From the IMG/VR virus record IMGVR_UViG_3300007735_000624, positions 1 to 32,807 of that record: 32,807 bases of DNA; one strand, 5' to 3'. The DNA comes from a virus. Below the pieces are notes generated by a model. The model had not been told where the DNA came from. It saw only the letters and a list, made by a program, of their open reading frames with translations, and made no database searches. Of this stretch, positions 1-32,807 are shown one piece after another. The translations under genes and the position numbers were made by a program. Within the stretch, counting starts at the first letter, position 1; the number at the start of each line of letters is the position of its first letter.

Positions 1-128
1 AATCCCTGGAACGACGAATTATAGAAGAGCTCAGAAACTTCCCAGCAGGTAAACATGATGATATGGTAGATGCTTCTGCTGGAGCATTTAATGAGCTTGT
101 AAATAAATCTTCAGTTTATGACTGGTAA
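1..128 (+). CDS. terL: terminase large subunit, C-terminal end (partial)
   Basis: This is the tail end of the large terminase, the ATPase/nuclease that packages DNA. From about position 18 to the stop at 126-128 the frame reads IIEELRNFPAGKHDDMVDA and then AGAFNELVNKSSVYDW; FPxGKHDD is a hallmark of terminase C-termini. Positions 1-15 encode NPWND in frame 1, which continues the terminase frame that leaves the right edge (GNVYI), but frame 1 then hits a stop at 22-24. Reading PWND and then IIEEL needs one extra base near 15-18. The gene is therefore either split by a real one-base deletion or carries a sequence error. The portal gene follows after 5 bases. Confidence 0.85.
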   Translation, partial: SLERRIIEELRNFPAGKHDDMVDASAGAFNELVNKSSVYDW

Positions 129-133
129 ATGAT

Positions 134-1480
134 ATGAAGCTATTCGGACTAGAAATTAGAGCAGTAGGTAAAGAGCCTAGAAATAGAGATAGCCTAGCTG
201 TAGGTAATCCCTATGTAGGTACAAGCAGTACTCTAGGAGGCTATCTTAGATACTCCTCTACTGATAGAAACTGGAGGCTGGAGGCAGGTCAGCTAGAGAG
301 TAACTCTACTCTAGCGATAGGAGTCAATAAAATAGCTTCTAAAGTAGCTCAGGTCAGCCTAGAGCTTAAGACAATAAACCCAGATGGTAGTAAGGTTTAT
401 GAGCCTAGCTATTACCTCTTTCCATTTACTAAGCCTATGGCTGGCTTGGATGAATCAGTACTTCTCAAGAGCATAACTGTTAGCCTGAAACTTTATGGAA
501 ATGCTTACCTCCTGAAGAGAAGAAGTAAGACTGGTTACCTCCTCGGCCTCATACCTCTTATGCCGTGGCAGGTAGTACCTAAATCAGATAGCTATATAGA
601 TGGAAATCCTAACAGAGGAGGAGATCTGATAACCAGATATCAGGTAACTCCTTATGGAGGAGGCTCTATGTTCTATGTAGCTCCTTCAGATATAGTTCAT
701 TTCAGAGATGGTTTAGTAGATCCTAATAATCCTGCTCTGGGCTTATCAGCGGTAATGGCTTGCTTGCGTCAGGTAGTTACAGATAATGAAGCTAGTAACT
801 ACTTTGCTACTCTTATGACTAATATGGGTATCCCAGGAGTTATCTTCTCTCCTAAAGATGCTAATGCTATCCCTCCTACTACAGAGCAGAGGCTATCTAT
901 GCGGGAGAGATGGTTATCATTTACCAGGGATAGGAGAGGTCAGGCTATGGATCTACCTGGAGCTTTTGAGATAACCAGAGTAGGTATGAGCCCGACTGAT
1001 ATTCAGGCTATAGAGCAGAAGGTTCACGGTATGACTGAAATACTCTCAGCCTTAGGAGTAGATCCTATGGTACTAGGTTTACCTTCTGATACTAAAACCT
1101 ATAACAATATGAAGGAAGCTAGGGAAGGCTTCATAGAAGATACTATTCTCCCTCTGCTCTATATCATCAGCTCTACTCTTGAAAGAGCCTTTAGGGAAGA
1201 AGGTTTAGTACTTCCAGATAATCAGGAGTTTGCGTTTAATATCTCAGCCTACAGAGAGCTGGAAGAAGATATTACTATTAAGTTTGATAGAGCCAGGGAG
1301 ATATTTAAGGCTGGAGGCTCTAGTAGAGGAGAGTATAGAAAGGCGGTAGGCTTCCAAACTGATTTAGATGATCCTAGAACCTTCTTCGATTTACAGAGCT
1401 TTACTAAGCCAGCAGTAGCTACCAGGAGATACTCTGCTAAAGAGAGAGATAGGCTAGAAGAGATCCAGCTAGATAACTGA
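134..1480 (+). CDS. phage portal protein (HK97 type)
   Basis: This 448-residue protein has the length and position expected of a portal, the dodecameric ring at the capsid vertex through which DNA enters and leaves. Its sequence fits the HK97-type portal family: an N-terminal stretch leading to LLKSITVSLKLYGNAYLLK, then GLIPLMPWQVVP, SDIVHFRDG and a C-terminal helical region (QAIEQKVHGMTEILSALGVD, then LGLPSDTKTYNNMKEAREGF). It lies directly between terminase and the head morphogenesis gene, whose ATG overlaps its stop (TGATG at 1478-1482). Arginine is almost always AGA/AGG here, unlike the capsid gene further on. The call rests on family resemblance plus conserved gene order. Confidence 0.93.
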   Translation: MKLFGLEIRAVGKEPRNRDSLAVGNPYVGTSSTLGGYLRYSSTDRNWRLEAGQLESNSTLAIGVNKIASKVAQVSLELKTINPDGSKVYEPSYYLFPFTKPMAGLDESVLLKSITVSLKLYGNAYLLKRRSKTGYLLGLIPLMPWQVVPKSDSYIDGNPNRGGDLITRYQVTPYGGGSMFYVAPSDIVHFRDGLVDPNNPALGLSAVMACLRQVVTDNEASNYFATLMTNMGIPGVIFSPKDANAIPPTTEQRLSMRERWLSFTRDRRGQAMDLPGAFEITRVGMSPTDIQAIEQKVHGMTEILSALGVDPMVLGLPSDTKTYNNMKEAREGFIEDTILPLLYIISSTLERAFREEGLVLPDNQEFAFNISAYRELEEDITIKFDRAREIFKAGGSSRGEYRKAVGFQTDLDDPRTFFDLQSFTKPAVATRRYSAKERDRLEEIQLDN

Positions 1481-2226
1481 TGATTAACCTGATTTCTGTT
1501 AAATCCTTCAGCTCTGATACTCCAGCTCAGGTACTGGTTAGAGCTCTTCCTTCAGCCTTCTCTCCTATGGGAGATAGATCTCATAACCTCTGGTTTCAGG
1601 ATATGCTTACCTTTAACTGGAATAAAGCCTTAGGTATAGCTAACAAGTTAGGAGCTGGAGAGATTTCTATAGAGAAATGGGCTGACGATTTCTTTGAAAC
1701 GCTTATTCAAACTAATGCTAATGCTAACTGGATAGGTAGAGACTTAATAACCTTCGATGCGACTAAGTTTGAAGCTATGGATATCCTTAAGGGAAGAGGC
1801 TTAGCTGATATAGATGCCGAGTACTTAGCTGGCTTTATAGAGGATCTAGAAGATGGTCGTTACACTAATGAAGATGGATCCTTAAATATGAATCGCATAA
1901 AGAATAGGATGCGTCTATACCTTGGGAAGGCTAGAGGAGTAACTGCTCAAGCTAGTATAGATGGACTCCCTCCTGAAACTGAAATCTACTGGAGATTAGG
2001 TAGTAATGAGAAGCATTGCGGTGAGTGTCCAACACTAGCGAGTATTTCTCCTTTCCTTCCTGATGATCTATTTACTACTCCTGGAGCTGGAGAAACTCCC
2101 TGCTTAGGTAACTGTAAGTGTCATTTAGAGTTTAAGCTGGATGAGGGAAGCCTATATGAAAGAACGGTTAACACTCCTTACCCAGTTAATCTAATGTTAG
2201 ATGAAGAGGATATAAATAACTTATGA
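1480..2226 (+). CDS. putative head morphogenesis / minor head protein (SPP1 gp7-like)
   Basis: The 248-residue product is translationally coupled to the portal and overlaps the protease gene by 4 bases. Its C-terminal third has the pattern seen in phage minor head/morphogenesis proteins: an aromatic YWRLGSNEKHCGEC, then PDDLF, a PGAGETPCLGNCKC motif and a short hydrophobic end. The spaced cysteines (CGEC and CLGNCKC) are probably metal ligands. Family members are minor capsid components needed for head assembly or for DNA retention near the portal. The N-terminal two thirds are helical and not diagnostic. The call depends on the C-terminal motif and the position between portal and protease. 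Confidence 0.7.
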   Translation: MINLISVKSFSSDTPAQVLVRALPSAFSPMGDRSHNLWFQDMLTFNWNKALGIANKLGAGEISIEKWADDFFETLIQTNANANWIGRDLITFDATKFEAMDILKGRGLADIDAEYLAGFIEDLEDGRYTNEDGSLNMNRIKNRMRLYLGKARGVTAQASIDGLPPETEIYWRLGSNEKHCGECPTLASISPFLPDDLFTTPGAGETPCLGNCKCHLEFKLDEGSLYERTVNTPYPVNLMLDEEDINNL

Positions 2227-3365
2227 AATTGACTCCGCCAGAAGCAGTTCAGAGAGCCTGTAAAAGAGGTTTAGATCTCTATGATGAGGGATATGGAGGA
2301 GATGGTTTAGAGCCAGCTACCATTAAAGAGGCTAGAGCTATGGCTGATGGAGAAGCAGTTACTGAGGCTAAGGTCAGGAAGGCTTATAGATGGTGGAGCA
2401 GAAATGAAAGATTTCTAGATGAGGAGCCTAACTCTCCTGCTATGGTATCAGCTCTGCTCTGGGGAGGAGCTCCTGGGAGAAGCTGGTTTAGAAGCCTCTA
2501 CAACGATTTAATGAAGGAAGAGAAAAGTATGAATATCAATAATAGACAATTAAGGGAGTTCACTCTTAGAATGACTGGAGCTGAGGAAACCTCCTCCGCT
2601 GGGCTTGGAGGTATGGCTCTGGCTTATGGTCAGATGGATAGTTATAAGACTGTATTCGCTCCAGGCTCTGCTACCGCCTGCTTACCTGACTTTGTAAAGA
2701 ACGGTAGCTTCCTGGCTTCTCACGATGCTGATGAATTAGCCATAGGCTTTATTAGATCAGCTACAGATAATGGAGCTGGAATAGAGGTAGAGGTAGATTA
2801 TCATACTACTCAGGATGCGATGGATGCGAGAACTGTAGCTATGGAGAGGCTTAAGGCTGGAAAGAAAGTAGGCTTGAGCATAGGCTTCCAGATAGCTAAT
2901 TACGTTGAGGCTTCTGATGGAGAAATGTTACTCCAGCTAGCTTCTGATCTAGGCTATGATCTGAACCTCTTTAACCAGGAAGAGATTAAGAAGTGTAAGG
3001 GAGAGTGTTACCTGATTATCAGGCTGGCTAAGATCCTAGAGGTTAGCCAGGTTAACTTCCCAGCAGTTCCTGAATCTGAAGCTAAATCAGTTAGAAACTC
3101 GTCTAAAGATTTAGGAAGTACTCCTGATGGTATTTCCTTATCAGATCAGCTAGATCAGATTCTTGAATCTGTTAGAGCTGTAACTCTGAGAGCTCAAGAG
3201 GTACAAGCCTTGAGAAGCTCTCAAAAGAAATCTATCGGGAAATCTACTCTTGAGAAGGTTAAGGAGCTAAGGGATAGCCTGAACTCTCTAATCTCTAAAG
3301 CTGATGAGCCTACAGCTCTGGAGCGACAAGAGGCTATGATGAAACGAATTAAGGAAATGCTATGA
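2223..3365 (+). CDS. prohead protease with N-terminal accessory domain
   Basis: This 380-residue protein combines two parts. Residues 1-100 form a small domain (GGDGLEPATIKEARAMADGE, then VRKAYRWWSRN) that is common next to phage head proteases. Residues 103-285 are an HK97-type serine prohead protease: GxALxYGQMDSYKTVFAPGS, His167 in ASHDADELAIGF, Ser219 in KKVGLSIGF and a typical EVSQVNFPAVPESEA strand. Such proteases cleave the capsid delta domain during maturation. The last 90 residues are charged and helical and could act as scaffold. An internal ATG at 2529 follows a purine-rich GGAAGAG and could start a shorter protease-only form. The stop overlaps the capsid ATG. Confidence 0.88.
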   Translation: MKLTPPEAVQRACKRGLDLYDEGYGGDGLEPATIKEARAMADGEAVTEAKVRKAYRWWSRNERFLDEEPNSPAMVSALLWGGAPGRSWFRSLYNDLMKEEKSMNINNRQLREFTLRMTGAEETSSAGLGGMALAYGQMDSYKTVFAPGSATACLPDFVKNGSFLASHDADELAIGFIRSATDNGAGIEVEVDYHTTQDAMDARTVAMERLKAGKKVGLSIGFQIANYVEASDGEMLLQLASDLGYDLNLFNQEEIKKCKGECYLIIRLAKILEVSQVNFPAVPESEAKSVRNSSKDLGSTPDGISLSDQLDQILESVRAVTLRAQEVQALRSSQKKSIGKSTLEKVKELRDSLNSLISKADEPTALERQEAMMKRIKEML

Positions 3366-4573
3366 AATCAATTCAAGAACTAAATCAGCAGTTAGCTGGT
3401 GCAGTACAGTTTGTAGATGAAACTCTCAAGCGGTACGAAGGTAAAGGCGTAGAAATGCCAGCGGATGTAGAGGCACGGTTTAACCAGGCTTCTAATGATA
3501 TGCTGGAAGCTAAAGCAGAGCTGGAGAAGAGAGCTAATCTTGAATCCGCTAGAGCTATGCTTACGACTCCTGGAGAAGCTCCTTCCATTATGGGTAAGGC
3601 TCAGGCTCCTGCTCAGGAAGAGGCTCTGGTACGAGCTTGGAGAGGCTATCTTCGAGGAGATTCAAGCCAGCTAACTCATATCCGAGCTAACCAGCAGGTT
3701 AATCCTAACGTCCAGGGAGGCTTCTTAGTTCCTACAGTACTTGCTAACGAAATCATTCGCCCAGTTGATAATCCTATCTTCTTGCGACAGATTTCTAACG
3801 TGCAAGCTATTGCAGGTAACGTTAATATCCCTTCTCAAACTAACCGAGGTACTGCTTACTGGCAGGGAGAAACTGAGCCAGCTATCTCTACTTCTGTTAA
3901 CGTAGGTCAGCGGGACTTTAAGCCTCATCGGGTAACAGTTAAGACTTCTAACTCAAGGCTCCTCGTAGAGTCAGCAGTTATCAACGTTGAGAACTGGCTC
4001 GCTAATGAGCTTGATTATAACGTTAGGCTGAAAGAAGAAGAGGCTGGTATGGTCGGAGATGGAGTAGGTAAATGGCTAGGTATCTTTACTGCTTCTAACG
4101 ATGGTATCCCGACTTCTCAGGATGTTACTACTGTAGGAGCTTCTATTGCGGCTGATGATATTCTCAGTACTCTGATGAACGTTAAAGCTACTATTAGAAA
4201 TCGTGCAGTATGGGTAGGATCACGTCAGTTTATTACTGCGGTAATGAAGCTCAAGGATACGGCAGGTCAGTATATCTTTACTGATTCTAATGGAGTAGGT
4301 AATACTCTAGCTGTAGGTACTCCTATGGTGCTTAAAGGTCGGCCTCTCTATGAAACTGAATCAGCTCCTAACACGTTAGCGGCTGGTACTTATGCGGCGG
4401 TATTCGGAGATTTCTCCTACTACCGAATCTATGATTTCTTAAATCTTACGATTCAGGTATTGGATCAGGATCCTTACGCTTCTGCTGGAGAGCTAGGCTA
4501 TGTAATGCATCGCTACTCAGATGCGGCTCCAGTACTCGCTGAAGCCTTTACACGATTGCGGGTGAAACCATGA
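3362..4573 (+). CDS. major capsid protein (HK97 fold)
   Basis: This 403-residue protein is an HK97 gp5-type capsid subunit. Residues 1-100 are a charged helical delta domain (LNQQLAGAVQFVDETLKRYE) that would be removed by the protease encoded just upstream. The mature part begins near NPNVQGGFLVPTVLANEI and continues with the family hallmarks IPSQTNRGTAYWQGE, KTSNSRLLVESAVINVENWL, a GDGVGKWLGIF insert and VFGDFSYYRIYD. The exact cleavage site is inferred, not seen. Codon use stands out: most arginines are CGA, CGG, CGT or CGC, and CpG is frequent, whereas portal and tail genes use AGA/AGG. This may reflect selection for high expression. Confidence 0.95.
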   Translation: MKSIQELNQQLAGAVQFVDETLKRYEGKGVEMPADVEARFNQASNDMLEAKAELEKRANLESARAMLTTPGEAPSIMGKAQAPAQEEALVRAWRGYLRGDSSQLTHIRANQQVNPNVQGGFLVPTVLANEIIRPVDNPIFLRQISNVQAIAGNVNIPSQTNRGTAYWQGETEPAISTSVNVGQRDFKPHRVTVKTSNSRLLVESAVINVENWLANELDYNVRLKEEEAGMVGDGVGKWLGIFTASNDGIPTSQDVTTVGASIAADDILSTLMNVKATIRNRAVWVGSRQFITAVMKLKDTAGQYIFTDSNGVGNTLAVGTPMVLKGRPLYETESAPNTLAAGTYAAVFGDFSYYRIYDFLNLTIQVLDQDPYASAGELGYVMHRYSDAAPVLAEAFTRLRVKP

Positions 4574-5025
4574 TGAACTTTAATGAACTTCAGATCGTTA
4601 CTGTAGCTCCTGATTCTACGGCGGCTACTACTCGTACCTTGGCGGCTGGTACTACTGCAGTTAACTCAGCTACAGTAGATGCTATCTCTGATTTCTCTGC
4701 TAACTTTGTTATCGCATTAGGTGCGATTACGGCTACTGGTACTGGTAGCTTTAAGCTACAGAGATCTGATGATGGTACTACCTGGGCTGATATTACTGGA
4801 GCAGTTCAAACTTTTACAGATGCAGATGCTAATAAGAACATCGTTATCTGTATCTCGGAAGTAGTTAATCGCTACCTTCGAGTAGTTACTACGAGAACTA
4901 CTGCTAACTCAGCGGTAGGAGCTATGCTCTGCTTCCTGGAGCCTAGATCAGTACCAGTTACTCAGGTTACTACTGGTATCCAGAACGCTTACCAGCCTAT
5001 CGTAGTCTCACGTTCTAGCATCTAA
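4570..5025 (+). CDS. putative capsid decoration protein
   Basis: The 151-residue product overlaps the capsid stop (ATGATGA at 4570-4576) and shares the capsid gene's enriched CGN arginine codons. It is rich in Ala, Thr and Val, with strand-like segments and a motif FKLQRSDDGTTWADITG followed by NKNIVICISEVVNRYLRVVTT. That kind of β-sandwich signature appears in small proteins coded beside capsid or tail genes. Position and codon use suggest an abundant virion protein, probably a head decoration or cement protein. I do not recognise a specific family. A role in stabilising the expanded capsid is inferred from context only. Confidence 0.5.
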   Translation: MMNFNELQIVTVAPDSTAATTRTLAAGTTAVNSATVDAISDFSANFVIALGAITATGTGSFKLQRSDDGTTWADITGAVQTFTDADANKNIVICISEVVNRYLRVVTTRTTANSAVGAMLCFLEPRSVPVTQVTTGIQNAYQPIVVSRSSI

Positions 5026-5029
5026 GTTA

Positions 5030-5632
5030 ATGGCTTATATCTCAGCATCGGAATTAGCTTCATACCTTCTCTCCTATGGATTCGTAGAAGAGGAGATAGA
5101 TACAGATACCTCTCAGAGGTATCTAGATGGAGCTATTTCCGACTGGGAGAGGCTAGTAGGAGTAACTCCCTTCCTAGCTGTAAGCTCTACTAGAACTTTT
5201 GATCCTAGAGATATACAAGCAGATAGAAGAGGCTATATCTTAGATCTCAGTACTCCTCTATCTGCTCAGCCTAGCCTGGTTAAATCTGGAATAGATGGAG
5301 CTAACCCAGGTACTACTTTTACACTTTATACAGATTATCTGCTTCCAGATAATAATGCTCCTTATACTCAGCTCATCTTTAAGAGCTATCCTCTCTTTAG
5401 GCTGGAAATTACTGGAGCCTGGGGATATAAAGCCTCTGGAGGGATAGGAGCAGATGTTAATAATGCTCTCTACTACTTAGCCTCTGCCAGAGCTATAGAA
5501 GAGCTTAACTCTGCTGGAGGTACTAAGAGCCGTATTAAGACTGGGCTCATAGAAATCAGCCAGCCAGATGATCCTACAATTCTGTTTAGAAAGAGAGCTA
5601 AGGAGATAGCTGAGAGCTATAGGCTATTCTAA
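5030..5632 (+). CDS. head-tail connector / adaptor protein
   Basis: This 200-residue protein occupies the first connector slot after the capsid genes. It has the features of gp6-like adaptors: an N-terminal helical segment (SASELASYLLSYGFVEEEIDTDTSQRYLDGAISDWERLVG), a central β region with a turn (DYLLPDNNAPYTQLIFKS), GAWGYK and a C-terminal helix that ends in AKEIAESYRLF. Adaptors of this type form a ring under the portal that extends the DNA channel. Its stop overlaps the next ATG (TAATG), as expected in this tightly packed late operon. The family call is based on layout plus order. Confidence 0.65.
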   Translation: MAYISASELASYLLSYGFVEEEIDTDTSQRYLDGAISDWERLVGVTPFLAVSSTRTFDPRDIQADRRGYILDLSTPLSAQPSLVKSGIDGANPGTTFTLYTDYLLPDNNAPYTQLIFKSYPLFRLEITGAWGYKASGGIGADVNNALYYLASARAIEELNSAGGTKSRIKTGLIEISQPDDPTILFRKRAKEIAESYRLF

Positions 5633-5973
5633 TGGTTCCCTTTAAGCCTCATAGCTTTAGAATATTCTCTGAATCTGCTAGGCAGGATGCTAATAAAGTC
5701 ATAGAAGGCTTTAATCCTGATCTACCTGGAGTATGGGTAAAGGGATGCTCTCAGGCTCTATCTCCCAGCTCCTCCTATGATGTATTCGGAAGAGATGTTA
5801 CTGATGGATTCGCTTTCTACGTTGATATCTCAGATACTACTCTCTCAGCTCTAGAGGTAGGAGGCTTCATAGTTTGGGAGGGAGAAATCTATACCATAGA
5901 AACTATTCAAACTAACCAGCAGGGAATACTTACAGATCATACTGCTATCTTTGGTATAAAGGTGAGATACTAA
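5632..5973 (+). CDS. head closure (stopper) protein, putative
   Basis: The 113-residue product is small and mostly β-structured, with FAFYVDISDTTLSALEVGGFIVWEGEIYTIETI resembling the head-closure/head-tail joining family: a short barrel with a buried glycine turn before the xxI/VxW strand. In siphoviruses this protein seals the filled head and receives the tail. It sits between the adaptor and the next connector gene and overlaps both by one to a few bases, which matches the canonical order. The sequence evidence alone is modest. Confidence 0.55.
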   Translation: MVPFKPHSFRIFSESARQDANKVIEGFNPDLPGVWVKGCSQALSPSSSYDVFGRDVTDGFAFYVDISDTTLSALEVGGFIVWEGEIYTIETIQTNQQGILTDHTAIFGIKVRY

Positions 5974-6416
5974 TGAGCCATTACTCCTCTATCTTTAATG
6001 CAATAGCCATAGCTGTTAAACAAGCCTGGGACGTAGAAAGTACCTCTCCTGGGAGAAGTAACAAGCTAAACCTCCAGCTACCTAAAGCAGTTATTACCTT
6101 GAATTCAGTTCAGAGGAGCTTATCAGGTAGATCTGTAGAGCAGAGCTGGAGCTGGAGCATCGGAGGATTATTCAGCCTGCCTACTGTTCCTGGCATAGAT
6201 CCTCAAGAGCTCATGAATAATAAGGCTGAGGCTCTTATAGATATCCTTACTCCTTTCTCTGAGCTGAGTAACTCTATCCCTTCTGTACCTGCTCCTTTTG
6301 GAGGAGTAGCTTATAATCCTCTTGTAGAGAGCTGGGAGCCTATTCCCTTAGATGATGCAGATAATGCGGTAGCAGTTAACTTAACCTTTACCTGTAAATC
6401 TACCGTATGGCAGTAA
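5973..6416 (+). CDS. putative tail terminator / tail completion protein
   Basis: This 147-residue protein begins with a helix (SSIFNAIAIAVKQAWD) and continues with LNLQLPKAVITLNSVQRSLSG, an extended region and a final strand AVAVNLTFTCKSTVWQ. A helix followed by four to five strands ending in a long C-terminal strand is typical of tail terminator proteins, which cap the tail tube and bind the head. It lies in the connector cluster two genes before the tail tube gene and overlaps the following gene by 10 bases. An alternative is another neck component, since the next gene could also fill that slot. Confidence 0.45.
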   Translation: MSHYSSIFNAIAIAVKQAWDVESTSPGRSNKLNLQLPKAVITLNSVQRSLSGRSVEQSWSWSIGGLFSLPTVPGIDPQELMNNKAEALIDILTPFSELSNSIPSVPAPFGGVAYNPLVESWEPIPLDDADNAVAVNLTFTCKSTVWQ

Positions 6417-6988
6417 AGAAGACTTCTACCCAGAGCTACCTAGATACTAAGAAGAAATTCCAGCTTCTAAATCTCTCTATGTCTCAAGCTGTAGAGGTTA
6501 TCAAGAAGAACGTTAAAGATGATATGACTGAGTTAACCTCTGGAGCTTCTCCTGAAGGGAAGGAAAGAGAGAAATGGTTAGCTAGGCTAGGTCATCCGTA
6601 CGGTCGTAGATCTGATGATGCTGGCAATAAAGATTTCGGTATGCAGAGAGGAGCCTCTAGATACAAGAGAGGGAAGGATAAAGGTAAAAGGAAAGGAAAG
6701 GCTCCTCTGCTACCCATAGGGAAGATTTCTGGAGGCTTGCAGAGAAGTAAATACGTCAATATAGATAGGAAAGGTACTAGCAGATGGATCCTATCAGCAG
6801 GCTTTAACTCTCAGGCTAAAGGTGCGGTTTATGTCTTATTACCGACTGGTACTAAGAAGATGGTAGCTAGAGGTATCTGGGGAAAGAGCAGAAATGGAGC
6901 TGAGAGCGGAGAACTTGGAAAGAGGATTAAGCAGTACAGAAAGGCTTTTAGAGATATGTATATTTCTAAACATAAGAAAGGTAACTAA
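6407..6988 (+). CDS. putative neck / HK97 gp10-like protein
   Basis: The 193-residue product is strongly basic, with a central lysine/arginine-rich stretch (SRYKRGKDKGKRKGK) and a C-terminus of GKRIKQYRKAFRDMYISKHKKGN. The N-terminal helix (LSMSQAVEVIKKNVKDDMTELTSG) with a following loop resembles gp10-like neck proteins that join connector and tail in HK97-type phages. The assignment rests on position just before the major tail protein and on that helix. The basic patch could contact DNA in the neck channel, but this is inference. Confidence 0.45.
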   Translation: MAVKKTSTQSYLDTKKKFQLLNLSMSQAVEVIKKNVKDDMTELTSGASPEGKEREKWLARLGHPYGRRSDDAGNKDFGMQRGASRYKRGKDKGKRKGKAPLLPIGKISGGLQRSKYVNIDRKGTSRWILSAGFNSQAKGAVYVLLPTGTKKMVARGIWGKSRNGAESGELGKRIKQYRKAFRDMYISKHKKGN

Positions 6989-7747
6989 ATGAAATACTCA
7001 GGAGATCTAGTCGCATATACGCTGGGAGGTACTAGCTACCTTGCAGATTTCACGAACGTCAGCTTTAAGGTAGGAGCTAATGTAGAAGAAGGGAAGGGAG
7101 GAGCCCAGAGGCATAGTAACTCAGTACCAGTTAAAAGAATGTTTGAAGCTAGAACTGAGATTATGAGAACAGTTACTGGAGCCCGCCAAACTTCTCTAAC
7201 TATGAGCGTAGCTAATCTGGTAACTGATGTAGTAGCTAAGGTTAGAAACGTAACCATTAACGTAAATACTACGCTTCAGGAGTGCTCTGCTAGAGCTGAT
7301 GAATTCCAAACTCATCAGGCTACTGGTACTAAGCATACTGGCTCTGCTACTCTTCAGATTCTGGATGCAGATACTACTACTCTCTTTGATACACTTAATG
7401 GATCTCTGGCTGGATTAAATACTACGCTTAGCCTTACAGTAGGAGGAGTAGTACTGGTGCTTCCCGTAACTCTAACTGGAGCTGAGGTTACAGTAGAGAG
7501 AGATAACCTGATTCTGGTTAACGTAGACTTTGAGCAGAGAGGTACTCCTACTACAGCTACTGGATCTACTCTCCTTACCTCTGTATTAACTGGTACTAGC
7601 CTCTTCACCATAGTTTGCCAGATAGCTACTGTAGGAACTTATACTGGTAACTCAGTTATAGAGTCCGCTACCTTTACTATGCCAGAAGAAGGTATCGTAA
7701 CGGAACAGTATAACTTTAAGGGATTAGGTCAGCCAGTCAAGAGCTGA
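6989..7747 (+). CDS. putative major tail (tube) protein
   Basis: The 252-residue protein is Thr/Val-rich and β-dominated. It sits exactly where the tail tube gene belongs, after the connectors and before the frameshifted chaperones and tape measure. A first region (about residues 1-160) may be the tube β-sandwich (SYLADFTNVSFKVGANVEE, then HTGSATLQILDADTTTLFD). The last 90 residues (TLTGAEVTVERDNLILVNVDFEQRGTP) could be a surface domain. The ATG follows the previous stop directly. I infer the function mainly from gene order. Confidence 0.6.
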   Translation: MKYSGDLVAYTLGGTSYLADFTNVSFKVGANVEEGKGGAQRHSNSVPVKRMFEARTEIMRTVTGARQTSLTMSVANLVTDVVAKVRNVTINVNTTLQECSARADEFQTHQATGTKHTGSATLQILDADTTTLFDTLNGSLAGLNTTLSLTVGGVVLVLPVTLTGAEVTVERDNLILVNVDFEQRGTPTTATGSTLLTSVLTGTSLFTIVCQIATVGTYTGNSVIESATFTMPEEGIVTEQYNFKGLGQPVKS

Positions 7748-7758
7748 TAGGAGAAATT

Positions 7759-7875
7759 ATGGCTAAGAAAGAAGAAGCAAAAGTAGAAGAGCTAGGAGGA
7801 GGTTTCAGAGCTGAGCAGTGCGGAGAGGAGGCTCCTGCTAAGCCTCAAGATCAGGTAGCTGAGGAGAAAGAATGA
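7759..7875 (+). CDS. small hydrophilic protein of unknown function
   Basis: A 38-residue reading frame lies between the tail tube and chaperone genes. It starts at ATG 7759 after GATAGGAGAAATT, a good ribosome binding site, and its stop overlaps the chaperone ATG (ATGA at 7872-7875). The product is very rich in Glu and Lys (MAKKEEAKVEELGG, ending DQVAEEKE) with one cysteine and has no recognisable domain. The strong site and translational coupling support real expression. It may serve mainly to couple translation into the chaperone gene. Confidence 0.55.
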   Translation: MAKKEEAKVEELGGGFRAEQCGEEAPAKPQDQVAEEKE

Positions 7876-8330
7876 AGAGGGAAATAGCTACTAATCTGGA
7901 TGATTTAGTAGGTAAGTACTCTCAGCCTCAGGAAGCAGATACCTATGTAATAACTCTCCCAGGAGGAGAAGAAATTACCTGTAAGGTTCCTGATAGAGTA
8001 GGCTTCATAGAAGGCTTTAAGGCTGAGTTAACTAAATTCTGGAGGCTCATAGAGAGTAAGAAAGTACCTCCTGCCTGGGAGCCTTATCTCCCTTTAACCT
8101 GGGATGAAGCGGTAGCAGTAGTCAGCCTTTACTATAACTCTACTGAGCCTACTAAGTTTAGCCAGTTTCAGGCTCTAAGAATGAGTACCGCTGGAGGAGG
8201 CTATATCCTTCTGAACCTTCAGGATCAGATGGAGAAGTATCACCATAAGATTAGCTATGAGCAGTTTGTAGAGGAAGTAGAAGAGGGAAAAGAAACCTCC
8301 TCAGAGATGACGTTAGAAGATGGAAGCTAA
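7872..8330 (+). CDS. tail assembly chaperone, short form (gpG-like)
   Basis: This is the zero-frame 152-residue product. It lies in the invariant slot between tail tube and tape measure, where siphoviruses encode paired chaperones that bind the tape measure protein during tail assembly. The sequence is acidic and helical (DRVGFIEGFKAELTKFWRLIESKK, then LTWDEAVAVVSLYYNSTEPTKFSQFQALRM) and ends in an acidic tail (EQFVEEVEEGKETSSEM). The slippery heptamer GGGAAAA at 8285-8291 lies near its 3' end in the correct phase. No close family member is recognised by sequence, as is usual for these proteins. Confidence 0.75.
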   Translation: MKREIATNLDDLVGKYSQPQEADTYVITLPGGEEITCKVPDRVGFIEGFKAELTKFWRLIESKKVPPAWEPYLPLTWDEAVAVVSLYYNSTEPTKFSQFQALRMSTAGGGYILLNLQDQMEKYHHKISYEQFVEEVEEGKETSSEMTLEDGS

Positions 8331-8488
8331 GAATCTCAGCCAAAGTCTATAACAAGCATTGCGATGAGTTATCCGCTGAGGAGAGCAAGCATTTAGCAGA
8401 GCTGGTAGCTCTGGCTATCTTAGATCAGGAAGATTCTGCTCCAGCTATGCAGGTATTAGCTGGAGCTATGATGTTTATAGGAGTTTAA
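7872..8488 (+). CDS. tail assembly chaperone, long form by -1 frameshift (gpGT-like)
   Basis: After the AAA codon at 8289-8291, slipping back one base lets translation continue in the -1 frame from 8291 to the stop at 8486-8488. It adds 65 residues (RNLLRDDVRRWKLRISAKVY and onward, ending AMQVLAGAMMFIGV) and gives about 205 residues in total. The added part has no start codon of its own in that frame close to the overlap, which is why it looks like an orphan. A short ATG frame at 8320 stops after ten codons. In phage λ the long form recruits the tail tube protein while the short part binds the tape measure; the same split is inferred here. Confidence 0.8.
8285..8291 (+). promoter_or_regulatory. 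-1 ribosomal frameshift slippery site GGGAAAA
   Basis: The zero-frame codons are GAG GGA AAA GAA, so the heptamer reads G GGA AAA, the exact X XXY YYZ phase needed for tandem -1 slippage. It lies 37 bases before the zero-frame stop at 8328-8330, and the -1 frame is open for 65 codons. λ uses the related GGGAAAG in the same gene position. No strong downstream hairpin is obvious by eye. Confidence 0.85.
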
Positions 8489-8491
8489 GTT

Positions 8492-10063
8492 ATGTCAACT
8501 GTAGTAGAAGTTATAGAGGCTAAATACGTATTAGATGCTTCAGGCTATAAGAAAGGAGCTAAAGAAGTAGAAGATGCTTCTAAGAAGGCTAGTAGTGCGG
8601 CTAAGAATACAGATAAGACAGATACTAAGAAAGTCGGACCATCGTTTAAGGGATTAGCGACTGATGCTTTTGGGATTATTAAAGAAGTCGGACAAGCGGT
8701 AGCGGCGGCTCTAGCTGTAGAGTTTGCTCTCATAGGATCCTCTATGAAGAAGGCGGCTGAGTTTGAGAGTTTAGTAAGCTCTATAGAAGCTGTAGAAGGA
8801 TCAGCGGAGAAGGCTAGGAGAAGTCTTAGTAGGCTTAGAGATATAGCGAAGGCTCCAGGCTTAGGAGTTAAGGAAGCTACTACTGGTTACCTGGGATTAA
8901 GGAGAGCTGGCTTAGGAACTGAATTCAGTATGAGAGCGGTAGCTGGAGCGGGTAAAGCTAATGCTCTATCTGGAGGAGGTAAGGAGAATTTAGATAGAGT
9001 GCTTATGGCTATGAGCCAGATAGCGAATAAGGCTAACCTCTCTGCTGAGGAGCTTTTGCAGTTAACAGAGGCTGGAGTAAATGTTAATCAGATGCTCAAA
9101 GATGCTTTTGGTACTGCTGATACTGAGAAGCTCCAAAAGATGGGCGTTACCTCTAAACAAGCTCTGGAAGCGATTGTAGCAGGTTTCGAGAAACTACCTG
9201 AGAAGGCTGGAGGTACTCAGAACGCTTTTGATAACCTGGCTGATGCAATAGACTTTACTCAGATTGCGATAGGAGGAGCCTTTAATAAAGCCTTCCTGGA
9301 GAATATAAATAACTTTGGTAATACTATATCAGAGCTAGAGAGCTCAGGTTTCTTTACTACTTTTGGAGAGCTCCTGGCTAATACCTTCTCTCAGTTTACT
9401 GATAACTTTGGAGGCTTTAAGGAAACTATAGTTAACGTAGCCGCCATTGTATTAGTAGCTAATGAAAGGATAACTAACTTCATAACTGGCATAGTAGGAG
9501 TAGCTAAAGCTATTTATGACTTCCTAGCTAATATCCCTGGCTTTAAGTACCTAATGAAATATAACCCTATTGAGCTTCTTTACTCTGGCGGAGAAGGTGT
9601 AGAGGATCAGTTTAAGAGGATTAAAGCTACTCTCCTGGCTTCTGATGAGGCTGGAAAGAAGAGAGCTGAGAGGCAGGCTCAGAAAGATGCTATAGCTAAT
9701 GAGAAAGATGCTAGAGAAGAGCAGATTCAAGCCTCTAAGATGCAGGCTCAGGAGCTGGCTAAAGCTCAGGAGGAGAAGGATAAGGCTAACAGAAAGAAAC
9801 TCTCAGAGATAGCAGAGCATACTCGTAAGACTGCTGAGAATACTAATCCAGCTCCTAACATAGCTGATAGGATTCTAGGAGGAGGTACTTTAGCTGGGAG
9901 AGGCTTATCTAAGCAGGAGCTAACTGATATGGCTGGAGGATCTCCTAACAGAAGTAAGGATATTAAACAAGCTCTGGTAGAGCTGGGAGTAGCTATAGAA
10001 AGGGAGATTAGCCGTACTGCTAATGTAACAGTAGGGAGAAACGTTAGCAGGAGAGAGGTTTAA
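8492..10063 (+). CDS. tape measure protein
   Basis: This 523-residue protein sets tail length. Residues 90-260 carry the tape-measure N-terminal domain: FESLVSSIEAVEGSAEKARRS, LRDIAKAPGLGVKEATTGYLGLRRAG, a GGKENLDRVLMAMSQIANKANLSAEELLQLTEAGVNV stretch and FEKLPEKAGGTQNAFDNLADA. Hydrophobic helices follow near residues 310-345 (VNVAAIVLVANERITNFITGI), then a Lys/Glu/Gln-rich coiled coil from about 385 to 440. The ATG comes three bases after the chaperone long-form stop. At the usual ~0.15 nm per residue, 523 residues predict a tail near 80 nm, which is short for a siphovirus. Confidence 0.92.
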   Translation: MSTVVEVIEAKYVLDASGYKKGAKEVEDASKKASSAAKNTDKTDTKKVGPSFKGLATDAFGIIKEVGQAVAAALAVEFALIGSSMKKAAEFESLVSSIEAVEGSAEKARRSLSRLRDIAKAPGLGVKEATTGYLGLRRAGLGTEFSMRAVAGAGKANALSGGGKENLDRVLMAMSQIANKANLSAEELLQLTEAGVNVNQMLKDAFGTADTEKLQKMGVTSKQALEAIVAGFEKLPEKAGGTQNAFDNLADAIDFTQIAIGGAFNKAFLENINNFGNTISELESSGFFTTFGELLANTFSQFTDNFGGFKETIVNVAAIVLVANERITNFITGIVGVAKAIYDFLANIPGFKYLMKYNPIELLYSGGEGVEDQFKRIKATLLASDEAGKKRAERQAQKDAIANEKDAREEQIQASKMQAQELAKAQEEKDKANRKKLSEIAEHTRKTAENTNPAPNIADRILGGGTLAGRGLSKQELTDMAGGSPNRSKDIKQALVELGVAIEREISRTANVTVGRNVSRREV

Positions 10064-12429
10064 TGCCTAGAGCTAAGTTTGATATAACAATAGATGGAGA
10101 TCAATGGAGGCAGAAGAGAGATAGGATAGGCTTCTCTGCTGGAGGAGATACCTTTAATACTGGAGAGTACTTCTCTGATACCTGGATAGATCCATTAACA
10201 GATACACTCTTCCTACGTCCCAGATGCTACTACGTTAACTGGTATACAAGTAATACAGCTCCTTACGATAAATTAGGCTTAGCTGACTTTGGACTCTCCT
10301 CTCCCTGGAAAGAAACTGATATTACTGGAGTAGGAGGTAGCAGATACCTAGAAGGTACTCCAGCCTCCTCAGGAGTAGCAGTACAAACTACCAGCTCCTA
10401 CGCTAAGAATACTGGCTTTTACGTTGGCTTCTTTGCATACTCAGAAGGCTCTACCTATATTGCGATGGAGTGCGGTTACTCTAATACTCCTGGAGTCGCT
10501 AATGATACAGCTCTAAGAATTTATTCAGATGGAGTTTGTGAAGTATGGAGAGGAGGGAAGAAGGTTACTGAAGGCAAGCTCTCTGGTACTAATGGCTCCT
10601 CTAAACTGGAGAATAACCTCTTTGAATTTATCATTCTCCCTTGTAGACATAAAGAACTCCTGGTACTCAGTACTAAGGGAAATGGAGTTAGAGCTATCTT
10701 TGAAGATATCTTAGATACAGATCCTTCTCCTACCATTACTCCAGCCTCCAGATTCTGGATCAGAATGAACGGAACTGTTAAGTTTCAGGCTTCTCCTCTG
10801 AAGTTCGCTACCTCTGGCTATGCTTCTTCTTTTGTCTATGACCTGGCTTCTCCTCCTCCTGTAGGAGCTACTCTGGAGCCTATCAATAATCCAGCCTGGG
10901 CTTCAGGCTCTGGTACTGTTTATGGAGATATCAGCTATAGAACTGGTAACTCAGATGCGGTAGCAGTCAGCCTGGTTAGGGAAGATGGTACTACGGCTTT
11001 TGTACCTAATGGAGTCTTAAACAAGCTCAGGATAAAAGCTACTCTCTCAGGTAATGGAAGCTCCTCTCCTGCCGTCTATGGAGTAGCTGGAGGCTATCAG
11101 AGGGAGAGAGCTTTTACAGATGATTCAGAGGTAGCTAACCTGGGTAATAGCTGGCAGAAGATTAGCTATCAGGTTCCTGAAACTGGAGGATCTAGCTTTA
11201 CTTTTGATCTCTTTAATCCTTCTCAGGCTGGAATAACTGGGCTCTATGACCATAGTAATAAACCTGTATTAGTGTACTTAGGAGATACCATAGTTCACGA
11301 AGGTATGACTGAGCCCATAGAATTTCAGTACTCTACTACTACTGCTTCAGATAAGGCTATTCTGAAATCTAATGCTCATATAACTGAGCTCCTCAAGAGT
11401 TACCAGTTCAGAGAGAGAATGATCTTTGATAATATGCTTATCTCTCACGCTACAGATGACTGTATTATCAGGAGACTTGTACACTTAGTAGGAGGTACTG
11501 ATTATGATCTGAACCTTCAAACTGCTTCAGTAAGAGCTGGAGATAAAGCTCCTGCTACTTGCGGAGATTTCATAGAGATAGCTGACATAGGAGAGAACGC
11601 TTGGAGCTACCTCTCTAAAGTTATGCAGGATTATTTAGGCGGGTGGTGGTATGGAGAGTATCCAGTACTAGATACTGGAGCTCCTAATACTTTCATTAAA
11701 TTTACTACCAAAAGCCAGAGCTCTATAAATGGCTCAGCCAGTAAATATACATGGTATGAAACTACGGCTGATGCTATAGCGGCTGGGAAGCCTACAGATG
11801 AAGCCTGGAGGTATGTATACAGAGAGCAGAGATACCATTATATAGCTCCTGAGGGAAATGAGGTTATAGTTACTGGCTATGATAATAGGCTAGGTTTACC
11901 AGTACAAGCGGTAAAGAAGGATCTAGCTTCCATAGATCCTACTACTCCTCCAAGCTCTAGACCTGCTAACTGGCTAGGAGTAGTCAAGAGCATAGGCTTA
12001 ACTAACAGAGCCATAGTTACCCAGGATCTAGCGGATTCAGCTTGTACTCTGCTCTTTGAAAGATGCTCAGTCGCTAGAGAGGTTAGAGAGATAGAGGTAG
12101 AGCTACCTGTAAATGATACTACTGGGTTTCCTATCTGGGTATCAGATAAGGTAACTCTAGATGGATTAGGAGACTATATTGTTACCTCCATTTCAGGAGA
12201 GGTTATCAAGGATCCAGAAACTTTCCTTCAGAGTCAGCCTGGAGAGAACTGGATCTGGCGACCAGCTACTATAATCCTGAGTAACATTACTGGTTACTCG
12301 GATGCTACTTCTTTTGAGGATATAGTAAACCTGAGTACCATAAATGGAGTTAGGAACTTCATAGCTAGGAGAGGCTTCATAGAAGGATCAGTTACCAGGC
12401 TACCTCTCTATCAGCGAAATAACTTATGA
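10063..12429 (+). CDS. large tail protein, putative distal tail/hub
   Basis: The 788-residue protein directly follows the tape measure gene with a TAATG overlap. The first ~270 residues look like a β-sandwich (SRYLEGTPASSG, TGFYVGFFAYSEGSTYIAMEC, ending in ASRFWIRMNGTVKFQAS). The middle and C-terminal part has a tail-hub character: VLVYLGDTIVHEGMTEPIEFQYS, HITELLKSYQFRERM, AWSYLSKVMQDYLGGWWYG, then VWVSDKVTLDGLGDYIVTSISGEV near the end, as in tail-associated proteins that form the base of the tube. A carbohydrate-binding role for the N-terminal domain is possible but unproven. Distal tail and hub functions may be fused in this one protein. Confidence 0.6.
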   Translation: MPRAKFDITIDGDQWRQKRDRIGFSAGGDTFNTGEYFSDTWIDPLTDTLFLRPRCYYVNWYTSNTAPYDKLGLADFGLSSPWKETDITGVGGSRYLEGTPASSGVAVQTTSSYAKNTGFYVGFFAYSEGSTYIAMECGYSNTPGVANDTALRIYSDGVCEVWRGGKKVTEGKLSGTNGSSKLENNLFEFIILPCRHKELLVLSTKGNGVRAIFEDILDTDPSPTITPASRFWIRMNGTVKFQASPLKFATSGYASSFVYDLASPPPVGATLEPINNPAWASGSGTVYGDISYRTGNSDAVAVSLVREDGTTAFVPNGVLNKLRIKATLSGNGSSSPAVYGVAGGYQRERAFTDDSEVANLGNSWQKISYQVPETGGSSFTFDLFNPSQAGITGLYDHSNKPVLVYLGDTIVHEGMTEPIEFQYSTTTASDKAILKSNAHITELLKSYQFRERMIFDNMLISHATDDCIIRRLVHLVGGTDYDLNLQTASVRAGDKAPATCGDFIEIADIGENAWSYLSKVMQDYLGGWWYGEYPVLDTGAPNTFIKFTTKSQSSINGSASKYTWYETTADAIAAGKPTDEAWRYVYREQRYHYIAPEGNEVIVTGYDNRLGLPVQAVKKDLASIDPTTPPSSRPANWLGVVKSIGLTNRAIVTQDLADSACTLLFERCSVAREVREIEVELPVNDTTGFPIWVSDKVTLDGLGDYIVTSISGEVIKDPETFLQSQPGENWIWRPATIILSNITGYSDATSFEDIVNLSTINGVRNFIARRGFIEGSVTRLPLYQRNNL

Positions 12430-12635
12430 TGGTAAAGCTAGACATAGGAGGAGCTGGAGAGCAGATAACTCTGGAGGTATCTATATCTGGATGCGAATGC
12501 AGAGCTGAGGATTTCCTTCTAGAACTTGTAAGGTTTACTAACAAGTTCAGAGCTGAGGCTGATGCTAGAGCTCCTGAATCTACTATAAAGGCTAAGCCTT
12601 GCGGATGTAAGGAAATCAAACTAAATGCCGAATAA
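12426..12635 (+). CDS. small cysteine-containing tail-region protein
   Basis: The 69-residue product is coupled at both ends: its ATG overlaps the previous stop and its 3' end overlaps the next gene by 11 bases. It has two CxC-type pairs, CEC at residues 23-25 and CGC near 59-61, separated by a helix (EDFLLELVRFTNKFRAEADARA). The four cysteines could bind one metal ion. I know no named family for it. Its place between hub and tip genes suggests a virion or tail-assembly component. A metal-binding role is inferred from cysteine spacing only. Confidence 0.6.
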   Translation: MMVKLDIGGAGEQITLEVSISGCECRAEDFLLELVRFTNKFRAEADARAPESTIKAKPCGCKEIKLNAE

Positions 12636-15600
12636 TGGTCTTATCTTTTCTACGGATAGCCTAGAGTATAGGCTTGAATCTCATCTAGTATCAGCTACTG
12701 GATCTGGCTCAGGAACTCTGGCGAAAGGTCATACTGCGACAGCTTATACAGAGTATGTACCTAATTCAGTTAACGTGCTCCAGGGCATATTTCTCCAGGT
12801 TAGCTCCTCAGATGATGGAGCTGGTACTACCTCCTGGCAGGCTAAATATGATGGAGTAGGAGCTCCTGCTGGAGGCTATATTGTAGGAGCTCCAGCCTTC
12901 AGAAATACAGTAGAGATAGTAGTAAGGCTCAGAGGCTTAAAGATTTATACTAAGCTGACTGGAAGCCTCTTTAGAGTAGTTTGGAATACTACTGAAATCT
13001 GGGTAAATGGAGCTATCTCTACTGTACTGACTGGTACTGATGTTACAAGTAATGGAGTCGGACCTAATTATATAAACTTCATAGGAGCTCCTCTTTATGC
13101 TACTGGCTCGGCCTCAGCCTCTAAAGTATTTACTCCTCCGACTTATGATCCGTGTAACCCAGGAAACTTAGCGTATATGGTTCAGGCTTCAGCGGCTTCT
13201 ACTATTCAGGCTGGCTGGAGGTTTAAGGATCAAGACGAGAACTGGGTAGCTTTAGACTGCGATACCTGGAGTAATAGTATTCCAGGCTCTATGCTATGTC
13301 CATTTAACCTGAACTTTAGTAATGAGGTTACTGTTACTGATACTTACTCTATAGAGATTCATTCTTTTACCTATTCTAAGACTCAGGTTACTTATGATGG
13401 AAGGAGAGCTCTTCAGCAGAGAGTCATAGGAGAGTGCGTTTCAGAAGAGGGAGGTACTGTAGTCTATGACCAGATAGTTACTGGTTACTGCTTGAATCCT
13501 TGTACTGGAGAGTATAGTAATGGCTTCATAGATGCTTACATTACTGAGGTATGGAATGAATCTCATGGAGGCTCAGCTAGAGCTATCCCTAACCTAGAGA
13601 GGAGCATAGTAAGACTAAACAGTAACTATAAAGCTCTCTGGAGGAGGTTTCATTTCCCAGAGGTTAGAGGCTCTGCTACCAGAAGCTGTACTGATGGAGC
13701 TGTAACTGTTACGACTGGAGGAGAAACTACTGTTTACCCAGATTTAGGGAATGACTTCTTAGAGGTAGTAACTAATGCTACTAGCCTGGTAGAGGACTGC
13801 TTCCCAGCTCATATCTATACAGAAAGAACTATGAGTAAGAGCCAGAGCTACGTTAAAAGCTGGTCGTATCAAGGCTCTACAGTTTGCCTATGTCCGCCTC
13901 CTTCAGTTCCTATTCCCAGTTGCCCGCCAGGCTCAGTCATTAGCTGGAGTTGTACTAACCTGCCTATAGTCGATCCTACAGTTAATCAGCTAGAAACTAT
14001 AGGGATTCAGTTTCCAAGCTATGTAGGAACTCTAAACACTTATCAAGGTCATTTAGATAAGATGATGAGATACCTGGGAAGCTGGGTAAACCCGCAATGG
14101 GCTTTAGCCTATCATAAGGATAACTGGGAGGTAGATGGATCTCCTCAGGATTATGATCAGTACTGGAGCTCTATTAAAGAGCAGTACCTCTATAATGCTA
14201 GCCTTCCCTCTAATCCTAGAACCAGGAACTCTATGATAGCCTCTCCTATGTACTGGGATAATGGTAACCAGCCTTTTCAGGATGCGTTCTTTGGAGGCTT
14301 TAGATGGATAGGAGTAGGGAGGTTTAAGATCCTCTCAGCCTCTCTACCTAATCATATAACGCTCAGCTCTACCAGATCAGGAAGCTGGAGCTCTGATAAC
14401 TGTTCAGTAAGCATAGGAGCTGGAGGCTTAACTGTATCTGGCTTCTCTGGTACTCCAGCTTACATAGAGCTCGATCTGGCTAATTACTCTGTAGATCCTT
14501 ACCTCCTGCTCTTGAAGGCTCATGAGGTTCAGGTTAGCTGGAATACCTCTAACGTAGCGAATATAGATATTAGCTTCATAGGAGCAGATAACGTCAGCTC
14601 TTATATAGGTAATGCTCAGGCTCTCTATCCTCTTCCTGCTGGGCTTCAGAATAAGTACGCTGGATCCTGGGGCATAGATAATGGAGCTGGAGTCATTCTA
14701 GATATAGGCTACGACCAGCTTAGCTCAGGAGAGAGCTTTACTGCTATGAGCGATAATCAGAGAGTAGCTGGCTTCCAGCTTGGAAAGGCTAAGCAGTTCG
14801 CTAAGCTCAGGTTTACCATTACTCCTACTAATCCAGCGAATCCAGTTACTATTTACTTTCCTACTTTTAACCTGAATCATACTCATCCGATGCTCTACTG
14901 GGAGAATAGTAAAGCTCTTAGTATGCTCTGGCATAACAGCTCAGGTATCCGCTGGGGAAATATGAGATGGTACGATACTATCTTAGGCTTCCAGAATCCT
15001 CCTCTCATAGATGGTATGGGTACTGCTAGTACTATTATTGATGCTATGGCTTATAGGTACAGAATCCTTCTAGGTACTGGAGGTACTAACCTAGCATCTA
15101 CCATTACTACAGATCTGAGCTCTCTCTATGATAGCTACGAAGGTCAGAGTATCAGCGTGGTAGATAAGTTTAGCTGTAGCTTTATCCTGCCTAAAGGTAA
15201 TGGGAATGATGTTAGATATGCTCTTGTAAATAGCTTTTCAGAGATACCTCCTCTAGCCTGCTTCCCATATAGAAAGAGAAATACTAATACCTGGCTTCCT
15301 ACTGGTAACTACGCTCAAACTGTATATGACTGGGTACAAGATGGAAGGTATCTCATTAGTACTAATAATGCTCCTGCCAGGCTTCAAACTGATGCAGGAG
15401 TAGACTCAGGAGCCTTCCTATCTCCTGGAGAGCCAGGCTGGAGTATCTGGGCTTTTAATCCAGTACTAAACAATACAGAAGATAACTGGAGGATAACTTC
15501 AGGAAATACAGTCTATGCCAAAGTTAGACCATTTCACGGCTGGTTTACAGTACTCAGATTCTGTAAATGTAACTCTTCTCTAGATGTAGATCTAGCCAGT

Positions 15601-16110
15601 AACCTCCATATTCACGCTATAGCTCTTCCTAATGGCGATGTTCAGATAAGGAAGGCTGATAACGGCATTAACTTTACTACAGTCAATACTTTAAGCATAA
15701 ACGCTACGTCTATACATATAGCGATAGATAGGCAGAGCTCTACTCAGAAGCTCTATCTAGTAGCTGAAATCAATAATCAGATTAAGCTCTATACAGCTAC
15801 TCACCCAGAAGGTACTTTTACTTTGGCTAGAACTATTGCGAGCGGATCTAAACCTATCATAGTCATAGGAAGAGATGGAAATAGATATATCTACTGGCTA
15901 GATGGAGTAGCAATTAAAGGAGAGAAAACGGATAGAGCTGATACTATTCTATCCTCTGGCTTTACGGTAGTAAACTCAGGAGTAGATGATGAGTGTTTAG
16001 CGGCGGATGAAGATGTTTACTCTGGAGGGAACAGAAGGCTAATACTAATAGACGTAGAAGCTGGAAGCCTTACCCAGAGAGAGAGCTTAGATGGAGAGAA
16101 CTTTAGCTAA
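12625..16110 (+). CDS. large tail tip / fibre protein, cysteine-rich
   Basis: This is the largest product, with 1161 residues. Its start overlaps the preceding gene. Residues 1-170 form a lectin-like β domain. Residues 170-450 are unusually cysteine-rich for a tail protein (PTYDPCNPG, ALDCDTW, MLCPF, GECVS, GYCLNPCTGEYSNGF, STVCLCPPPSVPIPSCPPG). The middle part (about 560-760) again looks like a carbohydrate-binding sandwich (NCSVSIGAGGLTVSGF, then YIELDLANY). The last ~170 residues resemble a β-propeller (AIALPNGDVQIRKADNGINF, VAEINNQIKLYTATHPEGTF, IVIGRDGNRYIYWLDG). It probably forms the tail tip and contacts the host surface. No catalytic motif is evident. Confidence 0.65.
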   Translation: MPNNGLIFSTDSLEYRLESHLVSATGSGSGTLAKGHTATAYTEYVPNSVNVLQGIFLQVSSSDDGAGTTSWQAKYDGVGAPAGGYIVGAPAFRNTVEIVVRLRGLKIYTKLTGSLFRVVWNTTEIWVNGAISTVLTGTDVTSNGVGPNYINFIGAPLYATGSASASKVFTPPTYDPCNPGNLAYMVQASAASTIQAGWRFKDQDENWVALDCDTWSNSIPGSMLCPFNLNFSNEVTVTDTYSIEIHSFTYSKTQVTYDGRRALQQRVIGECVSEEGGTVVYDQIVTGYCLNPCTGEYSNGFIDAYITEVWNESHGGSARAIPNLERSIVRLNSNYKALWRRFHFPEVRGSATRSCTDGAVTVTTGGETTVYPDLGNDFLEVVTNATSLVEDCFPAHIYTERTMSKSQSYVKSWSYQGSTVCLCPPPSVPIPSCPPGSVISWSCTNLPIVDPTVNQLETIGIQFPSYVGTLNTYQGHLDKMMRYLGSWVNPQWALAYHKDNWEVDGSPQDYDQYWSSIKEQYLYNASLPSNPRTRNSMIASPMYWDNGNQPFQDAFFGGFRWIGVGRFKILSASLPNHITLSSTRSGSWSSDNCSVSIGAGGLTVSGFSGTPAYIELDLANYSVDPYLLLLKAHEVQVSWNTSNVANIDISFIGADNVSSYIGNAQALYPLPAGLQNKYAGSWGIDNGAGVILDIGYDQLSSGESFTAMSDNQRVAGFQLGKAKQFAKLRFTITPTNPANPVTIYFPTFNLNHTHPMLYWENSKALSMLWHNSSGIRWGNMRWYDTILGFQNPPLIDGMGTASTIIDAMAYRYRILLGTGGTNLASTITTDLSSLYDSYEGQSISVVDKFSCSFILPKGNGNDVRYALVNSFSEIPPLACFPYRKRNTNTWLPTGNYAQTVYDWVQDGRYLISTNNAPARLQTDAGVDSGAFLSPGEPGWSIWAFNPVLNNTEDNWRITSGNTVYAKVRPFHGWFTVLRFCKCNSSLDVDLASNLHIHAIALPNGDVQIRKADNGINFTTVNTLSINATSIHIAIDRQSSTQKLYLVAEINNQIKLYTATHPEGTFTLARTIASGSKPIIVIGRDGNRYIYWLDGVAIKGEKTDRADTILSSGFTVVNSGVDDECLAADEDVYSGGNRRLILIDVEAGSLTQRESLDGENFS

Positions 16111-16562
16111 TGGCGTTAAGAACTGATAGAACTGTAGAGCCTGGATTTAGTCAGGTAACCCAAACTCAGAATTCGGTTATCCCAGATGAGGGAACTTTTA
16201 CTCCTGATCTCTATGGGAGTACTGGAGCTCTTGACTGGGATAGCCTTACCTCGCTAGGTAGATATCAGAAAGTAGGTAATAAGGTTTCTGTAGATATCTA
16301 TATTAACGGTACTAACCTGCTTGATCAAGGAGCTGGCTTCCTGAGGATAGGCTCATTTCCTTTCTCTGCTAATGCCAGTACCTTTACTAATATAGGTTAC
16401 GTTCAGTCAGATAAGGCTATAAATCAGGTTAGGTTTACTAATAATGGTACTGAGGCTATCCTGCTTAATAATGGAGCGGCGGCTCCAGTATCAGCCATTA
16501 GCTTAGGAGCTAACCTTTCCCTAATGCTGAGGATAGATTACTGGCTGGTAGATCCTGCTTAA
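16110..16562 (+). CDS. receptor-binding-type β-sandwich protein
   Basis: The 150-residue product starts on the stop of the tail tip gene (TAATG). After a short linker it reads DEGTFTPDLYGSTGALDWDSLTS and then LGRYQKVGNKVSVDIYINGTN, a pattern common at the C-termini of phage tail fibres (GTFTPxLxG followed by GxYxKVGNxVxV), and ends in IDYWLVDPA. Normally this module is part of a longer fibre; here it is a separate short gene. It is likely a tip or receptor-binding subunit on the virion surface. The sugar or protein target cannot be read from the sequence. Confidence 0.6.
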   Translation: MALRTDRTVEPGFSQVTQTQNSVIPDEGTFTPDLYGSTGALDWDSLTSLGRYQKVGNKVSVDIYINGTNLLDQGAGFLRIGSFPFSANASTFTNIGYVQSDKAINQVRFTNNGTEAILLNNGAAAPVSAISLGANLSLMLRIDYWLVDPA

Positions 16563-16610
16563 TGCATCATTTAGGTTTAGAGATTAGTCTAATAAAGAGA
16601 GAGAGAAATA

Positions 16611-16934
16611 ATGGCTTATAATAACGTAGCTCAGCGAATCGCAGTAACAGTAGATAGTACTACTCCAGTAAAGCTCTTTGGCTCTAATACAGCTACTAGG
16701 ATAGGCTGGCGGGTAGTCATTCCAACTTCTCTAGGCTCAGGGATAGGAGTTAGATTTCAGGTACAAACTGCTGGAAGTACAGCTCCTACAAAAGCTGATA
16801 TGTTAGTAGGATGCTCAGCCAGAGGAGAGGCTGGAGCTCTGGTAGTAGATGGAGCCTCAGCTAGCCTAGATGTTTATGCGGTACTAGAATCTGGAGCCAG
16901 CATCAGCCTTAAAGGAGAGGAGATCCTAAGCTAA
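16611..16934 (+). CDS. small virion protein, unknown
   Basis: The 107-residue protein is β-rich and Ala/Gly/Ser-rich (AQRIAVTVDSTTPVKLFGSN, ATRIGWRVVIPTSLGSGIGVRFQVQ, ending in ASISLKGEEILS). It has its own ribosome binding site, AAAGAGAGAGAGAAATA, after a 48-base gap. It resembles small decoration-type proteins coded beside fibre genes, but I recognise no named family. The next gene follows after 4 bases, so the two are probably made together. Confidence 0.5.
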   Translation: MAYNNVAQRIAVTVDSTTPVKLFGSNTATRIGWRVVIPTSLGSGIGVRFQVQTAGSTAPTKADMLVGCSARGEAGALVVDGASASLDVYAVLESGASISLKGEEILS

Positions 16935-16938
16935 GATA

Positions 16939-18111
16939 ATGGCTTTTAATAATGAATTTACCCAGGTAGAGAATACTTGGATACCTGCTGGTACAAGTAG
17001 ACCTAATACCTTTACTGCTCAGAATGTATTTAAGTCTCCTTCTGCTACAGTCGCTGGAGCTGTATTCCAGAGCTCAGGAACTATTTCAGCTATTCCCGCT
17101 GGCTATGGTGGTAGTACTCTAGTCGCGCAATTTATAGCAGAAGAATCTTCAGCCTTTCCATATACTCTATATGAAGCTACGGGAAATGCTCAAGGTCATA
17201 TCGTAGCGTTTAGATCTAGTAGGGGAACTTATGCTAGTAGAACTGCTACCCAGTTTAATGATGTACTAGGTCAGCTAAACTTTGGCGGACATAATGGTAC
17301 TACTCTTGTAGATGGAAGAGCTAGAATCCAAGCTGTAGCTGGGCAAACTTGGACGGCAGGAAGTAACGGAAGTTATCTAGATTTCTATGTAACTTCGCAA
17401 GGTACTACGACTTCTTCTCTAGGTTTACGTCTCAGTATGGGAGATGTATTAACTGGGCATAATGCACAATTCTTTGGTAGTACATTCTTTAAGAATAATA
17501 CAGGTATTTACTTTGAAAGTGTCGCTGGAGTTAGCGAATCAGTACTTAGTATTACTAATGCTAATAATATCCAGTTAGTTTCTCCGACTGCTAGCGGAAA
17601 TATAACTTTAACTAACCGTGCGACTAATGGTCAGATTCAGTTAACTGCTGGAACTTCTACAGGTCAGATTACGTTAGCGACTGGAGGCTCAACTCGTTTA
17701 ACTATTGGATCAACTGGATTAGCTACCTTTTCTAATCAGGTTGTAGCTTCTGATCTACAGCTTAATAACTCTGCTGGTACTACTAGAACATTATTCTTTA
17801 GAACTGCTGGATCTACCAGATGGACTCTTCAAGCCAGCTCTGAAACTGAAAGCGGTAGTAATGCTGGAAGTAACTTCCATTTAAGGAGATACTCAGATAC
17901 CCAGGTAGATTTAGGCTTAGCTCTTTCTATAGATAGAGCTACTGGAGTAACGACTCTTAATGCTAATAAGGTTAATCTCTCTACAGCTATAACTGGCATT
18001 ACTGCTTCAGGCTCTACTGGAACTATGGGAGATATAGCCTGGGATGATACTTACCTCTATGTTAGGATTTCTACTGGCTGGAGGAGAATAGCTCTAGGAG
18101 GATCTTTCTAG
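16939..18111 (+). CDS. tail fibre protein
   Basis: This 390-residue fibre-like protein has an N-terminal attachment part (FTQVENTWIPAGTSRPNTFTAQNVF) and then repeated short β/loop units typical of trimeric fibre shafts (SVLSITNANNIQLVSPTASG, NITLTNRATNGQIQLTAGTS, TGQITLATGGSTRLTIGSTG). The end, from ATGVTTLNANKVNL to WDDTYLYVRISTGWRRIAL, is the widespread fibre-terminal motif GDIxWDDxYLYVxxSxGWRRxxL. From about 17080 to 17740 codon use shifts (GTCGCG, ACGTTAGCG, TTACGT) and CpG rises, unlike the flanks. This suggests recombination in the host-range region. Confidence 0.75.
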   Translation: MAFNNEFTQVENTWIPAGTSRPNTFTAQNVFKSPSATVAGAVFQSSGTISAIPAGYGGSTLVAQFIAEESSAFPYTLYEATGNAQGHIVAFRSSRGTYASRTATQFNDVLGQLNFGGHNGTTLVDGRARIQAVAGQTWTAGSNGSYLDFYVTSQGTTTSSLGLRLSMGDVLTGHNAQFFGSTFFKNNTGIYFESVAGVSESVLSITNANNIQLVSPTASGNITLTNRATNGQIQLTAGTSTGQITLATGGSTRLTIGSTGLATFSNQVVASDLQLNNSAGTTRTLFFRTAGSTRWTLQASSETESGSNAGSNFHLRRYSDTQVDLGLALSIDRATGVTTLNANKVNLSTAITGITASGSTGTMGDIAWDDTYLYVRISTGWRRIALGGSF

Positions 18112-18129
18112 CAGGAGTAAAATAGAAAT

Positions 18130-18333
18130 ATGGTTACATTAGAACTAACCCGACAAGAAGCAGAGCTCCTGGTTAATGCTATGGATAGTATTAACTATGC
18201 TGGAGATATCAAGAGTCGTAATCAGGTACTTGGATATATCCAGGCTATCATAGATCTTCAGGCTAAGATTTATAACCAGCTCTTCCCAGAAGCTACTACC
18301 GTAGCAGAGCCTCAAGAGGAGGTAGCTAAGTAA
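18130..18333 (+). CDS. small hypothetical protein downstream of fibre
   Basis: The 67-residue product starts at 18130 after GCAGGAGTAAAATAGAAAT, so it has an AGGAG site about 11 bases upstream. It is helical (LELTRQEAELLVNAMDSINYAG, then VLGYIQAIIDLQAKIYNQL) with an acidic C-terminus (PQEEVAK). Its stop overlaps the following ATG. Similar small helical proteins sit at the end of many phage tail operons, but no function is known to me. Confidence 0.5.
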   Translation: MVTLELTRQEAELLVNAMDSINYAGDIKSRNQVLGYIQAIIDLQAKIYNQLFPEATTVAEPQEEVAK

Positions 18334-18596
18334 TGGCTCTAGAGGTTTCTGTTAATTCAGCTTATGGAGTTAACCTTAATTACCATAAGGTAACAAGCGT
18401 AGAGTATGACTACGTTACTAACTCAGGAGCAGTAAAGATAGCTAGCTACCCAGATAAGAGTACAAGGCTTGGAGACTGGGCTCCAGTTAGCTATCTGGAA
18501 ATGTATATTCAGGATATGAAAGAGCTTAGCCTTGAGGCTATCTATAAAGCAGTTAAATCCTCTTCTGAAATCTTCAAAGAAGCTAAGGACGTATAA
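18333..18596 (+). CDS. small hypothetical protein, last gene of the late operon
   Basis: The 87-residue protein is coupled to the preceding gene by a TAATG overlap and ends 5 bases before the bidirectional terminator. It has a β-hairpin-like start (EVSVNSAYGVNLNYHKVTSVEYDYVTNSGAVKIASYPDK) and a helical end (LEMYIQDMKELSLEAIYKAVKSSSEIF). I do not recognise a family. As the last late gene it may be an accessory virion component. Confidence 0.5.
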   Translation: MALEVSVNSAYGVNLNYHKVTSVEYDYVTNSGAVKIASYPDKSTRLGDWAPVSYLEMYIQDMKELSLEAIYKAVKSSSEIFKEAKDV

Positions 18597-18601
18597 AACA
18601 A

Positions 18602-18626
18602 AAGAGGAGGTAGTTAGCCTCCTCTT
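18602..18626. terminator. bidirectional terminator between late operon and leftward unit
   Basis: Stem AAGAGGAGG (18602-18610), loop TAGTTAG, stem CCTCCTCTT (18618-18626). Read leftward it is followed by TTGTTTTA, a good U-tract; read rightward it is followed by the pyrimidine run CTCCTCTTCTCT. It lies between two convergent genes. The same stem and inverted loop recur at 24173-24195. Confidence 0.85.
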
Positions 18627-18646
18627 CTCCTCTTCTCTAGCTGGCT

Positions 18647-19216
18647 CTACCTCTCCCAGAGATACCAGGTAACCTCTTTCAGGTCAGCCTCAGGATATAA
18701 GGCTAGAGCTACCTGATAGCAGAAGTTATGATAGAAGAGGTACTGGGCTTCCCAGTTAAGCCTCTCCTCCAGGTACTCCCTCTTTGTAGCTTCTAATACA
18801 GTTATAGGTTTATCCTGCCAGTAGGTAGTTATCTCTTTTGGTAGCTCTTTAGTTTGAAACTCATAGAAGTACTTTCGAGCCAGGTCATAGAAAGGAGCTG
18901 GCAGGTTATAGTAGAAGGCTCTATTTCTGATAGCCTTATTCCCAGAGGGATTAAGATAAGTACCAGGCAGATCAAGAGTATTAAAGAGGCTATCAGGAAG
19001 CTGAGAGGTAAATTCATCCAGCTCCTCTAAGTCTCTCTCTGCTGAGCAGTTATCACACGTTTCAGGAGGATTATAGAAATCTCCTCTGAAGCAGGAGCAG
19101 GAGCCAGTAACCTGATCCTCTAGCTCCTCCTTCAGCTCCTTATAGAGCTGGCTAATTTCCAGCCTGAAGTTAACAAGAGGCTCAGGATCGAAGTCGCTGA
19201 TTCTAAAGCTAATCAT
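18647..19216 (-). CDS. hypothetical protein with cysteine cluster
   Basis: This leftward gene gives a 189-residue product from ATG 19216; an upstream in-frame ATG at 19303 would give 218. I prefer 19216 because the extra 29 residues overlap a more protein-like small frame (19209-19331) whose end overlaps this start by a few bases. The 19303 ATG, however, has the better Shine-Dalgarno match (AAGGAG) and directly overlaps the previous stop, so the choice is open. The protein has CSCF and CDNC pairs about 15 residues apart, which could bind zinc, and a helical, aromatic C-terminus (YLFYHNFCYQVALALYPE). No family recognised. It ends at the 18602-18626 terminator. Confidence 0.6.
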   Translation of the reverse strand: MISFRISDFDPEPLVNFRLEISQLYKELKEELEDQVTGSCSCFRGDFYNPPETCDNCSAERDLEELDEFTSQLPDSLFNTLDLPGTYLNPSGNKAIRNRAFYYNLPAPFYDLARKYFYEFQTKELPKEITTYWQDKPITVLEATKREYLEERLNWEAQYLFYHNFCYQVALALYPEADLKEVTWYLWER

Positions 19217-19331
19217 ACGAGAAGAGAGGAGCCTCTGGCTCTCCTCCTCTCTTGATAGCATGGAGCCTATATATCTCCTCTTCATCAATCCGTTCCAGCT
19301 CATTAGCAGATATCTCCTTCAAAGAGCTCAT
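19209..19331 (-). CDS. possible small acidic protein, overlapping
   Basis: A 40-residue frame begins at ATG 19331, five bases after GGAGAG, inside the 3' end of the upstream gene, and ends at 19209, overlapping the ATG at 19216. Its sequence (SSLKEISANELERIDEEEI, then YRLHAIKRGGEPEA) is hydrophilic and looks like a real helical peptide. The alternative is that the region is only the extended N-terminus of the neighbouring gene started at 19303. Both frames are open, so only one may be used. Confidence 0.35.
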   Translation of the reverse strand: MSSLKEISANELERIDEEEIYRLHAIKRGGEPEAPLFSYD

Positions 19332-19512
19332 AGAACTCTCCAGTAGAAACCTCAGTAACTCCAAGCCTGAAGCAGGGAGACGTCTGGACGTAGTCAAGAG
19401 TTACCTCTGTACCTAATGGGAGAGTAACTAAGCCGTAGCTAGTCTTAATGCTGATTTCTTTGCAGAGCTTGTACTTCTTTCCAGTCTCAAGCTGTTTAAG
19501 ATGGTTTATCAT
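19303..19512 (-). CDS. small hypothetical protein, first gene of leftward unit 1
   Basis: The 69-residue product starts at ATG 19512 preceded by AGGTACAGA, and its stop overlaps an ATG at 19303. The sequence is compact and β-rich (GKKYKLCKEISIKTSYGLVTLPLGTEVTLDYVQ, then FRLGVTEVSTGEFYELFEGD), resembling small barrel-like phage proteins of unknown function. It is the first gene behind the 19572-19600 promoter, so it is probably expressed early. Confidence 0.6.
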   Translation of the reverse strand: MINHLKQLETGKKYKLCKEISIKTSYGLVTLPLGTEVTLDYVQTSPCFRLGVTEVSTGEFYELFEGDIC

Positions 19513-19557
19513 TCTGTACCTAGCCAGGCTCTGAGCCCAGCTCTCCCTAGTCTATTC

Positions 19558-19569
19558 CAGGCTAGCCTG
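19558..19569. promoter_or_regulatory. 12-bp palindromic operator CAGGCTAGCCTG
   Basis: This is a perfect 12-bp dyad whose core AGGCTAGCCT also occurs at 26533-26542 and 27320-27329, with a half-altered copy (GGCTAGCT) at 25404-25411. Here it covers the predicted start of the leftward transcript; in the other units it fills the spacer against the -10. Repetition of the same palindrome at four promoters supports an operator. The binding protein is not known. Confidence 0.6.
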
Positions 19570-19571
19570 AA

Positions 19572-19600
19572 ATTACAATAGTTATATACAATTATTGCAA
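19572..19600 (-). promoter_or_regulatory. leftward promoter for unit 1
   Basis: On the minus strand, TTGCAA (19600-19595), a 17-bp spacer and TGTAAT (19577-19572) form a fair sigma-70-type promoter 60 bases upstream of the ATG at 19512. The 12-bp palindrome lies immediately downstream, near the expected start site. The intergenic region also must serve the rightward early genes, for which no good hexamer pair is visible. Confidence 0.5.
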
Positions 19601-19660
19601 AAGGGAAAAGAAATCTTTACTTCTTGATATTAAAAGATTCATTAGAGTAAGCTGGCTTGG

Positions 19661-19843
19661 ATGACTGAAATACAGTTAAAGCTCATAGATGAGGCGGCTC
19701 AGGTAATGATCCTTAAAGCCAGGCTCAGGAAGTTCAGCGACATAGCAGAGGATGCGAATCTCTCTGTACAGCTCTTGAAATACCATGCTCAGAAAAGAGT
19801 ACTGGAAATGGCTAGCCTTCAGGCTAACAGGAGAGATAGCTGA
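19661..19843 (+). CDS. small putative helix-turn-helix protein
   Basis: The 60-residue protein is the first rightward early gene. Residues 20-45 (ARLRKFSDIAEDANLSVQLLKYHAQKRV) fit a helix-turn-helix: an IAEDANLS turn followed by a recognition-like helix. The size and position opposite a leftward unit are like a Cro-type regulator, which makes it one candidate reader of the repeated palindrome. The ribosome binding site is weak (GGCTTGG). The call is by pattern only and the family is unknown. Confidence 0.5.
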   Translation: MTEIQLKLIDEAAQVMILKARLRKFSDIAEDANLSVQLLKYHAQKRVLEMASLQANRRDS

Positions 19844-19852
19844 TAAAAGAAA

Positions 19853-19871
19853 GGAGCCTACTAGAGGCTCC
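19853..19871 (-). terminator. hairpin with minus-strand U-tract
   Basis: Stem GGAGCCT (19853-19859), 5-base loop, stem AGGCTCC (19865-19871). Read leftward it is followed by TTTCTTTTATC, so it would stop leftward transcription, although no leftward gene lies upstream of it here. On the plus strand it has no T-run and sits between the HTH gene and the next early gene, where it could act as an mRNA processing or attenuation element. It shares its stem sequence with the terminators at 25631 and 26598. Confidence 0.45.
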
Positions 19872-19949
19872 AGATGGAAACGGAACAGAACGCAACCTCT
19901 TAGAGTGTACCGCTATGTTCCCAGATAATACAAGAAGGAAAGGAAACTA

Positions 19950-20501
19950 ATGGAACAGTACAAGATCCTAGATAAACTCGTAGTAGATGCTGACTCAGGA
20001 GAAATCCTGGGAGAAGTACAAGATGCTTCAGGAGGTATCTCCAGTATGGATAGCCTTCAGGCTATTCTGGAGAAGAGGCTGAGGCTGATTAAACAGGTGC
20101 AAGCTGAGGAGGAAATCCTGAGCTTTATGGTCGATCAGCAGAGAAAGATTCTCAAGAAGAAGAGCTCCTATCTTAATTACTTTGAGATGCTCTGGCTACC
20201 TCTGGTAGAGCAGTTTGTAAAGAAGAAGCTGGAAGGAGCTAAGGCTAAGAGCCTTGATACTCTCTTTGGCAGAGTCCAGATTAGAACAGTTAAAGGAGGC
20301 TTGAAGGTAGAGGATTCAGCTCTAGCTCTGGCTGAGGCTCATAGGCTAGGCTACCTGGAGGCTATTAAGGTTACTGAATCCTTCCAGATTTCTAAGTTAA
20401 CTGCTGAGCAGAAAGAGGTATTAGCTGATAGCCCAGGCTTTATGCTAACTCCTGATAGAGAGGTTATGAGTATCTCTGAGCCTACTCAGGAGGCTAACTA
20501 A
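19950..20501 (+). CDS. putative Gam-like / Gp157-like protein
   Basis: The 183-residue product starts after GAAGGAAAGGAAACTA. After ~40 residues there is a long coiled coil (LQAILEKRLRLIKQVQAEEEILSFMVDQQRKILKKK), then KAKSLDTLFGRVQIRTVKGGLKVED, AEAHRLGYLEAIKV and LTAEQKEVL. A coiled coil followed by KSxxTxxGxxxxR and a small C-terminal lobe is the layout of Mu Gam-type nuclease inhibitors and of siphovirus Gp157-like proteins. Both occur beside annealing proteins and SSB, as here. It would protect linear DNA ends from host nucleases. I cannot choose between the two families by eye. Confidence 0.55.
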   Translation: MEQYKILDKLVVDADSGEILGEVQDASGGISSMDSLQAILEKRLRLIKQVQAEEEILSFMVDQQRKILKKKSSYLNYFEMLWLPLVEQFVKKKLEGAKAKSLDTLFGRVQIRTVKGGLKVEDSALALAEAHRLGYLEAIKVTESFQISKLTAEQKEVLADSPGFMLTPDREVMSISEPTQEAN

Positions 20502-21142
20502 TGCCAGATATCTGTAAGCTACTCCAGGAGCCTCTGAATCCATCAGCTATTAAGCAGAGAGATCAGGGAAATATCAAGCTCTCATATCTGGAGAGCTGGT
20601 ACGTTATCCAGGAGGCTAACAGAATCTTTGGATGCTTGGGCTGGAATAGGGAAACCATTTCTCTAGATCTAGTTCAAGCTGAGCAGAAAGGAGATAAAGG
20701 CTTATGGTATGTAAGCTATATCTCAAAGAGCAGAGTTACTATTTTAGATAACTTAAACATCATCAGAGAGGGAACTGGTTTCGGTCAGGGAATAGATAGA
20801 GATCTGGGTAAAGCTCACGAATCAGCCGTCAAAGAGGCTGAGAGCGACTCTATGAAGAGAGCCTTAATGACTCTAGGGAACCCTCTGGGCTTAGCTCTCT
20901 ATGATAAGGAGCAGAAGGGAGTAGCTAAGCCAGTTGATAAGGAAACTGCTAGAAGGCTTATGGTAGATAAGTGTAAGGAGCTCTGGTTTAACTCTCTAGC
21001 TGGAGATAAGGAGCAGTTTGTTAGGCTCAAGGAAATCCTCCAGCCTAAAGGTATAGATGCGTTTACTTTTGTCTTAGAGGCTGAGAGCCAGGTACAGAAC
21101 GCTTGGGAGATTCTGAAGCTCGCGGAGGATATCAAGAAATAG
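20501..21142 (+). CDS. Rad52-like single-strand annealing protein
   Basis: This 213-residue protein has the Rad52/22 signature: LSYLESWYVIQEANRIFGCLGWNRET near the N-terminus, a β-sheet core (LWYVSYISKSRVTILDN), REGTGFGQGIDRDLGKAHESAVKEAESDSMKRALMTLGNPLGLALYD. It would anneal complementary strands during phage recombination and replication. It lies between the Gam/Gp157-like gene and SSB, a typical recombination module, and its ATG overlaps the previous stop. The C-terminal 60 residues are variable, as in other family members. Confidence 0.9.
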   Translation: MPDICKLLQEPLNPSAIKQRDQGNIKLSYLESWYVIQEANRIFGCLGWNRETISLDLVQAEQKGDKGLWYVSYISKSRVTILDNLNIIREGTGFGQGIDRDLGKAHESAVKEAESDSMKRALMTLGNPLGLALYDKEQKGVAKPVDKETARRLMVDKCKELWFNSLAGDKEQFVRLKEILQPKGIDAFTFVLEAESQVQNAWEILKLAEDIKK

Positions 21143-21198
21143 TAAACTGGTTTCAGCCGCTCAGCCTTTCCCTTGTAGATATCTATGAGGGAGAGGCT

Positions 21199-21408
21199 AT
21201 GTTTATTGTAGTTTCAGAAACTCATTTTATGGTGAGCTATGAAGTATTTATAAACAAGGCTGGAGTAATAACCTGCGAGTGTAATGATGGAATGTACAGA
21301 AGGAAATCTCCCTTCTTTCCTGATCTACTGGCAGGCAGAAATAAGCATAGCTGTAAACATCAGAGAGCAGTTATCAAGGAAATGCAGAAAGGAAATAACC
21401 ATGAATAG
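21199..21408 (+). CDS. small SWIM-type zinc finger protein
   Basis: From ATG 21199 the product has 69 residues. This start follows GAGGGAGAGGCT, so I prefer it to the upstream TTG at 21103, which lies inside the Rad52-like gene. The C-terminal half carries ITCECNDG, a spacer of about 20 residues and SCKHQRAVIKEM, the CxC...CxH arrangement of SWIM zinc fingers, which bind DNA or protein partners. The 3' end overlaps SSB by 8 bases. In this context it probably assists recombination or replication; that is inference. Confidence 0.65.
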   Translation: MFIVVSETHFMVSYEVFINKAGVITCECNDGMYRRKSPFFPDLLAGRNKHSCKHQRAVIKEMQKGNNHE

Positions 21409-21802
21409 AATAGTACTCATAGGAAGGCTGACTAAAGAGCCTGAGCTCAGAGCTACCAGCTCTGGTAAAGATATCGTCAATTTCAGCATAGCTGTAAACA
21501 AGAAATTCAAAAAGGAAGAGGCTGACTTCTTCAACGTCCAAGCCTGGGAAGGTACTGCTAGATATGTAGCTGACTACCTTGGAAAGGGAAGGCTGGTCGC
21601 AATAGATGGAAGGTTAGAAACCAGGAGCTATGAGAAAGAAGGTCGGAAGATCTACATTACAGAAGTAATAGCTGAGCAGGTTACAGCTCTGGATAGAGCC
21701 AGAGATGAAGCTGGAGCTAATACCTCTGTAAACAGAGCCAGCCAGCCTGAGCCTTCTGGAGCCTACTCAGGAGGAGAATATGATCCTTTTGGAGATGAGT
21801 AA
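21401..21802 (+). CDS. ssb: single-stranded DNA-binding protein
   Basis: This 133-residue SSB has the OB-fold pattern MNRIVLIGRLTKEPELRAT, then VNFSIAVNKKF, ADFFNVQAWEGTARYVADYLGKGRLVAIDGRLETRSYE and EVIAEQVTALD, followed by a flexible tail ending in DPFGDE, an acidic tip of the kind that docks partner proteins. A longer in-frame start at 21284 is unlikely because it would run through the SWIM gene; ATG 21401 begins exactly at the OB-fold. It coats single strands in replication and annealing with the Rad52-like protein. Confidence 0.95.
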   Translation: MNRIVLIGRLTKEPELRATSSGKDIVNFSIAVNKKFKKEEADFFNVQAWEGTARYVADYLGKGRLVAIDGRLETRSYEKEGRKIYITEVIAEQVTALDRARDEAGANTSVNRASQPEPSGAYSGGEYDPFGDE

Positions 21803-21964
21803 ATGAATAGCCTTCAGATTCTGATTCTCATCATCAGCCTGATCCTAGCTCTAGGAAGCCTGCTAGTTATAGGTTTATCTCTCCTCCTTATGGCTGATGG
21901 TTACACTCCAGCCAAAGTTATTAAAGCTCTCAGAGATTATCTGAGAGCTGGGAGAGGTAACTAA
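21803..21964 (+). CDS. small membrane protein, unknown
   Basis: The 53-residue frame starts one base after the SSB stop and its own stop overlaps the next ATG (TAATG). Residues 4-31 (LQILILIISLILALGSLLVIGLSLLLMA) form one long transmembrane segment, followed by a short basic cytoplasmic-type tail (IKALRDYLRAGRGN). It has no recognisable family. Gene packing supports expression. Early membrane proteins can act in superinfection exclusion or host takeover, but nothing here decides this. Confidence 0.65.
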   Translation: MNSLQILILIISLILALGSLLVIGLSLLLMADGYTPAKVIKALRDYLRAGRGN

Positions 21965-22236
21965 TGGAGCTAAGAAATAGAGCTATGAACGAGCAGGCTA
22001 GAGAGATCCTGACTAATGAGATTAAGCTCTTAGAGGCTCAGGCTGAGCTGGGTACTAATGAGGATAAGATGAGGCTCAGAGGGATTATTACAGCTAAGGA
22101 AATCAAGCTGAAAGGATCCTCCTCTAATCAGATTCAGATAAATCCAGCCAGGCTCTCTCCAGAGGATAGGAAGGTAGAAGCTCTCAGAATGAAGGAAGCC
22201 TGGAAAGGATGTAGGAGCATAGACGATGAAGGCTAA
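21964..22236 (+). CDS. hypothetical early protein
   Basis: The 90-residue protein is charged and helical (AREILTNEIKLLEAQAELGTNEDKMRLRGIITAKEIKLKG, then SPEDRKVEALRMKEAWKGC), likely a coiled coil. It lies between the small membrane protein and the resolvase, overlapping both slightly. A second ATG at 21985 is possible. I recognise no family. The replication-module context suggests a DNA-metabolism role, without direct evidence. Confidence 0.5.
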   Translation: MELRNRAMNEQAREILTNEIKLLEAQAELGTNEDKMRLRGIITAKEIKLKGSSSNQIQINPARLSPEDRKVEALRMKEAWKGCRSIDDEG

Positions 22237-22615
22237 TGAGCTTGTACTCTGCTTCCCTATGCCTCCTTCAGCTAACAAGCTCTATAAGAACATAGGTAGA
22301 GGGAGAGCTAGAACTCCTGAGTATGATAGCTGGCTTAAAGCCAGGCTCTGGGATCTCAGAGTTATAAACCATATCAGCCGTATGAGAGGAGCTGTAGAGC
22401 TTCATTATGAGTTTCTCCTGGGAAGCTCCTTCAGAGGAGATATCTGCAATAGGATAAAGCCTACTGAAGATGCTCTGGTAAAGGCTGGCATAATTGAAGA
22501 TGATAACCATAGGATAGTAACAGGAGGCTCTTTCAGAGTAACTTATCAAAAGAAGCTCAAGGAGAGCTATGTCCAGGTTACTATTAAGAGGCTTCAGGAA
22601 GAGATGGAGCTCTAA
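22226..22615 (+). CDS. rusA: RusA-like Holliday junction resolvase
   Basis: The 129-residue protein fits the RusA family in length and motifs: an N-terminal strand with PMPPSANKLYKN, then YDSWLKARLWDL, an acidic FRGDICNRIKPTEDALVKAGIIEDDNHRI containing the DxxN...K...D metal-binding aspartates, and a final strand ESYVQVTI. RusA dimers cut four-way junctions, clearing branched replication intermediates before packaging. Its start overlaps the upstream gene by 11 bases. Confidence 0.85.
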   Translation: MKANELVLCFPMPPSANKLYKNIGRGRARTPEYDSWLKARLWDLRVINHISRMRGAVELHYEFLLGSSFRGDICNRIKPTEDALVKAGIIEDDNHRIVTGGSFRVTYQKKLKESYVQVTIKRLQEEMEL

Positions 22616-22633
22616 CATAAGGAAAGGAACAGA

Positions 22634-23413
22634 ATGAAAGGAACAGATCAAGAACAGAAAGAGAAATTAACTCCTCTGGGCTGGTATCCCTGGTATCCCA
22701 GGGATTTCTACTCCAGTCTAACCGTCAGGAGTATGAGCTTTACAGCTAGGAGTATCTACAGAGAGCTCCTGGATCTTCAATGGGAGAACGGATGTTTAAC
22801 AGATGTTAAACGACTGCTGAGCATAATGCAGATAACTGCTGAACAGTATTCAGAATTCGCTCCATTTATGGAGGAGTTATTCCCTCAAGGAGTTAATCCT
22901 AAGCTCCATTTACTGAGGGAGAAGGCTCTAGCAGAGCAGGAAATGAAGAGGATAGCTGGCAGGAAGTCAGCAGAGGCTAGGAGGATTAATGAACCTAAAT
23001 CTAAGGTAAAAGAGCCAGCTACTCAGCAGAAGGTTAATAGCTCTTCAGCAGGTGCTGAGCAGGTGTTAAACATCAGCTCAACTAAACATAAACACAAACA
23101 TAAACAGAGTAACTCTTTTATTCTAAAAGAGTATATAGATGAGCTGAGTTACTCTGATGAAATCAAAAGCCTCCTGATCTCTTTTGTAGAGCATAGAGAA
23201 TCTATGAAGAAGCCTTTAAGCCTTGAGGCTCTAAAGCTGAATCTCAAGAAGGTTAGCTCCTGCTCTGAGGCTGAGCTGAGAGAGAGCATAGAGGAGAGCC
23301 TGAGCTTAGGCTGGCAGGGATTATTCCCGCCCAGGTACAAGAAGAGAGCTCTACCTCAAGAGTCTAATATCCAAAAGGTTAATAGGCTGATGGAGAATAT
23401 AGGAAATGATTAA
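22634..23413 (+). CDS. DUF1376-type replication initiation protein
   Basis: The 259-residue product starts after AAGGAAAGGAACAGA. Residues 16-100 match DUF1376: GWYPWYPRDFYSSLTVRSMSFTARSIYRELLDLQWENGCLTD, typical of phage replication initiators of the YdaU/λ-O-position type. A low-complexity linker follows with a KHKHKHK run (about residues 150-157), then a helical C-terminal domain. It would bind the phage origin and recruit helicase. The linker DNA contains two copies of AAACATAAACA in tandem (23084-23106), which may mark an origin inside the gene. Its stop overlaps the next gene. Confidence 0.75.
   Translation: MKGTDQEQKEKLTPLGWYPWYPRDFYSSLTVRSMSFTARSIYRELLDLQWENGCLTDVKRLLSIMQITAEQYSEFAPFMEELFPQGVNPKLHLLREKALAEQEMKRIAGRKSAEARRINEPKSKVKEPATQQKVNSSSAGAEQVLNISSTKHKHKHKQSNSFILKEYIDELSYSDEIKSLLISFVEHRESMKKPLSLEALKLNLKKVSSCSEAELRESIEESLSLGWQGLFPPRYKKRALPQESNIQKVNRLMENIGND
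23084..23106. repeat. tandem AAACATAAACA repeats inside the initiator gene
   Basis: Two perfect 11-bp copies (23084-23094 and 23096-23106) are spaced by one base. AAACAT also occurs at 23068-23073. λ-like phages often carry origin iterons inside the initiator gene, so these are origin candidates. They also simply encode Lys-His repeats, so the signal is weak. Confidence 0.35.
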
Positions 23414-23933
23414 GCATATCTTGAAATCTTTTGGGCTCCTGCTGGACGCTGGGTTTAAGACTTATGGCTCTCTCTCTGATGAGCAGTTAATGAGTAAGGC
23501 TCAGCTCTATGCTCATCTGATTTCTCAGGATCCTAGAATTACTAAGGAAATCATAGAAGCAGTTACCTGGAGCTATGTAACTGGAAAGGCTACTAAGCTG
23601 GTTAGAGGAGAAGAAGTACCAGCAGGGATAGACTTTCCGACAGCTCCTGAGTATCTGGAGGCTTGTATTAAGAGCTGGCATAACCTCTACTACTACTCAG
23701 CCATAGGCTATACAGTAGATCGGAAAGGCTATGAGGTAGCTCACGTTATTCTCCTGAGCAGGAAGGCTCCAGAGGAGGAGAAAGAGAAGCTGATAGATCA
23801 GGCTAGGAGATCCTTAGGTTTACCAGTTCCTCAAGAAGGGAAGCCTATAAGCTCCTCCAGGCTGGCCGAGGCTAAGGCTCTTGTAATGAGAACTTTCCAG
23901 GAGGATCTCAGAATAGCTCCTGAGGAGAAGTAA
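23406..23933 (+). CDS. putative helicase loader-position protein
   Basis: The 175-residue protein follows the initiator gene with an 8-base overlap. It is helical (EQLMSKAQLYAHLISQDPRITKEIIEAVTWSYVTGKATK) with an EVPAGIDFPTAPEYLEACIKSWHNL motif that recalls phage P-like or replication-module proteins. I do not recognise a defined family and see no Walker A motif, so it is not an ATPase loader of the DnaC type. Position next to an O-like gene suggests a role in loading host helicase. Confidence 0.45.
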   Translation: MIKHILKSFGLLLDAGFKTYGSLSDEQLMSKAQLYAHLISQDPRITKEIIEAVTWSYVTGKATKLVRGEEVPAGIDFPTAPEYLEACIKSWHNLYYYSAIGYTVDRKGYEVAHVILLSRKAPEEEKEKLIDQARRSLGLPVPQEGKPISSSRLAEAKALVMRTFQEDLRIAPEEK

Positions 23934-23936
23934 GTA

Positions 23937-24170
23937 ATGGCTGATGAGCTAGATGATGATTTCTCTCCCTTCTCTAGCTCCTCAGCTCTAGGAGGAGCTC
24001 CTAACCCAGATAGGAAATCAGAGGCTAGGAAGAGGAGAGAGAGAATGATAGTAGTAACTCCTAGCTCTCAGGCTAGATGGTGGTTAGATCCTAGCTCTGG
24101 TATGTTAACTCCAGAAACTCTCAAGGCTCTTAGGGAGTTTAGAAAGAAGAGCCTGAGGCTTGATAAATAG
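23937..24170 (+). CDS. small hypothetical protein, last early gene
   Basis: The 77-residue product begins 4 bases after the previous stop. Its first 25 residues are acidic and serine-rich (ADELDDDFSPFSSSSALGG), followed by a basic stretch (RKSEARKRRERMIVV) and a helix (TPETLKALREFRKKSLRL). It is probably partly disordered. It ends with TAG, directly before the terminator at 24173. No family recognised. Confidence 0.5.
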   Translation: MADELDDDFSPFSSSSALGGAPNPDRKSEARKRRERMIVVTPSSQARWWLDPSSGMLTPETLKALREFRKKSLRLDK

Positions 24171-24172
24171 AA

Positions 24173-24200
24173 AGAGGAGGCTAACTACCTCCTCTCTCTC
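24173..24200. terminator. bidirectional terminator ending early operon and leftward unit 2
   Basis: Stem AGAGGAGG (24173-24180), loop CTAACTA, stem CCTCCTCT (24188-24195), then CTCTCTTTT on the plus strand; on the minus strand it is followed by TTTCTATT. It separates convergent genes that end at 24170 and 24203. It is the same element as at 18602-18626 in opposite orientation. Confidence 0.88.
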
Positions 24201-24202
24201 TT

Positions 24203-24364
24203 TTAACTGGCTCTCCTCTCCTTCTCTACCAGCTTTATAACTTTCTGCCTAATCCCTTCAGGAGAGCTCTTCAGATACTCATAGATATCCTCTGGGAGTC
24301 TTAGGCAGATAGCTCTTCTCTTCTCTCCCTTTACTGGGCGTCCAGCCTTTCTGATCTGGCTCAT
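24203..24364 (-). CDS. small ribbon-helix-helix-like DNA-binding protein
   Basis: The 53-residue leftward frame starts at ATG 24364, overlapping the upstream stop (ATGA), and ends at the terminator. The sequence MSQIRKAGRPVKGEKRR, then AICLRLPEDIYEYLKSSPEG and a basic helix, fits a CopG/Arc-type ribbon-helix-helix: a single β strand (RAICLRL) followed by two helices. Such proteins bind palindromic operators as dimers, so it is a second candidate for reading the GGCTAGCC palindrome. It is too short for many gene callers. Confidence 0.65.
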   Translation of the reverse strand: MSQIRKAGRPVKGEKRRAICLRLPEDIYEYLKSSPEGIRQKVIKLVEKERRAS

Positions 24365-24597
24365 CTGAGGAGATAGCCTCCAAGCATTACCAGAGCTATA
24401 AGGATAAACATTACAGCTCCATCTACCCAGCTCATATCTGAGTTAACTGGCTCTGTAGAGAGAGAGCCTGAGTTAACCAGCTTCTCTAGGAGCTCCTGCT
24501 GGTTAGCCTTCCCTCTGGTTTCCCTCCTCAGATCCTCATACCTATCTACTCTTTCAAAGTCAGCCTTAGTAGGCACATCTATCAGCTTCTTATCCAT
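24361..24597 (-). CDS. small protein with C-terminal membrane anchor
   Basis: From ATG 24597 the product has 78 residues. This start follows AAGGAGG by nine bases and the upstream stop by three, so it is better than the in-frame ATG at 24627. The N-terminal two thirds are charged (KADFERVDRYEDLRRETRGKANQQELLEKLV), and the end (AVMFILIALVMLGGYLLR) is one transmembrane helix, giving a tail-anchored topology. No family recognised. It may tether a soluble partner to the membrane. Confidence 0.6.
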   Translation of the reverse strand: MDKKLIDVPTKADFERVDRYEDLRRETRGKANQQELLEKLVNSGSLSTEPVNSDMSWVDGAVMFILIALVMLGGYLLR

Positions 24598-24598
24598 C

Positions 24599-25072
24599 TT
24601 AGTTAGCCTCCTTGAGCTTCTGCTCAAACTTCAGTACCATAAGCTCAAAAGCCTCATTAGTTTCAGCGGAGTAGCAGGTAACTGCTTCTCCATAATGGTA
24701 GGAGCCTATGGCTAGCTCCAGAGCTCCTGAGTATTCAGCCAGGAGCTTCTTCTTCTGGCTTGTATACCATGCTCCAGTTTGGTTACAAGGCTTCAGGTAA
24801 ACCTTGAGGCTCCAGCCTCCTTCAAAGTCCAGGTAAACATCAGCCAGCCTTCCTTCATTAAAGTAGATGCGGCTCTTCAGGATTTCGCCAGCATCAGGTA
24901 CTTTAACGTATCCCAGATTTCTGCTCATAGGCTCTCTCTTCTGCCAGGCTTTACCGCCAGTCCAGAGAGCTAGGAGGTTCAGGAGATCCAGAGTAGGATT
25001 TCCAGCCTCATCATAGAGGCTAATGGCGAGCTGAGGAGTTACCTCAGGTTTCAGTTTCAGTTCAGGTTTCAT
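24599..25072 (-). CDS. hypothetical protein of leftward unit 2
   Basis: The 157-residue protein starts on the stop of the upstream gene (ATGA at 25072-25069). It has a β-rich middle (NLGYVKVPDAGEILKSRIYFNEGRLADVYLDFEGGWSLKVYLKPCNQ) and a helical end (NEAFELMVLKFEQKLKEAN). I recognise no family. It is the second gene behind the 25398-25426 promoter and is coupled to the zinc-type protein in front of it, so the two may act together. Confidence 0.5.
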   Translation of the reverse strand: MKPELKLKPEVTPQLAISLYDEAGNPTLDLLNLLALWTGGKAWQKREPMSRNLGYVKVPDAGEILKSRIYFNEGRLADVYLDFEGGWSLKVYLKPCNQTGAWYTSQKKKLLAEYSGALELAIGSYHYGEAVTCYSAETNEAFELMVLKFEQKLKEAN

Positions 25073-25362
25073 ATCTGTTCTCCCTTTCTTTCAATGTTTA
25101 ATCCTTGAAGAATTGATTTATGACTCTTCCAGCAGTCTCTTCCTATGGGCTCATAACCATATTCGAAATGATCTGTAGGATTTCCTTCAACGATTTCACC
25201 CGTTGTGCAGTCAACGTTTACCCAGTATGCTTTCTCATGATTAACTCCTCTACCGCAAAGTAAACAAGGAGCATTTCCTTTCGGACCTCGTGAACCATAG
25301 TAGTTTGCGTCATAGTTTGCTGATCTCATTGATCTTATGTCAATTCGTTTCCCGTTTGTCAT
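25069..25362 (-). CDS. small zinc-binding-type protein, CpG-rich gene
   Basis: From ATG 25362 the product has 97 residues. I chose this start over 25386 because it lies in the leader block GGAACAGAAATGACAAA shared with the genes starting at 26493 and 27279, while 25386 falls within a palindromic hairpin. CLLCG (residues 33-37) and GRDCWKSH (about 75-81) provide C-x2-C and C-x3-H, a plausible zinc site. Ten CpGs occur in about 280 bases, well above most of the window, suggesting recent acquisition. The function is unknown. Confidence 0.65.
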   Translation of the reverse strand: MTNGKRIDIRSMRSANYDANYYGSRGPKGNAPCLLCGRGVNHEKAYWVNVDCTTGEIVEGNPTDHFEYGYEPIGRDCWKSHKSILQGLNIERKGEQI

Positions 25363-25372
25363 TTCTGTTCCC

Positions 25373-25389
25373 GCTATGCTGAGCATAGC
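25373..25389 (-). promoter_or_regulatory. leader hairpin of unit 2
   Basis: GCTATGCT, one central base, AGCATAGC: a perfect 8+1+8 inverted repeat between the -10 at 25398 and the ATG at 25362. The leaders of units 3 and 4 have different sequences but also a hairpin in the same place, so the structure rather than the sequence is conserved. Confidence 0.5.
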
Positions 25390-25397
25390 TAACCTCT

Positions 25398-25426
25398 ATT
25401 ATAGGCTAGCTAATAATAGAAATCAA
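25398..25426 (-). promoter_or_regulatory. promoter of leftward unit 2
   Basis: On the minus strand: TTGATT (25426-25421), a 17-bp spacer ending in AGCTAGCC, and a perfect TATAAT (25403-25398). The spacer end is a one-base variant of the GGCTAGCC block found at the other two promoters. It lies about 36 bases upstream of the chosen ATG at 25362. Confidence 0.8.
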
Positions 25427-25625
25427 GGCTGGAGCGATAAATTCTTTTGCCAGCCAGGAAATTTAAGTTATCTGGAATTTCCGGATAACTTGGAAATAGC
25501 AGAGAGGCTAAGAAATGCTCCTATTTTATGCCCGTAGTTTCTCGTATACGGCTCGTTATAGATGTTCAGAGGCTTCTGATACCTGCCTATATCTAACTGC
25601 TTCAGGCTTCGATCAGGGAGATAAA
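25427..25625. other. intergenic region upstream of unit 2, no gene supported
   Basis: About 200 bases lie between the unit 2 promoter and the terminator of unit 3; with the unit 2 leader the gene-free stretch is 315 bases. It holds the 27-bp palindrome at 25465-25491 and an 8-bp palindrome CGTATACG near 25552. It is richer in CpG than its surroundings. A plus-strand frame (25373-25537) has no ribosome binding site and is not supported. No tRNA is evident. Confidence 0.6.
25465..25491. repeat. 27-bp near-perfect palindrome
   Basis: Arms AAGTTATCTGGAA (25465-25477) and TTCCGGATAACTT (25479-25491) around one central T. There is a single mismatch, T25473 against G25483, which would be a U-G pair in RNA. 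It lies about 40 bases upstream of the -35 of unit 2 and is not followed by a T-run, so a protein-binding site is more likely than a terminator. Confidence 0.75.
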
Positions 25626-25630
25626 ATAAA

Positions 25631-25653
25631 AGGAGCCTCTAGCTGAGGCTCCT
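25631..25653 (-). terminator. terminator of leftward unit 3
   Basis: Stem AGGAGCCTC (25631-25639), loop TAGCT, stem GAGGCTCCT (25645-25653). On the minus strand it is followed by TTTATTTTAT. It lies 25 bases past the stop of the gene at 25678. The stem is shared with the hairpins at 26598 and 19853. Confidence 0.88.
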
Positions 25654-25677
25654 GATAATGATGGTGCTGGATCTGGC

Positions 25678-26493
25678 TTAGCCAGGGAGAGTTCCTGGCT
25701 TCCAGTTTGCTACCTGCTCCTTTCTCATTCTGATATCCAGCTCAGCAGTATTTACGTTAGTTCTAGTCTTATAGATATGACTTGTAAGAGTTTGAATCCA
25801 GCCAGCTTCTCCCTCAGAGATATGCTTCTTAAACTGCTTGGAGTAAAGGCTGGTAACTTCATTTCTCAGGAGCTGGAAGAGATGGAGATCCTCCTTAGCC
25901 TTATAGCTCTCCAGCATAGAAATGAAATCCTCAAGAGCTACATAGGAGATCTCAAGAGGCTCATAGCCTCTCCCAAAGCAGTCAGCAGTATGATAGCCTT
26001 CTCCTCTGGAGTAACCATGAGAAACCAGGAGTCCACAAGGAGAGAGCTTAACATTCTTTCCGCAGATCGGGCAAGTACCAGTATTCTCCAAAGTTCTAGC
26101 TGGCTTAGAAGATGGTAGCTGGCTCTGAGCCTTTCCCTTCTTAATAAGAGGCTTAGCCTGATTTAGCAGATCCTGAACCTTCAGGAAATCCTCTGCCAGC
26201 TCCTTAACTCCTTGAGGAGCTGAAGGATAGAGGGAGAGATCTCTGGAGAATCTTTTAATCTGATGCATAAAGCTAGGGATAGCATAGTAGAGATCAGTAA
26301 GGTTATTATGAGTTTCTGCATCTTCAGAAGCCTCTGCTCTGAGCTTCAGGATTTCCTGCCTAGCCTTATCTTCAGCCTTAGTAAACTCCCAGCTCAGGCT
26401 AGCCTTGATTTCAGAGTAGCGGCTGTTAGGGATAGAGCCAGATGCGATGAACATGGAGAGGAGCTCCAGGCAGTTAGTAGTCGTAATTGTCAT
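25678..26493 (-). CDS. zinc-finger-containing hypothetical protein
   Basis: The 271-residue leftward protein stands alone between its own promoter and terminator. Residues 1-120 are helical. Residues 141-172 carry CPICGKNVKLSPCG, LLVSHGYSRGEG, YHTADCFGRGYEPLE: Cys141, Cys144, His159 and Cys172 form a CxxC-x14-H-x12-C site. This CxxC...HGY...C.GxxxxxxE pattern is widespread in phage and plasmid proteins of unknown function. The C-terminal 80 residues are helical (EDFISMLESYKAKEDLHLFQLLRNEV). ATG 26493 lies in the conserved GGAAC(T)GAAATGACA block. Confidence 0.7.
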   Translation of the reverse strand: MTITTTNCLELLSMFIASGSIPNSRYSEIKASLSWEFTKAEDKARQEILKLRAEASEDAETHNNLTDLYYAIPSFMHQIKRFSRDLSLYPSAPQGVKELAEDFLKVQDLLNQAKPLIKKGKAQSQLPSSKPARTLENTGTCPICGKNVKLSPCGLLVSHGYSRGEGYHTADCFGRGYEPLEISYVALEDFISMLESYKAKEDLHLFQLLRNEVTSLYSKQFKKHISEGEAGWIQTLTSHIYKTRTNVNTAELDIRMRKEQVANWKPGTLPG

Positions 26494-26505
26494 TTCAGTT
26501 CCGTA

Positions 26506-26519
26506 CCTCAGAAATGAGG
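26506..26519 (-). promoter_or_regulatory. leader hairpin of unit 3
   Basis: Arms CCTCA (26506-26510) and TGAGG (26515-26519) around four bases, located between the TATAAT at 26528 and the ATG at 26493. It is a short stem, but it occupies the same position as the stronger hairpins of units 2 and 4. Confidence 0.4.
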
Positions 26520-26527
26520 ATAGATAT

Positions 26528-26556
26528 ATTATAGGCTAGCCTTTAATTAAATACAA
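26528..26556 (-). promoter_or_regulatory. promoter of leftward unit 3 with palindromic operator
   Basis: On the minus strand: TTGTAT (26556-26551), 17-bp spacer, TATAAT (26533-26528). The spacer ends in GGCTAGCC; with flanking bases AGGCTAGCCT (26533-26542) is a perfect 10-bp palindrome touching the -10, so a bound protein would block RNA polymerase. Confidence 0.85.
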
Positions 26557-26597
26557 GGGATAAGGAGGAGAATTTATCAAGAAAGTTAAATAAAAGA

Positions 26598-26621
26598 AAG
26601 GAGCCTACTCAGAGGCTCCTT
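26598..26621 (-). terminator. terminator of leftward unit 4
   Basis: Stem AAGGAGCCT (26598-26606), 6-base loop, stem AGGCTCCTT (26613-26621). On the minus strand it is followed by TCTTTTATTTAAC. It lies 24 bases past the stop of the SprT-like gene at 26645. Confidence 0.85.
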
Positions 26622-26644
26622 GAGATCCTGGCAGGAAGAGGAGG

Positions 26645-27109
26645 CTAGCTCCTCTTAGCCTTCCTACGATTAGCCTTGAGAATAGCCTTCTTCTCTGAGC
26701 TGTAGGTATTGTATCCCTGCTCAAAAGCCTCAGCTAACCATGCGACCAGGTCGTACTTCTTGTAGAGCCTCATAGCCTCTGCCAGCCAGATATTATCGTG
26801 CTGATGATGAGCTCCTACGTTAACGTGAGCGATTTCGTGCAGAGCCACAAAGAGAGTAAAGCGGCTATCCTCTTCTGAGCTGATGCTGAGATGAATTCTG
26901 GCTGACTGATAATCAGGATCAGCCTCTAAGACTGTGCGACTCCAAGCAGTACCAGTAGTAGTACCTCTGCTTCTCTTCTGGAGCGTCAGCCTACAGTTAA
27001 CCTTCAGCTCCTGCTCCATTACAGCTAAGAGCCAGAGAGGAGCCTCTGGTTTCTTAGCCTGGCTGAGGAGCTGGATAACTCTAACCTTCTTGAAGGCTGG
27101 CTCCTTCAT
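26645..27109 (-). CDS. SprT-like zinc metallopeptidase
   Basis: The 154-residue protein has FVALHEIAHVNVGAHHQHDNIWLAEA: a HExxH zinc site (His91, Glu92, His95) and a third ligand candidate in HxHDNIW about 9 residues later, as in SprT/minigluzincin-type proteins. Eukaryotic relatives digest DNA-protein crosslinks; the phage targets are unknown. The C-terminus is basic (KAILKANRRKAKRS). It overlaps the zinc-ribbon gene in front of it (ATGA at 27109-27106), so both come from the 27315 promoter. There is no signal peptide, so the product is cytoplasmic. Confidence 0.75.
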   Translation of the reverse strand: MKEPAFKKVRVIQLLSQAKKPEAPLWLLAVMEQELKVNCRLTLQKRSRGTTTGTAWSRTVLEADPDYQSARIHLSISSEEDSRFTLFVALHEIAHVNVGAHHQHDNIWLAEAMRLYKKYDLVAWLAEAFEQGYNTYSSEKKAILKANRRKAKRS

Positions 27110-27279
27110 CTTCTACCAGCCTTTACTTTTGCGTTCATAACTTCAAGGCACTTAACGCACATCTTTTGTTTACCCAGCGAATCTCTCCAGAAGCCTCCTT
27201 CAAGAGGCTGGAGGGAGTTTCCGCATCGTGTGCAGTTGGTCGTTTGAGTTGTTTCCGTGTTTCTGTTTAAGTTTGTCAT
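27106..27279 (-). CDS. small zinc-ribbon protein, CpG-rich gene
   Basis: The 57-residue frame starts at ATG 27279 in the conserved GGAACAGAAATGACAAA block and its TGA overlaps the start of the SprT-like gene. The sequence has NCTRCGNSLQPLEGGFWRD followed by KMCVKCLEVMN: Cys16, Cys19, Cys41 and Cys44 form a two-CxxC zinc ribbon. About seven CpGs in 160 bases and codons such as CGA, ACG and TCG set it apart from its neighbours. Its function is unknown; pairing with a zinc protease may be meaningful. Confidence 0.75.
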   Translation of the reverse strand: MTNLNRNTETTQTTNCTRCGNSLQPLEGGFWRDSLGKQKMCVKCLEVMNAKVKAGRR

Positions 27280-27294
27280 TTCTGTTCCTGCTCT

Positions 27295-27306
27295 GCTCTG
27301 CAGAGC
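27295..27306 (-). promoter_or_regulatory. leader hairpin of unit 4
   Basis: GCTCTGCAGAGC is a perfect 12-bp palindrome between the TATAAT at 27315 and the ATG at 27279. It is in the same place as the hairpins of units 2 and 3. Confidence 0.45.
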
Positions 27307-27314
27307 ATACTGTA

Positions 27315-27344
27315 ATTATAGGCTAGCCTTTAATTATATTGCAA
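27315..27344 (-). promoter_or_regulatory. promoter of leftward unit 4 with palindromic operator
   Basis: On the minus strand: TTGCAA (27344-27339), 18-bp spacer, TATAAT (27320-27315). AGGCTAGCCT (27320-27329) is the same 10-bp palindrome as in unit 3 and is in the same place against the -10. TTGCAA is self-complementary and also fits as the -35 of a rightward promoter. Confidence 0.85.
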
Positions 27345-27367
27345 TAGCTAGAGCAAGATTTTATTAA
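27339..27367 (+). promoter_or_regulatory. possible rightward late promoter
   Basis: TTGCAA (27339-27344), 17-bp spacer, TATTAA (27362-27367), 66 bases upstream of the amidase ATG. It shares its -35 with the leftward unit 4 promoter, so the two could exclude each other. It is the only reasonable hexamer pair ahead of the late operon. Confidence 0.5.
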
Positions 27368-27370
27368 AAT

Positions 27371-27401
27371 AGTTTGAAATTTCTTTTGGCAGGTTCAAAC
27401 T
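27371..27401 (+). promoter_or_regulatory. inverted repeat in late operon leader
   Basis: Perfect arms AGTTTGAA (27371-27378) and TTCAAACT (27394-27401) are separated by 15 bases. Centre-to-centre distance is 23 bp, about two helical turns, so a dimer could bind. It begins 3 bases after the putative -10. It could be an operator for late gene activation or repression, or an mRNA hairpin. Confidence 0.55.
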
Positions 27402-27432
27402 GAGCCTGATTTCAGTCTATTACCGTGAGGCT

Positions 27433-27984
27433 ATGAAGATCGGATTAGATGCAGGTCACGGTTATGAGAATAGATCCAGGAAGGTTTATGATCCTGGAGC
27501 GACTTTTGATAGCTACTCAGAAGCAGATATAACCTTGAGCTGGGCTCTTACTGGAAAGTTCATTCTGGCTCAGAAAGGGATAGACTCTCATCTAACAAGA
27601 GTTTCCAAGCTGGATAGCCAGCCAGTTAGCCTGAGAGATGATGAGGCTCAGGAGGAGCTCTGCTCTCATCTGCTTTCTATTCATTGTAATGCTTCTGATG
27701 GAAGAGCCTCTGGAGTAGAGGTATTTTACAGAGATCAGGGAGATAAGAGCTGGGCTGAAATGGTACTAGCCTGCTTAGTAGAAGCTACTGGGCTCAAGAG
27801 CAGAGGCTTAAAGCTAGAGGCTGAGAGCCAGCATAGAAGGTTAGCTGTATTAGACTTTCAGCCTCCAGCCTGCCTGATGGAGATAGGCTTCATAGATAAC
27901 CCAAAAGATTTAGAAATCATTCTCCAGAAAGAAACCCGTATTAAGTTCTTCTCCCTTCTTTCAGAGAGGCTTCTAAGGAAATAA
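27433..27984 (+). CDS. N-acetylmuramoyl-L-alanine amidase (endolysin)
   Basis: The 183-residue enzyme is an Amidase_3-type zinc hydrolase that cuts the bond between MurNAc and L-alanine in peptidoglycan. The zinc ligands are visible: His9 in LDAGHGY, Glu30 in SYSEADITLS and His84 in SIHCNAS. The catalytic glutamate is Glu150 in CLMEIGFIDN. It consists of the catalytic domain alone, with no separate cell-wall-binding repeat and no signal peptide, so it needs a holin for release. It is the first gene of the late operon. Confidence 0.93.
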   Translation: MKIGLDAGHGYENRSRKVYDPGATFDSYSEADITLSWALTGKFILAQKGIDSHLTRVSKLDSQPVSLRDDEAQEELCSHLLSIHCNASDGRASGVEVFYRDQGDKSWAEMVLACLVEATGLKSRGLKLEAESQHRRLAVLDFQPPACLMEIGFIDNPKDLEIILQKETRIKFFSLLSERLLRK

Positions 27985-27989
27985 ATACT

Positions 27990-28235
27990 ATGCCAGCTCC
28001 TCCTGAATCTCAGAATAATAGCTTAGAGCTCTTTAGCCTTATCTCCTCAGCCTTGAGCTCCTTTTGGGCTTGGCTCCTTCCTATGATAGGAGGGATATTC
28101 CATTTAGGGAAGATCCATCAGAAGATAAACCAGCTAGAGAAGGTAACTGATAACCTGGCTGATTTACCTCTACAGGTAAAGGAGGTATCTACAAAGTTAG
28201 ATATGCTCCTAGAAGATAGAAATAGAAGGCTATAG
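27990..28235 (+). CDS. small membrane protein with coiled coil, holin/spanin candidate
   Basis: The 81-residue protein begins 6 bases after the amidase. A hydrophobic stretch (LFSLISSALSSFWAWLLPMIGGIFHLG, about 14-40) forms one transmembrane helix, followed by a coiled coil (KIHQKINQLEKVTDNLADLPLQVKEVSTKLDMLL) and a basic end. One helix plus a coiled coil next to an endolysin fits a holin or an inner-membrane spanin-like subunit. I favour holin-like because no lipoprotein partner is visible. Confidence 0.55.
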   Translation: MPAPPESQNNSLELFSLISSALSSFWAWLLPMIGGIFHLGKIHQKINQLEKVTDNLADLPLQVKEVSTKLDMLLEDRNRRL

Positions 28236-28237
28236 CT

Positions 28238-29098
28238 ATGAAGGTAAATAGATCATCTTTCGAGCTGACTTCTAACAAAGATTTTAAGAATATAGGCTTA
28301 ATCTCAGATGTTCATTTCGGTAGTAGTAGCTTACTCAAGAAGGCTCTGAAGAGCGACCTAAATCGTATGGCTGAGGCTGAGGCCGAGATAGCCATAAATG
28401 GAGATCTCTGGGATTTCATTCTCCCTTCTGATATAAAGAGGTTCGATTTAGATGCTCTGGATAGAGAGCTCCTAAAACAAGGAGTAAAGCCTTTAGATGC
28501 GGCTCTGGATATGGCTTATGAATACCTAAAGCCTTATGCTTCTCTGATTAAATTTATTGGAATAGGGAACCATGAGGCTCACGTTAAGAAGCGTCATCAT
28601 ATCTGCTTAACCTCTATCCTGATAGATAGGTTAAATCAGCTACCTAATGTTAACGTAGAGCCTGGAGGCTGGTGCGGATACTGGCATATAACTCTTAATT
28701 TATTTAATGCTCATCTTCCCTTCGTGCTCTACCGTCATCACGGAGCAGGAGGAGGAGCTCCAGTTACAAAAGGGATAATGGATTTCCAGAGGCTAATGGC
28801 TTGGCACGGTAACGTAGATGCTCTCTGGCTAGGTCATAACCATTATAAGAAAGTCTATCCTGATGTTAAGATGATTCTGGATATTAAGAATAATAAGGTT
28901 TATCAAAAGAACGTATGGTGCATTAGAACGGCTAGCTACCTTGATACCTATGGGCTGGAAACTGCTCCTAGCTATGCAGAAGGCTGGAACGTATCTCCTC
29001 AGCCAGTCGGAGGAGTTATCCTGAAGCTCAAGGCTCAGGAAACCATAGTTAATAAGAAGAGAATTAGGCAAATAGCGTGCGAACCTTTGCAATGGTAG
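28238..29098 (+). CDS. calcineurin-like metallophosphoesterase
   Basis: The 286-residue protein has all five motif blocks of the metallophosphoesterase fold: DVH at Asp24/His26 (ISDVHFG), GD at 55-56 (AINGDLWDF), GNHE at 110-113 (GIGNHEAH), a RHHGAGGG histidine block near 170, and GHNH near 200 (LWLGHNHYKK). It should hydrolyse phosphate esters using two metal ions, possibly on nucleic acid ends or nucleotides. Its place in the lysis segment does not explain its role. It may act on host or phage DNA late in infection. Confidence 0.88.
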   Translation: MKVNRSSFELTSNKDFKNIGLISDVHFGSSSLLKKALKSDLNRMAEAEAEIAINGDLWDFILPSDIKRFDLDALDRELLKQGVKPLDAALDMAYEYLKPYASLIKFIGIGNHEAHVKKRHHICLTSILIDRLNQLPNVNVEPGGWCGYWHITLNLFNAHLPFVLYRHHGAGGGAPVTKGIMDFQRLMAWHGNVDALWLGHNHYKKVYPDVKMILDIKNNKVYQKNVWCIRTASYLDTYGLETAPSYAEGWNVSPQPVGGVILKLKAQETIVNKKRIRQIACEPLQW

Positions 29099-29107
29099 GA
29101 AAGAAAG

Positions 29108-29308
29108 ATGATGAATAACCTAATCAAACTAATCATAACTGGAGCCGTAGGAGGCTTTATCTCAGCAGTTAACGTAGATCTCAAGAAATGGAGAGCTACT
29201 CCTGATCTGGCTTTTGACTGGAAAGAGGCTCTCAAGAGCTGGCTCTTAGGAGCTATCTCTGGAGCTGTAGCTGGCTTTACTGGAGCTCAGGCTATTGGAG
29301 TAGATTAA
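29108..29308 (+). CDS. small two-helix membrane protein, holin candidate
   Basis: The 66-residue product has a hydrophobic N-terminal helix (LIKLIITGAVGGFISAV, about 5-21), a central charged loop (DLKKWRATPDLAFDWKEALKSW) and a second glycine/alanine-rich helix (LLGAISGAVAGFTGAQAIG). This is compatible with a small class II-type holin with two membrane passes. There are two candidate holins in this operon, this one and the gene at 27990. The stop overlaps the next ATG. Confidence 0.5.
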   Translation: MMNNLIKLIITGAVGGFISAVNVDLKKWRATPDLAFDWKEALKSWLLGAISGAVAGFTGAQAIGVD

Positions 29309-29511
29309 TGGCTGAGCAGAAGGCTAATTTCAGATTTGGCTGGAGGCATAATCTACCTTTCCTTCCTAAGAATATGCTGATAGCTGTATTTTATCTCCAG
29401 CCTGATCTAGCTAATAAGGTTATAGAGTCAGCCTCAGCTATAAAGGTATTTCTAGCCTTAGGAGGGAAGCCTGAGTACGCTAACTGCTTAGTAGCGGAAA
29501 TGAGGGAGTAG
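29308..29511 (+). CDS. small hypothetical protein
   Basis: The 67-residue product is coupled to the gene before it by a TAATG overlap and ends 16 bases before the ParB-like gene. It has a basic, aromatic start (NFRFGWRHNLPFLPKNMLIAVFYLQP) and a helical end (NKVIESASAIKVFLALGGKPEY). It has no recognised domain. A lysis-accessory or DNA-related role is possible by position only. Confidence 0.45.
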   Translation: MAEQKANFRFGWRHNLPFLPKNMLIAVFYLQPDLANKVIESASAIKVFLALGGKPEYANCLVAEMRE

Positions 29512-29527
29512 AGCCTATAATAGAGGT

Positions 29528-30343
29528 ATGGAAGCAGAAAGAGTAGAGAGAAAGATACAGCTAACAGAAGTACCTCTAGCCAGCCTAAAGAATCACCCAA
29601 AGAACGCCAGAAAGGGAAACGTAGCAGATATCAAGAAATCTCTGCTCTCTCACGGTTGCTACTTACCTCTGGTTATCCAGAAGAGTACTAACTACGTCTT
29701 AAAAGGTAACCATACTCTTATAGCCTTAAGAGAGCTGGGAGTAGGAGAGGTATCTGTAAACATCTTAGACGTAGATGATATAGAGGCTCTGGCTCTTCTG
29801 CTGGATGATAATAGGAGCTCAGATAGTAGTACCTATAACCTGGATGAGCTGACTGATAGCCTGGCTTATCTCTCTAACTTGGGAGAGCTCTCTAAAACTT
29901 TGTACGATGAAGCTGATCTAGAGGAGCTCATTAACCAAACTCTACAAGGCTCAGAGCCTGAGGCTCAGCCTGAAGCAGAGAAGCCTGATACTAAGTACAC
30001 TAGGAAGATAGAGGCTCCTATTTATGAGCCTTCTGAGAAGAAGCCTGAGGTATCTGAGCTGTATAGCAGAGCTAAGGCTGATGAGCTAGAGCAGAAGATA
30101 AAGGAGCTGGATTTACCTTTTGAAGTCAGGAAGTTTCTCCTAGAAGCTACTACCCGTCATATAGTATTTAACTACTCTAAGATAGCTGATTTCTATGCTC
30201 ATTCTGAGCCAGAGGTTCAGAGGCTAATGGAAGAATCAGCTCTGGTTATTATTGATTTTAACCAGGCTCTAGAGCTTGGATATGTAAAGCTAACTCAGGA
30301 AATAGCCAGCCTCTACCAGGAGGATTATCCTGATGCTTCCTGA
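29528..30343 (+). CDS. ParB-like nuclease domain protein
   Basis: Residues 10-105 are a ParB/Srx-type domain: VPLASLKNHPKNARKGNVADIKKSLLSHGCYLPLVIQ, then YVLKGNHTLIALRELG (the GNHxxxA motif corresponding to GEHRxxA) and LLLDDNRSSD. The C-terminal part has an acidic linker (EPEAQPEAEKPDTKYT) and a helical domain (ELEQKIKELDLPFEVRKFLLEATTRH), a layout seen in phage ParB proteins encoded before terminases and DNA-modification genes. It is not linked to a ParA, so plasmid-style partition is unlikely. It overlaps the glycosyltransferase-like gene by 11 bases, suggesting they act together, perhaps on packaged DNA. Confidence 0.8.
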   Translation: MEAERVERKIQLTEVPLASLKNHPKNARKGNVADIKKSLLSHGCYLPLVIQKSTNYVLKGNHTLIALRELGVGEVSVNILDVDDIEALALLLDDNRSSDSSTYNLDELTDSLAYLSNLGELSKTLYDEADLEELINQTLQGSEPEAQPEAEKPDTKYTRKIEAPIYEPSEKKPEVSELYSRAKADELEQKIKELDLPFEVRKFLLEATTRHIVFNYSKIADFYAHSEPEVQRLMEESALVIIDFNQALELGYVKLTQEIASLYQEDYPDAS

Positions 30344-31205
30344 TGATTTCTGTATATTTATCCTGACTCATAAACGACCAGATAACCAGATCACGCTAGA
30401 AACCTTGAAGAGAGGTAACTACTCTGGGAAGGTTTACCTGGTCGTAGATGATTTAGATCCTACTCTTCCTGAGTATCAGAGGCTCTATGGAGATAAGGTA
30501 CTTACCTTCTCTAAGGAGGAGCTCTCTAAGAGGATAGATTCAGCAGATAACTTCAAGGAGCTGAAGGGAGTATTTTACGCTAGAAATGCTTGCTATGATC
30601 TGGCTCAGGAGCTGGGTATCTCTGAGTTTCTCCAGCTAGATGATGACTATGAAGCCTTCAGATATAGGTTTAAGGCTGATCTAGATTACTGTACTGCGAC
30701 TAAGAAGGTTAAAAGCCTTGATAAGATGTTAGCTTCATTACTTACTTTCTATAAGAGTAATCCTATCATTTCTCAGCCTATTTCTATCCTGGCTCTGGCT
30801 CAAGGAGGAGATTTCATAGGAGGATCTCAAGCCTCCTTTAGCTCTGCTATTAAGTGTAAAAGAAAGGTTATGAATTCTCTCTTCTGCTCAGTTAATAGGA
30901 GAGTTAGCTGGCTAGGGAGAATAAATGAAGATACTACTACCTATGTCTTAGGAGGGATAAGAGGAGAGCTGATGCTAACCATAAATCAGGTAGATATCAG
31001 CCAGGTAGATACTCAGGTTAACTCTGGAGGTATGACTGGGCTCTACCTTGATAATGGTACTTATGTAAAGAGCTTTTACTCAGTCTTATTCGCTCCATCG
31101 TGCGTAGCTGTAACTGAAATGAATAGCCAGTATAAGAGGCTCCATCATCAGATTAACTGGAATAATTGTGCGACCAAAGTATTAAGGGAGAAGTATAAAA
31201 GATAA
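30333..31205 (+). CDS. putative TAGT-like glycosyltransferase
   Basis: The 290-residue protein begins IFILTHKRPDNQITLETLKR and continues YSGKVYLVVDDLDPTLPEY, LYGDKVLTFSKEE, DNFKELKGVFYARNACYDLAQELGISEF and LQLDDDYEAFRYRF. These are features of a GT-A-type fold with a DDD metal/nucleotide-sugar motif at residues 103-105, closest in my recollection to the TET-associated glycosyltransferases of phages, which add sugars to modified bases. The C-terminal half has GGDFIGGSQASF, EDTTTYVLGG and VNSGGMTGLYLDNGTYVK. No TET/JBP oxygenase is visible in this genome. The gene sits between the ParB-like gene and the small terminase. Confidence 0.65.
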   Translation: MLPDDFCIFILTHKRPDNQITLETLKRGNYSGKVYLVVDDLDPTLPEYQRLYGDKVLTFSKEELSKRIDSADNFKELKGVFYARNACYDLAQELGISEFLQLDDDYEAFRYRFKADLDYCTATKKVKSLDKMLASLLTFYKSNPIISQPISILALAQGGDFIGGSQASFSSAIKCKRKVMNSLFCSVNRRVSWLGRINEDTTTYVLGGIRGELMLTINQVDISQVDTQVNSGGMTGLYLDNGTYVKSFYSVLFAPSCVAVTEMNSQYKRLHHQINWNNCATKVLREKYKR

Positions 31206-31603
31206 TGGAAGAGCAGAAGAAGAAGAGAGGTAGGAAGTGTACTTATAGCCTGGAGAAGGCTGATCTAATTATTAAGTACCTGGAGGCTGGAAATACTAAG
31301 AAGGCTAGCTATGAGGCTCTGGGTATAGATGCTACTACCTTCTACCGCTGGGTAGAGAAATATGAGAATTTCGCTAATCGTATAAAAGAGGCTGAGGCTA
31401 GAGCTGAGATCAGAAACGTAGCTATCATAAACAAGGCGGCTCAAACTTCCTGGCAGGCTTCCGCATGGTGGTTAGAGAGGAGAAGAAAAGAGGATTACGG
31501 TAAGAAGGAGCAGTTAGACGTAACGACTAATGGAAAGGATATAAACCAGCTCTCTGATGAGGAGTTAAATGCCAGGCTTGAATACCTCCTTAACAAGAGC
31601 TGA
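31205..31603 (+). CDS. terS: terminase small subunit
   Basis: The 132-residue protein has a basic start (EQKKKRGRKCTYSLEKADLI), a helix-turn-helix (AGNTKKASYEALGIDATTFYRWVEKYENF), a helical oligomerisation segment (ANRIKEAEARAEIRNVAIINKAAQTSWQASAWWLERR) and a short C-terminal tail that ends in LEYLLNKS. The small subunit recognises the packaging site on DNA and recruits the large subunit. Its ATG overlaps the previous stop, and its 3' end overlaps the large terminase gene by 35 bases. Confidence 0.88.
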   Translation: MEEQKKKRGRKCTYSLEKADLIIKYLEAGNTKKASYEALGIDATTFYRWVEKYENFANRIKEAEARAEIRNVAIINKAAQTSWQASAWWLERRRKEDYGKKEQLDVTTNGKDINQLSDEELNARLEYLLNKS

Positions 31604-32807
31604 GAAGCTGGAGCTCCTGAAGATACTAGAGCATAAGCAGAGCTTCAGCTCGTGGTATCAGGAAACCATACCCAGCTACTACTCCTTCCCTCCTCATATC
31701 CAGTACCTCTGCTCTCTGGCTGATAGAGTTATAAGAGGAGAGCTCCAGAATGTAGCTATCTCTTTACCTCCAGGTCATGGTAAAAGCCAAACTATAACGA
31801 CCAGGCTTCCTATCTACTGGGCTCTGAGAAATCCTACTGATGCAGTCGTATTTACTGGCTATAACCAAACTTTTGCTAATAAGAGCCTGAGTAAACCAGC
31901 TAGAGAGCTGGCTAAAGAAATGGGAATTCTGGCTCCTGATTCTGAGGCTATGGAAGAATGGAGCCTAACTAATGGAGCCAGGCTCATAGCCAGAGGAGTA
32001 GGCTCAGCTCCTACTGGGATAAATCCTATTAGCCTCCTAGTTTGTGATGATCCTATTAAAGATAGAGCTCAGGCTGAGAGCGAGGTAGAAAGGGATAATA
32101 TCTGGTCGTGGTGGACTGGCTCCATAGTTCAGAGATTCTATCCTAGAACTAAGGCTTTTGTAATCGCTACACGCTGGCACGAAGACGACTTAATAGGCAG
32201 GCTTAAAGCTCAGGCTGATGATAGCTGGACGTTCATTAACCTTCCTGCCATAGCTGAGGCTGATGATCCATTAGGGAGAGCTGAGGGAGAAGCTCTCTGG
32301 GAAGCTAAGCCTCTTCCCTTCCTAGAGCAGATAAGAGCTCAGGCTGGAGATTATAACTTTCAGGCTCTCTTTCAAGGGAAGCCAGCTCCTAAAGAAGGAG
32401 CTCTCTTTAAGGTAGATAAGCTGAAGTTCATAGACTATTCAGAGCTTCCTGAAGGCTTAGAGATGGTTAGGAAATGGGACGTAGCGGCTAGCATAGGGAA
32501 AGGAGATTATACGGCTGGAGTACTGCTGGGTAAAGATACTGCTGGGAGATTCTATGTCTTAGACGTAACAAGGTTTCAGGAGGGAACAGATCAGCGAAAT
32601 GCTAGGATGATAGCTACCGCTAGAGCTGATGGTACTCAGGCTAGGATTATAGTTCCTGAGGATCCAGGCTCTGCTGGTAAAGATGTAGCTCTAGCATTTA
32701 TAAGAATGTTCGCTGGATATACAGTTAGAGCAGTAAGGGAAACTGGAAGTAAAGAGCTTAGATCTGATATCTTTGCATCGCAAGTTAATGCTGGTAACGT
32801 CTATATA
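31569..32807 (+). CDS. terL: terminase large subunit (5' part, runs off the window)
   Basis: The 413 codons here encode the packaging ATPase and most of the nuclease. ATG 31569 follows GATGAGGAGTTAA and overlaps the small subunit gene. Walker A is SLPPGHGKSQ (about 65-74), Walker B is LLVCDD (156-161), and the coupling motif is ATRWHEDDLIGRL (about 200-212). The nuclease domain begins near KWDVAAS and includes VPEDPGSAGKD, then ETGSKELRSDIFASQVNAGNVYI at the edge. The continuation is at positions 1-128 if the window is circular, giving about 455 residues, but with a one-base break there. Confidence 0.95.
   Translation, partial: MPGLNTSLTRAEKLELLKILEHKQSFSSWYQETIPSYYSFPPHIQYLCSLADRVIRGELQNVAISLPPGHGKSQTITTRLPIYWALRNPTDAVVFTGYNQTFANKSLSKPARELAKEMGILAPDSEAMEEWSLTNGARLIARGVGSAPTGINPISLLVCDDPIKDRAQAESEVERDNIWSWWTGSIVQRFYPRTKAFVIATRWHEDDLIGRLKAQADDSWTFINLPAIAEADDPLGRAEGEALWEAKPLPFLEQIRAQAGDYNFQALFQGKPAPKEGALFKVDKLKFIDYSELPEGLEMVRKWDVAASIGKGDYTAGVLLGKDTAGRFYVLDVTRFQEGTDQRNARMIATARADGTQARIIVPEDPGSAGKDVALAFIRMFAGYTVRAVRETGSKELRSDIFASQVNAGNVYI

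Follow-up and report, generated by a model that had tools for sequence, protein, structure and literature searches.

A ParB-like protein and a TAGT-family glycosyltransferase, encoded by overlapping genes directly in front of the terminase genes of a phage, probably form a packaging-linked DNA-modification unit in which the ParB-like protein would act as the guide; we put the probability of this reading at roughly 60%. The window, by which we mean the whole stretch of 32,807 nucleotides that was analysed (IMG/VR record IMGVR_UViG_3300007735_000624), had been described in a preliminary way as carrying two overlapping genes upstream of terminase, one ParB-like and one TAGT-like, and both the arrangement and the assignments are borne out. 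To these we add a dedicated C-terminal domain of the ParB-like protein, here called CT, and a ParB-X-terminase slot that is shared with other phages. The features of the locus are as follows.

29528..30343, + strand: ParB-like gene, 271 aa (ORF; phrog_620, E = 1.8e-34; ParB/Spo0J/Noc structures by profile, E = 4e-10, and by fold)
29996..30301, + strand: CT domain, residues 157-258 of the ParB-like protein (homologue alignment; coupling to TAGT)
30333..30343, + strand: overlap of the ParB-like and TAGT genes, 11 bases (ORF coordinates)
30333..31205, + strand: TAGT glycosyltransferase, 290 aa, GT-A fold (PF20691, E = 6.3e-28; invariant columns; model; fold search)
31205..31603, + strand: terminase small subunit (phrog_4102, E = 4.9e-27)
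31569..32807, + strand: N-terminal part of the terminase large subunit, TerL (Terminase_6N/6C; the C-terminus lies at window bases 1-128)

The TerL gene is cut at the right end of the window and its C-terminus opens the window, with a frame change near base 23. A related sequence, L006, is continuous across this junction and has 6 bases there that are absent from the window. We conclude that the window holds a phage genome, circularly permuted and essentially complete, so that the absence of a gene from it is meaningful, and the idea that a TET gene merely lies outside the window can be discarded. Comparison with L006 (95.6% identical DNA) gives pN/pS values of 0.05 for the ParB-like gene and 0.075 for the TAGT gene, strong purifying selection which indicates that both are maintained. 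The same 11-base overlap between the two genes is found in the Haloarcula virus HHTV-2 and the Lactobacillus phage phi jlb1. Between the lysis genes and the ParB-TAGT unit lies a metallophosphoesterase-like gene (28238-29098; phrog_7339, DNA repair exonuclease, E = 2e-14). The nearest TerL from a cultured phage is that of Microcystis phage Mae-JY24 (46.8%), which makes a cyanobacterial host possible.

The 290-residue protein belongs to the TAGT family. Its match to PF20691 spans residues 8-232 and scores 98.5 bits against a cut-off of 27.5, it also matches phrog_842 (E = 6.8e-65), and the acidic motifs QLDDD (103-105) and INED (197-200) are intact, with D103-D105, E199 and D200 conserved. Structure prediction agrees with the profile search: the model is confident (pLDDT 91, pTM 0.90) and shows a compact, single-domain GT-A fold with no obvious membrane part. 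A fold search with this model returned GT-A enzymes at about 10% identity, among them ColGalT1, GnT-I, GalNAc-Ts, SunS and AvpGT with Ara-A (nucleoside-binding). The closest solved folds are thus mostly protein or glycan glycosyltransferases, and since the matches are of mixed type and so distant, the fold does not settle the substrate. The name does not settle it either. Although phrog_842 holds both this TAGT and the DNA glucosyltransferase of T6, the T6 TAGT (YP_010067197) scores only 37 bits and is missed by the profile of the clade to which this phage's TAGT belongs, a remoteness that keeps the T6 substrate from being simply transferred and led us to reject a function assigned by name.

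The ParB-like protein consists of an N-terminal ParB/Srx-fold domain (residues ~1-135), a linker and the CT domain of about 100 residues. By itself its Pfam ParB_N match is below the cut-off (E = 0.012), and its model matches ParB, Noc and Srx folds through the N-terminal half only. We considered a chromosomal or plasmid partition ParB and set this aside, as only the N domain matches, the C-terminus is CT, and TIGR00180 scores 14.7 bits against a cut-off of 58. CT is predicted to be helical, and a search of it against the PDB gave no match, the whole ParB-like model matching through the ParB domain only. Across 71 homologues, Y157, P164, Y166, F203, L204, R210, A220, Y223, E235, D243 and G251 are invariant, and S237 is present in 93%. 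Phage_Gene47 (L5) was tried as a relative of CT and rejected, with 21 of the 71 members matching at a best E value of just 0.006.

CT is the exclusive partner of TAGT. Starting from TAGT, CT was found upstream on the same strand in 123 of 124 loci, and in the sole exception the contig starts about 74 bases ahead of TAGT. Starting from CT, TAGT lay downstream in all 79 loci, and all 28 cultured phage records that match CT carry TAGT. CT is fused to the ParB half in 106 of the 123 loci and in others stands alone; the stand-alone form, with TAGT, adjoins replication genes, among them a DnaB-primase (L099), a beta clamp (L134), an AAA_25 ATPase (L106) and DUF1376 genes (L072). Sequence distances point the same way: over 56 dereplicated pairs, those of CT correlate with those of TAGT at r = 0.57, compared with r = 0.27 for ParB-N, a difference of 0.30 (bootstrap 95% interval 0.18-0.42).

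Several variants of the unit were seen. Some loci have two TAGTs (L109, L112, L121, L122 and L130, and L138 with one on each side of CT), and such tandem paralogues beside CT suggest a two-sugar modification in some phages. Genes for SAM methyltransferases directly adjoin CT-TAGT in L081 (4701-5465), L083 and L118 (122-964), and possibly decorate the sugar. In L011 and in Lactobacillus phage LL-Ku, TAGT looks degenerate, giving partial matches, and no ParB-CT gene was detected, which is consistent with a functional dependence.

The unit occurs in phages or prophages of about ten bacterial phyla and in one haloarchaeal virus. Cultured relatives include the Lactobacillus phages c5, phiLdb and phi jlb1, Haloarcula HHTV-2, Nocardia NTR1, Salmonella SPF_0923, Escherichia 673R7, Porphyromonas 005a and Vibrio phages; in most of them the ParB-like gene overlaps TAGT, and terminase is either next in line or a few genes further on. 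Prophage copies were found on contigs assigned to Pseudomonadota, Bacillota, Bacteroidota, Verrucomicrobiota/Kiritimatiellae, Desulfovibrio relatives, Gastranaerophilales, Actinomycetota, Spirochaetes, Cloacimonadota and Falkowbacteria, several of them metagenome-assembled genomes in which binning errors are possible. DNA of the E. coli pair, whole or in part, is present in 1575 of 5426 complete E. coli genomes (~29%), with at least 80% of the pair in 887, and ATCC 8739 carries an intact copy. The E. coli K-12 Rac gene ynaK encodes a truncated remnant of the ParB-like protein, and CT and TAGT are missing there (L146, 4878-5141; L147, 3001-3786; L237, 2501-3289), while RefSeq treats full-length copies in other E. 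coli strains (for example, the 262-aa one of ATCC 8739) as pseudogenes, incomplete and with the K-12 length. The unit is annotated as a partition protein and a hypothetical protein, or by a T6-derived name, and RefSeq calls some TAGTs 'GREB1-related'.

The position of the pair points to its target. Here, a gene with a ParB/Srx domain directly precedes a predicted modifying enzyme, next to terminase, and the ParB-N profile matches ParB-like genes of other phage loci at E values of 1e-13 to 1e-24, where CT is absent. Close before terminase, the place taken here by TAGT is taken by TET_JBP and ADDT in Mycobacterium phage Zemanar (Coopervirus), by DpdA with Que/preQ0 (7-deazaguanine) genes in Godines and Hilltopfarm, by a PAPS-reductase-like protein in Corofin and Wheelbite, and by a DNA methylase fused to ParB-N in Vincenzo and prophiT49-1. 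In Microbacterium phage Phonegingi (L156, 3004-4159) a ParB-like gene overlaps one for an acetyltransferase, with DnaB and SSB alongside and terminase not near, and the overlapping genes are perhaps a Mom-like modification pair. The simplest reading is that the ParB protein stays constant while the DNA-modifying enzyme next to it is exchanged, TAGT and its CT adaptor being one more cassette. That the slot is elsewhere filled by DNA-modifying enzymes points to DNA as the target of TAGT. DpdB, the partner of DpdA, is a ParB-like ATPase, and DndB has been assigned to the ParB superfamily (PMC12839542).

TAGT is not accompanied by a recognizable source of hydroxylated bases. Six-frame family searches of the window, with Pfam and/or PHROG covering nearly all ORFs of at least 90 residues, found no TET/JBP, no thymidylate-synthase/hydroxymethylase and no C5-methylase, so that the absence of an oxygenase, cytosine methylase, thymidylate synthase-like or hydroxymethylase gene, reported earlier, now holds over an essentially complete genome. 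Nearly all relatives with the ParB-CT-TAGT unit lack these enzymes as well: TET was found in none of 47 other records or genomes searched, and C5-cytosine methylase in none of 35 records, with well-known genomes positive as controls. Controls for the thymidylate-synthase family were positive in T6 (three places) and Vibrio pv27. For TET, 198 actinobacterial genomes intended as a positive control gave no match, and Zemanar was used instead, its match having an E value of 5e-8 yet falling under the Pfam curated cut-off. Vibrio pv27 has CT and TAGT together with a thymidylate-synthase-family gene, though this could simply be a standard thymidylate synthase. We saw no third gene accompanying the unit from locus to locus. 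We therefore rejected a TET/JBP-TAGT hypermodification system (no TET/JBP in the window or relatives), hydroxymethylcytosine glucosylation of the T-even type (no thymidylate-synthase-family pyrimidine hydroxymethylase in the window) and a pathway based on C5-methylcytosine (no phage C5-cytosine methylase). The preliminary description of a pair without TET was right about the absence, but its framing of a missing partner fits less well, since the T6 TAGT and the whole ParB-CT-TAGT lineage also do without TET. What we see is a lineage of its own and not a TET system with one component gone.

The window itself limits how far any modification could extend. Several palindromes are far below expectation (observed/expected: GGCC 5/82, CATG 17/85, CAGCTG 0/25, GGTACC 0/13, TTTAAA 0/13 and AAGCTT 0/12), which suggests that restriction remains a threat to the phage and that any modification is confined to part of the DNA or to specific sites; such avoidance makes global base replacement unlikely. 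GCGC and CCGG are likewise avoided, and the CpG odds ratio is 0.30. Mae-JY24, the nearest terminase relative, was dropped as a comparator (61% GC).

In the model that we favor, CT would dock TAGT onto the ParB domain, which would engage DNA in a nucleotide-dependent manner, in the way that DpdB serves DpdA. TAGT would then move a sugar from a host nucleotide-sugar onto phage DNA, at a limited set of positions or at specific sequences, giving protection from host nucleases. In the CT-only versions the replication machinery could replace the role of ParB, and a second TAGT, where there is one, could add a further sugar. Because no recognized enzyme makes a hydroxylated base, CT (or TAGT) may make or expose the acceptor, or else a gene that we do not recognize does so. 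It is possible, and we suggest it only tentatively, that CT and TAGT suffice for DNA glycosylation without any known base hydroxylation, either because CT is a novel enzyme creating the acceptor on an ordinary base or because TAGT glycosylates an unmodified base or DNA end directly, while ParB/Srx picks the sites. Several observations count against DNA modification: the lack of a recognizable enzyme to provide the hydroxyl, the avoidance of palindromes (which speaks against complete protection), the remoteness of the T6 TAGT, and the mostly protein or glycan substrates of the nearest folds. The literature yielded no experimental report of modified DNA for any phage of this lineage, and no study of whether DNA from the Lactobacillus phages of this type is restricted or modified.

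A protein or a cell-surface glycan had also been named as a possible substrate; we retain both as rivals, while CT and the slot favor DNA. Glycosylation of a protein, be it the ParB-CT partner itself through a conserved Tyr or Ser of CT or a replication, packaging or virion protein, would require no base hydroxylase, and would fit both an obligate partner with invariant Y157, Y166 and Y223 and a nearly constant S237, and the presence of the protein glycosyltransferases ColGalT1, GalNAc-T and SunS among the nearest solved folds. However, many further positions of CT show the same degree of conservation, as would be the case for a folded docking domain, the slot otherwise holds DNA-modifying enzymes, and phrog_842 unites TAGT with the T6 DNA glucosyltransferase, so we consider a protein substrate unlikely. 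We find it quite unlikely that a hydroxylated base is supplied by the host or by an unrecognized phage gene elsewhere, with TAGT then acting as in T6. The T6-type TAGT does act on hydroxymethylcytosine-based DNA and adjoins a thymidylate-synthase-family gene, and the gene of that family in pv27, if not an ordinary thymidylate synthase, would fit. Against this, the hosts span about ten bacterial phyla and include that of a haloarchaeal virus, we know of no hydroxylated DNA base common to them, and the ParB-CT-TAGT phage records searched have neither TET, thymidylate-synthase-family or C5-methylase genes nor a third gene that accompanies the unit. Finally, phages often carry glycosyltransferases that alter host surface glycans, but such a role, or one in lysogenic conversion, is very improbable for an enzyme with an obligate ParB/CT partner, a place between lysis or replication genes and terminase, a compact predicted fold lacking any obvious membrane part, no membrane gene alongside it in the window, and a distribution that takes in phages of many hosts and even an archaeal virus.

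Parts of this picture are already known. The T6 TAGT, credited with glucosylating glucosyl-hmC in DNA, exemplifies TAGT without TET, and a recent study reported TAGT without alpha-GT or beta-GT in 288 of 753 phage genomes (Nucleic Acids Res 2026 gkag531, PMC13216743). This phage type fits those solitary TAGTs; the study does not contain the word ParB, and the passages covered mention neither a dedicated partner domain nor a terminase slot. According to that source the T6 enzyme, a beta-glucosyl-HMC-alpha-glucosyltransferase, also has a GT-A fold by model, and it shares Pfam and PHROG families with the TAGT described here. In contrast, its neighbor is a thymidylate-synthase-family gene (presumably dCMP hydroxymethylase) and it has no CT domain, whereas TAGT here neighbors ParB-CT. 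Zemanar resembles this phage in the order of ParB-like gene 1, modifying enzyme and terminase, but has Tet_JBP and ADDT and no TAGT or CT at the locus. Godines (Rosebushvirus) and Hilltopfarm (Typhavirus) likewise have a ParB-like protein (ParB/DpdB) followed by a modifying enzyme (DpdA) and terminase, but that enzyme is a transglycosylase with preQ0 genes, its chemistry is unrelated, and CT is absent. Neither the CT partner nor the ParB-X-terminase slot turned up in the literature covered, which did not extend to Iyer 2013 and Burke 2021, where a prior description of ParB-TAGT is possible.

If DNA is indeed what is modified, the unit would represent a compact route to glycosylated DNA that bypasses the two known ways to a hydroxylated base, and it would bear on restriction between phage and host and on tools for DNA modification. 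With its intact copy of the unit, E. coli ATCC 8739 offers a direct way to test this.
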